Notes under the pieces: generated by a model
Databases searched by the model: none
The model's input: the letters and a program-made list of their open reading frames with translations, nothing else
What the model was told of the DNA's origin: nothing
Program-made: the position numbers and the translations under genes
Part shown: positions 1-64,000 of the stretch, one piece after another
How the letters are laid out: the number at the start of each line of letters is the position of its first letter
Position numbering within the stretch: the first letter of the stretch is position 1
Assembly: GCF_000242635.2 (NCBI RefSeq)
Contig: NC_017770.1
Span: forward strand, 2,368,669-2,432,668
DNA length: 64,000 bases
Source of the DNA: Solitalea canadensis DSM 3403
GTDB lineage: Bacteria; Bacteroidota; Bacteroidia; Sphingobacteriales; Sphingobacteriaceae
Direction of reading: 5' to 3'

Positions 1-312
1 CCGACAAACGCGATTGCCTTGCATTATAAGATCAACAATTTTGCCGGCAATATTGCTGTGATTCCGGCCTACTCAAGAACGTTATGCGGAACATGTAATC
101 GCTTAAGAATTACTGCTACTGGAGATCTTAAATTGTGCTTATATGGCGACCCTGTTTTAAATGTCCGCGATCTTCTTCGGTCCGGAATCAGTGAAGAAAA
201 CTTGATTAAGACCATTCAAAATGCTGTACTTAATAAACCTTTAAACGGGTTCGAAGCAGAGAAACAAAAAACATCCTCCTTCCATGAAAGTATGTCAATA
301 ATTGGAGGATAA
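1..312 (+). CDS. moaA: GTP 3',8-cyclase MoaA, C-terminal part (5' end outside window)
   Basis: This is the 3' end of a radical-SAM gene of molybdenum cofactor biosynthesis; the reading frame is open from base 1, so the gene starts before the window. The visible protein has the second, C-terminal 4Fe-4S site of MoaA, C-x2-C-x13-C in the stretch CGTCNRLRITATGDLKLCLY, which in the family binds the GTP substrate. The protein ends in Ile-Gly-Gly; the conserved C-terminal Gly-Gly of MoaA is known to be needed for activity. The N-terminal CxxxCxxC radical-SAM motif is not in the window. A hairpin follows the stop codon. The family call is secure; the other molybdopterin genes are not visible here. 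Confidence 0.95.
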   Translation, partial: PTNAIALHYKINNFAGNIAVIPAYSRTLCGTCNRLRITATGDLKLCLYGDPVLNVRDLLRSGISEENLIKTIQNAVLNKPLNGFEAEKQKTSSFHESMSIIGG

Positions 313-316
313 AAAA

Positions 317-340
317 AGTCCTTGCTTAATGGCAAGGACT
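317..340. terminator. Intrinsic terminator between moaA and the convergent hypothetical gene
   Basis: Perfect 9-bp stem (AGTCCTTGC / GCAAGGACT) with a 6-base loop. On the minus strand the stem is followed by a run of seven T, so it should stop transcription of the minus-strand gene ending at 369; on the plus strand the T-tract is poor. Confidence 0.75.
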
Positions 341-368
341 CCTATATTGTCTGTAAAGAACCACAAAA

Positions 369-1070
369 CTACATGATCGTTTCCTGCGATTCTTGTTGAG
401 CCTTAAATTTATACCCAATCAATTTACCTGTTTGATAACCAGAGTTTGCAAACTCAAGCTGCTTTTGAATTAAAGTAATTTCATCCACTTCATTAAATGG
501 CGGAACCTGTAATTCAAACTCGAAACAATAGTTGATGGCAATTTTAATGATCTGGCTAATATTCTCATCTGTTATTTCCTCTTTCACCAAATTGTCAAAC
601 AAGAATCCTAACTGACTTTTACCTTCCGTATAAAAATGACGTTCTTTATTTACAAACACTCGTCCAAGTAAATACCCAATATCATTTATCCGGTTATATT
701 TTAATGAATCTGATAAAAAATTGTGAATGTGAATAATGCCACAATAAGATCTCGACCTATCCTCTTTCACATAATTACTTTTGAAAATCGGATGCTCAAG
801 CGGGAAGGTAAAAATGTTGGTGTGCATAGTAAACACCAACACGTCCCCACCGAAACGAATTCTACATTCAAACTTACTTACATCAACATATTCAATCTCA
901 ACACTAGGGTCAATATTTTTAAAGTCATCAGCCATCGCATGCGCCAAATCCTTTAATTGAGCTTTAAACTGTTGAAAAACGGAACAAGTTGTTCTGTATA
1001 TCTCTTGCTTAATGGATGAATGATTTTTCAGTCCATTTAATATCTGTTGATAATTTTCGTCCTTTTCCAT
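369..1070 (-). CDS. Conserved hypothetical protein, about 233 aa
   Basis: I do not recognise the family. The frame is open from 1118, but the Met at 1070 (MEKDENYQQ) is the more likely start because the upstream codons lie in an intergenic repeat. The protein is soluble, with no signal peptide or membrane segment. It has a helical N-terminal half (residues 1-60), a central mixed segment with aromatic and His-rich strands, and an acidic helical C-terminus. The FxF/HxH-rich middle (near CGIIHIHNF) is distinctive but matches no catalytic motif I know. It is convergent with moaA and downstream of proS on the same strand, separated by the repeat region. Existence as a gene is well supported; the function is unknown. 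Confidence 0.7.
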   Translation of the reverse strand: MEKDENYQQILNGLKNHSSIKQEIYRTTCSVFQQFKAQLKDLAHAMADDFKNIDPSVEIEYVDVSKFECRIRFGGDVLVFTMHTNIFTFPLEHPIFKSNYVKEDRSRSYCGIIHIHNFLSDSLKYNRINDIGYLLGRVFVNKERHFYTEGKSQLGFLFDNLVKEEITDENISQIIKIAINYCFEFELQVPPFNEVDEITLIQKQLEFANSGYQTGKLIGYKFKAQQESQETIM

Positions 1071-1073
1071 TGA

Positions 1074-1210
1074 TTTAGATATGTGATTTGAGATGTGAGA
1101 TAGGAGACAACTTTTCAAAATCTTTAGTTAATCTTCAAAACTCTAAACGATAAGGAGACAAGAGAAGTATCTTTCTCAAATCTCATATCCCATATCTCAC
1201 ATCTAAAAAT
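1074..1210. repeat. Inverted pair of the GAGATTTGAGA-type intergenic repeat
   Basis: Positions 1074-1110 carry a word-like repeat built from GAGAT, GTGAGAT and GATTTGAGA units. Positions 1174-1210 carry the same family in the opposite orientation (TCTCAAATCTCATATCCCAT continuing into CACATCTAAA). The second copy runs directly into the proS stop codon and the first ends four bases before the start codon of the downstream gene. Other copies are at 9061-9120 and 9759-9842. Confidence 0.75.
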
Positions 1211-2685
1211 TAATACGCTATTGCAAACAATACACGTTGTGTAGATGGATTACCGGTTAAGATACATTTACCATCTTCCAAAGGGTTATCCAAAGGAATA
1301 CAACGAATAGTAGCTTTTGTTTCTTCCTTAATACGTTGCTCGGTTTCGTCAGTTCCATCCCAATGAGCGGAAACAAAACCAGCTTTAGTTTCGAGTACTT
1401 TTTTAAACTCTTCGTAAGTATCTACTTTTGTGATATTATCGCCACGGAAAGCCTGTGCTTTTTTATAAATATTATCCTGAATCTCTTCCAATAAGTTTTC
1501 AATCTTATTAGCAAGATCATTCATCTGCAATACCATTTTTTCCTTAGTGTCGCGACGAGCAACTTCCACCGTTTGATTTTCAAGATCACGTGCGCCAATT
1601 GCGATGCGTACCGGAACTCCTTTTAACTCCCACTCCGCAAACTTAAAGCCCGGACGTTGTGTATCACGGTTATCATATTTAACCGAAATGCCTTTTGCTT
1701 CCAGTTCTTTTTTAAGACTGTTTACAACAGCTGAAATTTTATCAGCTTCTTCATCGCTTTTATAGATTGGCACCACAACTACCTGTATTGGCGCTAATTT
1801 TGGAGGAAGCACCAAACCGTCGTCATCAGAATGAGCCATTACCAACGCACCCATTAAACGGGTTGAAACCCCCCATGAGGTAGCCCAAACATAGTCTAAT
1901 TTACCATCCTTACCAGTAAACTTAACATCAAATGCTTTAGCAAAATTTTGTCCCAAGAAGTGTGATGTACCAGCTTGTAATGCTTTACCATCCTGCATTA
2001 ATGCTTCGATACAGTAAGTATCCAAGGCCCCTGCAAAACGTTCATTTGGTGTTTTACGACCTTTTACAACAGGTAATGCCATCCAATTTTCAACGAAATC
2101 GGCATATACATCCAACATTTGTTCTGTTTCTGCAATTGCTTCTTCCGCAGTAGCATGTGCGGTATGACCTTCTTGCCATAAAAACTCAGCCGTGCGTAAA
2201 AATAAGCGGGTACGCATTTCCCAACGAACAACGTTTGCCCACTGGTTAACCAAGATCGGAAGATCACGATATGACTGAATCCAACCTTTATACGTGTTCC
2301 ATATAATAGTTTCAGAAGTTGGACGAACAATCAATTCTTCTTCCAGTTTGGCATCCGGATCTACTACAACTCCCCCATTTTCAGGATCATTTTTTAAACG
2401 ATAATGGGTTACCACGGCACATTCTTTGGCAAACCCTTCAACGTGATCAGCCTCTTTTGATAAAAATGATTTGGGGATAAATAAGGGGAAATAAGCGTTC
2501 GAATGTCCGGTGTCTTTAAACTTTTTGTCTAAAACGGCTTGCATCTTCTCCCATATAGAATATCCATAAGGTTTAATGACCATGCAGCCACGAACCGATG
2601 AATGCTCCGCTAAGTCTGCCTTCATTACCAATTCATTGTACCATTGAGAATAATCTGCTTCTCTGCTCGTTAGGTCTTTTGCCAT
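1210..2685 (-). CDS. proS: Proline--tRNA ligase (class II, archaeal/eukaryote-like type)
   Basis: Charges tRNA-Pro with proline in the cytoplasm. At 491 aa it has the short ProS type 3 architecture, without the editing domain inserted in E. coli-type ProS. Class II motif 2 is visible as [20 protein letters not shown], with its Arg and TxE; motif 3 appears as [19 protein letters not shown]. An anticodon-binding domain follows ([15 protein letters not shown] onward). The C-terminal extension contains a Cys pair and ends in Ala-Tyr, as is typical for this type, where the terminal Tyr contacts the active site. The start [16 protein letters not shown] fits the family. It is divergent from the lipoprotein gene at 2831 with 145 bases between them for promoters. 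Confidence 0.97.
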
Positions 2686-2830
2686 AAAAAATGTTACTTA
2701 TACTTTTAATTGTTACCAATACGTTATGTATTGTAAATACTCTGTTAAAAATTCTTGTTTGAGCAACCAAAAATAGAAATTTGTCATCTAAGTATAGAAT
2801 GATTAATTTTAGAATCTAATTTTATTGGCC

Positions 2831-3790
2831 ATGAAAAGTAAATTATTTCTCGCAATTGCCGCCTCAGTGCTACTGGGAGCGTGTTCTTCTTCGAAAATGG
2901 CTCAAAACTCACCCAAAGAATCTGTAGATAATGACCTTTATTTTACGAATGTTAAGGTGAGTGAACCAATCACATATGCTTCAAACAATACTAATTCTTC
3001 TCGTACAGAAAATAATGACGGTCCGCTGACACGTTACTATGATCCAAATGATGATGAATATTATTACTCAAACAGAATAAATAAGTTTTATTACCCAGGA
3101 GGTTATAGCACTTATTTTGATGATTATTATAATCCTTATCGTCCGTACACTTCATTTAATTACGGAATGGGGTATTATGATCCTTTCTATAGCAGTTCTT
3201 ATTACTGGAACCGCCCTTATTATTGGGGAATGCCTTCTAATTATTTCTCAATGTCATTTGGTTTCGGTTGGGGATATCCTTCATATGGTTACGGATACGG
3301 TTATTCTCCTTACTGCTATAACAATTACTTAGGATATTATTATAATACTCCTTGGTACGGAGGAGGTTATTATCCTGGTTATTATGTGTATAACGTGGCT
3401 CCAAGCCGTACATACAATAATTATGGACCTCGCAATGCCAGTGGTGGTACTAATATAAACCGCCCAAGAGGAACTACTCGTCCGGGTACTGATGCTTACA
3501 TTCCAAGAGGTAGTGGTTCATCAGTAGGATCAACTCGTCCAGCATGGCGCCCTGAGAATACCGGAGGTACAAATAATAGTGGAAATACTGCTCGTCCTCG
3601 CGATCGTTCAAACGGATCTGGTTCGACAGAAACTACTCGTCCTACAACAACTCGACCATCTTATGATGGAGGCTCGCGCGGCACAGAATCTCGTCCTTCT
3701 TATACCCCTCCTCCTTCTCGCTCAGGTGGCGAAAGTAGAGGTAGCGGTGGAAATAATGGAGGAAGTGCAAGACCACGTTCAAGAAATTAA
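2831..3790 (+). CDS. Tyr/Gly-rich secreted lipoprotein
   Basis: The N-terminus MKSKLFLAIAASVLLGAC is a lipoprotein signal peptide with lipobox LLGA-C. The ATG at 2831 is preferred over the in-frame TTG at 2825. The mature part has an acidic, Asn-rich linker, a Tyr/Gly/Pro/Trp-rich middle (about residues 60-190) with many YY, GYG and YNN steps, and an Arg/Gly/Ser/Thr-rich low-complexity tail (about 195-319) with repeated TRP and RPS elements. Such composition suggests an extended surface or envelope protein rather than an enzyme. I know no defined function; homologues are common in Sphingobacteriaceae. A strong terminator follows at 3809. Confidence 0.85.
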   Translation: MKSKLFLAIAASVLLGACSSSKMAQNSPKESVDNDLYFTNVKVSEPITYASNNTNSSRTENNDGPLTRYYDPNDDEYYYSNRINKFYYPGGYSTYFDDYYNPYRPYTSFNYGMGYYDPFYSSSYYWNRPYYWGMPSNYFSMSFGFGWGYPSYGYGYGYSPYCYNNYLGYYYNTPWYGGGYYPGYYVYNVAPSRTYNNYGPRNASGGTNINRPRGTTRPGTDAYIPRGSGSSVGSTRPAWRPENTGGTNNSGNTARPRDRSNGSGSTETTRPTTTRPSYDGGSRGTESRPSYTPPPSRSGGESRGSGGNNGGSARPRSRN

Positions 3791-3808
3791 TCATTCAATA
3801 CAATATTA

Positions 3809-3860
3809 AATACTGCATACTCTTTCTACATTCTTGTAATCAGATATGCAGTATTTTTTT
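3809..3860 (+). terminator. Intrinsic terminator after the Tyr/Gly-rich lipoprotein gene
   Basis: Perfect 11-bp stem AATACTGCATA (3809-3819) / TATGCAGTATT (3845-3855), followed directly by a run of T to 3860. Confidence 0.8.
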
Positions 3861-3913
3861 GTCCAAATCTCAGTAATCAACAATTCATTAAAAGCGATAA
3901 AACTCTCTTACAA

Positions 3914-5413
3914 ATGAAAATCAAGAATTTAATATATTTCGTTCCTTTCTTAATAACACCCTTCTCTTTAAAAGCCCAATATGCTTCAGATGGACTTAAG
4001 TTTTCTCAACCTGCGTTAAATGGCAATGCAAGATATTTATCAATAGGCGGTGCTCAAGGCTCACTTGGGGGCGATTTAGGTTCTTTAAGTGGTAATCCAG
4101 CCGGTGTCGGAATGTTTCGTAAATCAGACATCTCCTTTAGTTTACAGTATAATAACAATTCTGCAGAAGGCAGCTATTTAAATTCACCTTCACAAAAAGA
4201 AAGTGCAAACAACTTTAAACTAAGCAATTTCAGTGCTGCATTTCCTATTTACATCAATAGGTCAAAAGTTAATGAAATTAGTAATGAATGGGTAGGTGTT
4301 GTATTTGGTGTAGGCTATAACCGAACGAATGATTTCTATGCTAATTTTAATTTTAATGGAAGAAACGCCAATAACTCTATTACACAATCCTATGCGCAAG
4401 AAGCTTCTGCTATTGGAACTACAAATGATTTACTTCCAAGTCGTTTAGGGTACGCTTATGATAATTACTTAATAGACGAAGAAGCTAATGACCCAGTAAC
4501 AGGCAAAGTATTATATACGCCTATTAGTACGGGAAATGTAGATCAATGGATCAATAATAAATATGATGGTAGCCAATCGGAAACCAATGTAAGTTTGGCA
4601 ACGAATTACGGAAATAAGCTTTATTTAGGAGGTTCATTAACTTTTACCAACCAAAAATATAACATGGAAGGTTTTTTCCGTGAAAGTGGTATTCAGAGTA
4701 TTTTCCAGAATCCAAATACTAGTGTGGTTTCAATGGATGAAAAACAAAATCTTTCTGTAAAAGGAACTGGTTTTTCTGGAAAATTGGGTGCTATCTATCG
4801 TCCGGTTGATGAATTGCGACTTGGAGGAACAATCTATTTCCCTACTTCATGGAATATGCAAGAAGATTACGTATATGATCTTAACTCAACAGCAAAGGAT
4901 GGCACAGTCCGTCGACCTTCGCAATTAGATCCAAGCTATTTTGAATATACCTTAACGACCCCATTTAAATTTAATATCGGTGCTTCTTATTTTATTGGAA
5001 AGTCGGCCTTTATTTCAGCTGATGTTGACTTTATTGATTATTCGAGCATGAAATTAAGTTCAAATGATATCGATCTAGACAATAATTTTAAAACAGAAGT
5101 TAGACAAAACTATAGATCAGCCATCAATGTTCATTTGGGTGGAGAAGTTAAATTTGATCAATTAAGTGTTCGTGCCGGATTTGCGCAATATGGTAATCCA
5201 TTCTCCGAAAATTCAGTAAATGATGGAAAACGTAACTATTATACAAGCGGTATTGGTTATCGTATTAATAACTTTTATGTGGATGCTGCTTATGTAAATT
5301 CCTCGTTTAATACAACTTATCGTCCGTATTTACTAGATGATTTCTCTGAACCAGTTATCAACATTAAACAAAGAACAAACTCTGTTGTATTAACAGTTGG
5401 TACACGTTTTTAA
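3914..5413 (+). CDS. OmpP1/FadL-type outer membrane beta-barrel protein
   Basis: A 499-aa protein with a Sec signal peptide ending near SLKAQ and a beta-barrel composition. The N-terminal region ARYLSIGGAQGSLGGDLGSL followed by SGNPAGVGMF is the signature of the OmpP1/FadL/TodX family in Bacteroidota, often annotated as hemin receptor although hydrophobic-compound transport is the established role of FadL. The chain alternates strands and Asn-rich loops and ends in Arg-Phe, a terminal aromatic as needed for BAM-dependent insertion. It is flanked by terminators on both sides, so it is probably monocistronic. The substrate is unknown. Confidence 0.88.
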   Translation: MKIKNLIYFVPFLITPFSLKAQYASDGLKFSQPALNGNARYLSIGGAQGSLGGDLGSLSGNPAGVGMFRKSDISFSLQYNNNSAEGSYLNSPSQKESANNFKLSNFSAAFPIYINRSKVNEISNEWVGVVFGVGYNRTNDFYANFNFNGRNANNSITQSYAQEASAIGTTNDLLPSRLGYAYDNYLIDEEANDPVTGKVLYTPISTGNVDQWINNKYDGSQSETNVSLATNYGNKLYLGGSLTFTNQKYNMEGFFRESGIQSIFQNPNTSVVSMDEKQNLSVKGTGFSGKLGAIYRPVDELRLGGTIYFPTSWNMQEDYVYDLNSTAKDGTVRRPSQLDPSYFEYTLTTPFKFNIGASYFIGKSAFISADVDFIDYSSMKLSSNDIDLDNNFKTEVRQNYRSAINVHLGGEVKFDQLSVRAGFAQYGNPFSENSVNDGKRNYYTSGIGYRINNFYVDAAYVNSSFNTTYRPYLLDDFSEPVINIKQRTNSVVLTVGTRF

Positions 5414-5440
5414 GGAATCAGAAAATATAGCTTTTTTAAC

Positions 5441-5480
5441 ACAAAGGTTACGGTAAATCACCGTAACCTTTGTTATTTTT
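5441..5480 (+). terminator. Intrinsic terminator after the OmpP1-like gene
   Basis: Perfect 14-bp stem ACAAAGGTTACGGT (5441-5454) / ACCGTAACCTTTGT (5460-5473), loop AAATC, followed by TATTTTT. Confidence 0.85.
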
Positions 5481-5489
5481 GAACCTGAT

Positions 5490-6494
5490 ATGCGTATTCT
5501 CTTTACTATACTTCTTCTAACGAAAACCTTCACTTGCTTTTCACAGGAAACTACTGTTTCTCAATCTTATAAAGGAACCATCAATAATAAATATGCTGTT
5601 ATAATGGACCTTACGACCAAAAAAGATAGGGTAACAGGATCCTATTATTATGTTTCAAAGCAACAGCCTATACCCCTTAACGGTTATCTATCTGGTAATA
5701 AGCTGATTTTAAGAGAATTCAACAGTAATGACAGCCAAAAAACATTGGCTACTTTTGAAGGAACTGTTACATCAACTTCCATTCAAGGCACCTGGAAAAA
5801 TGCGGACGGAACTAAGAGCTTTCCTTTCCTGCTTAATATAACAAAAGGTGATGAAAAGGTATTCGCCTATAATTTTGTTGTAAATGATGGATCGCCAAAA
5901 TATACCATTAAGTTTAGTGTAGAAACTTGCGAAGGTGACGAATGCAGAGGGAATGCCTCTATTAAGCTAATAGATAAAACAACCCACAAACTAATCCAGG
6001 TTCTTTATTCTGAAGATTTATTCTTCTACATGGATAAAAACAAAAAACCAACTACCAACATTATTGAATTATATGGTGAACAGAGTCCATTTATTTTTGA
6101 TGATTTCAATTTTGATGGAAATACAGAGCTCGCTGTAAGAAACGGCAACAACAGTGGTTATGGAGGGCCATCATATGATGTTTATTTATTCGCTCCTGCT
6201 TCAAAAGAGTTTGTGCTTAACGATCAGCTTACTACAATGGCAACCGAAAACCTTGGTATGTTTTCTACAGACCACAAAAACAAGCGATTAACGACTTTTA
6301 CAAAATCGGGTTGCTGTTGGCATCAAACAAGTTCGTATGTTTGGCGTAATAATAAACCTATTGAGGTTTACAAAGTAACAGAAGACGCAACAGGTGCCGG
6401 TGAGTACATGAGTGTGATCACAGAAACGCTTGTAAACGGTAAATGGAACAAAAAGGTTAAGACATACAAAACCAGCGATTATTATAAAGAATAA
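5490..6494 (+). CDS. Secreted hypothetical protein, XAC2610/FG-GAP-like C-terminal region
   Basis: A 334-aa exported protein with signal peptide MRILFTILLLTKTFTCFSQ. Residues of about 20-115 form a beta-rich domain with repeated small-molecule-binding-like strands (GSYYYV, GYLSGNKL, GTWKNADGT). The second half contains FDDFNFDGNTELAVRNG, a DxNxDG-type calcium-binding loop seen in FG-GAP/dockerin-like and XAC2610-related proteins. A GCCWH motif lies near the C-terminus. There is no recognisable catalytic site. It is only 41 bases upstream of the UbiD-family gene, but a functional link is not evident. A similar calcium loop occurs in the lipoprotein at 25594. Confidence 0.75.
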   Translation: MRILFTILLLTKTFTCFSQETTVSQSYKGTINNKYAVIMDLTTKKDRVTGSYYYVSKQQPIPLNGYLSGNKLILREFNSNDSQKTLATFEGTVTSTSIQGTWKNADGTKSFPFLLNITKGDEKVFAYNFVVNDGSPKYTIKFSVETCEGDECRGNASIKLIDKTTHKLIQVLYSEDLFFYMDKNKKPTTNIIELYGEQSPFIFDDFNFDGNTELAVRNGNNSGYGGPSYDVYLFAPASKEFVLNDQLTTMATENLGMFSTDHKNKRLTTFTKSGCCWHQTSSYVWRNNKPIEVYKVTEDATGAGEYMSVITETLVNGKWNKKVKTYKTSDYYKE

Positions 6495-6535
6495 TGTACT
6501 TATACCTTCAATCTGATATTAGATATTAAAAGGAA

Positions 6536-8446
6536 ATGGCATACAAAAATCTTCAGCACTTCATAGAAACCCTAGAGAAAAACAATCAACTAGTCAGGAT
6601 TAAAGAATATGTAAATCCGGAGTTGGAAGTTACGGAAATAACCGACCGTGTATCAAAAGTTTACGGCCCTGCCCTACTATTTGAAAACACTGGAACTGAT
6701 TTTCCTTTGCTAATCAATTCAATGGGTAATTATGAGCGCATGTGTATGGCTTTAGGCATAAATCACATGGACGAAATTACACATGATATTGAAGCATTAT
6801 TTAAAACTCTGACAGGGCCAAAAGAAGGTTTGTTGGATAAGCTAAAGATGCTACCTAAACTTGGTCAGATTGCTTCGTGGATGCCTAAGGTTGTATCCGG
6901 CAGAGGAGAATGCCAGGAGGTAGTAATGACTAATCCTGATATCACTAAATTCCCTGTATTAAAATGCTGGCCGGAAGATGGCGGTCCGTTTATCACTTTA
7001 CCCGTTATTCATACAAAAGATCCAATTACCGGTATAAGGAATGTGGGTATGTACCGTATGCAAATTTTCGGTCCGCAATTAACCGCTTTGCATTGGCATA
7101 AACACAAGGTATCAGCCCGTCATTTTAATGAATATAAAAAACTAGGTCAGAAAATGCCTGTAGCAGTAGCACTAGGTGGAGACCCTGTTTATACATACGC
7201 TGCTACGGCTCCACTTCCAGATGGAATTGATGAGTACATGTTGGCAGGTTTCTTACGCAAGAAAAAGGTAGAACTTGTACAATGTTTAACACAAGATGTT
7301 CAGGTTCCGGCAGATGCTGATATTATTATTGAAGGATATGTTGACCCAGAGGAAGACTTCATTTGGGAAGGTCCGTTTGGAGATCATACTGGTTATTACT
7401 CTTTAGCCGACTGGTATCCTCGTTTCCATATTACTTGCATTACCCATCGTAAAAATGCTGTTTATCCTGCTACCATTGTAGGTATTCCTCCGCAAGAAGA
7501 TGCATGGATCGGTAAAGCCACAGAACGCATTTTCCTTGCTCCTATTAAAATGACCATGGTTCCTGAAATAGTAGACATGGTGTTGCCAATGGAAGGGGTG
7601 TTCCATAACCTGGTGATCGTTAAGATCAAAAAAAGTTACCCGGGTCAGGCCTTAAAAGTAATGAATTCGATGTGGGGAGCCGGACAAATGATGTTTACCA
7701 AAATGATCATTGTTGTTGATGGTGACGTAAATATTCATGATAATGCTGCTGTAGCGAAGTACATTTCTGCTAATGTTGATCCTGAGTCGGATATTCTTTT
7801 CACTCAAGGCCCGATGGATGTGCTGGATCACTCCTGCTCGAAAATGGCTTTCGGTGGCAAAATGGGAATCGACGCAACTCAAAAACTTCCGGAAGAATTA
7901 AGAGGAAACGGAGAATTTGCATCAAAAGCAACTCCTGATTCAATTAATAAAGAGGAAGTGAAAGCGAACTTCTCTGAAATCATTGACATCAATGATGCTT
8001 TATTAAAAATTGGCATTTCGCTGGTCATTGTTTCTGTTGAGAAAAACCGTAAAGGTCATATCGAAGAATTGAACAAACAATTATTCAATACTGCTCCATT
8101 TAAAAATGTGAAGGTTGTGCTGTACCTGGAGCATACAATCGACATTTCAGATATCGCAGATGCAGTTTGGCGTTTTTCAAACAATGTAGATCCTCGTCGC
8201 GATGGCTTTATCATTAAAGCTGAAAATAACCATGAAACTTCTCACGTTGGATTGGATGGAACACGTAAAACAAAAGAATTTGATGGTTTTGAGAGAGACT
8301 GGCCAAATATCCTGGCCTCAACCACTGAAACCATTGAACATATTGATAAACTGTGGGATAAATTAGGATTAGGCAAGTTTATTACTTCTCCATCATTAAA
8401 GTACCAAAAACAGCTTTATAAAGGCGGTGCAGTTGCTGAAGAATAA
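6536..8446 (+). CDS. UbiD family (de)carboxylase, prenyl-FMN dependent
   Basis: A 636-aa member of the UbiD family, enzymes that decarboxylate aromatic or unsaturated acids using prenylated FMN made by UbiX. Visible family features are the N-terminal domain with LLFENTG and INSMGNYERM, the mid-region NVGMYRMQIFG and ALHWHKHK, the PVAVALGGDP segment, and the catalytic block DFIWEGPFGDHTGYY with its conserved Glu and Asp. It is longer than E. coli UbiD (about 500 aa). Long forms in Bacteroidota are often annotated as menaquinone biosynthesis decarboxylase of the futalosine pathway (MqnL-like), but no other mqn gene and no ubiX is in the window, so the substrate stays open. The start MAYKNLQHFIETLEKNNQL is typical. 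Confidence 0.9.
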   Translation: MAYKNLQHFIETLEKNNQLVRIKEYVNPELEVTEITDRVSKVYGPALLFENTGTDFPLLINSMGNYERMCMALGINHMDEITHDIEALFKTLTGPKEGLLDKLKMLPKLGQIASWMPKVVSGRGECQEVVMTNPDITKFPVLKCWPEDGGPFITLPVIHTKDPITGIRNVGMYRMQIFGPQLTALHWHKHKVSARHFNEYKKLGQKMPVAVALGGDPVYTYAATAPLPDGIDEYMLAGFLRKKKVELVQCLTQDVQVPADADIIIEGYVDPEEDFIWEGPFGDHTGYYSLADWYPRFHITCITHRKNAVYPATIVGIPPQEDAWIGKATERIFLAPIKMTMVPEIVDMVLPMEGVFHNLVIVKIKKSYPGQALKVMNSMWGAGQMMFTKMIIVVDGDVNIHDNAAVAKYISANVDPESDILFTQGPMDVLDHSCSKMAFGGKMGIDATQKLPEELRGNGEFASKATPDSINKEEVKANFSEIIDINDALLKIGISLVIVSVEKNRKGHIEELNKQLFNTAPFKNVKVVLYLEHTIDISDIADAVWRFSNNVDPRRDGFIIKAENNHETSHVGLDGTRKTKEFDGFERDWPNILASTTETIEHIDKLWDKLGLGKFITSPSLKYQKQLYKGGAVAEE

Positions 8447-8472
8447 GTAACCTTAGCCGCTAATTTTTCGTT

Positions 8473-8525
8473 AAAGTTTTAAGAATTAAATGAAATTATA
8501 GTAATTTAATTCTTAAAACTTTTTT
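8473..8525 (+). terminator. Terminator after the UbiD-family gene
   Basis: Perfect 19-bp AT-rich inverted repeat, AAAGTTTTAAGAATTAAAT (8473-8491) and its complement (8504-8522), followed by further T residues. Confidence 0.75.
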
Positions 8526-8544
8526 ACTTTATAACTAACCTATT

Positions 8545-9060
8545 ATGATCAAAAAAATTTTAGTGAGCTTAGTATCGCTTGTGATATTGTTGCTTATAGT
8601 TTCATTCTTTTTACCTTCTAAGTACGAAGTATCACGTTCAACAGTGATCAACGCTCCTGTCGAAAAGGTATTTGCAGAGTTTAATGATTTTAACAGCTGG
8701 GCTCAATGGAATACTTTTGATGATATGTATACTGATATTAAGTATAATACGTCAAATCCTAGTTTTGGAGCCGGAGCTAAACAATCGTGGACAAGCAAAA
8801 AAGGCAATGGTGCTATGGAAATAACAGAAAGTATTCCAAACCAAGAAATTAAAATGACTTTGAGATTTGAAGGTTTCGACGAGCCTATGCTTGGAAATTT
8901 TCAGTTTGAACAAGCTGGAAATGGAACCAAAGTAACCTGGACCGATAAAGGATCAATGGGCAATAATCCGATTTATAAATATATGGGATTAATGATGAAC
9001 TCAATGATCGGTGGTAACATGGAAAAATCATTCGAGAACGTTAAAAAGATTTGTGAATAA
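8545..9060 (+). CDS. SRPBCC (START/polyketide cyclase-like) family protein
   Basis: A 171-aa protein with one N-terminal membrane segment (residues 4-24, ILVSLVSLVILLLIVSFF) followed by a SRPBCC/Bet v1-like ligand-binding domain. The family pattern RSTVINAPVEKVFAEFNDFNSWAQWNTFDD at the start of the domain and GNFQFEQAGNGTKVTWTDKG near its end support the call. Such domains bind hydrophobic ligands in a cavity; no enzyme activity can be read from the sequence. The membrane anchor places the domain at the inner membrane, orientation not determined. Monocistronic, between a terminator and a repeat region. Confidence 0.85.
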   Translation: MIKKILVSLVSLVILLLIVSFFLPSKYEVSRSTVINAPVEKVFAEFNDFNSWAQWNTFDDMYTDIKYNTSNPSFGAGAKQSWTSKKGNGAMEITESIPNQEIKMTLRFEGFDEPMLGNFQFEQAGNGTKVTWTDKGSMGNNPIYKYMGLMMNSMIGGNMEKSFENVKKICE

Positions 9061-9120
9061 TTTTTGAGATTTGAGTTGAGGGATATGAGATTTGAGACCT
9101 TTCTTATATCCCATACCTCA
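9061..9120. repeat. GAGATTTGAGA-type repeat directly after the SRPBCC gene
   Basis: GAGATTTGAGTTGAGGGATATGAGATTTGAGA units followed by a partial inverted copy (TTATATCCCATACCTCAGAT). Same family as 1074-1210 and 9759-9842; it begins immediately after the stop codon. Confidence 0.65.
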
Positions 9121-9137
9121 GATAAATTCTTTTCGTA

Positions 9138-9217
9138 TTTGTCATGCTGAGGTACGAAGCATCTGTTTCTTTTAGGCACCCATAACTAACAGATCCTTCC
9201 TTCGTCAGGATGACAAG
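9138..9217. repeat. REP-like imperfect palindrome (GTCATnCTGA element)
   Basis: Left arm 9138-9167 begins TTTGTCATGCTGAGG; right arm 9188-9217 is its imperfect complement (24 of 30 positions pair) with a 20-base loop. The words GTCATGCTGA and GTCATCCTGACGAAGGAAGGATCTG recur in intergenic regions of many Bacteroidota genomes as far as I recall. No transposase of the TnpREP type is in the window. Confidence 0.65.
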
Positions 9218-9287
9218 ATTATGTTAGTTTTTTGAGGGTCAATCCTTAAAGGACATTGCCGATAACCCTTGTAGTTACTTGTTACCG

Positions 9288-9707
9288 ATGACTGAACTCT
9301 ATCCTTATGTTTCGTTTTTTATAGGAACAACATTATTGCTTTACACCCTATTTTATCAATTTAAAAGTGATGAATTAATAAAAACTGGTATTTCAGTAGA
9401 GGGTATTATTTTCACAGTTGAAGAAATCAATTCGTTTAATACTCATAAAACATATTACCAGGATATTACTGTTAGATTTCTAACAATCGATAATGAATGG
9501 ATAACAGCTAAATACAACCCTGACCTGCAATTATCTTACAGCGGACAATACTTTATTGGAGAAAAGATTTCAATAAAATACAATCAGGAAAACCCTCAGG
9601 AATTTATTATACTCTCAAAGCAATCAAACAAATTGTCAAAGATAGGATTAGCTACTATAGGAGTTATTTTAATGAGTTATGGAATTTACCTATACCTCTA
9701 TTCTTAA
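9288..9707 (+). CDS. Small membrane protein with a DUF3592-like domain
   Basis: A 139-aa protein from the ATG at 9288 (MTELYPYVSF); an in-frame TTG lies three codons upstream. Residues 5-22 and about 118-138 are membrane segments, and the region between them is a beta-rich domain: VEGIIFTVEEI, the strand YYQDITVRFLT, and EKISIKYNQENPQEFII. This two-helix plus beta-domain layout matches DUF3592 proteins, whose function is unknown. It stands alone between two repeat regions. Confidence 0.75.
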   Translation: MTELYPYVSFFIGTTLLLYTLFYQFKSDELIKTGISVEGIIFTVEEINSFNTHKTYYQDITVRFLTIDNEWITAKYNPDLQLSYSGQYFIGEKISIKYNQENPQEFIILSKQSNKLSKIGLATIGVILMSYGIYLYLYS

Positions 9708-9758
9708 TTCTCCAATTAGTTATTAACTAACATCTGACAATTGACTTATTTTCAATTA

Positions 9759-9842
9759 CCCAGTGTCTCAAATCTCATATCCCATTTCTCACATCTAAAT
9801 TACACCCAGCGTCTCAAATCCCACATCTCACATCTAAAAATC
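9759..9842. repeat. Tandem pair of the GAGATTTGAGA-type repeat abutting the desaturase stop codon
   Basis: Two direct copies with a period of about 47 bases: 9759-9800 (CCCAGTGTCTCAAATCTCAT onward) and 9806-9842 (CCCAGCGTCTCAAATCCCAC onward), both ending CACATCTAAA. The second runs into the minus-strand stop codon at 9841. Orientation matches the copy at 1174-1210. Confidence 0.8.
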
Positions 9843-10944
9843 ATGCCTCATTCAATATAGCACGCATATCCTCAAAGCTATTCTTTCGCAATAATTTCCA
9901 ATGCGAGATCATTGCTTCTCCTAAACTCATGCTTTGATAAGTAATTCCAAAGTCAGCTGCGGTTTGCCTTACTATTTTGGTAAGAGTAGGGTAATGAGAG
10001 TGAGAAACAGTTGGAAATAAATGGTGAACCACATGCAAATTAAAACCGCCCATTAATGAAGTAACGATCTTACTATTGGGTGCAAAATCAGAGGTAACGA
10101 TCAGTTGATGTTCAGCCCAGGTGTGGGACAATTTGCCCTCATCATCTGGCTGCGGAAAAACTGCATTTTCACCCACATGAGAAGATATCAGTGCCAACAA
10201 GGCAACTAAACTTGAAATAAGATGCATCACAATAAAGGCCCCGAATATAGTCCAAAAACCGACAGGTAGAATCATTGCCGGCAAAACCAGCATATAGAAA
10301 AAGTAAAACAACTTAGCTCCTATTAAAATGATCACCTGAAATACGGGATGTTTCACTCCTTTCTTGGGCCCCATTTCATTATCGAAAATATCTTTAAAAT
10401 CTCTTACCAGCGTCCAATTCAATGTATAGGAGAAATACAGCAAAGGCATGTAGAAATGCTGGAATTTATGATATTTAAGATAAGGGCTGTTATCGGCTAT
10501 ACGAACAATCGGCGACTGCTTTATATCAACATCATAGCCAAACATATTTGGATATATATGATGAGATTCAAGATGCCTCATTCTCCAGATGTAATTATTT
10601 GTGCCAAATAATTCAAGGAAATGCACCAGCACTCTATTGGCTTTTTTATTTTTAAATATGGCTTCATGCGCAGCATCATGCACCACATTCAGAAAAATTA
10701 ATACCACTAGTACTCCTATTACTCCGTACGACAGATAAATAGCCCAAGTGCTTTTTACATTAACCAATAAGTTAAAATACAAGCCAAAGTATAAAACTAC
10801 CAGCAGAATGATTTTTACAAAATACGAACCTTGGGCATGTCGAGACAGCTTATTATCCTCAAAATACTGGTTGACTCGCTTTTTAACAGTTGGGTAAAAA
10901 TCTTCGTTTCCTTCCTTTTTAAATTTGACAGATTGGGTATGCAT
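9841..10944 (-). CDS. Membrane fatty acid (acyl-CoA/lipid) desaturase
   Basis: A 367-aa integral membrane di-iron desaturase. The three histidine boxes are clear: HDAAH (89-93), HLESHH (124-129) and HVVHH (304-308). The four hydrophobic stretches lie between boxes as in the family (about 43-85, 200-255). The third box NLHVVHHLFP resembles front-end desaturases (usually QxxHH) but lacks the Gln and there is no fused cytochrome b5 domain, so electrons must come from a separate donor. It introduces a double bond into membrane lipid acyl chains; regiospecificity cannot be read. Expected regulation is by cold or membrane fluidity, but no such site is visible. Confidence 0.9.
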   Translation of the reverse strand: MHTQSVKFKKEGNEDFYPTVKKRVNQYFEDNKLSRHAQGSYFVKIILLVVLYFGLYFNLLVNVKSTWAIYLSYGVIGVLVVLIFLNVVHDAAHEAIFKNKKANRVLVHFLELFGTNNYIWRMRHLESHHIYPNMFGYDVDIKQSPIVRIADNSPYLKYHKFQHFYMPLLYFSYTLNWTLVRDFKDIFDNEMGPKKGVKHPVFQVIILIGAKLFYFFYMLVLPAMILPVGFWTIFGAFIVMHLISSLVALLALISSHVGENAVFPQPDDEGKLSHTWAEHQLIVTSDFAPNSKIVTSLMGGFNLHVVHHLFPTVSHSHYPTLTKIVRQTAADFGITYQSMSLGEAMISHWKLLRKNSFEDMRAILNEA

Positions 10945-11034
10945 GAATATTGAGATTGTAATTTAAATTCAAAAAGCAGCATTTATTATTAACGCAATCT
11001 TTCAGAAATCTTATTCCAACTTCAACGCCTCACA

Positions 11035-12390
11035 TCACACAAGTTTTCTCACAAAGATTGAGATGGTTTCATGTTTTATTACGACAACTTCTGTGCCTTT
11101 TATAATAAACTCTCCTTCGGAAAGTGCATCGTATCGTACATTGTCGATCAATATTTTTCCTGAAGGGCGAAGGTCTGTAAGGGCAAATCCAGTTTTTCCG
11201 GTGAGATCAAGTTTTGTTGCAGAGCTTATATAACCTTCCGACGCACGTTGTTCATCTTTCAATACAACACGTTGAAACAAAGGACTGTTAAATAAGTTTC
11301 GACCGAACACTAATGCTAAAATAACTGAAGCGAACATCGAAACAATTACAATTCCAAAAGCACTCATTAAATTTCCTCCGGTAAAACTAAAATCAAATAA
11401 ATTATTGGCCACCAGGCTAAAAGCCAATCCACAAATTATGCATATTATACCTAGTATGCCGGCCACTCCAAAGCCGGGAATAATAAAGATCTCGGCAAGT
11501 AACAGTAATATACCAATAACAAATAAAAGTATTTCCCAGTTTGCCGCTAATCCTTGCAAATAAAGTGGTGCAAAAAATAAAGCGGCAGCAATTACGGCCA
11601 CAATTAAAGCAAAACCAATTCCTGGTGCTTGTAGCTCAAAATAAATTCCACCAATAATTAACAGAATAAGAATACCACTAATAGCGGGTTTTGTAAGAAA
11701 ATCCAATGCATAGTCAACCCATGTTAACTCCTGCGTTTTCGATTCGTAGTTATTAATATTCTCCTGCTTCAATATTTCGGCAATACTCTCTGCACGTCCA
11801 TCACAATACTTGTTTTTTATAGCCTCTGAGGTCGTAAATGTTAAAACGGTTCCACGCGCTTTAACACCTGGAACAATTATATTTGAATCCACAAACGCTT
11901 CAGCAATCCGCGGATCACGGTTATTTGCTTCTGCTGTTGCACGCATAAGCGAACGCATATACGACTGATACTTCTCAGGCATTACTTGTCCTGTTTGGTT
12001 TACAACACTTGCAGCGCCAATACTGGCAGCATTTCTCATGTATATTTTATCACACGCAATGGCGATCAATGCCCCTGCCGAAGCAGCATTATTATTTATA
12101 AAAACTACCGTTTTAATCGGTGACTCCAGAATGATCGTACGAATAGAATCAGCCATATCAAGCATCCCACCATAAGTATTCATGTCAATTAGAATCACAT
12201 CGGCTTTATATTCATTTGCCTCCTTGAAGGCCTGTTTTGTTTTTCGCCATGCAGCCGGAGCTATTTCTTCACTTATTCGAAATTGATAAACTTTTATTTT
12301 TGAATTCGATAATTGCGTAGTATCCTGCGCATTAACTGAAAAACAGATCGAAATAATAGCTAAAAAAAGAAAGTAAATACGTTGAATCAT
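11035..12390 (-). CDS. nfeD: NfeD-type membrane serine protease (long form, ClpP-like domain)
   Basis: A 451-aa protein: signal peptide (1-21, ending VNAQ), ClpP-class protease domain (about 30-220), then four or five membrane segments (about 230-365) and a C-terminal NfeD OB-fold domain (about 375-451). The catalytic Ser is S104 in NNNAASAGALIAIACD and the general-base Lys is probably K140 (MPEKYQSYM), matching the Ser-Lys dyad known from the Pyrococcus 1510-N protease. The preceding NTYGGMLDMADSIRT forms the oxyanion-hole strand. In other genomes it often sits next to a stomatin/flotillin-like gene, but here it stands alone, divergent from the DUF4905 gene. Confidence 0.92.
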   Translation of the reverse strand: MIQRIYFLFLAIISICFSVNAQDTTQLSNSKIKVYQFRISEEIAPAAWRKTKQAFKEANEYKADVILIDMNTYGGMLDMADSIRTIILESPIKTVVFINNNAASAGALIAIACDKIYMRNAASIGAASVVNQTGQVMPEKYQSYMRSLMRATAEANNRDPRIAEAFVDSNIIVPGVKARGTVLTFTTSEAIKNKYCDGRAESIAEILKQENINNYESKTQELTWVDYALDFLTKPAISGILILLIIGGIYFELQAPGIGFALIVAVIAAALFFAPLYLQGLAANWEILLFVIGILLLLAEIFIIPGFGVAGILGIICIICGLAFSLVANNLFDFSFTGGNLMSAFGIVIVSMFASVILALVFGRNLFNSPLFQRVVLKDEQRASEGYISSATKLDLTGKTGFALTDLRPSGKILIDNVRYDALSEGEFIIKGTEVVVIKHETISIFVRKLV

Positions 12391-12441
12391 AGATTTTGAT
12401 AGGTTCTTTTAACTTTGTGTTAATTATTACAGTTAAAAGTT

Positions 12442-13212
12442 GTGATTAAAGATAAGGTAAATACTCATTTTTCTAAAGAATTTAATGGATTTGTGTGGAA
12501 GATCATGGTCGACGAAAAGAAGGATATGCTTGCTTTAGAGATCAGAAATGCCGAATTAAAAACGACTTCATTCACCTGTATCAATATTAATAATCAACAA
12601 GTTACTATTAATAATTTACAACTTGAAGAATCTTGGTTCTGTGGGATGGAAATTATTTCTGATGGAGTTTTATTGTTGCATTATTATATAAATGAATCTT
12701 CTCCTGAACATAAAGGAATGATTGCGTTTGATGCTTGTTCAGGCAAAATGTTATGGGAAAATTATACGCATGCCTATTCCGGAGAAAAATGGAATGCTTT
12801 TATAGCTTACAACACCCGAATAGAACCTAAACGTTTTGTTTATCTCGATAAAACTACGGGTCAGGTTGTTCAACCTATTCCTGACGATGAAAAAGCTTCA
12901 TTACAAAACTCCTTCTTCACATTTCCTGAACTTGTTGACGCAAAAGTTTATGAATCTTATTTGAGTCCACATACGCCCGAGGGGATTGTTGAATTAGCAC
13001 AAACAGATAACACAACTATTATTTCATTCTATATAAAAGATAATCAAGTAGTTACAAATTACATAAGAGTTTTCAACAATATGAATGAACTTGTTTTGGA
13101 AGACAAAATGCTTTCAGACATACAAAATCAAGGTTCTGATACGTTTTTTGTCTACAAAAAGTGCTTATTGTACATAAAAAACAGGTCAAAAATTGTCGGT
13201 TATTTCTTATAA
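12442..13212 (+). CDS. DUF4905-like beta-propeller-type protein
   Basis: A 256-aa soluble protein starting at GTG (12442); no in-frame ATG exists before residue 25 in IMVDEKK. The pattern of strands with WKIMVDEKKDMLALEIRNAE, FDACSGKMLWENY and YLDKTTGQVVQ resembles the PQQ/propeller-like blades of the Bacteroidota family DUF4905. It lacks a signal peptide. The function is unknown. A promoter -7 box TAACTTTG lies at 12410-12417. Its 3' end is 25 bases before the LysM gene on the same strand, so they may be co-transcribed. Confidence 0.75.
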   Translation: MIKDKVNTHFSKEFNGFVWKIMVDEKKDMLALEIRNAELKTTSFTCININNQQVTINNLQLEESWFCGMEIISDGVLLLHYYINESSPEHKGMIAFDACSGKMLWENYTHAYSGEKWNAFIAYNTRIEPKRFVYLDKTTGQVVQPIPDDEKASLQNSFFTFPELVDAKVYESYLSPHTPEGIVELAQTDNTTIISFYIKDNQVVTNYIRVFNNMNELVLEDKMLSDIQNQGSDTFFVYKKCLLYIKNRSKIVGYFL

Positions 13213-13237
13213 TTGCGGCTGCTTACAATTAACGTTT

Positions 13238-14134
13238 ATGAAGAGATTAGGATTATTATTTATGTCGGTTTTTGGCGTTTTGTCGATTGCCAAAGCAACA
13301 ACTATTGATTCATTGGGAATTAGTGAATACAAAGGTAAAGCGGTAATTCTTCACCTTGTTGAATCAAAGGAGAACTACTATTCCATCAGTCGTAAATATC
13401 ATGTAAGTCCTTCTGAATTGATGGAATTTAATGATAATGCTCCAATCAGAATCGGTGATACATTAAAGATCAACAAAAAAGGGTTGACATTAAAAAAAGG
13501 AGCTACAGCTGTGGCTTCAGGAAAAACCATTGAACATACAGTTGCGACAGGAGAAACATTATTTGCCATTTCAAGAAAATATGGAGTTTCTGTTGAAGAT
13601 ATCATTAATTTAAACGGTTTAACAGATAATAGCGTTAAAATTGGTCAAAAATTAAAGATCAACTCGGGAGGAAAATCAGCAGCTACCGTTGTAGTTACTC
13701 CGCCTGCTAAACCAACTGAGACTGTTGTAAAAGTAGAACCGAAACAAGAAGAAGTAAAGGTTAAACCAACAACAACACCCGTAAAAACTGAACAGAAGCA
13801 GGAAGTGGAAACGGATGAAAATGCAGCAGTTGTAGATACATCTGTACCGGCAAAAGTAGGTCGTGAAATTCATGAAAGCGGTATGGCCACCTGGATCAGT
13901 GATAATGATTTAAACCAAGCTAAAAGCGTTGCATTGCACCGTACAGCTCCAATTGGAACAATCGTTAAAATAACCAATCCTATGACTAACAAAAGTGTAT
14001 ATGTGAAGGTGGTTGGTAATTTCCCGGAAAGTGCAGATACCAAGAATGTTTTGATTGTAATATCAAAATCGGCGGCGAACTTATTAGGTGTACGTGATCA
14101 GAAATTCAGAATCGATCTGGCGTACGCAATGTAA
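13238..14134 (+). CDS. Secreted LysM protein with a degenerate RlpA-like barrel domain
   Basis: A 298-aa exported protein with signal peptide (1-20, ending AKA); the ATG at 13238 is preferred over an upstream in-frame codon inside the previous gene. Two LysM peptidoglycan-binding domains follow (about 36-79 and 99-143, the second with HTVATGETLFAISRKYGVS). Next is a Pro/Glu/Lys-rich linker (150-205) and a C-terminal double-psi beta-barrel like that of RlpA (213-298: ESGMATW, TAPIGTIVKITNP). H234 aligns with the RlpA active-site His, but the usual NDRGPF segment with the catalytic Asp is replaced by VVGNFPES, so lytic transglycosylase activity is doubtful. Probably a periplasmic wall-binding protein. 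uridine kinase follows 9 bases later. Confidence 0.85.
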   Translation: MKRLGLLFMSVFGVLSIAKATTIDSLGISEYKGKAVILHLVESKENYYSISRKYHVSPSELMEFNDNAPIRIGDTLKINKKGLTLKKGATAVASGKTIEHTVATGETLFAISRKYGVSVEDIINLNGLTDNSVKIGQKLKINSGGKSAATVVVTPPAKPTETVVKVEPKQEEVKVKPTTTPVKTEQKQEVETDENAAVVDTSVPAKVGREIHESGMATWISDNDLNQAKSVALHRTAPIGTIVKITNPMTNKSVYVKVVGNFPESADTKNVLIVISKSAANLLGVRDQKFRIDLAYAM

Positions 14135-14143
14135 TCATTAAGG

Positions 14144-14776
14144 ATGAGTAACAGACCTTTTGTAATTGGAGTTGCCGGGGGGAGCGGATCTGGTAAAACC
14201 TATTTTTTGCGCTCGCTGCTTAACCATTTTCAACCTGAACAAATTTGTATTGTTTCGCAGGATGATTACTATATTCCTGTTGGAGACTTAAGTCCTGAGG
14301 AGAATAAACTTTACAACTTTGATCTTCCACGAACAATTGACAACGATAAGTTTCATCTGGATGTCGAAACGCTTATAAAAGGAGAATCGGTTTTCAAAAA
14401 GGAGTATACGTTCAACAACCCAAATGCGATTCCCAAAATGCTGGAATGTAAACCTGCTCCAATTTTAGTTGTTGAAGGTTTATTTATTTTCCACTTTGAA
14501 GCGATTAATAAGCTCCTTGATATGAGGATATTTATTGATGCACACGAAGAACTGGCACTTAGACGTCGCCTTAAACGCGATCAGGAAGAACGAGGTTATT
14601 CTCACGAGGATATCATGTATAAATGGGAACATCACGTAGTTCCTGCCTATAACGAGTTCTTATTGCCACATAAATTAAACGCCGACATTGTTGTTGATAA
14701 CAATGAAGTACAGGATATTGATTTTATTGGTTTTAAACATGCTGTAGAAGAACGATTGATCAAAAAGAATATGTAA
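14144..14776 (+). CDS. udk: Uridine kinase
   Basis: A 210-aa P-loop kinase of the pyrimidine salvage pathway that phosphorylates uridine (and cytidine). The Walker A motif is GVAGGSGSGKT at residues 9-19. The substrate-binding region follows with QDDYYIPVGDLSPEE and NFDLPRTID, and the lid-type RRLKRDQEERG Arg cluster is typical of uridine/phosphoribulokinase family members. Length matches bacterial Udk. It follows the LysM gene closely and ends before a strong terminator. Confidence 0.9.
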   Translation: MSNRPFVIGVAGGSGSGKTYFLRSLLNHFQPEQICIVSQDDYYIPVGDLSPEENKLYNFDLPRTIDNDKFHLDVETLIKGESVFKKEYTFNNPNAIPKMLECKPAPILVVEGLFIFHFEAINKLLDMRIFIDAHEELALRRRLKRDQEERGYSHEDIMYKWEHHVVPAYNEFLLPHKLNADIVVDNNEVQDIDFIGFKHAVEERLIKKNM

Positions 14777-14793
14777 TCTTCTAAAAGATACAA

Positions 14794-14831
14794 AACAAGA
14801 GCGGCTTTATTAATATAGAGCCGCTTTTGTT
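14794..14831 (+). terminator. Intrinsic terminator after uridine kinase
   Basis: 13-bp stem with one wobble pair, AACAAGAGCGGCT (14794-14806) / AGCCGCTTTTGTT (14819-14831). Confidence 0.75.
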
Positions 14832-14901
14832 AGTTTATTACAGGATGGATCAATCCCAAAAAGGAGAATAACCTTAGTTGTTATAGTCTAAAATATAAAA
14901 A

Positions 14902-14926
14902 AAGCTGACCCGCATTGGATCAGCTT
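14902..14926 (-). terminator. Terminator downstream of the CoA-transferase genes
   Basis: Stem AAGCTGACCC / GGATCAGCTT with one mismatch; on the minus strand it is followed by a T-rich tract (complement of the A run before 14902). Confidence 0.65.
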
Positions 14927-14973
14927 CATTATAATAAGGGCTAACTGAATAGCCCGAACACCAGTCTTTCTTA

Positions 14974-15630
14974 TTATAAAACCATTTCGGGAACTTCACC
15001 CTCAACAATTAATTTACCTGCTGTTGAGTTTTTAATATATTCAACAGAAATACCGGGAGCACGCTCTAATAATTTAAAACCTCCTTCAGGAAGTACGTCA
15101 AAAACGCCCAGCTCTGTAACTATCTTTTTTACACAACGCGTGCCGGTTAAAGGTAAAGTACAAGCAGGTAATAACTTAGATTCTCCGGCTTTATTAACAT
15201 GCTGCATAGCTACTATGATGTTCTTCGCAGAAGCTACCAAGTCCATCGCCCCTCCCATTCCCTTTACCATCTTACCTGGAATTTTCCAGTTAGCAATATC
15301 TCCATTTTCAGATACCTCCATTGCCCCTAAAATAGTCAGGTTTACTTTCCCAGCGCGAATCATTCCAAAACTTAGCGCCGAATCAAAAATTGATGTGCCC
15401 GGTAATGTGGTGATAGTTTGCTTGCCCGCATTGATTAAATCAGGATCCTCTTCTCCTTCATAAGGAAAAGGGCCCATACCTAATAATCCGTTTTCAGATT
15501 GCAGGGTAACAGAAATTCCTTCAGGTATATAATTGGCCACTAAAGTAGGAATACCAATTCCGAGGTTTACATAATAACCATCCTTTAGTTCTCTTGCTAT
15601 TCGTTTAGCTATGCCGTTTTTATCTAACAT
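14974..15630 (-). CDS. scoB: 3-oxoacid CoA-transferase, subunit B
   Basis: A 218-aa beta subunit of the SCOT-type CoA-transferase, which moves CoA between succinyl-CoA and acetoacetate or similar 3-oxoacids. The catalytic Glu lies in SENG (E46 in LQSENGLLGMGPFP). NLGIGIPTLVANY at the start and KMVKGMGGAMDLV in the middle are family hallmarks. The partner subunit A gene is 99 bases upstream on the same strand; the gap contains short repeats rather than the usual tight junction. Substrate specificity (acetoacetate versus butyrate/acetate) is not certain. Confidence 0.93.
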   Translation of the reverse strand: MLDKNGIAKRIARELKDGYYVNLGIGIPTLVANYIPEGISVTLQSENGLLGMGPFPYEGEEDPDLINAGKQTITTLPGTSIFDSALSFGMIRAGKVNLTILGAMEVSENGDIANWKIPGKMVKGMGGAMDLVASAKNIIVAMQHVNKAGESKLLPACTLPLTGTRCVKKIVTELGVFDVLPEGGFKLLERAPGISVEYIKNSTAGKLIVEGEVPEMVL

Positions 15631-15642
15631 TTTTCTTTTTTT

Positions 15643-15730
15643 TGATTACACCGATTGATTTTCGATGACTATAAATGATTACACCGATAGAACGTCTAAT
15701 GATTAAAGACTCAAAACTCAAGACTAAGAT
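15643..15730. repeat. Short direct repeats between the two CoA-transferase genes
   Basis: TGATTACACCGAT occurs twice (15643-15655 and 15676-15688, 33 bases apart), followed by ACTCAAAACTCAAGACT (from 15709). The word composition resembles other intergenic repeats in this window. Confidence 0.6.
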
Positions 15731-16431
15731 TACCCTTCTCTCTTCCGAACGGTACGTTGTTCAATCCTCTTTTCGTAATTAGAACCTTGGAATATACGGT
15801 GAACATAAATACCAGGAGTATGAATCTGATCAGGGTTTAATTCTCCTGCAGGAACTAACTCTTCCACTTCTGCAATGGTAATTTTACCACCCATTGCCAT
15901 TAAAGGATTGAAATTTCTTGCTGTTGAACGGAAAATTAAATTGCCATGTGTATCACCCTTCCATGCCTTTACAATCGCAAACTGAGCATCAAAAGCATAT
16001 TCTAATAAGTAATCTTTACCGTTAAAATTCCTGATTTCCTTTCCTTCTGCAACCTCGGTGCCCACACCCGCAGGTGTAAAAATTGCAGGCATCCCATAAC
16101 CGGCAGCCATACACCGCGTAGCCAGGGTTCCCTGCGGAATTAACTCTACTTCAAGCTCTCCACTCAACAACTGACGCTCGAATTCGGCATTTTCACCTAC
16201 ATAAGATGAAATCATTTTTTTGATTTGCTTATGCTGCAATAATAAACCCAATCCGAAATCATCAACGCCTGCATTATTAGAAATACAAGTGAGATCCTTC
16301 ACGTTTTTTTTCACTAAAGCTGAAATACAGTTTTCCGGAATACCACACAAACCAAAGCCACCCACCATAAGTGTTAGTCCATCAGTTATGTCTTTAACCG
16401 CTTCGTCGGCATTAGCAACAACTTTGTTCAT
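15730..16431 (-). CDS. scoA: 3-oxoacid CoA-transferase, subunit A
   Basis: A 233-aa alpha subunit, partner of the B subunit gene downstream. Family features are the CoA-binding glycine-rich stretch [15 protein letters not shown] near residue 22, the [14 protein letters not shown] segment, the strand [21 protein letters not shown], and [11 protein letters not shown]. The two subunits together form the active heterotetramer used in ketone body or branched-chain breakdown. Expression probably begins in the 243-base gap upstream, shared divergently with the Cys-rich small gene. Confidence 0.93.
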
Positions 16432-16624
16432 AAATATTTAACTATCGTTTATTGATTAAAGGTTCTCAGAATTTGAGGTACCAAGCCGGCGACTCACAAT
16501 ACTGATAAATTGGTCTTCTAAAATACTACTTTACCCGCACTATTGTTAATGTTTGCTTCCTTAAAGTTTAGATTAACAGCAATTTTTCTTACTTAAAGTT
16601 TATTTAAAATTTGTCTAAATATTA

Positions 16625-16657
16625 TTTGTATTCAATCTAAATATTGCTTTATATTTG
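16625..16657 (+). promoter_or_regulatory. Bacteroidota-type promoter for the Cys-rich small gene
   Basis: TTTG at 16625-16628 and TATATTTG at 16650-16657, separated by 21 bases, match the -33 TTTG and -7 TAnnTTTG elements known for the primary sigma factor of Bacteroidota. The start codon follows 17 bases after the -7 box. Confidence 0.65.
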
Positions 16658-16674
16658 CAGCAGTTTATAACGAG

Positions 16675-16845
16675 ATGGAAGAGGTAAAGTTTTTAGATTC
16701 AGCTGTTTTTAAGTCATCTGTTAATCCAACAGATCCGGAATTAGCAAAAGGTTTAAATATTTATTTAGGTGGATGTTGCGCATTTAAAAAATGCTGCAAG
16801 AAATATAAAAAAGGTAAAGCTTGCAAAAGCTGCCCTAAACATTAA
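16675..16845 (+). CDS. Small cysteine-rich protein, 56 aa
   Basis: A short frame from ATG 16675 to TAA 16843-16845. The N-terminal half (MEEVKFLDSAVFKSSVNPTD) is ordinary. The C-terminal half is GGCCAFKKCCKKYKKGKACK followed by SCPKH, with six Cys, ten Lys and a terminal His. The pattern CC-x4-CC-x8-C-x2-C suggests metal binding or redox activity, and the Lys excess would allow contact with nucleic acid or membrane. A well-matched promoter stands just upstream and a strong terminator 42 bases downstream, so it is a complete transcription unit. Function unknown; I recall similar unnamed small proteins in related genomes but cannot confirm. Confidence 0.75.
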   Translation: MEEVKFLDSAVFKSSVNPTDPELAKGLNIYLGGCCAFKKCCKKYKKGKACKSCPKH

Positions 16846-16887
16846 TGATTTGGTAATCGTTTTTACGATTATCTATTTGAATATACA

Positions 16888-16921
16888 AAAACGGTCCGGT
16901 TAAAATTAACCAGACCGTTTT
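16888..16921. terminator. Bidirectional terminator between the Cys-rich gene and glutaminase
   Basis: 15-bp stem with one mismatch: AAAACGGTC-c-GGTTAA / TTAACC-a-GACCGTTTT, 2-base loop, A-run on one side and T-rich on the other, serving both convergent genes. Confidence 0.85.
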
Positions 16922-16940
16922 ATGTTTTAATAGGAAGTAA

Positions 16941-17861
16941 TCAAAATATTGACCTATTAGTTAAGGTAGTAAACATCTCGAGGACATGAATACCTGCTAC
17001 TGAATTACCAAATTTATTAAGTCCAGGGCTCCATGTAACTACACTCAATTCTCCCGGCAAAAATGCGGCAATACCGCCTCCCACACCGCTTTTCCCTGGT
17101 AATCCAACACGGTAAGCGAACTCTCCTGCTTCATCATAGAAACCACAAGTGAGCATTATCGCGTTTAAACGTTTTGCCTGACCCGAAGTTAAAATTTGTT
17201 GGCTGTTTACAGGCAGAACTCCATGATTGGCAAATAGTAAAAATGCTTTTGCAAGCTGTTTGCATGTCATTTCAACCGAACAAACATGGAAATATAGATC
17301 CAGAACTGTTTCCACATCATTATGAATATTTCCAAATCCTTTCATAAAATTGACGAGGGCCCGGTTATTAAAGCCATGTTCGCTTTCCGAAGCCACCACA
17401 GCTAAATTGAAATCAATAGAAGTATCTCCTGCCAGCGTTCGGATAAAATTTAACACCTCTTTCTTAGGGTCGTTAAAATTTGAAACAATTACATCGGCTA
17501 TTACCAACGCACCTGCATTAATGAACGGATTTCGTGGAATGCCTTTTTCAAATTCAAGCTGCACTAATGAGTTAAATGGATTCCCCGAGGGTTCTACTCC
17601 TACTCTTTTCCATAATTCCTCTCCTAAAACTGAAACAGCCAGGGTAAGGGAAAATACTTTAGAGATACTTTGAATTGAAAATTTTGTATTTACATCTCCA
17701 ACACTAAAATTTTCTCCCTGCAAAGTATCAACAGCTATACCAAAATGATTAAGTTCAACTTTGGCAAGTTCAGGAATATAATCCGCTACTTTACCTTTAT
17801 TAATAGAACTTTGTCCGAAAATAGCAACTTGCTGTAAGATTGACTGATAATCGATTCGCAT
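16941..17861 (-). CDS. glsA: Glutaminase
   Basis: A 306-aa cytoplasmic glutaminase hydrolysing L-glutamine to glutamate and ammonia. It has the beta-lactamase-like fold signature with catalytic Ser65 and Lys68 in QSISK, the NPFINAGAL segment, the Asn/Tyr region of VVASESEHGFNNRAL, and GLPGKSGVGGGI near the C-terminus. Length is normal for the GlsA/YbaS family. In enterobacteria this enzyme supports acid resistance by releasing ammonia; whether that holds here is not known. The gene starts 16 bases after mutS2, so both are probably co-transcribed. Confidence 0.94.
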   Translation of the reverse strand: MRIDYQSILQQVAIFGQSSINKGKVADYIPELAKVELNHFGIAVDTLQGENFSVGDVNTKFSIQSISKVFSLTLAVSVLGEELWKRVGVEPSGNPFNSLVQLEFEKGIPRNPFINAGALVIADVIVSNFNDPKKEVLNFIRTLAGDTSIDFNLAVVASESEHGFNNRALVNFMKGFGNIHNDVETVLDLYFHVCSVEMTCKQLAKAFLLFANHGVLPVNSQQILTSGQAKRLNAIMLTCGFYDEAGEFAYRVGLPGKSGVGGGIAAFLPGELSVVTWSPGLNKFGNSVAGIHVLEMFTTLTNRSIF

Positions 17862-17877
17862 TGAATATTGTTCCAGA

Positions 17878-20244
17878 TTACTTCAATTTTACAATAGTTA
17901 TTCCATCGCCACCTCTGTCAGGGTGTTCATCTTCCATTTGATCAACGGCCGAATATTTTTTCAGGTAATCGCGAATAAGTTTTCGCAAAATACCGTCACC
18001 TCTTCCGTGCAAAATTCGTAATGAACTTAATCCCATCATTAACGCTCTGTCCATAAACTTCTCTAACTCGTAAAGCATTTCTTCACCACGCATACCCCGT
18101 ACATCTATTTCCGGACTAAATGAAGCCCGCTGCTGAATCTGATAATCGGCATACCCACCTTTGCTTTGTTTTACAGGTTGATCTTTACTTTGAATTTTCT
18201 CCAACCTGTTAACTTTCACAACCGACATCAGCTCTCCAATCGCAATAACTGCATTGGTTTTATTCAACTCAATGATTTTTCCAGTAGTATCACTATCGAT
18301 TAGTTTTACCCAATCGCCCACAGCCAATGGTTCTGCTTCTTTTTTACGTACAGGCTTATCCGCTTTCAGTTTCAGCTTCTGTTGTTCTTGCTCCAACCGC
18401 TGGCGTGCCTGTTTCGTTTGCTCTTTATCTGCTTTTGCTGTTCTAATTTCAGCAATGGTATTCTCTACTAATTTATTGGCGCCTTTAATGATATCCTGGG
18501 CCTGTTGCTTAGCATCATTAACCAATTTCTTACGATTTTCATCGAAGTACTCTTTCAGTTTTTTATTTTCTTCGAGCAATTCATTCAATCGTTTCTGGCG
18601 CTTCTCAATCTCTACTTTGGTATCGTAAACCTGTTTCTTTTCACGCTCCAGATCTACCAACAAAGTATCTACCTTCTTCTGCTGATCACCAATCTTTACT
18701 TTTGCCAATTTGAGCACTTGTTCAGGCAAGCCTATTTTTTGCGCAATTTCAAAGGCGTATGAGCTACCTGGCTTACCTATTTGCAAAACATACATCGGCT
18801 GCATATGCACATTATCAAACAACATCGATGCATTTTCAAGTCCTTCCGTATTATTGGCGAAAAGTTTAAGATTAGAGTAGTGGGTGGTGAGCACACCCTT
18901 TACTTTCTTCTGATTGAGCACCTGTAACACCGCTTCGGCAATTGGCCCACCAAACTGCGGATCTGTTCCTGTACCAAACTCGTCAATCATTACAAGCGTG
19001 TGAAAATTAGCCATCTCCACAAAGTTTTTCATTTTGGTAAGATGCGCGCTATAGGTACTCAAATCGCTTTCAATTGATTGATCATCTCCAATATCTACCA
19101 GGATTCTGCGATAAAGGCCCATTTCAGAATGACTATCAGCAGGAATCAGCATACCAGCTTGTAGCATTAATTGCAACAAACCTACTGTTTTCATGCAAAC
19201 CGACTTACCCCCTGCATTTGGACCTGATACCAGTATTATTCTTCCTGTTTCGTCAATTTTGATATTTAAGGGAACTACCGTTTGCTTAGTCTGCTTAAAG
19301 TTTAAATACAAAAGCGGGTGACGAGCATTGCTCAGTTTCAAATAAGGCTCATTCTTCAATATTGGCATGCTTGCATCCAGCTTAATGGCCAATGAAGCTT
19401 TAGCACGAATAAAATCGATCTTAGTTAGTAATCCATGATAAGCAATTAATAATGGAGAATAAGGTCGAACTTCATCTGTTAAGGCTGTCAGTATTCGGAT
19501 GATCTCCCGTCTTTTTTCAAATTCAAGGTCACGAACTCTATTATTTAAATCGAAGACTTCTGCTGGTTCCAGGTAAATAGTTTGCCCCGTGGCGGATTCA
19601 TCATGAATAAAGCCTTTCATTTTTCGCTTATGCTCCGCTAAAACGGGAATCACTAAACGGCCATCTCGAATTGTCAGACTCCCATCGGCACTCCAACCCT
19701 CTTTAATGGCGTTACGAAAAATAATATCCAGCCTTCTGCGCGATTCGCTTTCAGCGGCAGCTATTTCACGAATCACCTTATTCAACTCCGGCGATGCATT
19801 GGGCCTAATTTTACCTTTAGGATCAATTACCGCATCAATACTTTTCAATATCTTTTGCTCAATCGCCATTCCTTCAAACAATGCCTGAAGGTTGGGATAT
19901 TGCTCTTCGCGATCTTTGAAATAGCGAATTGTTTGAAAAACTGTTGTTAACGCTAAAGTGAGGGAATAAAAGTCTTCTTCCGAAAGAAAAGCACCTTCTA
20001 TCCTAATTTTGTTAACAAGATATTGAATATCAATAAAGTTAGCTGAAGGAAATGGCGCATCATTCATCAATATTTCCTTAAATTCAGCTGTTTGAGAGAG
20101 CAGTTTATTAAGCAGTTCAAAATTTGTAATGAACTGCATCTTATCAACCAGGTTTTTACCCATCAAGCTTAAGCACTCATTGCGCAAAAGCTCTTTTATA
20201 TCATTGAAACCTAATTTTTCTCCTACGTTTTCGGGATATAACAC
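17878..20244 (-). CDS. mutS2: Endonuclease MutS2 (MutS-like ATPase with Smr domain)
   Basis: A 788-aa MutS2. Order of domains: core/clamp helices (1-300), ATPase with Walker A GPNAGGKS (341-348) and downstream DEFGTGTDP Walker B, a long coiled coil rich in Lys/Glu/Gln (about 510-640), and C-terminal Smr nuclease domain (about 700-788) with IDVRGMRGEE and HGRGDG. The start codon is GTG, with no in-frame ATG upstream. MutS2 acts in suppression of recombination and, as shown in Bacillus, in rescue of collided ribosomes; it lacks the mismatch-binding domain of MutS1. The DUF4296 gene ends 49 bases upstream. Confidence 0.96.
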   Translation of the reverse strand: MLYPENVGEKLGFNDIKELLRNECLSLMGKNLVDKMQFITNFELLNKLLSQTAEFKEILMNDAPFPSANFIDIQYLVNKIRIEGAFLSEEDFYSLTLALTTVFQTIRYFKDREEQYPNLQALFEGMAIEQKILKSIDAVIDPKGKIRPNASPELNKVIREIAAAESESRRRLDIIFRNAIKEGWSADGSLTIRDGRLVIPVLAEHKRKMKGFIHDESATGQTIYLEPAEVFDLNNRVRDLEFEKRREIIRILTALTDEVRPYSPLLIAYHGLLTKIDFIRAKASLAIKLDASMPILKNEPYLKLSNARHPLLYLNFKQTKQTVVPLNIKIDETGRIILVSGPNAGGKSVCMKTVGLLQLMLQAGMLIPADSHSEMGLYRRILVDIGDDQSIESDLSTYSAHLTKMKNFVEMANFHTLVMIDEFGTGTDPQFGGPIAEAVLQVLNQKKVKGVLTTHYSNLKLFANNTEGLENASMLFDNVHMQPMYVLQIGKPGSSYAFEIAQKIGLPEQVLKLAKVKIGDQQKKVDTLLVDLEREKKQVYDTKVEIEKRQKRLNELLEENKKLKEYFDENRKKLVNDAKQQAQDIIKGANKLVENTIAEIRTAKADKEQTKQARQRLEQEQQKLKLKADKPVRKKEAEPLAVGDWVKLIDSDTTGKIIELNKTNAVIAIGELMSVVKVNRLEKIQSKDQPVKQSKGGYADYQIQQRASFSPEIDVRGMRGEEMLYELEKFMDRALMMGLSSLRILHGRGDGILRKLIRDYLKKYSAVDQMEDEHPDRGGDGITIVKLK

Positions 20245-20293
20245 TATTTGTATTTTTAATCAGGTTAAATCAACCTTTTTTGATTCAACCATT

Positions 20294-20809
20294 CTATTGA
20301 ACAGGGTGCTTCTTTAAATCTAATTTCCTAAAAACGGAGTCTCTCACCCTTTTTAACGAGTCTCTGTTTATAGTTTTTTTGTTTACCGTTTTACCCGCAA
20401 AAGGTTTTTCAATTGAAGCTGGTCGATCAGTTTTAGACAACTCACTTTGCCTTTTCGATAAGCTATCAATCATCTGCTCATACATTACATCCATTATTTC
20501 AGGATTATTGAGGTAGTATTTCATGCTTCTGCTTAATGCAGCAGTATCAATACCATACTTTTTGAATACAAACTCGTATGAAGCTTTTGTAACACGTTTA
20601 GCAGAGTCGTCTTTAGGAATCCGGTACGATCGTGACTCTATCAAATGTAAATCGGTAAGAATATTCTTCATTTTTTCTTCCGGAATTACATCTGAGGGAC
20701 GGCTATCATTTTTACAGCCGACAACTAAGACACTTAAAATAAAGGAACTAAATAAACATATCTTTATTATTTTTTGTTTTCCAACAGTTGGAAGCTTTAC
20801 ATTAAACAT
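20294..20809 (-). CDS. DUF4296 lipoprotein
   Basis: About 171 aa from the ATG at 20809, chosen because AAGGA lies 5 bases upstream; an in-frame ATG at 20836 would add nine residues. The signal peptide ends in the lipobox VVG-C. The mature region contains IPEEKMKNILTDLHLIES and YEFVFKKYGIDTAALSRSMKYY, which is the core of DUF4296, a Bacteroidota-specific lipoprotein family of unknown function. The C-terminus is rich in Lys, Arg, Ser and Asp. It lies just upstream of mutS2 on the same strand. Confidence 0.82.
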   Translation of the reverse strand: MFNVKLPTVGKQKIIKICLFSSFILSVLVVGCKNDSRPSDVIPEEKMKNILTDLHLIESRSYRIPKDDSAKRVTKASYEFVFKKYGIDTAALSRSMKYYLNNPEIMDVMYEQMIDSLSKRQSELSKTDRPASIEKPFAGKTVNKKTINRDSLKRVRDSVFRKLDLKKHPVQ

Positions 20810-20827
20810 TATTATCCTTATGATTTT

Positions 20828-20859
20828 ATTGAACATGCTCGTTTCATATTGTAAATTTG
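20828..20859 (+). promoter_or_regulatory. Candidate promoter for the YggS-type gene
   Basis: A TAAATTTG box at 20852-20859 matches TAnnTTTG; a weaker ATTG at 20828-20831 lies 20 bases upstream. The start codon of the next gene is at 20931. Confidence 0.4.
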
Positions 20860-20930
20860 CGAACCATTGAAAAGCCAGATGGTTTTTCTTTACATTTTTC
20901 GTTTTTAATAATCTGTAAAATTATACATTA

Positions 20931-21626
20931 ATGAGCATCTCTGCCAATATCAATGATTTTAAAAAGCAATTAGGCGCAGTAAAAGTTAAACTTATAGCCG
21001 TTTCCAAGACTCAACCAGTAGAAAAAATTCAGGAAGCTTACGATGCGGGGCAACGAATTTTCGGTGAAAACCAGGTTCAGGAAATGGTAGATAAGTATGA
21101 ACATTTGCCCAAAGATATTGAATGGCATTTAATTGGACACCTTCAAACGAATAAAGTTAAATACATTGCTCCGTTTGTAAACCTTATCCATTCTGTCGAC
21201 AGTCTTAAATTGCTTCAGGAAATCAATAAGCAAGCGCTCAAAAACAACCGAGTTATTGACTGCTTGTTACAAGTTTATATTGCCGACGAAGAGACTAAAT
21301 TCGGTCTCGGATATGATGAACTGATAGAATTACTTCGCTCGGAAGAGTTTTCTACATTGAAAAACGTAAGCATTGTTGGAGTTATGGGCATCGCAACTAA
21401 TACCAACAGTCAGAAACAGATAAAAGAAGAATTCTACGAGCTCTCCACCTTATTTAATGGTTTAAAAACTGCATTTTTCCGAAACAACCCGACATTCAAA
21501 GAAATATCAATGGGCATGTCAAGCGACTACTTGATCGCCATAGAACAAGGCAGCACCATGATCAGAGTAGGAAGTGCCATTTTTGGAGAAAGAACGAAGA
21601 AACCGATTTCCAATAATAATTTATAG
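20931..21626 (+). CDS. yggS: YggS/PROSC-type pyridoxal phosphate homeostasis protein
   Basis: A 231-aa PLP-binding protein of the alanine racemase-like TIM-barrel fold. The PLP Lys lies in LIAVSKTQPVEKI near residue 25. GENQVQEMVDKY, IEWHLIGHLQTNKVKYI, and the C-terminal SMGMSSDYLIAIEQGSTMIRVGSAIFGER, where phosphate is bound, are hallmarks. It keeps PLP levels balanced and shows no known enzyme activity. Downstream is a hairpin repeat (21632-21688) and then the GNAT gene. Confidence 0.95.
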   Translation: MSISANINDFKKQLGAVKVKLIAVSKTQPVEKIQEAYDAGQRIFGENQVQEMVDKYEHLPKDIEWHLIGHLQTNKVKYIAPFVNLIHSVDSLKLLQEINKQALKNNRVIDCLLQVYIADEETKFGLGYDELIELLRSEEFSTLKNVSIVGVMGIATNTNSQKQIKEEFYELSTLFNGLKTAFFRNNPTFKEISMGMSSDYLIAIEQGSTMIRVGSAIFGERTKKPISNNNL

Positions 21627-21631
21627 TATTT

Positions 21632-21688
21632 AGTTCATAGATAATGGATCATAGCATCCCATAAACTATGATCCATGAACTATGAACC
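21632..21688. repeat. Hairpin-forming GTTCATAG/GGATCATAG intergenic repeat
   Basis: Left arm AGTTCATAGATAATGGATCATAG-type 23 bases (21632-21654), right arm (21666-21688) pairs at 20 of 23 positions, loop of 11 bases. It is built from the words GTTCATAG and GGATCATAG. It begins five bases after one stop codon and ends twelve bases before the next start. Confidence 0.8.
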
Positions 21689-21700
21689 ACCTAACAACTT

Positions 21701-22150
21701 ATGTCAATTACAATACGAGAAGCACAAAAAACGGATTGCCCGCGTTTGCTGGAATTAATAAAAGAATTAGCGGTATATGAAAAAGCTCCGGATGCCGTAA
21801 CCGTTACGCTTGAGCATTTTGAGGAAACCGGTTTTGGGCCTAATCCGGTTTGGAAAGCATTTGTAGCCGAACAAGACGGTATTATAGCTGGTTTTTCCTT
21901 GTATTATGTACGCTATTCTACCTGGAAAGGAGCTCGGATGTACCTTGAAGATATTTTGGTAACAGAAGAAATGCGTGGCAAAGGCATTGGAAAACTATTA
22001 TTCGACCGACTTATTGTTGAAGCCATGGAAAAGAACTTTAACGGTATGGTTTGGCAAGTGCTGGAATGGAATGAACCGGCAATTAACTTTTATAAAAAAT
22101 ATGCTGCCAATTTTGATCCTGAATGGATAAATTGCAGCCTTGAATTTTAA
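21701..22150 (+). CDS. GNAT family N-acetyltransferase
   Basis: A 149-aa acetyltransferase. The acetyl-CoA-binding motif A is visible as EDILVTEEMRGKGIGKLLFD, with the R-G-K-G-I-G loop, followed by GMVWQVLEWNEPAINFYKKY (motif B). The N-terminal part ITIREAQKTDCPRLLELIKE and EKAPDAVTVTLEHF resembles the diamine (spermidine/spermine) acetyltransferase group, so a small amine is a plausible substrate; that is inference from similarity. Encoded between two unrelated genes, separated from the upstream gene by a hairpin repeat. Confidence 0.87.
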   Translation: MSITIREAQKTDCPRLLELIKELAVYEKAPDAVTVTLEHFEETGFGPNPVWKAFVAEQDGIIAGFSLYYVRYSTWKGARMYLEDILVTEEMRGKGIGKLLFDRLIVEAMEKNFNGMVWQVLEWNEPAINFYKKYAANFDPEWINCSLEF

Positions 22151-22248
22151 TACTGAATGGAGTACAATCAACGACAGAATGCAATGTAACTTAACCTAAA
22201 CTATTCATTCTCTCTCACTGCTATCATTCTATAAAAAACACGCTTTAC

Positions 22249-23523
22249 ATGCAGATATTTAAGTTTGGAGGAGCATCAGCCAAAGATGCCAATGGAATAC
22301 GGAATATTACCAAAATTGTTAAAGAATACGGTTCTCCTCAGAATTTGTTGATTGTGGTTTCGGCTATGGGAAAAACAACCAATTCCCTTGAAGACCTTAC
22401 CAAAGCTTTTTTTAATCGCCAGGATAATACACATGAAATCTTTGAACAAATAAAACAGTATCATTTTGATGTTATTGATGAGCTGTTTGAAGGTGCTGAA
22501 AAAGAAAAAGTGGCTGATGATATTTCGAATCAATTTGTGGAAGTCGATTGGATTATTGAAGATGAGCCACACGACGAATTTGACTATGTATACGACCAGA
22601 TCGTTTCTATTGGTGAATTAGTATCCACAAAGATTGTAAGTGCTTACCTAAACGCTAATCAGGTACAAAACAAATGGATCGATGCCCGGGGATATATCCA
22701 AACTGATAACACCTACCGTGAAGGTAAAGTAGATTGGGATCTTTCTGCTACATTGATTCAAAACGAACTTCCGGCAATATTAAAAAATGAGATCATTGTA
22801 ACCCAGGGTTTTGTTGGAGGAACATCGGAAAACTTTACTACGACATTAGGACGCGAGGGTTCCGATTATAGCGCCGCCATTTTTGCATATAGTTTAAATG
22901 CTGAACAGATGACTATATGGAAAGACGTACCCGGAGTACTAAACGCCGATCCTAAATGGTTTGACAATACGCAGAAATTAGATCAGCTATCTTATCTTGA
23001 TGCCATTGAATTAGCTTATTATGGAGCAACGGTTATCCACCCGAAAACCATCAAGCCTTTGCAGAATAAACAAATTCCATTATACGTTCGTTCGTTTATC
23101 AAACCGGAAGAAAGTGGAACTGTAATCAGTAATGAGGCTCCCAAAAAGATCATACCTTCATTTATTTTTAAAATTAAACAGGTGTTGATCTCCATCTCTC
23201 CTACAGATTTTTCTTTTATTGTAGAAGAAAATTTAAGCGATATTTTTGAAGTATTTCATGCTACGGGTGTTAAAATTAACACCATGCACAATTCTGCAAT
23301 CAGTTTCTCTGTAAGTGTTGATTTTGATGAACGTAAAACTCCGGTATTAATTAGCAAGTTAAAAGAATCCTTTAAGGTTCGCTATAACGACAACCTGGAA
23401 CTCATCACCATCAGACATTATAACCAGGAAACAATTGATCGCGTGTTGGTTAACAAAGAGACTCTATTGGAGGTTCGTAGCAGACATACCATTCAAATGG
23501 TTGTGAAAGATCTTAGCAATTAA
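22249..23523 (+). CDS. lysC: Aspartate kinase (monofunctional)
   Basis: A 424-aa aspartokinase, first step of the Lys/Thr/Met pathway from aspartate. The kinase domain begins MQIFKFGGASAKDANGI (the KFGG motif). TTLGREGSDYSAAIFA and WKDVPGVLNADPKWF are the nucleotide and aspartate site segments, and YYGATVIHPKTIKPL closes the domain. Two ACT-like regulatory segments follow (about 300-424), which normally give feedback control by lysine or threonine; the effector cannot be deduced. There is no homoserine dehydrogenase fusion. The N-terminus KFGGA (usual KFGGT/KFGGS) is a slight variant. Confidence 0.93.
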   Translation: MQIFKFGGASAKDANGIRNITKIVKEYGSPQNLLIVVSAMGKTTNSLEDLTKAFFNRQDNTHEIFEQIKQYHFDVIDELFEGAEKEKVADDISNQFVEVDWIIEDEPHDEFDYVYDQIVSIGELVSTKIVSAYLNANQVQNKWIDARGYIQTDNTYREGKVDWDLSATLIQNELPAILKNEIIVTQGFVGGTSENFTTTLGREGSDYSAAIFAYSLNAEQMTIWKDVPGVLNADPKWFDNTQKLDQLSYLDAIELAYYGATVIHPKTIKPLQNKQIPLYVRSFIKPEESGTVISNEAPKKIIPSFIFKIKQVLISISPTDFSFIVEENLSDIFEVFHATGVKINTMHNSAISFSVSVDFDERKTPVLISKLKESFKVRYNDNLELITIRHYNQETIDRVLVNKETLLEVRSRHTIQMVVKDLSN

Positions 23524-23543
23524 TACATTATTCATAAAATAAG

Positions 23544-23588
23544 AAAGGCATTTGGAATACTCCTTTCTAAAGGATTTCCAAATGCTTT
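23544..23588. terminator. Bidirectional terminator between aspartate kinase and the DUF6048-like gene
   Basis: Long interrupted stem AAAGGCATTTGGAA...CCTTT / AAAGG...TTCCAAATGCTTTT between convergent genes. Confidence 0.75.
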
Positions 23589-23611
23589 TACTTTTATAGC
23601 TGTTATATACT

Positions 23612-24334
23612 TTATTTCTTTTTCTCTACTACAACATTTTTGACTTTACCGAACGGTAACATATAGCTTAATGTATAATTGAAGTTAAAGATGAAATCCT
23701 TTTTAAAACCTACCCCCGGAATATAAAGGTCGTCAAATGATTCATCCATTGAACTTGATAAAGGAAACGCACCTCTTATAGTCCAACCCATAATAAAGTT
23801 TTTAACCATTTCCACTTTCATTCCTACAACCAAATCTAAACTGACTACCGTTGAGTTAGGTGGAGAAAAAGAGCCTGTGGAAGAACCCGTCCAATAGTCG
23901 TCACGAATCTTATAATTGTTAACGTCCGTGCTTAACATACTATACACTCCACGCATACCTACGTAAAATGAGTTATTGGTAGGTTTACTAAATTTGATGA
24001 TATTGTAATTAAAGCCCAGTTTTAAATACGGGCCTTTAATAGAATAATCAAGGAAATCATTTACTTGCGTTCCATGCCCATATCCTGCTTCAGCCGCAAT
24101 ATACCAGTTATTGTTAAGTCGAAGATCACCTACTACCTCAAAAGCCTTTATATCCTTGTCAAATGCATAGCGGATAGGGTAACTAATATCAACACCTAAA
24201 GTAAAAGCTTTAGGTAATTTATAGGTTACAGTATCCTTTTTAGATTTAACCCTGGTTGAATCTTGAGCAACGGCTGCTGATGAGATAAATAATAAACTAC
24301 TTAAAGTAAATATAAAGAGCAGTCGAAGCTTCAT
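23612..24334 (-). CDS. Outer membrane beta-barrel protein (DUF6048-like)
   Basis: A 240-aa secreted protein with signal peptide (1-23, ending AVAQ) and amphipathic strands throughout: RFDKDIKAFEVVGDLRLN-like stretches, NNWYIAAEAGYGHG, YLKLGFNYNIIKF, SFYVGMRGVYS, and an aromatic-rich end (FIFNFNYTLSYMLPFGK). It resembles the Bacteroidota family DUF6048, usually encoded next to a DUF6452 protein, which is the arrangement here: the upstream gene overlaps it by 38 bases. No specific function is known. It is probably an outer-membrane barrel of eight to ten strands. Confidence 0.78.
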   Translation of the reverse strand: MKLRLLFIFTLSSLLFISSAAVAQDSTRVKSKKDTVTYKLPKAFTLGVDISYPIRYAFDKDIKAFEVVGDLRLNNNWYIAAEAGYGHGTQVNDFLDYSIKGPYLKLGFNYNIIKFSKPTNNSFYVGMRGVYSMLSTDVNNYKIRDDYWTGSSTGSFSPPNSTVVSLDLVVGMKVEMVKNFIMGWTIRGAFPLSSSMDESFDDLYIPGVGFKKDFIFNFNYTLSYMLPFGKVKNVVVEKKK

Positions 24335-24815
24335 TCGTAATATCAGTTTGTTGTGTTACACTATTTTTAAAGCGATTTTGAGTGGCCGTTGCATTTTTAA
24401 TGGTGAAATCAAATTTAAAACCACATTCTTGAGAAACAAACGCTCTCCGACCTTCATAATCAATCTTTAAGGTATCTTTCGTTATTTCCCGTTTTTTAGA
24501 GGCAGGATTCAACTTATTTATTACAAAAGTAAATGTGCTTGTCTGTGCATTGTTATTCAATGGCAAAACAATTCGTTGAACACTTCTTAATGAATCCACT
24601 ACTAGAGAATCGGTTCCAATTCCTTTCACAACAAGTGTATCAGGTAGTGAAAATTTAAAGGTATCCAGTTCACCGGTTTTCTTATTTAGTGTATCTCTGT
24701 AAAACTCTACTACTACTCCAGGGCTTGGATTAGTATCGCTACAAATTTTATCGGTATTGCAAGCAATGACTCCAAAAACAGTAACTACTATTAAAAGGGT
24801 ACCTATTAATTTCAT
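24297..24815 (-). CDS. DUF6452-like lipoprotein
   Basis: A 172-aa exported protein; signal peptide MKLIGTLLIVVTVFGVIAC with a lipobox-like VIAC. The mature part starts NTDKICSDTNPSPGVVVEFY and forms an all-beta domain with two later Cys (C24 after cleavage region and C near QECGFKF), as in DUF6452. Its 3' end overlaps the start of the DUF6048-like gene by 38 bases in another frame, implying translational coupling and a joint role at the outer membrane. Function unknown. Confidence 0.75.
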   Translation of the reverse strand: MKLIGTLLIVVTVFGVIACNTDKICSDTNPSPGVVVEFYRDTLNKKTGELDTFKFSLPDTLVVKGIGTDSLVVDSLRSVQRIVLPLNNNAQTSTFTFVINKLNPASKKREITKDTLKIDYEGRRAFVSQECGFKFDFTIKNATATQNRFKNSVTQQTDITNEASTALYIYFK

Positions 24816-24922
24816 TCAATAGTTAGATTAATTGCCAAACTTAGAAAAATAAGAAGCAAGATACAAGGTGATACTTTTAACTAAATAAAAATGAGAACTT
24901 TAGAAAAATCAACTTAACACGG

Positions 24923-25180
24923 CTAATCATAATGAAAACGGCATTTTGCAATAAGTATTTCATCATCCTTAACTTTATATATAAGCCTATGCTCATTGTC
25001 AATCCTTCTTGACCAAAAGCCTTTATACTTATGTTTCAAAGGTTCCGGTTTTCCAAGACCAGTAAACGGCGTTCGTGAAATATCTTTTAATAACTCGTTA
25101 ATTTTCAACAAGTACTTCTTATTTGTTTGTTGCCAATATAAATAATCCTCCCAGGATTCATCTACAAATACATATTTCAT
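24923..25180 (-). CDS. yoeB: YoeB-type mRNA interferase toxin
   Basis: An 85-aa ribosome-dependent mRNA interferase of the RelE superfamily. The residues known to be catalytic in E. coli YoeB are conserved at the same numbers: E46 (in KPEPLKH), R65 (in NEHRLIY) and H83 with Y84 (in CRFHYD, the last residues). GFWSRRID and the overall length match the Txe/YoeB family. Its start overlaps the antitoxin stop by four bases (ATGA), the usual coupling that keeps antitoxin in excess. Nothing suggests inactivation. Confidence 0.95.
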   Translation of the reverse strand: MKYVFVDESWEDYLYWQQTNKKYLLKINELLKDISRTPFTGLGKPEPLKHKYKGFWSRRIDNEHRLIYKVKDDEILIAKCRFHYD

Positions 25181-25434
25181 TCTTCAATTAAACCCTTTTC
25201 AAAAGAGTTTCCATTATTAAGCTTTTCAATAGCAGCATCCAGACGTTTTTCATTTATTTTAGAAGATAGCTCATGGCTTGTAGCCAACAACGAATTATAT
25301 TCGGCTAACGACATAATAACGATACCATTATCCTTTCCTCTATTAATGATAAGTGTTTCAAGATTTTTAGATACTTCGTCAAAGTATTTTTTAATATCTT
25401 TTCTAAAATCTGAAATGGTTGTTGTTAACATCAT
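25177..25434 (-). CDS. yefM: YefM-type antitoxin (Phd/YefM family)
   Basis: About 85 aa, neutralising YoeB and autorepressing the operon. The frame is open from 25464 but the likely start is the MMLTTTISDFRKD pair of Met codons (25434 or 25431), because the upstream codons coincide with operator repeats. The N-terminal DNA-binding half has ISDFRKDIKKYFDEVSK and GIVIMSLAEYNSLLATSHELSS, the Phd/YefM fold. The C-terminal half, rich in Lys, Glu and Asn, should wrap the toxin. A TATATTTG promoter box (complement of 25450-25457) lies within the operator. Confidence 0.92.
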   Translation of the reverse strand: MMLTTTISDFRKDIKKYFDEVSKNLETLIINRGKDNGIVIMSLAEYNSLLATSHELSSKINEKRLDAAIEKLNNGNSFEKGLIEE

Positions 25435-25463
25435 GTACATATTTATGTACAAATATAAGTACA
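25434..25463 (-). promoter_or_regulatory. YefM-YoeB operator with three TGTACA-type boxes
   Basis: TGTACA at 25434-25439 and 25446-25451 and the variant AGTACA at 25458-25463 are spaced exactly 12 bases apart. TGTACA is the core known for the E. coli yefM-yoeB operator palindromes, which are also about one helical turn apart. The -7 promoter box (complement of CAAATATA, 25450-25457) lies between boxes two and three, so bound repressor would block transcription. Confidence 0.8.
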
Positions 25464-25593
25464 AATTTCAATAATTAATACGTTTTAATTAGCTAAATCA
25501 TATCCCATAGAATGAAAAGAATCACTAATTACAATGATTACATCAGCTAAAAACCAAATGCAACAACCATTTAAATAGCTTGTACATACTTTT

Positions 25594-26358
25594 TTAGCGC
25601 TTACTCTCCTTAAATTTCTTCAAAATCGAATTACCCTTAAGCTGAACCGCTTTAGGGAGTTTTTTCCAGTTTTCTGAATATTCTACATGGTACTTGTCAT
25701 CTTCATTTCCAGAAGGAAAATAGGCTGTAGCTTTATACTTATCAAAATCCTTGTCATAAACAATTACCTTTAAAGGTTTTGCATCCAATCCGTCACTTTC
25801 TCCATAATAAACAAGGTAGAATTCAGGTTTTCCGTCGTTATCTTCATCTGCAGCAGCGCAATAGTCGTACTGAAACTCGGGCCAGTAAACCTCATTGCCG
25901 AAATCCTGAAATTTGCATTTCTCTACATACCCCCCGTGATCTTCCAGCAAAACATAGGCAAATAAATTCTTTACAGTTAACTGATAAGGTTCATTAAAAT
26001 CTTTCCGAACAACACCATATTCACCATTTTCTTGCTTTTCATAAACATCAGTACTGTCGCCGCCAAAATGCTCCTCCTTTATGATTTTCTCTTTGAAAAC
26101 AAACTTAAAGTATCCCCATTGAGGGGCTTCAACATTGATAATCAAAGCAGTATTCCCTTTGTCCCCATAATCATAGGAAACATCTTCATTCAATTCGTTA
26201 AACTGATCATCCGATGGACGGATATAATTAACGCTGACTTCCTTACTCCCTATTTTTCCTTTGGCTTTATCATTTATTGCCTTGCTTTTACTGTGAGAGT
26301 GCTCACACGAAGAAATAAGTACGGTAGAAAATAAAAATAATAGATAATAATATTTCAT
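25594..26358 (-). CDS. Lipoprotein with an acidic calcium-loop-like motif
   Basis: A 254-aa lipoprotein; signal peptide MKYYYLLFLFSTVLISSC with lipobox LISS-C. The mature protein starts Ser/Lys-rich, and has a central stretch with several Asp/Glu. The C-terminal half carries YDYCAAADEDNDGKPEFYLV, where DEDNDGKPE resembles an EF-hand or FG-GAP type calcium loop, followed by YYGESDGLDAKPLKVIVYD. A comparable loop occurs in the protein at 5490, suggesting the same broad XAC2610-like group; that is inference. No enzyme motif is seen. Function unknown. Confidence 0.75.
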   Translation of the reverse strand: MKYYYLLFLFSTVLISSCEHSHSKSKAINDKAKGKIGSKEVSVNYIRPSDDQFNELNEDVSYDYGDKGNTALIINVEAPQWGYFKFVFKEKIIKEEHFGGDSTDVYEKQENGEYGVVRKDFNEPYQLTVKNLFAYVLLEDHGGYVEKCKFQDFGNEVYWPEFQYDYCAAADEDNDGKPEFYLVYYGESDGLDAKPLKVIVYDKDFDKYKATAYFPSGNEDDKYHVEYSENWKKLPKAVQLKGNSILKKFKESKR

Positions 26359-26387
26359 ATTAGTAGATAAGAGATGTAATAAAACGC

Positions 26388-26863
26388 TTAATTAGCAGCA
26401 CTTGTTATAGTTGGCATGTATTCAATTATAACCGGCTGATTGTTAACAAATAAAAACTCAGGTATTTGTTCTTTTGGAAATAAAAAAACTAGTTTTCGAC
26501 TTTTGGTCGAATTCTCTTTAATGGAGGATTCAATATTCCCCCACATGTTTACCGGATCTGTTAGCATAGAAAACTGCACTTTATATTTTGTTTTACTTTT
26601 AACGTCTAGCAAGTAAAAATTATCAAAATTCAGGTCCTGTTTCCGGTCGCTTTTGTTAGTTATTGTTAGGTAAATAATACAAATTTTTCATTTTTTCCCG
26701 CTCTATAATAACCACTCCCTGTTGAGATAGTACTTCCTTCTTCAACTCTATCGATAGTTAAATTTATATCACTATTATATTGGTAGTTAGTAATTTTTGT
26801 TTGACGGGTGGTATAGCAAGATGTTAAAAAAACACCAGTAAGCATAAAAAGCAGATATTTCAT
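26388..26863 (-). pseudogene. Small lipoprotein gene interrupted by a frameshift
   Basis: Two minus-strand frames form one broken gene. The first starts at ATG 26863 (MKYLLFMLTGVFLTSC, lipobox LTSC), and reads TTRQTKITNYQYNSDINLTI up to GKNEKFVLFT, then stops at 26666. The other frame continues from the same point as IIYLTITNKSDRKQDLNFDN and on through YLLDVKSKTKYKVQF to 26388. The joined product would be about 158 aa with an Ig-like (DUF4352-like) pattern of strands: N-K-S...LNFDNFYLLD. The shift lies in an A-rich stretch (AAAAAATGAAAAA, around 26674-26695), so a sequencing error or a phase-variable tract is as possible as true decay. Confidence 0.65.
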
Positions 26864-26923
26864 TTGATTAATATCTATCATATTAAACTTTAAACTAATT
26901 ACTGTTGTTACAAAAACAATAAA

Positions 26924-26953
26924 AAAGCCTGTTAGAGAATTCTAACAGGCTTT
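26924..26953. terminator. Terminator of the thrS-infC-rpmI-rplT operon
   Basis: Perfect 13-bp stem AAAGCCTGTTAGA / TCTAACAGGCTTT, loop GAAT; T-rich on the minus strand. It lies 20 bases beyond the rplT stop. Confidence 0.85.
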
Positions 26954-26973
26954 ATATTAATTTTAAACTTGAA

Positions 26974-27318
26974 TTACTTCACGGCGTCAACAACTGCCTT
27001 AAAAGCTTCAGGATTATTCATAGCTAAGTCAGCAAGAACTTTACGGTTCAAACCGATATTTTTAGTGTGAATTTTACCCATGAAAGCAGAGTATGACAAA
27101 CCATGCTGACGAACTCCAGCGTTGATACGCTGAATCCATAATGCACGGAATTCGCGTTTTTTAACTTTTCTGTCACGGTATGCATATTGCAAACCTTTTT
27201 CTACGGTGTTTTTAGCAACCGTAAATACTTTACTTCTTGAACCCCAGTAGCCCTTGGCTAATTTCAGGATTTTTTTTCTGCGACGGCGAGCCGCAACAAC
27301 GTTAACCGATCTTGGCAT
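26974..27318 (-). CDS. rplT: 50S ribosomal protein L20
   Basis: A 114-aa ribosomal protein binding 23S rRNA early in large-subunit assembly. [20 protein letters not shown] is the characteristic start, followed by [15 protein letters not shown], and the C-terminal domain [17 protein letters not shown]. Last gene of the operon, 110 bases after rpmI. In other bacteria L20 binds its own mRNA to repress the operon; a GAGA-loop hairpin in the gap to rpmI is a candidate contact. Confidence 0.98.
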
Positions 27319-27360
27319 TTTTTACGTTTTTTAGTAGTCAGCGTCCTTTGTGGAACTTAT

Positions 27361-27376
27361 GTCAACTCTCGTTGAC
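27361..27376 (-). other. GNRA-loop hairpin in the rpmI-rplT intergenic region
   Basis: On the mRNA strand GUCAAC-GAGA-GUUGAC, a perfect 6-bp stem closed by a GAGA tetraloop, lies about 43 bases before the rplT start. Possible L20 or processing site; only the structure is seen. Confidence 0.45.
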
Positions 27377-27428
27377 GAGCTGAATCCTTGGTTAATTAAT
27401 TAATTTAATAAATCTGGATAAGATCAAC

Positions 27429-27629
27429 TTATTTACCAATACAAAGCATGCGTTTTACGTTACCCATGTCTGCTTTATCAACTAAAGCTGCTTGAGTAAG
27501 GTTACGTTTTTGCTTAGTAGTTTTTTTGGTCAAAATATGGCTTTTGAAAGCACATTTTCTTTTGATCTTACCTGTTCCAGTTAAGCTAAAACGTTTTTTA
27601 GCGCTGGAATTGGTTTTCATTTTCGGCAT
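27429..27629 (-). CDS. rpmI: 50S ribosomal protein L35
   Basis: A 66-aa ribosomal protein. [20 protein letters not shown] is the standard start, followed by [20 protein letters not shown] and RNLTQ, with the usual basic composition. It sits between infC and rplT, 24 bases after the infC stop, the conserved order infC-rpmI-rplT. The long 110-base gap to rplT is the notable part. Confidence 0.97.
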
Positions 27630-27653
27630 TACTCGTCTTTATTTAGTTTAAAA

Positions 27654-28226
27654 TTATTTCTTGTTTTTAGGAGCAACGATAAGGAACATACGTTTACCTT
27701 CTAATTTAGGTAACTGTTCAACCTTACCAACTTCCTCTAAAGCCTGAGCGAATTTTAATAATAAAATTTCTCCTTGCTCTTTGTAAACAATCGCGCGACC
27801 TTTGAAATGTACATAAGAACGTACTTTATCTCCTGCCTCAAGGAATTTAATCGCATGCTTTAATTTAAACTCAAAGTCATGATCATCCGTATTCGGTCCG
27901 AAACGGATCTCCTTAATAACAGTTTTTTGAGCGTTTGCTTTAATTTCCTTTTGTTTTTTCTTCTGCTCGTAGATGAATTTATTATAATCTGTAATTCTAC
28001 AAACAGGAGGAACAGCATTAGGTGAAATTTCAACAAGGTCAAGTCCCAACTCCTCAGCTAGCTCTATGGCTTTTGCTAAGGTATAAACACCTTGTTCAAC
28101 ATTTTCGCCTACAAGTCGAACTTCATCGACACCACGAATATGTTCGTTAATTCTGTGTTCTGCCTGTTTTCTAACCGGCATAGGACGGGCACCACGTGGG
28201 CCTCTGCCAAAACTTTGCTGTGCTAT
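27654..28226 (-). CDS. infC: Translation initiation factor IF-3, starting at a non-canonical AUA codon
   Basis: A 190-aa factor that binds the 30S subunit, keeps it free of 50S and checks initiator tRNA and start codon. The N-terminal domain has [20 protein letters not shown], the C-terminal domain [20 protein letters not shown]. The first ATG (28181) would give 175 aa, but the open frame extends 15 codons further and reads [15 protein letters not shown], with the basic Gly/Arg N-terminal tail usual for Bacteroidota IF-3. AGGAGG (28235-28240) stands 8 bases before an ATA codon at 28226, and no good ribosome site precedes 28181. E. coli infC starts at AUU so that IF-3 represses its own translation; AUA would act the same way. 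Start choice is inference. Confidence 0.93.
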
Positions 28227-28234
28227 AGGTTTAA

Positions 28235-28240
28235 CCTCCT
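28235..28240 (-). promoter_or_regulatory. Strong ribosome binding site that sets the infC start
   Basis: AGGAGG on the minus strand, three bases after the thrS stop codon and 8 bases before the proposed AUA start. It is unusually strong for this genome and too far (53 bases) from the first ATG to serve it. Confidence 0.75.
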
Positions 28241-28243
28241 AAA

Positions 28244-30169
28244 TTAAATTGCTGTTTCTGTTTTAATTATCTCAACAAACTGATCAAGTGTGAGTGAACC
28301 TAAGTCACCGGCACCGTGTTTACGCACTGAAACGGTATTTTCTTCTTGTTCTTTCTCTCCTACGATCAGCATAAAAGGGATTTTTTTAATCTCGGCATCT
28401 CTGATTTTCTTGCCAATCTTTTCATCCCTATTATCGATTAAGCCGCGAATATCGGAAATATTTAAGTTTTCTGAAAGTTTTTTTGCATAATCAGCGTATT
28501 TTTCACTGATCGGCAAAATGATATATTGTTCTGGCGTTAACCATAATGGGAAGTTTCCTGCGCAATGTTCAATCAATACGGCAACAAAACGCTCCATTGA
28601 GCCGAAAGGTGCACGGTGAATCATAACCGGACGGTGTTTTTGATTATCACTACCGGTATATTCCAATTGGAATCGTTCCGGCAAGTTATAATCTACCTGA
28701 ATGGTTCCTAATTGCCATTTTCTGCCTAAAGCATCTTTCACCATGAAATCTAGTTTAGGTCCGTAAAACGCTGCTTCTCCTAACTCAACAACAGTTTTAA
28801 GTCCCTTTTCAGCAGCAGCTTCAATAATTGCAGCTTCTGCTTTTTGCCAGTTTTCATCAGAACCTATATATTTTTCTTTATTCTCTGGATCACGTAATGA
28901 AACCTGGGCAGTATAATCTTCAAACCCTAAAGCTTTGAAAACATACAGTACCAGATCGATTACCTTTTCAAACTCTTCTTTTACCTGATCTGGACGACAG
29001 AATAAGTGCGCATCATCCTGAGTAAAGCCGCGAACACGGGTTAATCCGTGAAGCTCTCCGCTTTGCTCATAACGGTAAACTGTTCCGAATTCAGCATAAC
29101 GCACCGGAAGATCTTTGTAAGAACGAGGTTTCGACTTATAGATCTCACAGTGATGCGGACAGTTCATGGGCTTTAACAAGAACTCTTCGTCTTCGTTTGG
29201 CGTATGAATCGGCTGGAACGAATCTTTTCCATATTTTTCATAATGGCCGGAAGTTATGTACAAATCTTTATGAGCAATATGCGGAGTGATTACTTGTTCG
29301 TAACCAGCCTTCACTTGTTCCTTTGATAAAAACTGTACTAAACGCTCTCGTAAAGAAGTGCCTTTTGGCAACCATAATGGTAACCCGGCCCCTACTTTTT
29401 CCGAGAAAGTGAATAACTCAAGCTCCTTACCTAACTTACGGTGATCGCGTTTTTTAGCTTCTTCCAATAAAGTTAAATAATCTGTTAACTCACTAGCCTT
29501 AGGAAATGTAACTGCATATATACGAGTTAATTGTTTATTTTTCTCGTCACCTCTCCAGTAAGCGCCTGCAACACTCATCAATTTCGCAGCTTTAATAAAT
29601 CCGGTATTCGGAATATGTGGACCACGACAAAGATCTGTGAAGTTACCCTGCTGATAGAAAGTAATACTGCCATCTTCAAGGCCATCAATCAGCTCCAGTT
29701 TATACTGATCTCCTTTTTCAGTAAAATACTTGATTGCGTCAGCTTTAGCAACATCAGAGCGTTTATATTCCTCTTTCGTTTTAGCCAGTTCGATCATTTT
29801 CTTCTCTACTTTATCAAAGTCGTCAGAAGAAAACTGGTGATCGCCGAAATCAATATCATAGTAAAAACCCGTTTCTATAGACGGACCTATACCTAATTTA
29901 ATTCCTGGATACAAGGCTTCTAAAGCTTCGGCCATTAAGTGTGCCGATGAATGCCAAAAGGTAGATTTACCTCCCTGATCATTCCATGTTAATAATTTTA
30001 CGGTTGAATCAGTGTTAATCGGACGAGATGCGTCCCAAATTTCACCATTAACCTCGGCAGCCAAAACATTGCGGGCCAATCCTTCACTAATGGATTGTGC
30101 TACCTGCAAGCTGGATGTGCCCTTTTCGTACTCACGGATTGAACCGTCGGGAAGTGTAATTTTAATCAT
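28244..30169 (-). CDS. thrS: Threonine--tRNA ligase
   Basis: A 641-aa class II synthetase. Domains: TGS (1-60, [19 protein letters not shown]), the editing domain with [17 protein letters not shown] (the HxxxH zinc-like site) and its later conserved Cys, the catalytic core with [32 protein letters not shown] and [20 protein letters not shown], then the anticodon-binding domain (about 540-641). First gene of the operon with infC, rpmI and rplT, with its promoter presumably in the 258 bases before it. No T-box is expected in this phylum and none is seen. Confidence 0.98.
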
Positions 30170-30427
30170 TAATCTTTTCCTATTTACCTACAAACGTAAT
30201 TTTGAAGAATCGCAAATTTAGCTTTTCAACACCAAAAGAAAAAGGTGAATATGAAGGTATTTACTTCTTTTTTTCGCCGTTTGCAGTAAATCATCCTTAA
30301 CGCAACTTTCTTAAAATTGTATACATAAAAAAACTGGCAGTTTATTTGTGATGATAGCCTGAAAGTTACGCTCTTAACTGAATTTATGAAAAAAATCGTT
30401 ATCGATACTCACTAATTACGCTTTGTT

Positions 30428-32392
30428 ATGAGCCAACTAACTTTCCCTAATTTCAACACTGAATTCTCGTCAGTTTTGAAGCCTAAGTTATTGAGTAACT
30501 CACAAAAAGAGATTCTGGATCAGATTCCATTCGCCATTTTCTATATTAATTCCGTCGGTCATTGTTACTATGTAAACAGCCATTGTGAACGACTTACCGG
30601 TTATCCCAAGAGCATGCTCATCAATGAAGGATGGAAAACAAAGGTGCACATGGATGATCGTGAAACTGTACAGCGTACTATATCAGAAAGTGCAGAAAAA
30701 AAGACAAGTTACAGTCATACCTACAGAATCATTCAACCCAACGGAAGCACTAAATACATTCATGTTCAGATGTGTCCGATCATTGAGGAAGAGTCTAACA
30801 TGCTTCATTTTCTTGGAACCGCCATCGATGTTACCGACCAGAAAACCAATGAAGAAAAATTCAGAAAAAACGATGCACAATTACAGGCCTTAATACGCTC
30901 ATTAAATGATATTGTATTTGAAGTAAACGATAAACTGGAGTATGAAAATGTTTGGGTGAATGATGAATCCATTTTGTTTACTTCAAGAGAAGAAATATTA
31001 CATAAAAAGATCAGCGAAGTAATCCCTAATGAGTTTAGTAGACGGATGGAATTATTCGCACAGCAGGTATTAGATACCGGAGAAACCATCAACTGTGAAT
31101 ATCCTGGTATACATAGTGGTGCTAACGTTTGGTATAATGCAAAGATCTCACGGATACAAGATGAAGATTTAAATACAAAACGACTGCTTATAACCATACA
31201 GGATATTACACTCCAAAAGAATTTTGAAAAAGAACTCATTCGTGCTAAAGAAGAAGCAGAACAAGGTGCTAAAGCCAAAGAAGAATTTCTTTCGGTTATA
31301 AGTCATGAAATAAGAACACCCATTAACTCGGTCATTGGAATTGCCCATTTATTATTAGATGAATATAAGGATCTGGCTCAACTTGAAAATCTGATGATCC
31401 TTAAATCTTCAGCCGAAAATCTTTTGGGACTTGTAAATGCCATCCTTGATTTTAACAAGATCGAAACAGGCAAAATTGAGTTAGAAAAAGTAAGCTTCAA
31501 CCTAAGTGAACTTATTCAAAACTCTTGCAAACCCTTTGTGCTGAAATCACGGGAAAAGAATATTGCTTTTGAATGTGTTATCGATGAAAAAATTCCGGGA
31601 ATAATTATTGGGGATCCAATTCGTTTAAACCAGATCATTAACAACCTGATTGGCAATGCAGTAAAATTCACACTGGAAGGATCTGTGACGCTCTCCGTTC
31701 AATTGATTTATGAATCGGAAAACGATGTTGAACTGTATTTTTCAATCAAAGACACTGGGATTGGCATAGCTGAAACTGATTTGGAACGAATATTTGAAAG
31801 TTTTACACAAGCAGAATCTTCAACAACCCGTAAATATGGTGGTTCTGGCCTTGGATTAGCCATAACTAAACGATTATTATTACTACATAACAGCACAATA
31901 CAATTGAATAGCGAACTCGGAAAAGGCTCTGAATTTAGTTTCCAGATCAGGTTCTCTAAACTTTATTATGCGTTAACCGAGCACGAAGAAGAAAAAAGGA
32001 AAAAGAAAATATATAATTTATCAGGGATGAAAGTTTTATTAGTGGAAGACAATCAAATGAATGCATTGGTTGGCCGTAGGTTTTTAACAAAATGGAATAT
32101 TGATGTGGATATGGCCGAAAATGGTTTGATTGCAGTTGATAAGTGCCGTGCCAATCAGTACGATATGATCATTATGGATTTGCAAATGCCTGAAATGGAC
32201 GGCTACCAGGCAAGTATGGAAATAAGAAAGTTTAATTCAGAAATACCAATTATTGCATTTACGGCTGATGTGATGCCGCATATAACAGAAAGAATTGAAG
32301 AATGTGGTATGAACGATTACCTGGCTAAACCATTTATGCCGGATATTCTTTTTAGCAAGATTTCTAAATATTATAAAATAATGTGCCAATGA
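30428..32392 (+). CDS. Hybrid sensor histidine kinase with C-terminal receiver domain
   Basis: A 654-aa cytoplasmic hybrid kinase with no membrane segment. Domains in order: PAS (about 25-140, with PNGSTKYIHV), second PAS (about 145-265), HisKA with phospho-acceptor H293 in SHEIRTPINS, HATPase with N-box NLIGNAVKFT (407-416), G1 DTGIGI (442-447), G2 GGSGLGLAIT (471-480), and a receiver domain (about 534-654) with acceptor D584 in IIMDLQMPEMDGY and Lys of LAKPF. It is orphan: no separate regulator or phosphotransfer protein adjoins it. The PAS signal is unknown. The output may run through an HPt protein encoded elsewhere. Confidence 0.94.
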   Translation: MSQLTFPNFNTEFSSVLKPKLLSNSQKEILDQIPFAIFYINSVGHCYYVNSHCERLTGYPKSMLINEGWKTKVHMDDRETVQRTISESAEKKTSYSHTYRIIQPNGSTKYIHVQMCPIIEEESNMLHFLGTAIDVTDQKTNEEKFRKNDAQLQALIRSLNDIVFEVNDKLEYENVWVNDESILFTSREEILHKKISEVIPNEFSRRMELFAQQVLDTGETINCEYPGIHSGANVWYNAKISRIQDEDLNTKRLLITIQDITLQKNFEKELIRAKEEAEQGAKAKEEFLSVISHEIRTPINSVIGIAHLLLDEYKDLAQLENLMILKSSAENLLGLVNAILDFNKIETGKIELEKVSFNLSELIQNSCKPFVLKSREKNIAFECVIDEKIPGIIIGDPIRLNQIINNLIGNAVKFTLEGSVTLSVQLIYESENDVELYFSIKDTGIGIAETDLERIFESFTQAESSTTRKYGGSGLGLAITKRLLLLHNSTIQLNSELGKGSEFSFQIRFSKLYYALTEHEEEKRKKKIYNLSGMKVLLVEDNQMNALVGRRFLTKWNIDVDMAENGLIAVDKCRANQYDMIIMDLQMPEMDGYQASMEIRKFNSEIPIIAFTADVMPHITERIEECGMNDYLAKPFMPDILFSKISKYYKIMCQ

Positions 32393-32422
32393 GCATTACA
32401 CACTCATTAGCACTACTATTTA

Positions 32423-32824
32423 TTATTTCATATTTGAATCTACCGAGTATTTTCCAGGACCAGTAAAAAACAGTCCGATGAAAGCAACCAGGTAAAGGAA
32501 TGCCATTTCTTTATCTCCAAACGGATCATTACCATGGATGTAGAAAAATGCTATGCCCATTGTAACAATCAAAAATACAAGTGCAAAACGGCTGGCTAAA
32601 CCTAAAATCAATAATGCAGCACAAAATAATTCTGCGAAAATTGCCAAGATCAATGAAGTTTGTGAACCAATTCCGAAGAGGCTCGGGAACTTATTTACCA
32701 TTCCTGAATAACCATTTAGCTTTTGCAAACCATGTGTAATCATAGCCGCACCAAATCCAACTCTAACTAATAATAAAGCCAGGTCAAGTGCTAAAGGTTT
32801 AGCAGAGAATAAAGTTTTTTTCAT
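32423..32824 (-). CDS. DoxX family membrane protein
   Basis: About 133 aa from ATG 32824 (MKKTLFSAKPLAL); the frame is open further upstream but that part is not membrane-protein-like and overlaps the region just after the LutA-like gene. Four membrane segments with the DoxX pattern: LLLVRVGFGAAMITHGLQKL at the first, FAELFCAALLILGLASRFAL in the second and third, and FLYLVAFIGLFFTGPGKYSVD at the end. DoxX proteins are small quinone-pathway or thiosulfate/redox-associated membrane proteins; the substrate is not known here. Same strand as lutA-like gene, so possibly co-transcribed. Confidence 0.85.
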   Translation of the reverse strand: MKKTLFSAKPLALDLALLLVRVGFGAAMITHGLQKLNGYSGMVNKFPSLFGIGSQTSLILAIFAELFCAALLILGLASRFALVFLIVTMGIAFFYIHGNDPFGDKEMAFLYLVAFIGLFFTGPGKYSVDSNMK

Positions 32825-32873
32825 AAATTGTTTTTGTTTTTTGGTTAGTGTTTTATTGTTTTTATGCGATTTA

Positions 32874-33593
32874 TTACCATCCACTTGCCAACACATCTGC
32901 AATATGCATTGTTTGAATAGGGAGATTATTTTTTTCAATATATCCCTGTAAATGCATCAGGCAAGAAGTATCTGTTGATATAATATAATTTGCTCCGGTC
33001 GCCAAGGCATTGTTTACCTTTTGCTCTGCCATTGCTGAAGAAATAGACTCAAATTTAACGGCAAACGTACCACCAAATCCACAACAAACTTCCACATCAT
33101 TCATTTCTACTAGCTCCAATCCTTCTACGTTTGCTAACAAAGTCCGGGGTTCCGTTTTTATTTTACATTCACGTAGTGCACCGCATGAATCATGGTAAAC
33201 AGCTTTACCTTGAAGTTTGGCTCCCACATTTTCTTTCTTCAATACATTTACGATAAAGTCGGAAAGCTCGTGAATAGCATTCTGAACATTCCTGCATTTA
33301 TTGTGTGATATTGCATTAGTAAACAGATCGTTATAATAACTCTTTACCATACCAACACATGATCCGGAAGGACCAACAATATAGTCGTGTGCTGAAAAAT
33401 CGTCCAGAAATTTCTGACCAACTTCTTTGGCTTCATCCCAAAAACCTGAATTGAAAGCCGGTTGTCCACAACATGTTTGATTAGGATTGTATGAAACTTT
33501 ACACCCTAATTTTTCTAATACTTTTATGGTATTAAAAGCCGTTTCCGGACTTATTTGATCGATAAAACAAGGAATAAATAATTCGACTTTCAT
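32874..33593 (-). CDS. lutA: LutA/YkgE-type (Fe-S)-binding protein with two CCG domains
   Basis: A 239-aa protein of the LutA/YkgE group with two cysteine-rich CCG domains, as found in heterodisulfide reductase B-like and glycolate/lactate oxidase subunits. First domain: VELFIPCFIDQI with CCGQPAFNSG; second: YHDSCGALRECKI with EVCCGFGGTFAVKF. In Bacillus LutA works with LutB and LutC in L-lactate oxidation to pyruvate. Neither LutB nor LutC is encoded in the window, so the partners may be elsewhere. It is 14 bases from the transporter upstream. Confidence 0.9.
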   Translation of the reverse strand: MKVELFIPCFIDQISPETAFNTIKVLEKLGCKVSYNPNQTCCGQPAFNSGFWDEAKEVGQKFLDDFSAHDYIVGPSGSCVGMVKSYYNDLFTNAISHNKCRNVQNAIHELSDFIVNVLKKENVGAKLQGKAVYHDSCGALRECKIKTEPRTLLANVEGLELVEMNDVEVCCGFGGTFAVKFESISSAMAEQKVNNALATGANYIISTDTSCLMHLQGYIEKNNLPIQTMHIADVLASGW

Positions 33594-33607
33594 GGAGAGT
33601 ATTAATT

Positions 33608-34924
33608 TTAATTATTTGAATTCATTACACGCGAAAGCGCTTGCAATGATGGAATTTTAACTAAACGGACTAATAAAAGCAATCCAACTATAAATATCAT
33701 GGTAATGAATAATATGGATCCTCTCATACTACCAGAAATTACCTCAATATAACCATACAAAAATGTGCCTATGACTAGTGATATTTTTTCTGTTACATCA
33801 TAAAAACTGAAATAAGAGGCAGTGTCTTTAGTTGCAGGTAATAATTTGGAATAAGTCGACCGTGAAAGTGCCTGTATCCCTCCCATTACCAAACCAACGA
33901 AAAAAGCCAAAGCCATAAACTGAAGGGAGGTTTGAAGAAAGTATGCACATGTACCTATTCCGATCCAGATCATTACAGCAAGAATCAATGTTTGAATATT
34001 CCCAACCTTAGATGATAACCATGCAAAAATATAGGCTCCTCCAATGGCAACAAGCTGAATGATAAATATAGTGGCAATGAGTTGTGCGTCTTGCATATGA
34101 AGTTCTTTAGTTCCAAAAAGCGTGGCCACATACATAATGGTTTGTACACTCATATTATAAAAAAAGAATGCCAGTAAAAATCGCTGTAAGCGCGGTAACG
34201 ACTTAAGTTCATTCCAAACTTTTAACAGCTCCTTATAGCCATTGAAAAAAACATGTTTTGTAACACTTTTATCAATGGTAGATTTAGGTAAACGGGCAAA
34301 GGTTATTTGGGCGAAACCGGCCCACCATAATCCAACCGATAAAAATGATAATCGGGCAGGCATATCATTGTTCTCGAGACCAAAAAGGCCAGGAAACTGG
34401 ATCATTGCGAGATTAATTACTAGCAGAATTGTACTGCCAATATATCCGTATGAAAATCCTTTGGCCGAAACAGCATCTTGTTCTTGTAGTGGGGCAATCT
34501 CAGGTAAATAAGCATTATAAAAAACAATACTTCCAGCATAACCAATGCATGCAATGATACTGCAGATGATTCCTAACTCAAGGGTATTTTTATTGAAAAA
34601 GAATAAACCGATGCAAGCAAGTGAACCCATATAGCAGAAAAACTGCATAAATGTTTTCTTTCTTCCACTGTAATCAGCAATTCCTGATAGCAACGGACTG
34701 ATCAATGCCACTACTAAAAAAGCAACAGAAATAGCATAGGAATAAAGAGCTGTGTTCACAAACTCCATCCCAAAGATATAAACCTTATCGCTTGTAGCAC
34801 TCGATGTTACGGCATTATAATAAACAGGAAATATCGCCGAAGTAATCGTTAATGAATATACCGAATTAGCCCAGTCATACATTGCCCAGGCATTTACAAC
34901 TTTCTTGTCAGATTTAATCAACAT
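33608..34924 (-). CDS. MFS transporter of the UMF1/Atg22-like family
   Basis: A 438-aa membrane protein with twelve predicted segments. The N-terminus contains VNAWAMYDWANSVYSLTITS, the family-typical AMYDWANS sequence of the UMF1/Atg22-like group. The loop ADYSGRKKTFMQFF between segments 2 and 3 is the MFS signature. Atg22 in yeast exports amino acids from the vacuole; bacterial members have no proven substrate. The LutA-like gene follows 14 bases later, so the transporter could carry a related organic acid or amino acid; that is context only. Confidence 0.88.
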   Translation of the reverse strand: MLIKSDKKVVNAWAMYDWANSVYSLTITSAIFPVYYNAVTSSATSDKVYIFGMEFVNTALYSYAISVAFLVVALISPLLSGIADYSGRKKTFMQFFCYMGSLACIGLFFFNKNTLELGIICSIIACIGYAGSIVFYNAYLPEIAPLQEQDAVSAKGFSYGYIGSTILLVINLAMIQFPGLFGLENNDMPARLSFLSVGLWWAGFAQITFARLPKSTIDKSVTKHVFFNGYKELLKVWNELKSLPRLQRFLLAFFFYNMSVQTIMYVATLFGTKELHMQDAQLIATIFIIQLVAIGGAYIFAWLSSKVGNIQTLILAVMIWIGIGTCAYFLQTSLQFMALAFFVGLVMGGIQALSRSTYSKLLPATKDTASYFSFYDVTEKISLVIGTFLYGYIEVISGSMRGSILFITMIFIVGLLLLVRLVKIPSLQALSRVMNSNN

Positions 34925-34989
34925 ATGCTGGCTAAAAGTAATATTTTTTAAGTAAATCTACTTAGCCATTGAAAAAGCTTATAAACAAA

Positions 34990-35019
34990 AAATCCTTCCT
35001 GAGCTATCAGAAAGGATTT
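34990..35019 (-). terminator. Terminator after the GIN-domain gene
   Basis: Stem AAATCCTT-c-CTGA / TCAG-a-AAGGATTT with a 4-base loop, in the gap between two minus-strand genes. Confidence 0.65.
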
Positions 35020-35039
35020 ATATAAGTTATTAAATCAGC

Positions 35040-35753
35040 TTACTCCACTTTTTTTACTGATGAAGCTCCGCTTGAGTTTTCAACAACTTTGGCAGGAGCA
35101 CCTTTGTAAGAAACCTTACTTGCACCACTTGCAGAAACATTAAGTTCCGACAATACATTTACTTCTGAATCAGCAGCTCCACTAACATCAACAACACATT
35201 TATTAGCAACCAGATCGAAAGCCTTAATTTTTCCGGCGCCTGAAATCTTGATGTTTAATTCAGCAGCTTGTCCACGCAATGCTATCTTTCCGGCACCACT
35301 GATTCTTGTACTTAATGTATTTACATTCATCATCAAATCTGATTCTGTTGCTCCAGAAGATTTCAATTCAAATGATGGCTGTTTAAACTCATTAGTGGTT
35401 TTAACATCTACAGCACCAGAAGCCTCAATTTTTGATAACTCGTTAACATGGATTCTTATCAGTACATTTTTTGTAGCACAAAGATTTTTTTCACTCTTTA
35501 TTACCAGTCTATCACCATTTACGGTGGTTTTTACATAATCCTGTAAATTATCGTCTGTAATTATTTCTACTTTTTGAACAGAATCCTGAGTAAGTTCCAA
35601 TTTAAAAGCTCCACTCATATCAAGCTCTTTAAAGTGAGTTAGCACACGCTCTTTGGTAACAACGTTGCCAGACCCTTTCACGCAGATCTTTTTACATGCG
35701 CTTAAACCTAAAATAGCTAAAAAAAGTATCGCAAAGGTAATTTTTGGTTTCAT
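35040..35753 (-). CDS. GIN-domain (DUF2807) lipoprotein
   Basis: A 237-aa lipoprotein with signal peptide (1-20, lipobox GLSA-C). The mature domain is a right-handed beta-helix-like GIN/DUF2807 domain: FKELDMSGAFKLELTQDSVQ, DNLQDYVKTTVNGDRLVIKS, then strands with repeated SGAG, SGAA and SGAS steps (ISGAGKIALRGQ, ISGAGKIKAFD, VSGAADSEVNV). Such head-GIN proteins are abundant in Bacteroidota as putative adhesins or anti-sigma-linked surface proteins; no function is proven. Two other members are at 46972 and 47929. A terminator lies downstream. Confidence 0.88.
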   Translation of the reverse strand: MKPKITFAILFLAILGLSACKKICVKGSGNVVTKERVLTHFKELDMSGAFKLELTQDSVQKVEIITDDNLQDYVKTTVNGDRLVIKSEKNLCATKNVLIRIHVNELSKIEASGAVDVKTTNEFKQPSFELKSSGATESDLMMNVNTLSTRISGAGKIALRGQAAELNIKISGAGKIKAFDLVANKCVVDVSGAADSEVNVLSELNVSASGASKVSYKGAPAKVVENSSGASSVKKVE

Positions 35754-35958
35754 AAAATGTTAGTTCTTATTTATTGTATGTTTTGACGTAGTTGCTTAAC
35801 TAAAGGTTACAGTTATGTTCAAATATAATATCCTTAAAGAAAGTTTCCACGAATAATAATTTAATACCACTCTATGCTTACTAATTATAATTCATTAATT
35901 TAGAGAGAAACCCTTATAAAACACACAATTAATCTTAGAAAAACAATACGCTCTCTTT

Positions 35959-37674
35959 ATGACATGGTTTGTTACTACGCTGCAGCAATACCCCGAACTT
36001 TCGGTATTCCTTGCGCTCGCCCTCGGCTTTTTTATTGGAAACATTAAAATCGGCAGTTTTAGTTTGGGCTCCGTTACAGGGGTACTGTTGATGGGAGTTT
36101 TAATCGGACAATTAAAGATTGATGTTTCTCCTACTGTAAAATCTGTTTTTTTTCTCATGTTCTTATTTGCAGTTGGCTACAGTGTTGGCCCTCAATTTTT
36201 CAGGGGATTAAAAAAAGATGGTTTACCGCAAGTCTATTTTGCAGTCATTATTTGTATCCTGTGTTTACTTGTTCCTTATGCTATTGCTAAATTTTTGAAT
36301 TACGATGTTGGAACTGCCTCCGGCTTCCTTGCAGGAGCAAATACAATTTCGGCAGTAATTGGTGTCGCTTCCGATTCAATAAATCAGTTAAATATATCTG
36401 CTGCTGAAAAAGCAGCGTTAACTAATAAAATTCCCATTGCATATGCTGTTACGTACATTTTCGGAACAGCCGGAACAGCTTGGTTTTTGGCCTCTGTTGG
36501 ACCAAAATTATTGGGAGGAACTGAAAAAGTGATTCAGGAATGTAAAGAACTGGAAGCAAAGTTAGGACAATCAGTTTCTGACAATGATCCCAGCCTGCGT
36601 TCTGCTTTAAACAGAGTAATTTTTAGGGCATTCACAGTAGAAAATGAATGGTTCAAAAACAGCAAAACCGTAAATGAAACAGAAGAGTACCTGGAAAGTT
36701 TTGGGAATAGGGTATTCATTGAACGTATTAAATCAAACGGTAAGATCATTGACGCTACTCCTGATCTTAAAATCTCATTTGGAGATTCAATTGTTGCAGG
36801 TGGTCAGCGTTCTTTTTTCCTTACCGATCAGGATCATGTTGGAAAAGAAATAAATGATCCTGAGTTACTAAATTTCACCATTGAAACAGTAAGTGTATTA
36901 ATTACAAATAAAGAGGTTATTGGTAAAACATTAGCTGAAATCATCAAAAACGACGAGCTTATCAGTAAAAACTTCCATGGTATTGGTGTTAATCGAGTTA
37001 CACGTGCGGGTGTTGAAATGCCATTAAGTGGCGGGTTAAAAATTGAACGTGGAGATCAGATTGATATTACAGGGCTCAAACATGAAGTGGACAGATCAGC
37101 AAATTTCCTCGGTTATGCCGATCGTCCCACTACTTCAACCGACATAATGTTTGTTGGTGTTGGAGTTTTGCTTGGTGGATTATTCGGTGCTTTGACTGTC
37201 CATATTGGTCATGTGCCCTTCAGTTTAAGTACAAGTGGTGGTGCTTTAATTGCCGGATTAATATTCGGTTGGCTACGATCACAGCACCCAACATTCGGTC
37301 GCATCCCCGCTCCTGCATTATGGATCATGAATAATCTGGGTTTAAATACTTTCATTGCAGTTGTAGGTATAAGCGCCGGACCAGGCTTTGTTGAAGGATT
37401 TAAGGAGTTAGGATTAAGCCTGTTTATTGCCGGGATTTTCGCTAGTCTAATTCCTATGTTTCTGGGGTTGCTCATTGGTCGCTATATCTTCAAATTTCAT
37501 CCGGCCATTAACTTGGGTGGCTGTGCGGGAGCCAGAACCACCACTGCGGCATTAGGCGCTATTCAGGATGCTGTTAAAAGCAATACCCCTTCCCTTTCCT
37601 ATACAGTAACCTATGCAGTCGGAAATACTTTATTGATTATCTGGGGTGTGGTAATTGTACTATTGTTTTCATAA
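35959..37674 (+). CDS. aspT: Aspartate:alanine antiporter (AspT/AAEx family)
   Basis: A 571-aa membrane protein, exchanging extracellular aspartate for intracellular alanine. N-terminal bundle of about five to six membrane segments (10-180, with FIGNIKIGSFSLGSVTGVLL), a central soluble part (200-390) with two TrkA_C/RCK-like domains (DATPDLKISFGDSIVAGGQ, RGDQIDITGLKHEV), and a C-terminal bundle (395-571) ending AGARTTTAALGAIQDAVKSN, the AspT signature. It is 24 bases upstream of aspD, the matching decarboxylase, so the two form an operon. Together they generate proton motive force through aspartate decarboxylation, as known in Tetragenococcus and Lactobacillus. Confidence 0.94.
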   Translation: MTWFVTTLQQYPELSVFLALALGFFIGNIKIGSFSLGSVTGVLLMGVLIGQLKIDVSPTVKSVFFLMFLFAVGYSVGPQFFRGLKKDGLPQVYFAVIICILCLLVPYAIAKFLNYDVGTASGFLAGANTISAVIGVASDSINQLNISAAEKAALTNKIPIAYAVTYIFGTAGTAWFLASVGPKLLGGTEKVIQECKELEAKLGQSVSDNDPSLRSALNRVIFRAFTVENEWFKNSKTVNETEEYLESFGNRVFIERIKSNGKIIDATPDLKISFGDSIVAGGQRSFFLTDQDHVGKEINDPELLNFTIETVSVLITNKEVIGKTLAEIIKNDELISKNFHGIGVNRVTRAGVEMPLSGGLKIERGDQIDITGLKHEVDRSANFLGYADRPTTSTDIMFVGVGVLLGGLFGALTVHIGHVPFSLSTSGGALIAGLIFGWLRSQHPTFGRIPAPALWIMNNLGLNTFIAVVGISAGPGFVEGFKELGLSLFIAGIFASLIPMFLGLLIGRYIFKFHPAINLGGCAGARTTTAALGAIQDAVKSNTPSLSYTVTYAVGNTLLIIWGVVIVLLFS

Positions 37675-37698
37675 AATCGCTAACTAATAAATCTAAAT

Positions 37699-39342
37699 AT
37701 GAGCTCTAAAATTGAAAAAATTAAGACATCGAGGGCTAAGCAAGAAGTTCTTCAACAACTTAGTCCTTTTGAGTTAAAAGACAACCTGATCGCCTTAGCA
37801 AGCGCAAAAGATAAAAAAGAAACCGATGTAATGCTGAATGCCGGGCGCGGAAACCCAAATTGGATAGCGACCACTCCGCGCGAAGCTTTTTTTGCATTAG
37901 GGCAGTTTGGCTTAGCAGAATGCCGAAGAGCAATGGACTTTCCGGGATTAGCAGGTATTCCGGAACTTAAAGGGATTGCTAAACGATTGGAAGAATTCAT
38001 CAAAAACAATAAAAATACCCAAGGCATTGGGCTATTGGAGGCAACTTACCAGTATGGATTAAAGAATCACCAATTTGATCCTGATTCATGGGTACATGAA
38101 ATGGCTGGATCAATCATTGGTGATCAATACCCTGTTCCTGATCGTATGCTTGATCATTTTGAGCCAATTGTTCATGATTATATCGTACAAGAAATGTGCG
38201 ACAATAAGCCACCAAAAGGCAAATACGACATATTTGCAGTAGAAGGCGGAACAGCGGCCATGTGCTATATCTTTGATTCATTGCAAAATAATGGCTTATT
38301 GAATAAGGGAGATACGATTGCCCTAATGGTTCCAGCATTTACACCATACCTTGAAATTCCGGAGTTAGAACGTTTCAGTTTTAATGTGATTAAAATTGAA
38401 GCCGATGAAATGAGTGCTGATAATAGGCACACCTGGCAATATTCAAATGAACAAATTGAGAAGCTGTCTGATCGTTCTATAAAAGCTTTATTCGTCACCA
38501 ATCCAAGTAACCCTCCGTCTGTTGCTATTAGTCAGGATAGCATAAAACGCTTGATTAAGATCGTCAAAAACATGAATCCAAATCTGATGATCATTACTGA
38601 TGATGTATACGGAACATTTGTTCCCGGGTTCCGGTCTTTAATGGCTGAATTACCGGAAAATACAATTGGCGTTTATTCATTTTCCAAATATTTTGGCTGT
38701 ACGGGTTGGCGTTTAGGCGTTGTGGTAATCCATGAAAATAATGTATTTGATAAAATGCTTTCAGCATTACCTCAAAAGCGTATGGATGAGCTAAACAGAC
38801 GTTATTCGACACTTACCCTACATCCCGAAAGAATTAAATTTATTGACCGGATGGTGGCTGATAGTCGCTTGGTGGCATTAAATCATACAGCAGGTTTATC
38901 ACTGCCGCAACAAACGCAAATGATGCTTTTTTCGGCGTCCTGCTTACTCGACAAAGAAAATAAATACAAACAACTAACCAGGGATATTGTCCTGAAACGT
39001 CTGAACTTACTATGGGATAACCTAGGTATTCCATTATTTAAAAACCCAGATCGTGCAGGCTATTACTCTGAAATCGATTTATTAGGCTGGGCACAGATGA
39101 AATACGGAGATGGTTTAGGCGATTATCTTCAAAAGAACTTTGAGCCTACCGATATCTTATTCCGTTTAGCCGAAAAATCTTCAATTGTATTGTTAAATGG
39201 CGGTGGATTTGACGGACCAGAATGGTCGATCAGGGTTTCGCTTGCCAATTTAAATGACGATGATTATGTAAAAATTGGAAAAAGCTTAGCCGAAATTTTT
39301 GATACTTATGCTGAAGCCTGGAAAGCTGAAAAGAAAAAATAA
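37699..39342 (+). CDS. aspD: Aspartate 4-decarboxylase, bifunctional with aspartate aminotransferase
   Basis: A 547-aa PLP enzyme that converts L-aspartate to L-alanine and CO2, with a side aminotransferase activity. It has fold type I signatures: EGGTAAMCYIF near residue 182, TNPSNPPSVAIS at 267, TDDVYGTF at 300 and the PLP Lys K330 in SFSKYFGCTGWRLGVV. WSIRVSLANL near the end holds the Arg that binds the substrate carboxylate. Length and order match AspD rather than ordinary aminotransferases (about 400 aa). It follows aspT directly. Terminators lie after it at 39353 and 39399. Confidence 0.95.
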   Translation: MSSKIEKIKTSRAKQEVLQQLSPFELKDNLIALASAKDKKETDVMLNAGRGNPNWIATTPREAFFALGQFGLAECRRAMDFPGLAGIPELKGIAKRLEEFIKNNKNTQGIGLLEATYQYGLKNHQFDPDSWVHEMAGSIIGDQYPVPDRMLDHFEPIVHDYIVQEMCDNKPPKGKYDIFAVEGGTAAMCYIFDSLQNNGLLNKGDTIALMVPAFTPYLEIPELERFSFNVIKIEADEMSADNRHTWQYSNEQIEKLSDRSIKALFVTNPSNPPSVAISQDSIKRLIKIVKNMNPNLMIITDDVYGTFVPGFRSLMAELPENTIGVYSFSKYFGCTGWRLGVVVIHENNVFDKMLSALPQKRMDELNRRYSTLTLHPERIKFIDRMVADSRLVALNHTAGLSLPQQTQMMLFSASCLLDKENKYKQLTRDIVLKRLNLLWDNLGIPLFKNPDRAGYYSEIDLLGWAQMKYGDGLGDYLQKNFEPTDILFRLAEKSSIVLLNGGGFDGPEWSIRVSLANLNDDDYVKIGKSLAEIFDTYAEAWKAEKKK

Positions 39343-39352
39343 TTTAATAACC

Positions 39353-39422
39353 AAAAGGCCAGTGTAGAGTACTGGCCTTTTACGGTAAAAACAAAAAAGA
39401 CCAATCTGTTGGTCGATTGGTC
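39353..39422. terminator. Two back-to-back terminators between aspD and the VWA gene
   Basis: First stem AAAAGGCCAGT (39353-39363) / ACTGGCCTTTT (39371-39381) ends the plus-strand aspTD operon. Second stem GACCAATC (39399-39406) / GATTGGTC (39415-39422), followed on the minus strand by T-rich sequence, ends the minus-strand five-gene operon. Confidence 0.8.
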
Positions 39423-39554
39423 CTTCTTAAAACTAAAATAATGATCTGTAGAAAAGCTACAAGTGTTATGTTTTATTGATTCAAAAGTATCGAACCCGAA
39501 AATTAATCACTAATCGCAAAAGACATTATTTTGTTCAGTTTGTATCAAATTACA

Positions 39555-40703
39555 TCAATCATTTTTAATTCCGGCAGTTCTGATATCATGGGAAGAAGCC
39601 CATAATCCAATATCCTGTTTACTTAATGCCGCAGCCATCAGATCTGGAAACAAGTTAGGAGTGCATGCAAAAACGGGAATTCCTAATGAGGCGAAATACG
39701 CAGCATTTCTGCTGCAATACGACGGAGCACCGTCATCATTCAAGGCTAATAAAGTAATCACCTGAACTCCGCTACTAACAAGATTTAAAGCTGTTTTCCT
39801 CATTTCTGCTTCATCTCCTCCTTCATACAGGTCGGTAATTAATACACAAACCGTATCCAAAGGCCTCGTAATAATTTGCTGGCAATATGTTAAAGCTTTA
39901 TTAATATCGGTCCCACCACCCAACTGCACACCAAAGAGCAGATCGACCGGGTCTTGCAGCTCTTCGGTAAGGTCTGCAACAGCAGTATCAAATACAACCA
40001 TTTGGGTTCGAATAGCTGGAATTGACGCCATCACCGCACCAAAAATCCCTGAATAAACTACTGAAGTTCCCATTGATCCGCTTTGATCAAGGCAAAGAAC
40101 AATGTCTTTCATTGCCTTTCTCTTTTTTCCATACCCAATCCTTACTTCAGGAATGATCGTTTTATATTCTTCCTGATAGTGTTTCAGGTTCTTTCTTATG
40201 GTTGTATTCCAGTCGATTTCATTATGACGTGGGCGGCGGTTCTTTCTTGCCTTGTTCAAACTACCCGAAACTGCCTGTTGCATTGGAGATGCTAATTTTT
40301 GCATCAATTCATCCACAACCTTCTTTACTACCTGCCGGGCAGTATCTTTAGTCTTTTCCGGAATTACTCTTCCCAATGTCATTAGGTTAGCCACCAGGTG
40401 AACATCCGGAACCACAGCTTCAAGCATTTCAGGTTCTGTAAGCATTGATGTCAGGTTAAGTCGCTTTAACGCATCTTGCTGCATCACTTTCACCACTGTA
40501 TTGGGAAAATAGGTTCTGATATCACCCAACCACCTTGTTACATTAGGCGATGAGCTTCCTAATCCTCCTTTGCGATCTCCGTTATACAAAGCTTCAAGTG
40601 TTTTATCAATACTAACCTCTCTCAATGAAAGCTCTACAGGCAACTCATCTTTCGTTTCATTCCCTAAAATCAATCGCCATCGTTTTAAACTTTGTTCACT
40701 CAT
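39555..40703 (-). CDS. yehP: VWA domain protein of the YehP type
   Basis: A 382-aa protein, last gene of the five-gene operon. The N-terminal half (1-195) is helical and of unknown fold, with a basic segment KARKNRRPRH (151-160). The VWA domain starts at about 198 and has a complete MIDAS: D206-x-S208-x-S210 in CLDQSGSMG, T265 in GGGTD, and a later DLYEGGDE (around 295) that supplies the third acidic residue. VWA MIDAS domains bind a metal-coordinated ligand protein; in MoxR-VWA systems they direct the ATPase to its target. It corresponds to E. coli YehP by family and context. It begins one base after the stop of the upstream gene. Confidence 0.9.
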   Translation of the reverse strand: MSEQSLKRWRLILGNETKDELPVELSLREVSIDKTLEALYNGDRKGGLGSSSPNVTRWLGDIRTYFPNTVVKVMQQDALKRLNLTSMLTEPEMLEAVVPDVHLVANLMTLGRVIPEKTKDTARQVVKKVVDELMQKLASPMQQAVSGSLNKARKNRRPRHNEIDWNTTIRKNLKHYQEEYKTIIPEVRIGYGKKRKAMKDIVLCLDQSGSMGTSVVYSGIFGAVMASIPAIRTQMVVFDTAVADLTEELQDPVDLLFGVQLGGGTDINKALTYCQQIITRPLDTVCVLITDLYEGGDEAEMRKTALNLVSSGVQVITLLALNDDGAPSYCSRNAAYFASLGIPVFACTPNLFPDLMAAALSKQDIGLWASSHDIRTAGIKND

Positions 40704-40704
40704 A

Positions 40705-42891
40705 CTAATTAATACCCATTAATTGATTTAAAACAGGAACTATCTTTATAGCTCTTTCGGTATCGAAATCTCGGTTAATTACAGGTGTTACATGACCTGA
40801 AATGCCCGATTTTGCCTTTATGGCAATTTTTTGTTTTTCAGGAGATGTATATGTTGCAAATGTCCGCCTTAGTAAAGGAATCAATTGCTGAAAAATTTCT
40901 TCGTCCAAATCTCCAACCCAATTATTTATAATACCCCAAATGACATCATCCAATAACAATGTAGTTACATTTCCACTTAAAAAGCCCTGCAGCCACATCG
41001 CCGAATAAGCAGGATCATTCGCTATCGATAAGGCCTTATTAAACTCAGCAGCTATTATTTGGCTGTCTGTCGCTTTCCAATCAAATAACAACTTACAACT
41101 TAGGCCGTGCAATAAAGCAATTGAGTTGTTGCTATTAATAATTCTGAACAATGTTTGTATCCATTCCGCCTGCAGCTCATCCTCCAACAACATCATGGAT
41201 TGATTCATTTCGTTAATGAGCATATCAAATTGTTCAGCCGTATCTTCATCAATTCCCGAACAAGCAGAAGGAAGCCCTATGCAAATTCTGCTAAAAAGCG
41301 TATCTGTTATTAACTGAATGATATCCAGATCTGTTTTTCGAACATTCCCATAACGTTTAATCTTTACCAACGGAATAAAAGCCTTTATTAATGAATGAAC
41401 ATCAGTTGTGTTAGCCGCCAGTAAATCCATTCGATTCATTACGCTGAAAATACCTTCGTGAAGGTCTGCCGGTATCGCAAGTTCCAATAATAGTGCTACA
41501 TCCGAAAGCTCATTAGTTTCAGAGGCTTTGTAAGAAAGATAGTTATTGGCAGCCAGTTCAAGCGTATTTCCCCAAACTGCTTTTTCCAATAGTTGTATGG
41601 TATACTCAGGTTCCCATTTAATCACCCATTCCTCTTTAAAAGTTCCTTTCCCTGAGGCATACCCTTGTCTTCCCCATTTTACGCCAATAACATTTAAACG
41701 ATGAAGCAGAATACTTTTAGCCAGATCGTTTTCCTCGCGAAGGTCAAATGTAATCGACTTACTCTCATTGAGTTGTTTTAAACGAAGTTTTCGGATAGCA
41801 ATTTCAAGGTCTTTTTGTAATGGAACCTGAGGAACATCTTCAGGAACTTCTCCCATTTCCAGCCCGACAATAAGTTGATCCCACACCAATCGCATCAGCA
41901 CTTCTTCTCCGTTGCACATCACTGATTGAACAGCTTCATTCATCTCTTTTAAACCGGGCCGATGCAAGTTTCTCATCGCAGCCAGTGACTGAGCCAGTCG
42001 GACCGACTCAATTACATGAGCAGAAGATACATCCATGCGGTTATTTCTGAATAAACGGGCTACATGAGTTAACCATATCACTCCGTTATCGTCGGGATTA
42101 ACCCAAAGGTGCTGGTACCAGCCTGGTGAATTTACCCCAGCTCCGTAACCACTCTCAAATGACAAACGATCATTCGTCCAGGGAATCCATGTCGTATCTA
42201 CTTTAACTTTATTTAAGTTCTTTAATAACTGGTCGTCCTCTTTCTGTGCAGGCATTGTTTGCAATGCAGGAACATGCCATGCACCACAAATAACCACTAT
42301 ACGGGAAAAACCTTCTTTTTGAGCTAAACGAATGTTTTTTCGCATAAAGGCTTCACGAATCATTTCCTTTTCACTTTTATCCGGAAAAGTTTCGCGCAAC
42401 GAATGCATTAAATGTGATATAGCTTCAAAAGCCTGAAGTGGCTGATGATTAATTTCAAACTGATGTTCCCACCATTCTTCAGCATCTTCAAATCCAGCAA
42501 TTTCAGCCAAATGCGCAATTGGCTGTTTACCAATGTTAGTCGAATCCGAATTTTCTTCTGCTTCTTTTTCAAAAGCCAGTTTATTTACCAATGGCATATC
42601 AATAAACCTGACCGGAATATTATTATAGATTCCATAATAGATGGCTTGCCACTCTGGAGAATAAACTGCAAAGGGATAGAAAACAGCATTTTGCGGATTA
42701 TCAGGAACATAGCCCAATAAAGCAACCGGCGGTTTCATTTCCTTTCTGATCACCCATTGCAACATTTCCTCTCCTTCGGGAGGACCTTCTACCAGGATAA
42801 TATCAGGTTTTATCTGTTCAATAGATTCTTTAACATGCCTCGCCGAACCTGGTCCGTGATGGCGTATTCCTAAGAAATGTAAATCAGGCAT
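40705..42891 (-). CDS. yehM: DUF5682 protein (YehM type) with TIKI/TraB-like GxxH motifs
   Basis: A 728-aa soluble protein. Residues 1-210 look like a TIKI/TraB-fold putative metal-dependent hydrolase: GIRHHGPGSARHV with G8-x-x-H11, ILVEGPPEGEEM with E35, RFIDMP with D98, and VVICGAWHVPAL with G203-x-x-H206. Two GxxH motifs and an acidic residue are the known signature of TIKI/TraB/PrgY proteins. The remaining 500 residues are helical and lack known motifs; they include EEWVIKWEPEYTIQLLEKAV and a possible C-terminal interaction domain. Assignment to DUF5682 is family recognition; the hydrolase idea is inference. The gene lies between the MoxR ATPase (5 bases upstream) and the VWA protein (1 base downstream). 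Confidence 0.85.
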   Translation of the reverse strand: MPDLHFLGIRHHGPGSARHVKESIEQIKPDIILVEGPPEGEEMLQWVIRKEMKPPVALLGYVPDNPQNAVFYPFAVYSPEWQAIYYGIYNNIPVRFIDMPLVNKLAFEKEAEENSDSTNIGKQPIAHLAEIAGFEDAEEWWEHQFEINHQPLQAFEAISHLMHSLRETFPDKSEKEMIREAFMRKNIRLAQKEGFSRIVVICGAWHVPALQTMPAQKEDDQLLKNLNKVKVDTTWIPWTNDRLSFESGYGAGVNSPGWYQHLWVNPDDNGVIWLTHVARLFRNNRMDVSSAHVIESVRLAQSLAAMRNLHRPGLKEMNEAVQSVMCNGEEVLMRLVWDQLIVGLEMGEVPEDVPQVPLQKDLEIAIRKLRLKQLNESKSITFDLREENDLAKSILLHRLNVIGVKWGRQGYASGKGTFKEEWVIKWEPEYTIQLLEKAVWGNTLELAANNYLSYKASETNELSDVALLLELAIPADLHEGIFSVMNRMDLLAANTTDVHSLIKAFIPLVKIKRYGNVRKTDLDIIQLITDTLFSRICIGLPSACSGIDEDTAEQFDMLINEMNQSMMLLEDELQAEWIQTLFRIINSNNSIALLHGLSCKLLFDWKATDSQIIAAEFNKALSIANDPAYSAMWLQGFLSGNVTTLLLDDVIWGIINNWVGDLDEEIFQQLIPLLRRTFATYTSPEKQKIAIKAKSGISGHVTPVINRDFDTERAIKIVPVLNQLMGIN

Positions 42892-42896
42892 TCTTG

Positions 42897-43976
42897 TTAA
42901 ACATGATCCCTACATGCGCGATAAATGTCTTTCCATCCATCACGTTGCTTCACCACTGTTTCAAGATATTCCTGCCAAACAATTTTATCCTGAACAGGAT
43001 CTTTAATAACCGCACCAATTACCCCCGAAGCAATATCATCTGCTTTTAAACTTCCGTCACCGAAATGATAAGCAAGTGACAATCCACTATTCATTACAGA
43101 AATTGCCTCAGCCGTACTTAGTGTACCTGAAGGGGATTTAAGTTTGGCCTTTCCATCTATGGAAACCCCTGCTCTAAGCTCACGAAAGATGGTTACAATA
43201 CGTTGTATTTCTTCCAGAATTGGTCTTTCAATAGGAAGTTCCATCGCTTTACTAAAGCCCGAAACACGCTGTTGCACAATTGCAATTTCTTCGTCCATTG
43301 AAGAAGGAACCGGAAGAATAACGGTATTAAAACGGCGTTTTAATGCACTTGATAACTCATTAACACCTTTATCCCTGTTATTAGCTGTTGCGATCAGGTT
43401 AAAGCCTTTTACAGCCTGTACTTCCGTATTTAACTCAGGTATGGGCAATGTTTTTTCTGAAAGAATGGTAATTAACGTATCCTGCACATCGGAGCTGATA
43501 CGGGTCAACTCCTCTACCCTCACGATTTTACCATCTTTCATTGCCCTCATAACAGGTGTTTCGACAATTGCATCGATTACCGGACCGGCAGAAAGTAACC
43601 GCGCATAATTCCACCCATACCGAACAGCCTCTTCTCCTGTACCTGCTGTTCCTTGTACAACCATTGTTGAATCGCCCGCAATTGCTGCAGCAATATGCTC
43701 CGATACCCATGATTTCGCTGTACCAGGCAAGCCATATAACAACAGGGCCCTGTCGGTAGTCAGTGTAGCTACCGCGATTTCCATCAGTCGGCGACTTCCT
43801 ATATACTTTGGTGTGATTTCAAATCCGTTACTCAACTTACCGCCTACCAAGTACGTTACAACAGCCTGAGGTGATAGTTGCCAGTTTTGAGGTTTAACGT
43901 TTTTATCTTGTTTTATAAGTTCTTCTAATTCTGATGCAAACTGCTCTTCAGCGTGCTGACGAAGTATTGATGACAT
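42897..43976 (-). CDS. yehL: MoxR-type AAA+ ATPase, YehL subfamily
   Basis: A 359-aa AAA+ ATPase. Walker A is GLPGTAKS (82-89). The Walker B region is GKIVRVEELTRI (149-160), with V-E-E in place of the usual hhhDE; Sensor 1 lies in TANNRDKG (198-205) and the Arg finger in ALKRRFN (211-217). The helical lid follows to residue 359. MoxR ATPases act as hexameric chaperones that assemble or activate metal enzymes and other complexes together with VWA proteins. This member belongs with DUF5682, SWIM and VWA neighbours as in the YehL branch described for E. coli. Nine bases separate it from the upstream DUF5691 gene. Confidence 0.92.
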   Translation of the reverse strand: MSSILRQHAEEQFASELEELIKQDKNVKPQNWQLSPQAVVTYLVGGKLSNGFEITPKYIGSRRLMEIAVATLTTDRALLLYGLPGTAKSWVSEHIAAAIAGDSTMVVQGTAGTGEEAVRYGWNYARLLSAGPVIDAIVETPVMRAMKDGKIVRVEELTRISSDVQDTLITILSEKTLPIPELNTEVQAVKGFNLIATANNRDKGVNELSSALKRRFNTVILPVPSSMDEEIAIVQQRVSGFSKAMELPIERPILEEIQRIVTIFRELRAGVSIDGKAKLKSPSGTLSTAEAISVMNSGLSLAYHFGDGSLKADDIASGVIGAVIKDPVQDKIVWQEYLETVVKQRDGWKDIYRACRDHV

Positions 43977-43985
43977 AAATAGTTG

Positions 43986-45473
43986 TTAATTATTACTTAA
44001 ATAATCTTTTATTTTCTCTCTGATTTCAATGATACGAAGCATTGCTGCCGACTGGGTTGAAAGGTATCTGTCATGTGCCTGTTCATTTCCAGTATTGTAA
44101 TATCGTTCCAATGTACCACAAACCGACTGAGGTAAATGCATTGCAAGCAAAGCATAACCATTCTGATAAACAGTGTAAGGTTCTTTTTTTAGCTTTAAAA
44201 GAAGTTTTTCTGCGAATGCAGCTGGTATCAGTTCGTTTTCATCTAAATCACATACCAACTGGATAACATAGCTTAATTCGTTTTCAAGCAGCTGCTCCAG
44301 GTATTTATAACGATCAGTTACATTCATCAAATGAATTAAGCTTTTTCCGTCTACCTCTTTTTGATCAATTAACTTATCGAGCCAGCTGGTATATCGATAA
44401 GTATTTACAGCTTGAATCAATGACGGAGTGAAAAGCTTTTTTTGTGGATGATCCAAAAATAGCTCTAATGCTTCTCCGACAGTTGTACCCAACAAACTGG
44501 CAAGATCTTCCGGATGAACATATTGAATCAACTCGGAAACCCAAAAATCACTATCATCAACTCCTTTCTGGGAGCTGATCTTTCCGATTCCTGACTCAAA
44601 TAATTCCTTATCAGGAGTAAATTCTTTACTAATCACCAACGATTTCTTTTTAACAATGATAAAAGCACGTTGTTCCTGTACAGACAAAACCTTTTTAAGA
44701 AATTCGATATAAGAAAGGTTAAGAGCAGAACCTCTTAACGATCTTAATAAATTGTAAACCGTTTGTTTAATCACTTTACTTCGGTCAGCAATAAACCCTG
44801 TCAGAAAAGACTCATCGTCTAGGCTTAAACCAATGGCAAATATTTCAAGGAACTCCTGACGATTGGAAGCAGTTTCTTCTGCAATTGTTTTTTCCAGTAA
44901 TGGAATTACAGCTCGAAGATCTTGTTCACGAAGTTGTTTAAGGTAACTTTTACGCTGCACAAAGCTCCCTGTTTCCCATATATCAGTACCCTGAGGATTG
45001 AATAATTGGCTCCATGATTCACTCAATCCGGTTAGCCATTTACCTGTTTCGCCACAAACTTCAACTAAACTTAGAGCGCTTTCTTTATTTTTATTGACAA
45101 ATGCTTTATCAAGCAGTTCCGGTACAAATTCTGGAGTTACCACCTTTCCTTGCTCCCAGCATAAATTGATAAAATAGCTAAATAAAAGCTCTTCCTTGGT
45201 TTGTAGTAATTGATTAAGTAATGAGGTTGCCTTTATTGAAATATATTCTTTCGTTTCACAAGGGCAAACTGTACCTACATCTGTTACCTTAACCGGATCG
45301 GTTCCTAACTCATCAAACAGTAGGGCACCGACAGCTAACTTTAGAAAATAATCCTCTTTATCTTCTTTTGTCGCTTGCAGGGAACTATCCCATTCCGTCA
45401 ATGCAGAGGGAGCATTGGGAATATACTTATCAGTCCCTAAAAGAGCCGACTTAATTATATCTTCTGAATGCAT
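43986..45473 (-). CDS. DUF5691-like protein
   Basis: A 495-aa soluble protein that starts MHSEDIIKSALLGTDKYIPN. It is all-helical, Leu-rich, with segments such as RAVIPLLEKTIAEETASNRQ and VIKQTVYNLLRSLRGSALNL that look like HEAT-type repeats, as in scaffold proteins. I see no catalytic motif. DUF5691 members are typically encoded next to SWIM zinc-finger and YehL genes, and its start overlaps the SWIM gene stop by one base (TAATG), so the two are translationally coupled. A role as adaptor between SWIM protein and ATPase is inference. Confidence 0.8.
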   Translation of the reverse strand: MHSEDIIKSALLGTDKYIPNAPSALTEWDSSLQATKEDKEDYFLKLAVGALLFDELGTDPVKVTDVGTVCPCETKEYISIKATSLLNQLLQTKEELLFSYFINLCWEQGKVVTPEFVPELLDKAFVNKNKESALSLVEVCGETGKWLTGLSESWSQLFNPQGTDIWETGSFVQRKSYLKQLREQDLRAVIPLLEKTIAEETASNRQEFLEIFAIGLSLDDESFLTGFIADRSKVIKQTVYNLLRSLRGSALNLSYIEFLKKVLSVQEQRAFIIVKKKSLVISKEFTPDKELFESGIGKISSQKGVDDSDFWVSELIQYVHPEDLASLLGTTVGEALELFLDHPQKKLFTPSLIQAVNTYRYTSWLDKLIDQKEVDGKSLIHLMNVTDRYKYLEQLLENELSYVIQLVCDLDENELIPAAFAEKLLLKLKKEPYTVYQNGYALLAMHLPQSVCGTLERYYNTGNEQAHDRYLSTQSAAMLRIIEIREKIKDYLSNN

Positions 45474-46780
45474 TACACTATTGAGTAAAAGTTAGCTTTT
45501 GTCCACATGGACAGGATCGTTAATTTCTCGTTTTCATAAACAGCAAATGCCGAAAATGGCAATCCTTGGCTAATTGCTAAGGCTTTCCAACAAGTGTTTT
45601 CCGTATTATTCAACAAGTATGATAAATTATCAGCATCCATTAGCAACCATTTTTTATTTGTCAGGTTAATCTTAACATTGGACAAAAGACACGGAACTTT
45701 TTCAGCAAAAGGTAATACCGATAACGTTTGGGCAACCAGCTCAGTTATCGACTTAAAACTTCCAAAACCTGTTAATGAAGTAAAAGGTGCAATAGCTGTT
45801 TGATCCTTTATAATGGCCCTAAGTGGCAATACAGAAGGATAAAAAGCTAACTCCGCATTTACAATAGCACCGGAATAAAGGGTATGCTGGGCAGTTTGTC
45901 CACCTCCATAAAAATTAAGCAGCAAAGCAAAACACGCTGATTCTTGTCCATACATCCAGATTCTTTCTGTGGTTACCTTATCATCCTCTTCTGTTGTAAT
46001 GGATAATACCACCCAGTTATCGTTAACCGAATTACCTGCCAACACCTCTTCCTTGGAGGTTGTCCACCCTGTAAGCGATCTGACATCCTGCGCTAATAAT
46101 GGAGGCAAATTATCAAGTTGCCTATACCCTTCTGTTAAAAGATAGATTTTGCTTAGTTTTTTAAGAAATACTTTTTCCCATCCTTCATGATAGAAATCAA
46201 CTGACGACAGCCCTTTTGCCATGGTGGCTAAACCGGATGCTTGTGCATCAACCATACGTGCAGCAATGGTAGTTGTTAAATTGTAAGCTTGTTGAGGTAC
46301 ATTCACAATTCCGGTACGCACAGTGTCTTTAAGCCAAGTTCTCAGTTCTTCAATACCGTTCTTTACCTTTTTTTCTCTTGCTTCAACACGTTTCTTCTGA
46401 GCAGCTTCATCTACCGGTTTTTCTTCTTTTTCTTTCTTAACCTCGGCCTTTACTTCACGTTTACCTATCCATTCTTCAACCAGTTCTGCTAACGTAGTTT
46501 CTACTTGAAAATCGCCGGGATTCTTCGCATATAAAAGGCCAAGTGCAATACCATGCTTACAAGGAAATTTACGGCTTGGGCACGAACATTTAAAAGCCAG
46601 GTTAGCCCGATCGATCATGGTCTTATAAGGTTCTTTCCCACTACCCTGACAATATCCCCATATGGCTTTTTCATGTACATGACGTTTCACCCATTTAGCT
46701 ACTGTGGCTAGTTGTTGTCCGGCTTTTAAAGATGATGTATCAGGAGCTAATTGTATAACTTGTTCTTCAGTAATATTCAC
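45473..46780 (-). CDS. SWIM zinc-finger protein (YehQ-like), first gene of the operon
   Basis: A 435-aa protein with an N-terminal SWIM zinc finger: C65-x-C67-x6-C74-x-H76 in KCSCPSRKFPCKHGIAL. SWIM domains bind nucleic acid or protein partners. A Lys/Glu-rich segment (about 110-145, with EVKKEKEEKPVDE and KKRVEAREKKVK) follows as a charged helix, then a beta-rich region (about 220-435). Similar SWIM proteins (YehQ in E. coli) are found with YehL/YehM/YehP. It is the first gene of the operon, so its promoter should lie in the 191 bases upstream; a terminator at 46903 separates it from the preceding gene. Confidence 0.86.
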   Translation of the reverse strand: MNITEEQVIQLAPDTSSLKAGQQLATVAKWVKRHVHEKAIWGYCQGSGKEPYKTMIDRANLAFKCSCPSRKFPCKHGIALGLLYAKNPGDFQVETTLAELVEEWIGKREVKAEVKKEKEEKPVDEAAQKKRVEAREKKVKNGIEELRTWLKDTVRTGIVNVPQQAYNLTTTIAARMVDAQASGLATMAKGLSSVDFYHEGWEKVFLKKLSKIYLLTEGYRQLDNLPPLLAQDVRSLTGWTTSKEEVLAGNSVNDNWVVLSITTEEDDKVTTERIWMYGQESACFALLLNFYGGGQTAQHTLYSGAIVNAELAFYPSVLPLRAIIKDQTAIAPFTSLTGFGSFKSITELVAQTLSVLPFAEKVPCLLSNVKINLTNKKWLLMDADNLSYLLNNTENTCWKALAISQGLPFSAFAVYENEKLTILSMWTKANFYSIV

Positions 46781-46902
46781 ATTGCAAACTAATAAAATAC
46801 ACCTTCATTCACTACTCCAATTGTTCTAAAAAAGATCAATTTATACTTAAATAAAGGCATTTCAGCTTATTATTCTAACAATCAAAAGATTACTAACATA
46901 AA

Positions 46903-46931
46903 AAAACGGTTACCTTTCGGATAACCGTTTT
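46903..46931 (-). terminator. Terminator after the GIN-domain gene at 46972
   Basis: 10-bp stem AAAACGGTTA (46903-46912) / TAACCGTTTT (46922-46931); on the minus strand it is followed by T-rich sequence. Confidence 0.8.
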
Positions 46932-46971
46932 AGTATATAGCGCATGAAGAAAGTATTTCTTATTAATGGAC

Positions 46972-47658
46972 CTAATAAAGGCTTGAAATGGAAACTTCTT
47001 GTCCGGCCAAACTCATTTTAGCAGGTGTTCCATTTTTATAGTTGAACTGATCTTTAACAACTGCCTTAAAATCGCAGATGCCATTTAGTTCAGCATTGTA
47101 ATTATTTACAATGAAAGATGAGCCGTCAATACAAGCCGATTGATCTGTTTTAATATTGTGCACTTCAGCAGAGCCCTTTACCATTAATTTTGAGCCAAGA
47201 GTTACCTGAGAATACAGTTCGTAGACATCAATAGTTAAATTAGCGGAACTTTCCTGATCGAGTGTTATGCTCAATTCTATTGCATTAAATGTGCTTAATG
47301 ACTCAATTTGAACATTTTTGCAAGCTTCAATTGCTTGCAAGTCTTTCGCAAAAACCACAATCTGAGGAGTTCCTGCAAAGCGACTCATTGTTGATTTAAT
47401 GCTTAATACACCATCCTTAACTTCAACTTTAATTTGCTTAGAAGTAAGATGTTCTTTAGAAAGCATCAGGAGTTGGTCATTATCACCATTACTGATAATT
47501 AATCTGACATTTCCTTCCACATTAACTTTAGTAAAATGTTGCAATGAACGGGTAAGTTTTGGTTTCTTAACCTGATCGGCTGCCTGAGCATTACCAACCC
47601 ACAAAATGCTTGTTAAAGCAACCCATGCAACAGCGATTAGTTTAGAGAGCGTTTTCAT
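46972..47658 (-). CDS. Secreted GIN-domain (DUF2807-like) protein
   Basis: A 228-aa exported protein with signal peptide (1-26, ending AQA). The mature part is a beta-helix-like GIN domain: FTKVNVEGNVRLIISNGDND at its start, SKEHLTSKQIKVEVKDGVLS, QIVVFAKDLQAIEACKNVQI and LMVKGSAEVHNIKTD later. Unlike the copy at 35040 it lacks the lipobox and the SGAG-rich strands. The related short protein at 47929 is encoded upstream on the same strand. Function unknown; GIN domains are proposed adhesin or envelope modules. Confidence 0.82.
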   Translation of the reverse strand: MKTLSKLIAVAWVALTSILWVGNAQAADQVKKPKLTRSLQHFTKVNVEGNVRLIISNGDNDQLLMLSKEHLTSKQIKVEVKDGVLSIKSTMSRFAGTPQIVVFAKDLQAIEACKNVQIESLSTFNAIELSITLDQESSANLTIDVYELYSQVTLGSKLMVKGSAEVHNIKTDQSACIDGSSFIVNNYNAELNGICDFKAVVKDQFNYKNGTPAKMSLAGQEVSISSLY

Positions 47659-47876
47659 CGTTGTGTTTATTTAGTGTTAGTTATTTGTTTTTCTGACGCT
47701 ATAAGTTTGATGAATGTTGCACTTTGAAAGTGTTTTTTTTTAAAATAAAAAAATCAATCAACTGTATCTCATTCACTTAGTCAAATTTCACAATAAAACA
47801 ACTTGCTAATCAAGCGTATATTTACCTGAATATGCTCGTTAAATTACAAGTACATGTACCATGATTATAAAACAAC

Positions 47877-47908
47877 AAGGCCGTTCCGGTTAAAATCGGA
47901 ACGGCCTT
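47877..47908 (-). terminator. Terminator after the short GIN-like gene
   Basis: Perfect 12-bp GC-rich stem AAGGCCGTTCCG / CGGAACGGCCTT with an 8-base loop; minus-strand T content downstream is modest. Confidence 0.7.
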
Positions 47909-47928
47909 GCTATAGATTTCAGCAGAAT

Positions 47929-48318
47929 TTATTCTTTTACAACTTTAACATCGCCGTAGGTGCTGATATTATGGATGTCTTTTAAGGTAATCCAAAGTGT
48001 TATTTTTTTCTTAACAGCATCTGTTGTATAAATATTCAATTCGTTTTCAGACACAAATGACTGAACAGCGTTTGCCATTTCTTCTGGTGCTTCAATGATA
48101 ATTTTTTGCTCATTACCTTGTGAAAGCATTACTTTAAAGTTTCCACTTACTTTTACAGTTTCAAAAGCGGCAACCTGCATTTCTTTACGAACTGGAGTAG
48201 TTTCTTTTTTGGCTTTTTTAGTTTTGCTATCGTCATTAACTGTGGTAAATGACATTGTGCTTATCATAAGTAATGCTGCTAATGCAAATGCACCGATACT
48301 TTTAATAGTTGTTTTCAT
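47929..48318 (-). CDS. Short secreted protein with a half-length GIN-like domain
   Basis: A 129-aa exported protein; signal peptide MKTTIKSIGAFALAALLMIS to STMSFTTV. A Lys-rich linker precedes AAFETVKVSGNFKVMLSQGN, EQKIIIEAPEEMANAVQSFV and LNIYTTDAVKKKITLWITLK, which correspond to only the first part of the GIN domain seen in the neighbour at 46972. It ends STYGDVKVVKE, before the later strands. It could be a natural short form or a truncated relative, but the stop is not in a degraded region. No known function. Confidence 0.72.
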   Translation of the reverse strand: MKTTIKSIGAFALAALLMISTMSFTTVNDDSKTKKAKKETTPVRKEMQVAAFETVKVSGNFKVMLSQGNEQKIIIEAPEEMANAVQSFVSENELNIYTTDAVKKKITLWITLKDIHNISTYGDVKVVKE

Positions 48319-48568
48319 AATCTCGTGTTTAGTGTGTTATAAGTGTTAGTGATTGGTTAATGAAAACCAGTGGTTAGCTGCTGATTTTCAACACACCAAA
48401 ATTGCAAACAGAACGACAAATATTCTGCACAAATCAAGTAACATGCTAACGACGAAGATGTAAAAACGGGGCTACTGAGAAATAGAAAAATTACATTTAA
48501 TTAAGATTTTTTAACATTTAAGAAAGGTCAATTTTACCTTGTTTCTTAAATTGAAAAAGTTACAATTT

Positions 48569-50473
48569 CTACAATAGGCTGATTTCATTATTCTCATTTA
48601 CTTTTAACGTACCTTCATCCTGTAACAACCTTATAAAATTTGTAATTTCCTCTGCCGGATAGCTATTAAATTTTGTTTGTAAATCCAAAAGCAGCACGGG
48701 ACCATCCGAAAGTTTTGCAACAATTAAGTTGCGAAAAACATCCAAACCGTCTTCTTTTGTTACATGTTTTTTAAATGCTAAACATACATCGCAAACACCA
48801 CATTCTTGTGCGTTTTTCTCATCGAAGTAATGTAACAACATAACACTACGGCAAACCTCCTTTTCTTCAGCATAACTCATCATCGATTCAAGCTTTGCTC
48901 GCTGGTCTCTTTTTCGCTCTTCTATATAAACTTTATTGATAAACATAGACTTAGCATCAGCTCTTGGAGTTAGAAAAGTTACTCTCGGCAAGTCCGTTTG
49001 AGGGAAATAATAGATGATCCCCAACTCGTTTAATTTATTTAGTACCTGGAGGTAAGTTTTGTAATCTGTATGAGTACGAGAAGCCAATAAACGTTCATCT
49101 ATGGAAACATAATTATCAAACAAGCTTCCGTAAGAACGTAAAATTATCTTAATAGGAATATCAAATACTGAGTTAGCAATCTGGAATCGATATAACTCAT
49201 CATTACTAACCGCAAATTTCATCCGGGATGGTAAAAATACGTTTTCTGAAAAACTCAGGTATCCATCCTTTTCCAAAAATTTTAAACAGTTCAGAACCTT
49301 TATAGCCTTTAAATTAAATCGATTACAAAGCTCATTTAAATCCAGGTCGAAACTTAAGCCCTCACCAGCACCAACTGCCAGTTGAAGATAATTTCCTAAT
49401 GCCTGGTAAACAGCCCTGATTTCTTCTACTTCCGGAAATGCCATCTCCTGCTTTTGGAGTGCTTCTATCTTATCCGTTTCATTATACAACAGCACTGCAT
49501 AGGCCTTCTTTTCGTCGCGCCCTGCCCTGCCTGCTTCCTGGTAATAAGATTCCAGACTTTCGGGAGCTTCTAAATGGATTACAAAACGAACGTCGGGTTT
49601 ATCAATACCCATTCCAAACGCATTTGTCGCTACTATTACTCTCAACTGATTTCCGATCCAGGCGTTCTGTTTCCTAAACCGATCAACCGTTGGTACACCT
49701 GCATGATAAAAGTCGGCCTTTATATTATTTGTCCATAAAAAATGGGCAATCTCCTGGGTTTCTCTTCGATTGCGTACATAAACAATACCGCTGCCAGGAA
49801 TTTTTCGCATAATTTCCAGCATCTTTTCATGTTTATTTTCTCCATACCTCACCACATAGGTGAGATTAGGGCGTTCGAAACTTTTTTGAAATACCTTACC
49901 GTCTTTAAAAAGTAATTTATCATGGATGTCTTGCTTTACTTCTGCTGTAGCCGTGGCTGTTAACGCCAAGAAATGAATATTGGGGAGTAATTCTCTTAGT
50001 CCGGCAATTTTCAAATAGGAAGGCCTGAAATCATACCCCCATTGCGAAACACAGTGCGATTCATCTACTGTCACAAAACAAATCTTCATTTTTTTTATCC
50101 GCACCTTCACAATTTCAGTTGACAGGCGTTCGGGCGACATATACAAAAACTTAACATCACCGTAAACACAATTATCTAATGCTGAATCAATTTCTCGGTA
50201 ACTCATCCCTGAAAAAATGGCAACAGCTTTTATGCCTTTGCTTTTCAGATTTTCCACCTGATCTTTCATTAAAGCAATTAGCGGAGAAATTACAATGCAA
50301 ACGCCTTCCATTTGCATAGCCGGCACCTGAAAACAGATTGATTTCCCTCCTCCTGTAGGCATTAATGCAAGTGTATCATTACCAGCCAGCACAGATTCAA
50401 TAATTTCCTCTTGCAACGGCCTGAATGATGAATAACCCCAATATTGTTTTAATACTTCGTGATTAGCAGACAT
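48569..50473 (-). CDS. recQ: RecQ-family ATP-dependent DNA helicase
   Basis: A 634-aa superfamily 2 helicase from ATG 50473 (MSANHEVLKQYWGYSSFRPL); the in-frame codon at 50500 is GTG and less likely. Helicase motifs: I LMPTGGGKSICFQ, Ia ISPLIALMKDQVENL, II VDESHCVSQWGYDFRP (DESH), III LTATAT, V NAFGMGIDKPDVRFVIH, VI QEAGRAGRD. The zinc-binding RecQ_Zn region with CRSVMLLHYF and CGVCDVC follows, then a winged-helix region. No HRDC domain is evident at the C-terminus. It unwinds 3'-to-5' in recombination repair. Bacteroidota often encode two RecQ copies, and this is one of them. Confidence 0.94.
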   Translation of the reverse strand: MSANHEVLKQYWGYSSFRPLQEEIIESVLAGNDTLALMPTGGGKSICFQVPAMQMEGVCIVISPLIALMKDQVENLKSKGIKAVAIFSGMSYREIDSALDNCVYGDVKFLYMSPERLSTEIVKVRIKKMKICFVTVDESHCVSQWGYDFRPSYLKIAGLRELLPNIHFLALTATATAEVKQDIHDKLLFKDGKVFQKSFERPNLTYVVRYGENKHEKMLEIMRKIPGSGIVYVRNRRETQEIAHFLWTNNIKADFYHAGVPTVDRFRKQNAWIGNQLRVIVATNAFGMGIDKPDVRFVIHLEAPESLESYYQEAGRAGRDEKKAYAVLLYNETDKIEALQKQEMAFPEVEEIRAVYQALGNYLQLAVGAGEGLSFDLDLNELCNRFNLKAIKVLNCLKFLEKDGYLSFSENVFLPSRMKFAVSNDELYRFQIANSVFDIPIKIILRSYGSLFDNYVSIDERLLASRTHTDYKTYLQVLNKLNELGIIYYFPQTDLPRVTFLTPRADAKSMFINKVYIEERKRDQRAKLESMMSYAEEKEVCRSVMLLHYFDEKNAQECGVCDVCLAFKKHVTKEDGLDVFRNLIVAKLSDGPVLLLDLQTKFNSYPAEEITNFIRLLQDEGTLKVNENNEISLL

Positions 50474-50592
50474 AGCGTTTTCAAAAATCGAAAAAGACAC
50501 AACGATGCTAAGTTATGAAATGTTAAACGTATCTGGCATCACCCTTACCCAACTCCATCTTAACGGTAAAAAATTTAGCTATCTTTACGTAT

Positions 50593-51456
50593 ATGAAAAC
50601 TACGCTCCAACAGGCACTCTCTCAAGTGCTAAATGCAGATGTAATCATTGATGATTTTCATCTCGTAGAAGGAGGTTCTATTAGCAGCGCTGCTAAAGTT
50701 GTTACCAATTCCGGTACATTTTTTATTAAATGGAATGATGCTTCTTTCCATAAATTGTTTGAAGCCGAAGAAATCGGGTTGAATGTATTAAGAACGGCTT
50801 GTCCTATTTTGGTTCCTAAACTAATTGGCTCTGGAGTTATTGATTACACCGCTTTCCTTATTTTAGAATGGATTGAACCACATGCTCCTGAAGAAACTTT
50901 TTGGGAAGATTTTGCCAAACAATTAGCCATCATACATTCAAATACAACTACATTACATGGCTTGGCTTATACTAATTTTATAGGAAGTTTACCTCAGTAC
51001 AATCATCATTACACTAATTGGGTCGATTTTTTTGTTGCTAATCGCTTACAGGTTTTAGTGGAAGCTGCTTTTAACAAGGGTTATCTGACCAATTCGCATC
51101 TTAAGAAATTCTATGGTTTCTATTCAAAGCTCTATACTCTTATCCCCGAAGAAAAACCATCTTTACTCCATGGCGACTTATGGAATGGAAATATGATGTG
51201 TGGGTCTGACGGTAAAGCACGCATTTTTGATCCTGCAATTTATTACGGAAACAGAGAAATGGATCTTGCTATGAGTGCTTTATTTGGTGGTTTCAATTCA
51301 AAATTCTACAAAGCTTACGACGAATATTATCCATTGGAAAAAGGATATGAAAGTCGCTTTCCAATCCATAACTTATATCCTTTACTTGTTCATTTAAACT
51401 TATTTGGCATGAGTTACTTAACTGATATTGAAGCAATTTTAAAAGAATATAATTAA
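50593..51456 (+). CDS. Fructosamine kinase family protein
   Basis: A 287-aa kinase-fold protein of the FN3K/ketosamine-3-kinase family, which phosphorylates fructosamine or ribulosamine adducts on glycated proteins so they decompose. The N-lobe begins with a VEGGSISSAAKV loop and FIKWNDA (ATP Lys). Catalytic loop LLHGDLWNGNMM, metal-binding loop IFDPAIYYGNREMDLAMSAL, and GLAYTNFIGSLPQ N-terminal to them match the family. It stands between recQ (divergent) and the trehalose gene. Bacterial members may act on glycated metabolites; the substrate is not known. Confidence 0.9.
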   Translation: MKTTLQQALSQVLNADVIIDDFHLVEGGSISSAAKVVTNSGTFFIKWNDASFHKLFEAEEIGLNVLRTACPILVPKLIGSGVIDYTAFLILEWIEPHAPEETFWEDFAKQLAIIHSNTTTLHGLAYTNFIGSLPQYNHHYTNWVDFFVANRLQVLVEAAFNKGYLTNSHLKKFYGFYSKLYTLIPEEKPSLLHGDLWNGNMMCGSDGKARIFDPAIYYGNREMDLAMSALFGGFNSKFYKAYDEYYPLEKGYESRFPIHNLYPLLVHLNLFGMSYLTDIEAILKEYN

Positions 51457-51581
51457 AGAAATTCAATTTTCCGGGCAATTTAATCTACAAAAAGCTGTTA
51501 TAATAATATCCTGCGTACTTTGAATGCCCATTATTCTTGGGTACAGAACTTGTCTTATTTAATCATTATTAGCACTAGTAT

Positions 51582-53783
51582 ATGAATAAATCTAAAACAA
51601 TTATTGTCTCCAATCGATTGCCTGTTAAAATCACCTTTAACAGTGGGCAAATTGCGTATCAAAACAGTGAAGGTGGCCTTGCTACTGGTTTAGGAAGTAT
51701 TTACAGAACAGGAAACAATATTTGGATTGGATGGCCCGGAGCAATCATTGAAGATGATATGCTTAAAGAACAGGTTTCTGTCGATTTAAAAGAAAAGAGC
51801 CTATTTCCGGTTTTTTTATCCGATGAAGAGATAAACAAGTATTATGAGGGTTTTTCTAATGAAACGCTCTGGCCACTGTTTCACTACTTTCCTTCCTATG
51901 CCCGCTACTCTGAAGAAAACTGGGAAAGCTATAAAGCGGTAAATCAAAAGTTTGCTGACATTGTTTTAGCTAACCTTAAAAACGGAGATCAAGTATGGAT
52001 ACATGATTACCAGTTAATGCTCGTTCCTCAAATGATCCGGAGCAAAATGCAAGATGTTAGCATTGGATTCTTTTTACATATTCCATTTCCTTCTTTTGAA
52101 GTTTTCAGGCTGCTACCCTGGCGAGCTGAACTGATAAAAGGAGTAATTGGAGCCGACCTCATCGGATTTCATACATTTGATGATTCTAAATATTTCATTA
52201 ATTCTTGTCAACGTATATTAGGATTAACTTCTATTAATAACCAGCTATATGTAAACGACCTTCCGGTTATTGTGGATGCATTCCCGATCAGTATTGACTA
52301 TGTAAAATACAACGAGCTGGCCAGTAATAAAGTACTTAAACAGCATGAAGATAATATCATAAGACGAAAGGGTGAAGCCAAATTAATGATATCGGTTGAC
52401 CGGCTTGACTACAGTAAAGGACTAATAAACAGACTAAAAGCATTTGATCAATTACTTTCACAATTTCCGAAGTACAAAGAAAAAGTGGTGTTTGTGCAAT
52501 TGGTTGTACCCTCTCGTGATACGGTAAAACAATACAGTGAACTAAAGGAAGAGGTCGACAGGCTGGTAAGTGATATTAACGCCCGCTATGGAACCTTAAA
52601 CTGGCAACCTATCCAATATTTCTATCGCTCATTTTCGATTGAACTACTATCCGCATTGTATAAAACTGCAGATATTGCCCTTGTTACACCTATGCGTGAT
52701 GGTATGAACCTGGTAAGTAAGGAATACGTAGCCAGTAAAATCGATAAGAAAGGCGTTCTGGTACTAAGTGAAATGGCGGGAGCATCAAGAGAGTTAAATG
52801 ATGCCATTATTATTAACCCTAATGATCAGATAAGTTATGTAAATGCATTGGTTCAGGCCCTTGAAATGCCAGATGAAGAACAATTACGTAGAATGACTGC
52901 AATGCAGGAAATCGTTGCCCGGTTCAACATTTTTCACTGGGTAAAGGTTTTTATGCAACGCTTGGAAGATGCTAAAACACTGCAACGCCGGCTTTCTGTA
53001 AGAGAGATTTCTCCATTAATTCAAGAAATGATTGGAGAGCGATACCTGCGTGCCGAAAAACGATTATTGTTTTTAGATTATGACGGAACACTGGTTGATT
53101 TTAATAACAATCCATTACTCGCCTGGCCCGACTGGGATTTACTTCAATTGTTGGAAATGTTAATTGCCGATCCGAAAAATACGGTTGTATTAATAAGTGG
53201 CCGCAAACAGGAAACGTTAGAAGAATGGTTCGGCAAACTGAATATGAACATTGTTGCGGAGCATGGTGCATGGATAAAGCGCAAAGGCAAAGATTGGACA
53301 CACCATGAGATTGATGTAGCATGGAAAGAAGATGTATACAATATCATGCAGGCGATAAATGAACGTACCCCTCGTTCGTTTATTGAAGATAAAAGCTATT
53401 CGGTAGCTTGGCATTATCGCAATGTGGAAGTTGGACTGGCTGAATTGCGGGCTAAAGAACTGGTGGAGAATTTGAAATACTTAACAGCAGATAGAGGCCT
53501 TCAGATAATGCATGGTAATAAAGTTATTGAGGTTAAAAGCGCCGAAATAAATAAAGGCAAGGCTGCTAAAAAATGGACTGATCGTCATAGTTATGAATTT
53601 ATTTTAGCCATTGGCGACGATCATACGGATGAGGATACGTTTAAAGCAATGCCTAAAAATGCCGTTAATATTAAGGTAGGTAGCACCAGTTCTGTAGCCG
53701 CCTTTTACTTACATTCACCAAATGATGTAAGGCTTTTGCTCAAAAATTTGGTTAAAGAGCAAATACAGGAAAACGTAGAGTAA
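51582..53783 (+). CDS. Fused trehalose-6-phosphate synthase / trehalose-6-phosphate phosphatase
   Basis: A 733-aa bifunctional enzyme that makes trehalose from UDP-glucose and glucose-6-phosphate. GT20 synthase domain (1-470): [24 protein letters not shown] (138-153), DRLDYSKG (273-280), [16 protein letters not shown] (369-384). HAD phosphatase domain (about 490-733): catalytic D499-x-D501 in [20 protein letters not shown], and [14 protein letters not shown] at the end. Both active sites look intact. In E. coli OtsA and OtsB are separate; this order (synthase then phosphatase) is frequent in Bacteroidota. The GH15 gene faces it at 53852. Confidence 0.96.
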
Positions 53784-53813
53784 GCGATTGCTAAATGCTT
53801 GTTATTGATATTT

Positions 53814-53849
53814 TGGAAAGAGGCGTCAGTTAACCAACGCCTCTTTCCA
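53814..53849. terminator. Bidirectional terminator between the trehalose gene and the GH15 gene
   Basis: Perfect 13-bp stem TGGAAAGAGGCGT / ACGCCTCTTTCCA, loop of 10 bases, in the 68-base gap of two convergent genes. Confidence 0.8.
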
Positions 53850-53851
53850 GT

Positions 53852-55636
53852 TTAAAAAGATAAAAAATCCGGTTTATCAATTTTCTTCGCAATCCGATAG
53901 GCTGCATTCATTAAACCCACATGGCTATATGCTTGTGGAAAATTACCCCACTGGCTGCCATCTTCCCATAGCACATCTTCACTTAATAGGCCCAAATGAT
54001 TTGTATACTTCAGGAGATTTTCAAACGCTTCTGTAGCCTCTTTAATACGACCCACACATGCAAGTGCCTCCACATACCAAAAAGCAGTAATCAAAAAAGT
54101 AGTCTCAGGAATACCAAAGTCGTCCTTGTGTTTATACCTGTAAAACAAACCTCCAGGGGCCTTTAATTCATCCTCAACTGCTTCCAAATGTTTCCTTGCT
54201 TTTTCACTTCTATGATCGAGATAACCCATCATTATCAATTGTAATGTGCTTGCATCCAAATTACTTGTTCCTTCAGCCTGCGTATACACCTCACGAACCG
54301 GATCGTAACAAGCCTCAATATGCTTTGCGGCTCTATCGGCAAGTTCCATTGCCTTCTTCTCCAACGGGATATTATTAATGTGTGCTGCGATCTTCATCGC
54401 TGCCTGACAGCCGGCCCATTGAAATAAATTGGTATAGCAATGGCGTTGAGCAATATGCCTGAATTCCCAAATACCAGCATCTTCTTCGTCGATGGTATTT
54501 TCAATTTTCAGTAACATGTTTTCTACCCATTTAGCAGAATCATGACGTTCTGAATATGTAAAGCGTTTATCGGTGTAAAGCGGTAATAAGGAAAGGAGCA
54601 TTTGACCGTAGGCATCATTTTGAATATGTTCTGATGCCTGATTGCCCACCCTCACCGGTTTGTTACCAAGATAACCGTACAAATCAACCTCACGTTCCCT
54701 TAAATTGGCATCACCGCTAATGCTAAATAAAGGCTGATAACGTCCTTTCTCATTTTCAGAAATATTAGCGAGGTAATTAAAATACCCCTCCATTTCTTCA
54801 AAGTGACCAATATTGTTAAAAGCCTGTAGAATATAATAAGCATCCCTTAGCCAACAAAATCGATAATCCCAGGTGCGGCCACTCTGATCAAATTCGGGTA
54901 AACTAGTGGTACTTGCTGCAACTATGGCACCCGTATCTTCAAACTGATGTATTTTTAAAGCAAGAGAAGATCGTATTACCTGCTCCTGGTACATATTTCC
55001 GATACCCGTATTCTTAACCCACTGTTGCCAGTAAACAGTCGTTTTTCGTAAAAAATCTTCCGCCGTACTTTCCAATGGGGCTTCTAATGGAGTTCCAAAA
55101 GTTAGCACGAGATATTTGGTTTCATTAAGTGCCGAATACTTTCCGGCAACAATATGGCTTAAAGGAAAATTACTGGTAAGTCGGATAGGATTGGCAAGTC
55201 CGCTATATTGAACATGGTTACTGCCCACAAATCTTTCAAGCTCGCTTTCACCATAATTTTTTGTAGGCCTACATGTAATCTTTACACGTGGATTGCCCGA
55301 CATTACCTGTATTTTACGTACAAGCATCAAAGGCTTATAATACCGTTCATATTGGTAAAATCTTGGGGCAAAGTCGATAATGCGATAAATACCCTCCGAA
55401 CACTCTACCTCTGTACAAAGCACATTGGTGTTTTCAACATAAAACTGACGGGAGGTAAAAGAGCCTTCAGGTAAAATCGTAAATGATCCGCCTTTTTCCT
55501 GATCGAGTAAACTTCCAAAAACAAAACTACTGTCGAACCGGGGCCAGCATAACCATGAAATATCTGTATTCTTGTGTACATGCGCAATAAACGCACAATT
55601 CCCGACTATGCCGGATTGATAGGTGTGTTTCTGCAT
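53852..55636 (-). CDS. GH15 glycoside hydrolase, possibly trehalase
   Basis: A 594-aa (alpha/alpha)6-barrel hydrolase with the N-terminal beta-sandwich typical of bacterial GH15 (1-230, QSGIVGNCAFIAHVHKNTDI). The barrel has DYRFCWLRDAYYILQAFNNI, the catalytic acid Glu region AGIWEFR, and the second acid block EDVLWEDGSQWGNFPQAYSH. No signal peptide, so it is cytoplasmic. GH15 covers glucoamylase, dextranase and mycobacterial-type trehalase. Being convergent with trehalose synthesis supports trehalase, but this is context, not sequence proof. Confidence 0.88.
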   Translation of the reverse strand: MQKHTYQSGIVGNCAFIAHVHKNTDISWLCWPRFDSSFVFGSLLDQEKGGSFTILPEGSFTSRQFYVENTNVLCTEVECSEGIYRIIDFAPRFYQYERYYKPLMLVRKIQVMSGNPRVKITCRPTKNYGESELERFVGSNHVQYSGLANPIRLTSNFPLSHIVAGKYSALNETKYLVLTFGTPLEAPLESTAEDFLRKTTVYWQQWVKNTGIGNMYQEQVIRSSLALKIHQFEDTGAIVAASTTSLPEFDQSGRTWDYRFCWLRDAYYILQAFNNIGHFEEMEGYFNYLANISENEKGRYQPLFSISGDANLREREVDLYGYLGNKPVRVGNQASEHIQNDAYGQMLLSLLPLYTDKRFTYSERHDSAKWVENMLLKIENTIDEEDAGIWEFRHIAQRHCYTNLFQWAGCQAAMKIAAHINNIPLEKKAMELADRAAKHIEACYDPVREVYTQAEGTSNLDASTLQLIMMGYLDHRSEKARKHLEAVEDELKAPGGLFYRYKHKDDFGIPETTFLITAFWYVEALACVGRIKEATEAFENLLKYTNHLGLLSEDVLWEDGSQWGNFPQAYSHVGLMNAAYRIAKKIDKPDFLSF

Positions 55637-55719
55637 AAACGTAGGTTTTAAAAGAAGAACGTTTAGACATTAAGTTAGCGTATATTTATGAGGAAATGAA
55701 GTGGTTTTTCCTGAAAATC

Positions 55720-56964
55720 TTAATCTACTAACACCTGTTCGGCTATTGGTTCCTTAGCTGCTTCTAATTTGTTTTTTAACATCCAAAAACCGGCAAATAT
55801 TACAAGCGACAAACCCGATATCACATACCAGAGAGTTGTAAAACCATAATTCTGGACAATGCGAGATCCCAAAGTTGGAGATAATACTTGGGCTATTGAA
55901 TAGGCTATGGTATATAATGCTGCGTACTGACCTCGATTATTTTCTGAACTTCTGCTTATCCAAAATGAATTCATAAAGGGCATTGATAACATTTCGCCAA
56001 AGGTTATGGCCAACATTGATATAACCACCACCATAGCTGAAGGTCCCAAAATATTAAACATCAGAAATGACGAACCGAGTAATAAGGTACCTTTGCTAAT
56101 GTAAACCAATGGCGATCGCCTTCCTTCCAGTTTATACACCATAACCATTTCAATAATGGCAATCAAAATACCGTTCATTGCCATAACCAAGCCTATTTGC
56201 CACTCTTTTAAATGCACTACCTCTTTATAATATACCGGAATGATGGTAAACATTTGAAAGAAACAAATAGCATACAGCGTTACAAAAAAGATAAATGATA
56301 AATACACTTTATCCTTGTATGCCGATTGGGTATTTTCTGTTATGCTTTTTTGGGCAACTTCTTTTTCCGGTGTTTTGGTAACCCTTGGCAAAAACATTCG
56401 GAGTAATATCGCCGCCACAATACACGTGATACCATCTACCCAAAACAACAGGTTGTAACTGATACCCGCCAATAAACCTCCGATTGCAGGACCAACGGAA
56501 AATCCTAGGTTAACCGCCAACCGGTTGAGAGAATAAGATCGTGTGCGATTTTCAGGAGCACTGTAATAAGCAACTGCTGCTGAGTTTGCCGGACGGAATG
56601 ACTCTCCAATAACACTTAATGCAAAGAAACAAGCTCCTATTGCATAGATTGAGTGCATTTGTCCCAATACGATGAACATGAAGCCGTTCAAAAACAAACT
56701 CCAAAACTGTAAATTCGAAAAGCCGAATTTATCAGTTAATCTTCCTCCAAAATAGGCTCCAATAATCGCTCCTGCTCCAAAACAAGCCATTACAACACCA
56801 GCCTGTGCAATTGAATAATGAAGTTCCTGAGTTAAGTATACAGTCATAAATGGCAGTACCATCGCCCCTGCTCTGTTAATCAGGATTACGAATGATAATA
56901 ACCACGTAGGACGAGATAGACCGCTGTAAGCGTTCTTATAAAGTGTTAAAGTTTGTTGAAGCAT
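55720..56964 (-). CDS. MFS drug/metabolite transporter
   Basis: A 414-aa major facilitator with twelve segments. The loop after segment 2 reads GGRLTDKFGFSNLQFW, the MFS signature with Gly-Arg-x-x-Asp-x-x-Gly. Segment 5 has the GPAIGGLLAGISY motif C of proton-driven drug exporters (DHA1 type, such as MdtH/YceL). Substrate unknown. The 84-base gap upstream to the GH15 gene start region and a terminator at 57045 upstream of it point to a single-gene unit. Confidence 0.87.
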   Translation of the reverse strand: MLQQTLTLYKNAYSGLSRPTWLLSFVILINRAGAMVLPFMTVYLTQELHYSIAQAGVVMACFGAGAIIGAYFGGRLTDKFGFSNLQFWSLFLNGFMFIVLGQMHSIYAIGACFFALSVIGESFRPANSAAVAYYSAPENRTRSYSLNRLAVNLGFSVGPAIGGLLAGISYNLLFWVDGITCIVAAILLRMFLPRVTKTPEKEVAQKSITENTQSAYKDKVYLSFIFFVTLYAICFFQMFTIIPVYYKEVVHLKEWQIGLVMAMNGILIAIIEMVMVYKLEGRRSPLVYISKGTLLLGSSFLMFNILGPSAMVVVISMLAITFGEMLSMPFMNSFWISRSSENNRGQYAALYTIAYSIAQVLSPTLGSRIVQNYGFTTLWYVISGLSLVIFAGFWMLKNKLEAAKEPIAEQVLVD

Positions 56965-57044
56965 TAGTTAAGGTTGGCGAAAACGAATATCCGAAATTGT
57001 AGCTTCTGTTGAAAGGAAAATTGAAAAAGTGGAAAACTATTTAA

Positions 57045-57079
57045 CAAAAAAGCGTTAGTTGATTGGCTAACGCTTTTTT
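57045..57079 (-). terminator. Terminator after the transglutaminase-like gene
   Basis: Perfect 14-bp stem CAAAAAAGCGTTAG / CTAACGCTTTTTTG, loop of 7 bases, with A/T tracts that suit either strand. Confidence 0.85.
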
Positions 57080-57087
57080 GTGATTAT

Positions 57088-59679
57088 TTAACTCTCGATC
57101 TCTTCCGGAACCTGTACAGATTGAGTCGCTTGGGTGTCCGTATTATTCATGTAATCCGGATGTGTAAAAACAAATGTTTGCTTTACGCGTGAGGATAGAA
57201 TAAAATAAGGAATAAAGATAGCAACCCTTAATATCACCAAGAAAATCTCTTTACCCACCTGATAAGAAACAGGTGTATTATTAACCCATGATGCTAGTAA
57301 CATATCACTGGTAAACCAGACCGCATAAACCGAATAAAAAATTACCATGAGTTTCGGAACTGTATTTCTCCTCTTAAAGAACATGATAATTAACAATACC
57401 GAGAAGACTATAAAACCAATATTGATTGCATATTCAAGAATCACCATTACTGATACAACCGGTTTAAGATTAAACAAATTTGCCCATAAAGCTTCACTGA
57501 AGAAACCTCCAGTGGTCAGTGTGGCAAAAATAAGTAAAGGTGAAATACACAAGCCAATAGCTACCAAAATTAACCACCCACCGATAGGCAATATGTCTTC
57601 ATATTCATCAACATGATACGGCAAAGAATACCTATATATTTTTTTTGCCCCAAACACTAATCCTCCAATTAACAATAAAGTACAAAACAGAGTCAGCCAA
57701 ACCGGGCCATTACTCTTAGGTTTCCCATCAATACTCCCATCAGACGTAAGCGTAAACTCCAATTGTTCTTTGATACTATTCACATCCTTAATAAACTCGG
57801 GAGCTTTAATGGCTGAAACGCTTTCTTGTAGAATCTCATATTCATAATAAAGGTTTACTGATTTTTGAGTAGATGTAGGTCTTGAAATGAACCGGTACTC
57901 AGGTTTAACCAGTTCATAATCCATACCTCTAACACTAATTGGCGACGGAGTTTGAACATTGATTTCATAACGTAAATAGTAAGGATAATTTAATCCAATT
58001 GGAGCAACCCTGGCTTTTCCAGGAATTTGGATTAACATATTTGCTAATGAATGAGCTCTTATAGACGTTTTTAAGAGACTACTTTCTTTATCGTTTTTCC
58101 AGAAATTCTTAATACTATACTTCTCCAAAAACCTGATAGTGTTCTCCTCCTCGTTATCCTCTATCTTCACTTCTTCCAAACTTTCAACATCGCCGTACAC
58201 TTTACTATAATAATCAAGATTACTTTTCTCAAGTTCTTGAATACCAACATTCGCCAAACGATATCTCACATCGTCTGCCACATTTAATGTATACTGAGTA
58301 GAAACACTAAGAACAACATCTTTTTTATTAGGAGCTAATTCAAAGTCTTCCGTTAGCCAAACATACCCAGGCGTGTTCATTTTTATTGGGGTTAGGCTAT
58401 AGGTATTATTCTTGATTACCAGTCCTTTTTCATAATTTGGAAAAGCCAAAGCATGTGCAGGACCTCTTTGATGAGAAATTGTTGGATCAATCCAGTACTT
58501 TTTACCATTAATAACCGCATTAACCACCGCATGATTAAATACCGAAGCACTTGGCAAAAATTCATCTGTTCTAGCTTTAGCATAGGTATTTACATATACC
58601 ATATATGCATCAATGCCATTAGATTTAAGCATGGTGCATAGCAAAAGTGATTTATCCTTACAATCACCATAACGTTGTTTGAATATTGCAGCTGTTGTAT
58701 TGGGTTTATGTGAATAAGCGCCCATTTCAACACCCATGTATCTTATTTGATCCTGAACAAAGCGAACAACTTTCTGAAAATAATCATACTCATCTTTGCT
58801 TTCCTTTTTATATTCATCGATCTTTTTCTGAAGATCGGGAGAAATTACAACGGATGGCTGGTTTAATTTTAATGCCCAACTTACCACTTCATTCCAGTTG
58901 GCAAATTCTGTTATTTGTACATGTGGATAATTATTAAACCAACTTGGTTGATAATCCTCAATGTCGGCAGCTTTAACAGAATAGAGATTCCATTCATAGC
59001 AATTCAATCCATTTTTCTGAGAAACTATTGCCTGTGGAGCATTATGGAATGACTTAAAATTGAGTTTTCTTTTGGGATTAAAAATGACAGTTTCATAAAT
59101 ATGTCCAACAGGATCTGAAGTTTGGAAATAAATATCACTTTCATATTTATCATTAAAAACCGGATTTCTACCCGTAACTGTATAAGAGAATTCGATTTGA
59201 TCGCCCTTTCTTACATCATCTAGTATTAAATAGGCTGTATGATAGCCATAATACAAAAACCTTGAAAGATCTTCTTCATTTTGGATGATCTTGAATTTAG
59301 CATTAGGCAATTTATTGATCATCTCCCCTTGTCGTTTTATTACTATACTATGAAAGGCAATACTTTCATAAACAGGATCATAAGACACCTGAATTTGCGA
59401 ACCATGCTGAACACCCGTTTCAGATATAATTTCTCTGACAACTCTCCTATAACAAGCTTTTTGTTCAACGTGATGCTGTTCCTCATATAATGAAAGGTAA
59501 AAACCATCTCTAACTTCTTTAAAATTGATTTTATTATTGCTTTCTTTAATTGGAAGCAACCAAGAAGGTTTAGGCTTAATCTCTACTTTTTTTGAGAAGG
59601 CGGATACATCATCGAAAATAAAAATAGCAGCTAAGAGTAAAAATAGAAATGTTAATGATTTAGGCTTTACAGTAGACAT
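57088..59679 (-). CDS. DUF3857 - transglutaminase-like - DUF2569 membrane protein
   Basis: An 863-aa envelope protein. Signal peptide (1-27), then DUF3857 (about 55-240), and a transglutaminase-like domain (about 280-400) with a full Cys-His-Asp triad: C340 in QRYGDCKDKSLLL, H383 in SVFNHAVVNAV, D398 in KKYWIDPT. A beta-rich region (400-660) follows, then the C-terminal membrane part (about 667-845) with one segment and a four-helix DUF2569 domain that starts GGWLILVAIGLCISP. The DUF3857/transglutaminase pair is common in Bacteroidota but the DUF2569 tail is an extra feature. Peptidase or cross-linking activity is inferred; no substrate is known. Confidence 0.88.
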   Translation of the reverse strand: MSTVKPKSLTFLFLLLAAIFIFDDVSAFSKKVEIKPKPSWLLPIKESNNKINFKEVRDGFYLSLYEEQHHVEQKACYRRVVREIISETGVQHGSQIQVSYDPVYESIAFHSIVIKRQGEMINKLPNAKFKIIQNEEDLSRFLYYGYHTAYLILDDVRKGDQIEFSYTVTGRNPVFNDKYESDIYFQTSDPVGHIYETVIFNPKRKLNFKSFHNAPQAIVSQKNGLNCYEWNLYSVKAADIEDYQPSWFNNYPHVQITEFANWNEVVSWALKLNQPSVVISPDLQKKIDEYKKESKDEYDYFQKVVRFVQDQIRYMGVEMGAYSHKPNTTAAIFKQRYGDCKDKSLLLCTMLKSNGIDAYMVYVNTYAKARTDEFLPSASVFNHAVVNAVINGKKYWIDPTISHQRGPAHALAFPNYEKGLVIKNNTYSLTPIKMNTPGYVWLTEDFELAPNKKDVVLSVSTQYTLNVADDVRYRLANVGIQELEKSNLDYYSKVYGDVESLEEVKIEDNEEENTIRFLEKYSIKNFWKNDKESSLLKTSIRAHSLANMLIQIPGKARVAPIGLNYPYYLRYEINVQTPSPISVRGMDYELVKPEYRFISRPTSTQKSVNLYYEYEILQESVSAIKAPEFIKDVNSIKEQLEFTLTSDGSIDGKPKSNGPVWLTLFCTLLLIGGLVFGAKKIYRYSLPYHVDEYEDILPIGGWLILVAIGLCISPLLIFATLTTGGFFSEALWANLFNLKPVVSVMVILEYAINIGFIVFSVLLIIMFFKRRNTVPKLMVIFYSVYAVWFTSDMLLASWVNNTPVSYQVGKEIFLVILRVAIFIPYFILSSRVKQTFVFTHPDYMNNTDTQATQSVQVPEEIES

Positions 59680-59765
59680 ACATGTTTAAATATTCCCGAA
59701 AAATAGAAATATTTCAGCTTAATTAGTATGACAGGCTAAGAATGTGGAAATGTTGAAAACACATT

Positions 59766-60230
59766 CTACTCTATTTCCAATGCAGTTTCATGTTTGATTT
59801 CCTTTAGCACAAAACTACTCTGCAAATTCGAAATATTAGGGATAGTTGATAATCTGTTCATTACAAATGAGTGATAATCATTTACATCTTTCACGGCTAT
59901 TTTGAGCAGGTAATCATGACTCCCGGCCAAACATAACACTTCCAGAACTTCTGTAAACTGCTGAATCGCTTCTTCAAAATTAGTAAGCGTTTCCATCGAT
60001 TGTTGCTTTAGAGTTACGGTGCAAAGTACAAGCAACTGCTTTCCTAATTTCTCCCGGTTTACCAACACGACATACTTTTCAATAAAGCCTTCTCGCTTTA
60101 GCCTGTTAATGCGCTCATAAGTAGGCGAAGGACTTAACCCAATTGCGTTGGCAATATCCTTTACGTGTAAAGAAGCATCTTTTTGCAGCAGATTTAAGAT
60201 CCGGCAATCGAGTACATCCAACTTTTCCAT
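59766..60230 (-). CDS. Lrp/AsnC family transcriptional regulator
   Basis: A 154-aa regulator with an N-terminal winged helix-turn-helix (about 5-60, LDCRILNLLQKDASLHVKDI and LSPSPTYERINRLKREGFIE, the recognition helix) and a C-terminal RAM ligand-binding domain (about 65-145, with VLCTVTLKQQS, EVLEVLCLAGSHDYLLKIAV). It is divergent from the histidine-decarboxylase-like gene with 146 bases between the two starts, so it probably controls that gene and itself in response to an amino acid. Ligand unknown. Confidence 0.93.
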   Translation of the reverse strand: MEKLDVLDCRILNLLQKDASLHVKDIANAIGLSPSPTYERINRLKREGFIEKYVVLVNREKLGKQLLVLCTVTLKQQSMETLTNFEEAIQQFTEVLEVLCLAGSHDYLLKIAVKDVNDYHSFVMNRLSTIPNISNLQSSFVLKEIKHETALEIE

Positions 60231-60353
60231 AGTTACTTTTCCTGTTTAAGTTTTATTAAATACAAAAATCAGCAAAATATTCTACCAAACCACATAATAA
60301 CAGATGATATTCCCGAATTAATTAATTATCAGACAATATATTTTATGATACCA

Positions 60354-60361
60354 TAATTTTG
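60354..60361 (+). promoter_or_regulatory. Promoter -7 box before the decarboxylase gene
   Basis: TAATTTTG matches TAnnTTTG and lies 15 bases before the ATG at 60377; no clear TTTG element is seen at the usual upstream distance, in keeping with a regulated promoter. Confidence 0.5.
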
Positions 60362-60376
60362 CAAAAAATTAACCTG

Positions 60377-61543
60377 ATGAACTATAACTTAAAGGAAGAT
60401 GATCATAACCGCTTGCATGACTACATGCAAAAGGCTGAAGAACGTGCTAAGCACTTCATTGGATATCCGATAGCCCGTGATTTTGACTATTCTGAGTTGT
60501 ATCCATTATTAAGCTTACCATTAAACAATGTGGGCGATCCGTTGGTAGATTCTACTTACGATCTTAACTCACGTTCATTGGAGCAAGAAGTTTTGGCTTT
60601 TTTTGCAGAACTGTTTAATGCTCCCGAAAATAACTGGTGGGGATATGTTACCAATGGTGGTTCAGAAGGTAATTTATATGGACTATACGTAGCCCGTGAA
60701 TTATTTCCGAATGGTATCGTTTATTATTCTGAAGCTACGCATTACAGCGTTCAAAAAAATATCCAATTACTAAATCTTCGCAGTATTGTAATCCGTACCC
60801 AGGAAAACGGGGAAATGGATTATGAAGATCTTCGACAGATGTTGCAAATGCACCGCGATCAGCCTGTAATTATGCTGGCTAACATCGGTACTACAATGAC
60901 TGAAGCAAAAGATGATCTGGGTGAAATTCAGAAAATCTTAAGAGATTTGGCCATTAAAAACCATTATATCCATTGTGATGCTGCTTTAGCCGGAACTTAC
61001 AGTGCCTTGTTAAAGATGAAACCTGGATTTGATTTCACTTATGGTGCAGACAGTATAGCTATCAGCGGACATAAATTTATTGGTTCTCCTATTCCTTGTG
61101 GTTTAGTTCTGGTAAAGAAAAACTATAAAGAACGTATCGGAAGATCAGTTCCCTATATCGGCACTGTCGACACAACAATCACAGGAAGCCGAAACGGACA
61201 TAGCCCGATCTTTTTGTGGTATGCAATTAAAAAATTAGGGAAAGAAGGATTAAAACATCGTGCGTTAACATGCCTTGCATTAGCGGGTTATGCTATTGAC
61301 CAGTTACAGGCAATTGGTGTAAAGGCATGGAGAAATCCGGATGCACTGACCATTGTATTCCCTAAGCCTTCTATTAAATTACGCAATCGCTGGCAAATTG
61401 CCACTGAAAATGAGTGGAGCCACATTATCTGTATGCCAGGCATTACCAAATATCAGATTGACGAGTTTGTAGCAGAACTTGCGGCTGATATAGAAGAACA
61501 AAAAAGCCTGGCACTTGCGCAACGTGAGTTGCAGGAGGTTTGA
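60377..61543 (+). CDS. hdc: Histidine decarboxylase-like PLP enzyme (group II)
   Basis: A 388-aa group II PLP decarboxylase from ATG 60377 (MNYNLKEDDH); an upstream in-frame TTG adds six residues. Motifs fit the Morganella-type histidine decarboxylase: GYPIARDFDY, WWGYVTNGGSEGNLYGLYVA (88-107), EATHYSVQKNIQLL with H122 that stacks on PLP, HCDAALAG with D201, and the PLP Lys K233 in SGHKFIGSPIPCG. TVDTTITGSRNGHSPIFLWY follows. Length matches that family (about 378 aa). It would form histamine and consume a proton; another amino-acid substrate is possible. No exchanger is adjacent. Lrp/AsnC divergent neighbour. Confidence 0.88.
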   Translation: MNYNLKEDDHNRLHDYMQKAEERAKHFIGYPIARDFDYSELYPLLSLPLNNVGDPLVDSTYDLNSRSLEQEVLAFFAELFNAPENNWWGYVTNGGSEGNLYGLYVARELFPNGIVYYSEATHYSVQKNIQLLNLRSIVIRTQENGEMDYEDLRQMLQMHRDQPVIMLANIGTTMTEAKDDLGEIQKILRDLAIKNHYIHCDAALAGTYSALLKMKPGFDFTYGADSIAISGHKFIGSPIPCGLVLVKKNYKERIGRSVPYIGTVDTTITGSRNGHSPIFLWYAIKKLGKEGLKHRALTCLALAGYAIDQLQAIGVKAWRNPDALTIVFPKPSIKLRNRWQIATENEWSHIICMPGITKYQIDEFVAELAADIEEQKSLALAQRELQEV

Positions 61544-61574
61544 ACAATATTTTCTTCATATAACTAAGTATATT

Positions 61575-61610
61575 GGTTGTTACCTTCGGTGGCAACCGAT
61601 TGTTTTTATG
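61575..61610 (+). terminator. Terminator after the decarboxylase gene
   Basis: Stem GGTTGTTACC / GGTGGCAACC (two G-U pairs), 3-base loop, then GATTGTTTTTATG. Confidence 0.6.
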
Positions 61611-61613
61611 TAC

Positions 61614-64000
61614 TTATACATCTCTTTTACCCATTTCTTTTACCTCTTTCGTATCTTCATTTTTCTCCTGCAAATTCTTTATAAAAACATCCTGTTGAGG
61701 GAAAGGAATTTCAATATTATTCCCTTTAAACTCTTTATCAATGGCAATAATAATCTCACTTTTAATCAGTGTCCAGCTGTTGAATTCTGCAGTCCAAAAT
61801 AAGATGCGGTAGTTGATTGAACTATCACCAAAACCTGTAACCAGTACAAGCGGAGGCGGATAAGTCAATATTTCTTTTCGATTATTCAGTATTTCCAGCA
61901 AAATTGCTTTAACTTTTTCAAGGTCGCTGCCGTATTTTACTCCAACAAGTATTTCTACCCTTCTGTTATTATTACTAAGTGTCCAGTTAATTAAGTGTTG
62001 ATTTAACATATCACCATTGGGTATAACAATTTCTGCCCCGTCAAATGTGACCATTTTGCTACTACGAATTCCAATTTCTTTTACGGTACCGGTATTCGTT
62101 CCTACTTCAATCTGATCGCCTACAGAAATAGGCTTTTCAAACGCCAGAATAACACCACTTACCAGATTATTCACAATGTTCTGTAAACCAAATCCGATAC
62201 CTACACCCAAAGCTCCAATAATGATGGTAACCTTATCTAATGGAATACCGGCAGCTGCAATTGCTACCAGGAAACCTAAGGCTAATATGGTTAATCGCAA
62301 AATAAGTCCGATGCTGCCAAATCTCGACTTTCTGATCTTTTGTCCTTGTGAAGCCCCCAACATATAGGAAACAATACTGGCTATTATGCTGGCTACCCAA
62401 ATGATAATAAAAAAGATGAGCACGCTGCCAAGGGTAAAATCAATGCTTCCCACTTTACGTTCTTTGGATAAAAAGTTACTGATATCCTCGATAACAAGAT
62501 CGTAGACATCCAGATTTTTTGCCAGAATCAAGAACCAACCAATTAAACCCAATATCCCCAACATCGGACGAATCACCTTTTGCAAGTGATCAAAATTGAT
62601 ATAAGCCGTTAGCTTTTCATTCGACTTATTTGCTTCTGTTTGAACAAATAGAAATTCACTAACTAACCTAATCCACCATACCAGACAAATTCCGGCAATA
62701 AGGTTAAAGTAGCTTCCATCAACCATAAGTTTGGCTAACGAATACCTGCCTAAGGGATTAGCGATCACTCCGATAGCCAGTTGTATAAAGAATACCCAAA
62801 TCAGTATTTTATATTCTGATTTAAGTACAGTGCTAATGCGTATCATGTAGATACTTAAAATTAGGCCTGCGCAGCCCATAACAAATAAACCCCAACGTTC
62901 TTGTCTTGATACCTCCAACAGTAAATTATCTAGTACCGCCAAACCAAACAGTAGCAAAATAAGCGGCCAGATTGCCCTGTATTGAGGCCGGGCATCTCCC
63001 CAAAATATGTATGATCCTAACAACACCATCACTAACCATAAAAACTCAAGGTAAATCATCGGACTGTCCGAATAAAAAAACTGAGCCGGTACAATCACAA
63101 TGAAAATTGCAGAGGTAATTTGATGTAGATAAATATGCTTTACTTGTTTGGAGATTTTCTTTAAAACCGTTGAATCAATTAACCTGAAAGCTCGAATAGT
63201 AATAAAGACCATTAAAGCGATCAAAAACAAAATAAACATGTGCGATGGCCAATTGCTTTCGAGGTAGTAATTAGCAATCAGTTTATTTTTCTTAACTGAA
63301 AACTTCATCACTTTCATCAGGGTTTTCGACTGCATCGAAGTTGGTTCCCACAGATAAGGTGCTTCCTTAGAAAAAATGATCTTTTTAAAATTACGAATCT
63401 GATAGTTGATCTCGTCAAGGCGGTCGTCAACATCCAAATTTAGTCGCACAACCCTACCCTGCAGTATCCCAATTCTTATGATTGCTTTGTTAATATCAGC
63501 ATCAACCGCTTTATAGCGTAATACAAAATCCTGCATCTGCCGTAAATACTCTGCCCTTAAAAAATTGTCTTTGGGCATCTGAAACATCAACGGATCGTGT
63601 TTGATTGATTCCCTGAAAACTTTATATTGGATTAATCGTTCCGAAGCTTCGGTAGTTATTATCTGCCATCCATCCAATTGATTACCTACAGCAATTAATA
63701 ATACTTTACTGGTATAAAGATTCCGAAGATTTAGTCGCCCCGATGAATGATAAATACCTTCTTCTGCAACCGCCATCTGATCTTCCACCTTGTCCAGCTT
63801 TTTACTCATATCAGTAGTATCAAATCCGCGGCGCAAGGCATTTTGAATTTGGGTCATCTTTTTGGAATACTCTTCAAGACGACTTAACTGATGGGTTACA
63901 ATGGTATCGCTACCTTGATATTTACGTGCAACCGAATCAGAAAAACGTTGGAGTCGTTTTAAAGCTTTTTGCTGCTTAACCTGAACTTTGGAGGTATCTT
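61614..64000 (-). CDS. MscS-family mechanosensitive channel, 5' end outside window
   Basis: At least 794 aa; the frame is open to base 64000 so the N-terminus is missing. The visible N-terminal part is coiled-coil rich (VKQQKALKRLQRFSDSVARK and on through DTTDMSKKLDKVEDQ), as in large periplasmic MscS relatives (MscK/YbdG type). Around residue 200 onward there are about ten membrane segments, then the pore region VGIGFGLQNIVNNLVSGVIL and the beta-domain ISVGDQIEVGTNTGTVKEIG. The C-terminus is Glu/Lys-rich. The channel releases solutes on hypo-osmotic shock. The gene is convergent with the decarboxylase. Confidence 0.92.
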   Translation of the reverse strand, partial: DTSKVQVKQQKALKRLQRFSDSVARKYQGSDTIVTHQLSRLEEYSKKMTQIQNALRRGFDTTDMSKKLDKVEDQMAVAEEGIYHSSGRLNLRNLYTSKVLLIAVGNQLDGWQIITTEASERLIQYKVFRESIKHDPLMFQMPKDNFLRAEYLRQMQDFVLRYKAVDADINKAIIRIGILQGRVVRLNLDVDDRLDEINYQIRNFKKIIFSKEAPYLWEPTSMQSKTLMKVMKFSVKKNKLIANYYLESNWPSHMFILFLIALMVFITIRAFRLIDSTVLKKISKQVKHIYLHQITSAIFIVIVPAQFFYSDSPMIYLEFLWLVMVLLGSYIFWGDARPQYRAIWPLILLLFGLAVLDNLLLEVSRQERWGLFVMGCAGLILSIYMIRISTVLKSEYKILIWVFFIQLAIGVIANPLGRYSLAKLMVDGSYFNLIAGICLVWWIRLVSEFLFVQTEANKSNEKLTAYINFDHLQKVIRPMLGILGLIGWFLILAKNLDVYDLVIEDISNFLSKERKVGSIDFTLGSVLIFFIIIWVASIIASIVSYMLGASQGQKIRKSRFGSIGLILRLTILALGFLVAIAAAGIPLDKVTIIIGALGVGIGFGLQNIVNNLVSGVILAFEKPISVGDQIEVGTNTGTVKEIGIRSSKMVTFDGAEIVIPNGDMLNQHLINWTLSNNNRRVEILVGVKYGSDLEKVKAILLEILNNRKEILTYPPPLVLVTGFGDSSINYRILFWTAEFNSWTLIKSEIIIAIDKEFKGNNIEIPFPQQDVFIKNLQEKNEDTKEVKEMGKRDV

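Follow-up and report, generated by a model that had tools for sequence, protein, structure and literature searches.

In a 64-kb window of Solitalea canadensis DSM 3403 (NC_017770.1), the whole stretch of DNA analysed here, five minus-strand genes at positions 39,555-46,780 make up what is, judged by sequence, the homologous gene set of the Deinococcus operon ddrTUVWX, without the upstream RDRM of the DdrO regulon. The five products are probably one functional unit, a single protein machine. Somewhat short of an even chance, this unit may be a dedicated AAA+ remodelling machine that serves a nucleic-acid damage response, with a reaction that we infer below. The preliminary description had called these genes the best candidate for an undescribed system in the window, a claim that falls because the same gene set is already named in Deinococcus, where the consulted parts of PMC5552922 and PMC9510100 present ddrTUVWX as a radiation-induced operon to which no function is assigned.

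Genes and layout of the operon

The genes encode, in order, a SWIM protein, a DUF5691 protein, a MoxR AAA+ ATPase, a DUF5682 protein and a CoxE-type VWA protein (Table 1). All five were found at the coordinates first reported for them, with intergenic gaps of -1, 9, 5 and 1 bases. The earlier proposal of a five-gene functional unit is supported. The Walker A, MIDAS and zinc-finger motifs are all intact in the window proteins. Terminator-like sites lie just beyond both operon ends, and the one before the SWIM gene probably ends the preceding transcript; since the region holds nine of these sites and shuffled sequence 5.7 on average, they are weak proof by themselves.

Table 1. Features of the operon in window coordinates
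Feature	Position	Strand	Basis or details
SWIM zinc-finger protein, ddrT-like first gene	45473..46780	(-)	ORF, 435 aa, GTG start
DUF5691 protein, ddrU-like	43986..45473	(-)	495 aa; Pfam DUF5691 E 1.8e-60
MoxR-type AAA+ ATPase, YehL kind, ddrV-like	42897..43976	(-)	359 aa; AAA_5 E 1.8e-35
DUF5682 protein, ddrW-like	40705..42891	(-)	728 aa; Pfam DUF5682 E 2.3e-240
CoxE-type VWA protein, ddrX-like last gene	39555..40703	(-)	382 aa; VWA_CoxE E 1.2e-49
SWIM motif C65-x-C67-x6-C74-x-H76	46553..46588	(-)	alignment
SWIM protein residues 243-430, tandem OB-fold-like region	45491..46054	(-)	model vs PDB
Walker A GLPGTAKS, residues 82-89 of AAA+ protein	43710..43733	(-)	alignment
DUF5682 N-terminal domain, residues 1-218	42238..42891	(-)	alignment and fold comparison
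MIDAS first motif DQSGSM, VWA residues 206-211	40071..40088	(-)	alignment
Terminator-like hairpin after VWA gene	39392..39429	(-)	consensus match only
Terminator-like hairpin before SWIM gene	46903..46931	(-)	consensus match only

Joint inheritance, distribution and regulation

Among 395 Bacteroidota genomes, the DUF5682, DUF5691, YehL-type AAA, VWA and SWIM families all occur in the same eight, with DUF5691 above the cut-off in seven of these and the SWIM match of one genome (G252) lacking the finger part. The genes are scattered in three of the eight carriers (G133, G268 and G252), and therefore linkage does not explain their joint inheritance, which, unlinked cases included, is a new result for the Bacteroidota. 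The same families are also found in the same order in Actinomycetota, Hyphomicrobiales and Deinococcus, so that the conserved co-occurrence in distant genomes that had been anticipated was indeed found.

The earlier comparison with E. coli yehLMPQ was upheld, since yehI and yehL-yehM-yehP-yehQ have the MoxR AAA+, DUF5682, VWA and SWIM families in common with the window (identity 36% for YehL, 23% for YehM and 34% for YehP). In contrast to the window, a DUF4132 protein replaces DUF5691 in E. coli, and profile comparison showed no similarity of one family to the other; the DUF4132 gene, yehI, is set apart from yehL by yehK, and the SWIM gene comes last, its product YehQ bearing a second motif, CxCx5CxH, read by eye. 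Of 5426 complete E. coli genomes, 5162 (about 95%) carried yehLMPQ.

For D. deserti, the comparison uses the literature, seen in part: ddrTUVWX has five genes, of which the first encodes a SWIM, the third a MoxR-like and the last a CoxE-like VWA protein, as in the window. D. taeanensis (L033) matches the window in all five families and in their order, except that a further gene, of 78 residues, separates the third from the fourth. In content and order, the window operon agrees with the ddrTUVWX gene set. According to the consulted part of PMC5552922, the SWIM gene of D. deserti is induced more than 10-fold by radiation in an IrrE-dependent manner, and a DdrO-type motif precedes each homologue analysed there. 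In D. taeanensis, the best motif hit in 26 kb lies 36 to 20 bases before the SWIM start and scores 22.6, compared to 8.6 for the next separate site. The window operon differs from the Deinococcus copies in having no such motif upstream: the 64 kb hold two RDRM matches with three mismatches, neither near the operon, against a chance mean of 4.24. At nine alpha-, beta- and gammaproteobacterial and actinobacterial loci, exact GTTCN7GTTC, GAACN4GTTC and CTGTN8ACAG boxes were absent at the operon start; three exact matches did occur, all in other parts of L032 and L036. The Bacteroidota copies share no palindrome upstream of the operon. By these motif searches, a damage-type box at the operon appears in Deinococcus alone.

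The distribution also bears on whether the operon is a MoxR-vWA system for defence or biological conflict that invaders activate, which we consider unlikely. The set is patchy in Bacteroidota, its tree and genomic location do not follow species, and plasmid carriage occurs, all of which would suit a defence system. The MoxR-vWA ternary conflict systems described in the available part of PMC7159879 have a MoxR and vWA core and a GXXXTAKS-type P-loop, as does the window, whose GxxGTAKS motif resembles that of the FtsH and beta-propeller classes. Near the copy in G217 (L044) lies a type I restriction gene (E 4.3e-271), an IetS-like gene (E 1.3e-40) follows the copy in G119 (L048) by about 0.5 kb, restriction-modification genes adjoin the Iodobacter plasmid copy, and IetA and AbiLi matches occur, at positions not located, among 58 neighbour ORFs. 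However, when the five window genes and three neighbours were scanned with Pfam, no third component (VMAP, iSTAND, FtsH or beta-propeller) and no variable effector of a known class was recognised. PADLOC on the window proteins gave only weak IetA P-loop matches, all to the AAA protein (best E 2.9e-4), and on relatives REase_II (E 0.062) and PDC-S62 (E 0.083). The number of PADLOC families matched was alike for neighbours and controls (31 vs 28, 58 ORFs each; the control matches are unlocated and look mostly helicase-type). The genes are core in E. coli, and no confirmed relative was found in the viral contigs searched. For the defence role raised in the preliminary description speak the restriction and IetS-like genes close to a few copies; against it speak the PADLOC result, the viral contigs and the core status in E. 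coli.

Sequence and structure features of the proteins

The Pfam SWIM match of the first protein is barely above the cut-off (E 5.8e-4; 19.8 bits vs 19.6). Its CxCx6CxH motif is present in all 15 alignment rows (the window protein and 14 relatives) and in 16/16 recognised SWIM ORFs of other loci, and in a structure model (mean pLDDT 76) residues 1-97 match ZSWIM8 (Z 11.2, rmsd 2.3 over 96 residues). The protein thus combines the CxCxnCxH motif and the fold of SWIM zinc fingers. For residues 243-430 of the model, the PDB neighbours are mostly what we take to be OB folds (Z about 5 to 7), many of them single-stranded DNA binders. These include an RPA model (9a1v_A, Z 6.7 over 168 residues) and TEBP (1kix, Z 5.2 over 162 residues), both below trust level; the matches also take in tRNA synthetases and translation factors, and Z values in this range may reflect mere arrangement. 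Foldseek gave no match for this region at E 0.001, its list being headed by eIF5A and EF-P (E 0.01). The modelled C-terminal part is only suggestive of tandem OB-fold nucleic-acid binders. The DUF5691 protein, which has a weak HEAT match (E 0.048, Pfam scan) and is fused to the SWIM protein as one chain in Hymenobacter, would be an alpha-helical scaffold.

The AAA+ protein is 36% identical to E. coli YehL and 68% identical to the D. taeanensis protein. GxPGTAK[ST] was found in 21/21 alignment rows and in 23/23 recognised ORFs of other loci, and the arginine-finger-like AL[KR]RRF[ND] in 21/21 rows. Its P-loop, its arginine-finger-like motif and its resemblance to YehL place it in the YehL subfamily of MoxR AAA+, a name taken from the consulted part of PMC3893208. 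The bpMoxR profile matches all 21 members, the window protein falling below the curated cut-off (24.7 vs 27 bits). The closest PDB sequence match of the family is a midasin chain (E 5.1e-28). Midasin (Rea1) resembles the window protein in its AAA part but is a single giant eukaryotic chain of 4717 to 4910 residues, whereas the window ring and VWA are separate small proteins.

The VWA protein joins a VWA_CoxE match to a DxSxS MIDAS, in agreement with the CoxE-like group. Among 19 alignment rows, 18 have DQSGSM and one DQSVSM, and DQSxSM recurs in 23/26 recognised ORFs of other loci, the exceptions being a Streptomyces fusion (L038) and two fragments of a broken gene (L034).

By model and fold comparison, the DUF5682 protein appears to have a ChaN-like N-terminal domain, which we presume belongs to the EreA/ChaN/TraB superfamily, and a helical solenoid. 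This model, built from 7 sequences, has a low pTM of 0.42, within which the N-terminus matches ChaN (2g5g) with Z 8.7 and rmsd 4.2 over 149 residues, a Tetrahymena complex IV chain with Z 10.2 and HopBA1 with Z 7.8. Ten residues are invariant in 24/24 rows (R10, H11, E35, E80, D98, E146, R166, R179, E180 and H206). Sequence support is sub-threshold (TraB_PrgY_gumN in 1/24 members, E 0.014; TIGR00261, E 0.018), and a hydrolase-like fold, in line with the hydrolase proposed earlier, is tentative. In Streptomyces, DUF5682 and VWA are fused as one chain.

These features fit a maturation chaperone, which we hold to be a serious though doubtful alternative, in which MoxR-VWA would activate or metal-load DUF5682, with SWIM and DUF5691 as accessory adaptors and DUF5682 activity as the product. 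CoxD-CoxE and other chaperone pairs join a MoxR-type AAA+ to a CoxE-type VWA partner, as the window does, and NorQ-NorD, like CoxD-CoxE, serve their own neighbour-encoded enzymes. Apart from the ATPase, only DUF5682 shows an enzyme-like fold; some of its His, Glu, Arg and Asp residues are invariant, and it can be fused to VWA; MoxR-vWA systems act on partner enzymes and complexes, as the consulted part of PMC7159879 reports. However, the SWIM and OB-like protein would be left unexplained, as would the joint inheritance of DUF5691, and ddrTUVWX sits in a repair regulon according to the literature, seen in part. The window set differs from CoxD-CoxE in its three further co-inherited partners, and a Pfam scan of the neighbours recognised no known client gene.

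The ChaN match could also indicate a metal or cofactor homeostasis module unrelated to damage, handling heme as in ChaN or molybdate as in the old name molR, which WGR/DUF4132 relatives bear, and a yehM mutation arose in copper-evolved E. coli (PMC12409786, in part). We regard this as very improbable, since ddrTUVWX is radiation-induced and since, in the part of PMC8533742 consulted, moeA and moeB showed no differential expression when DdrO was depleted.

A possible machine for nucleic-acid damage

The damage-response reading draws on the joint inheritance, the fusions, the induction in Deinococcus, the SWIM/OB model, the midasin match and the presence of hen1, pnkp and RlaP-family genes as neighbours. 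Against it count the lack of a damage-type box at the operon outside Deinococcus in the loci searched, the low Z values of the OB-fold matches, the low pTM of the DUF5682 model and the sparse association with RNA-repair genes. One locus (L019) has hen1, the five genes and pnkp, all on one strand, and in another (L046) the five genes come after pnkp and two RlaP-family genes; of all the loci searched, these two alone showed relatives of Pnkp, Hen1 or RlaP. Co-occurrence with Pnkp was not significant (1/12 carriers vs 1/68 others above the cut-off, p 0.28), that with RlaP was weak (4/12 vs 5/68, p 0.025, one of two tests), and no Pnkp was found when the window's genome was searched.

In such a damage-response machine, the SWIM protein, with its finger and OB-like folds, and the DUF5691 scaffold would form an arm that seeks out DNA or RNA that is exposed or broken, or the proteins bound to it. 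The MoxR ring would supply ATP-driven force, which the VWA MIDAS would couple to the target, and the VWA-tied ChaN-fold domain of DUF5682 may hydrolyse the target or be a partner switched by the ring. Such a machine would remove or rearrange protein-nucleic acid complexes near the damage, and RNA repair could be a partner pathway. A wider form of this proposal, which is conceivable and which we would not call likely, is that one cross-phylum damage machine unites ddrTUVWX, yehI with yehL-yehM-yehP-yehQ and the Bacteroidota operon, in which a SWIM/OB sensor on a helical scaffold would pass damaged nucleic acid, or proteins bound to it, to a midasin-like MoxR ring with a VWA clutch and a ChaN-fold hydrolase, some copies being directly coupled to Pnkp-Hen1 RNA repair.

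The literature yielded no mutant phenotype for the five-gene set. Radiation strongly induces it in bacteria of high resistance, and most E. coli carry a variant, yet the papers found assign it no function. If the two sets are versions of one five-part machine, all-or-none in Bacteroidota and with a SWIM/OB-like part, the question of function would become testable in E. coli.

Joint inheritance of the five genes

The five ORFs lie on the minus strand where the preliminary description had placed them, with gaps of -1, 9, 5 and 1 bases, and a Pfam scan returned the families claimed for them. The window is part of a complete 5.2 Mb genome, in which the operon is flanked by an aminotransferase-fold gene and a RecQ gene. 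On the plus strand past the operon, a gene resembling membrane transporters adjoins an aminotransferase-fold gene (Pfam Aminotran_1_2), a pair that we guess to be an aspartate antiporter and a decarboxylase. Before the operon, two DUF2807 (head GIN domain) genes stand in succession on the same strand, a terminator-like hairpin lying between.

Coordinates of the operon and of features in related loci
Feature	Location	Remark
SWIM gene	window 45473-46780 (-)	
DUF5691 gene	window 43986-45473 (-)	
AAA (MoxR/YehL) gene	window 42897-43976 (-)	
DUF5682 gene	window 40705-42891 (-)	
VWA gene	window 39555-40703 (-)	
Transporter-like and aminotransferase-fold genes	window 35959-39342 (+)	
Two DUF2807 genes	window 46972-48318 (-)	
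RlaP-family gene pair	G000:C1:4514044-4515166	own genome
Split VWA gene	L034 14220-15388	Methylosinus plasmid
637-residue protein	L035 8941-10854	Fusobacterium
Run of hen1, five genes and pnkp	L019 4120-15350	Bacteroidetes MAG
DdrO-site match	L033 7741-7757	Deinococcus taeanensis
Annotated SWIM start	L033 7777	Deinococcus taeanensis
Type I restriction gene	L044 2621-4900	near G217 operon copy
IetS-like gene	L048 12674-15187	~0.5 kb after G119 operon copy

The proposed search for co-occurrence found the five families jointly in the same 8 of 395 sampled Bacteroidota genomes, one of which (G252) has a sub-threshold DUF5691 and a partial SWIM match. DUF5682 was present in these eight genomes, the window's genome counted, and the AAA and VWA families were found at E <=1e-30 in the same eight. 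DUF5691 was matched in the eight and in a further genome, G110; seven matches are above the family cut-off of 27 bits, and those of G252 and G110 fall short of it, at 23.6 and 20.4 bits. The G252 copy adjoins the AAA and DUF5682 genes, and the SWIM family search found no SWIM protein in G110. The SWIM family was present in 9/9 carriers tested vs 0/7 non-carriers tested, the carriers being seven of the eight genomes together with G061 and G099, which are known by DUF5682 only. Since the SWIM match in G252 spans model positions 136-435 only, the finger part is missing there or lies elsewhere. The probability that two random sets of 8/395 coincide is 7e-17, but the genomes are not independent, and three of the carriers belong to one family.

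G133 has the five genes at five sites on four contigs; in G268 they are spread over three contigs, with DUF5682 and VWA close together, and in G252 also over three, with three genes together. This shows that linkage is not the whole reason for their joint inheritance. In addition, two fusions, SWIM-DUF5691 and DUF5682-VWA, each join two adjacent genes, the first pair on one side of the ATPase gene and the second on the other. Taken together, these results show that the five genes are a genuine unit.

Forms and spread of the gene set

The order SWIM, DUF5691, AAA, DUF5682 and VWA is kept in the annotated loci of Rhizobium and, with one extra small gene, of D. taeanensis; this gene fits the 78-residue gene that an excerpt of PMC9510100 places between the third and fourth genes of the D. 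taeanensis ddrTUVWX operon. In Hymenobacter, SWIM and DUF5691 are fused; AAA comes next, then an extra gene ahead of DUF5682 and VWA. Methylosinus has the first four genes in order and a fragmented VWA gene; this copy, on a plasmid, looks broken, because the VWA gene is split over three overlapping ORFs. A second form, with DUF4132 and without DUF5691, occurs in E. coli, Allorhizobium and Iodobacter, and the E. coli set consists of yehI, yehL, yehM, yehP and yehQ, with yehK between yehI and yehL. Detectable homology between DUF5691 and DUF4132 was unsupported (hhalign E 0.83); judged by sequence, the two families share their slot only. In Fusobacterium, the DUF5691 slot is occupied by a protein of 637 residues, possibly a third type of scaffold, for which no Pfam match was stronger than E 0.047.

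In a tree of 24 DUF5682 proteins, which carried long-branch warnings, the DUF4132 form is a supported group (100/100), Fusobacterium groups with a gut scaffold (100/100), and all remaining proteins group together (97/97). In the DUF5682 tree, the Solitalea agri copy groups with Desertivirga and not with the window (100/100). Two other genomes of the genus gave no DUF5682 match, and in S. agri the aminotransferase-fold and RecQ genes are ~300 kb apart with the operon on another contig; these observations indicate that the gene set or its surroundings moved. In E. coli, at least 80% of yehLMPQ stands in one place in 5162 of 5426 genomes (some match in 5301), and yehLMPQ is core in this species. 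Plasmid records with a DUF5682 relative number 36 of 72,556, several of them chromosome-sized, and a plasmid tblastn search with DUF5691 matched Nonomuraea alone, a result that points to fast divergence of the DUF5691 family. A phage or provirus origin was rejected, since none of the 28 pattern matches from a scan of viral_contigs was confirmed as a relative. The sole match in the phages collection (L040, MT835988), filed as a bacteriophage scaffold, looks like a bacterial chromosome; it carries genes for AAA, DUF5682, VWA, RarA/MgsA and DUF5717.

Conserved motifs and protein models

The alignments comprised the window protein with 23 of 29 recognised DUF5682 ORFs, 20/23 AAA ORFs, 18/26 VWA ORFs or 14/16 SWIM ORFs; motifs of ORFs outside them were checked separately. 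Left out for DUF5682 were L021, L042 and L043 (cut by contig ends), the Streptomyces fusion L038, the E. coli plasmid copy L039 and L045. The AAA motif GxPGTAK[ST] was found in 21/21 aligned sequences and in 23/23 recognised ORFs of other loci, and midasin is the best PDB sequence match of the family (E 5.1e-28). The VWA motif DQS[GV]SM is present in 19/19 aligned sequences; the separate check found no motif of this type in the Streptomyces DUF5682-VWA fusion. An excerpt of PMC2669436 describes the third ddrTUVWX gene as MoxR-like and suggests a chaperone formed with the VWA protein. The rival reading, in which the MoxR-VWA pair would be a maturation chaperone for DUF5682, is in our estimate rather unlikely.

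The SWIM protein has the motif CxCx6CxH in 15/15 aligned sequences. In its model (mean pLDDT 76, built from 6 sequences), VIA-align matched residues 1-97 to ZSWIM8 (Z 11.2, rmsd 2.3, 96 residues) and residues ~243-430 mostly to OB-fold proteins (Z ~5 to 7). Many of the latter are ssDNA binders (SSB, RPA, telomere proteins and HIN domains), others are tRNA synthetases or translation factors, and some matches span both OB-like folds (RPA over 168 residues and a telomere end-binding protein over 162). Foldseek gave no match to this model at E <=0.001, with eIF5A and baculovirus LEF-3 heading the list. In DUF5682, residues R10, H11, E35, E80, D98, E146, R166, R179, E180 and H206 are invariant in 24/24 aligned sequences. 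In its model (mean pLDDT 68.4, pTM 0.42, built from 7 sequences), residues 1-218 resemble ChaN (Z 8.7), HopBA1 (Z 7.8) and, at Z 10.2, a complex IV chain from Tetrahymena. The rest of the model, its C-terminal half, resembles helical repeat proteins; Foldseek again gave no match at E <=0.001. A nuclease fold was not among the VIA-align matches listed for either model, an absence that carries no weight as evidence against one.

Neighbouring genes and possible damage regulation

A PADLOC scan of the five window proteins gave no fitting family apart from IetA, which the AAA protein matched weakly. Neighbour ORFs matched 31 PADLOC families vs 28 for control ORFs, a comparison of family counts alone. 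Each side contributed 58 of 121 ORFs; the neighbours, from a prepared set, came from Bacteroidota loci only, and the controls were hand-picked and lean to longer ORFs. The scan located 10 of the 58 neighbour ORFs, real restriction and IetS-like genes near the G217 and G119 copies among them, and restriction-modification genes stand next to the copy on the Iodobacter plasmid. This indicates that defence islands are sometimes near, which somewhat raises the prospect that the set is itself a defence system; we consider this improbable.

RNA-repair genes also adjoin some copies. In a Bacteroidetes MAG (L019), hen1, the five genes in their usual order and pnkp form a seven-gene run on a single strand with near-zero gaps (Hen1_L E 2.7e-108, PNKP_ligase E 2.5e-179). 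In another locus, L046, the five genes come after a pnkp homologue and two genes of the RlaP family, and the gene that follows VWA hits a regulator model of the RtcR/PspF type (E 1.5e-111), a match that is not specific because one control ORF scores similarly. PNKP_ligase was above cut-off in 1/12 carriers vs 1/68 non-carriers (p 0.28) and RlaP was found in 4/12 vs 5/68 (p 0.025, one of two tests), so the RNA-repair link comes from physical arrangement in two loci and not from co-occurrence. An excerpt of PMC4411300 presents Pnkp1-Rnl-Hen1 as a complex for RNA repair that has a link with immunity. Far from the operon, the window's own genome carries a pair of RlaP-family RNA-repair genes.

The system had been put forward as undescribed; its gene set is in fact already named in Deinococcus, as the radiation-induced ddrTUVWX operon, though uncharacterised, and an excerpt of PMC8072749 counts ddrTUVWX with the genes whose function is unknown. 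No paper mentioning DUF5682 was found, and the literature matches listed held no functional study of DUF5691 or the yeh genes; yehM appears in a copper paper and yehQ in a butanol paper, with no function given. A scan of the window found no RDRM (DdrO-type motif) at the operon, and the upstream regions of the Bacteroidota loci had no palindrome in common. No exact SOS box stands where the operon starts in L032, L034, L036, L029, L030, L038, L015, L037 and L039; away from the operon, GTTCN7GTTC has one occurrence in L032 and two in L036. The exact LexA box (CTGTN8ACAG) was not found in the E. coli yeh locus. Excerpts of PMC8533742 state that E. coli MolR had been described as LexA-regulated, and assign to the DdrO regulon an operon of D. 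radiodurans that contains DUF4132. In D. taeanensis, the best match to a DdrO matrix of 34 published sites (leave-one-out median score 18.3) lies directly before the annotated SWIM start and scores 22.6, vs 8.6 for the next separate site and a maximum of 18.2 in 60 shuffles. Co-inheritance, fusions and motifs are observed and induction is published, and any further step of a mechanism is inference; tentatively, the most likely role of the five-gene set would be in a nucleic-acid damage response, in which it may act as an AAA+ remodeller.
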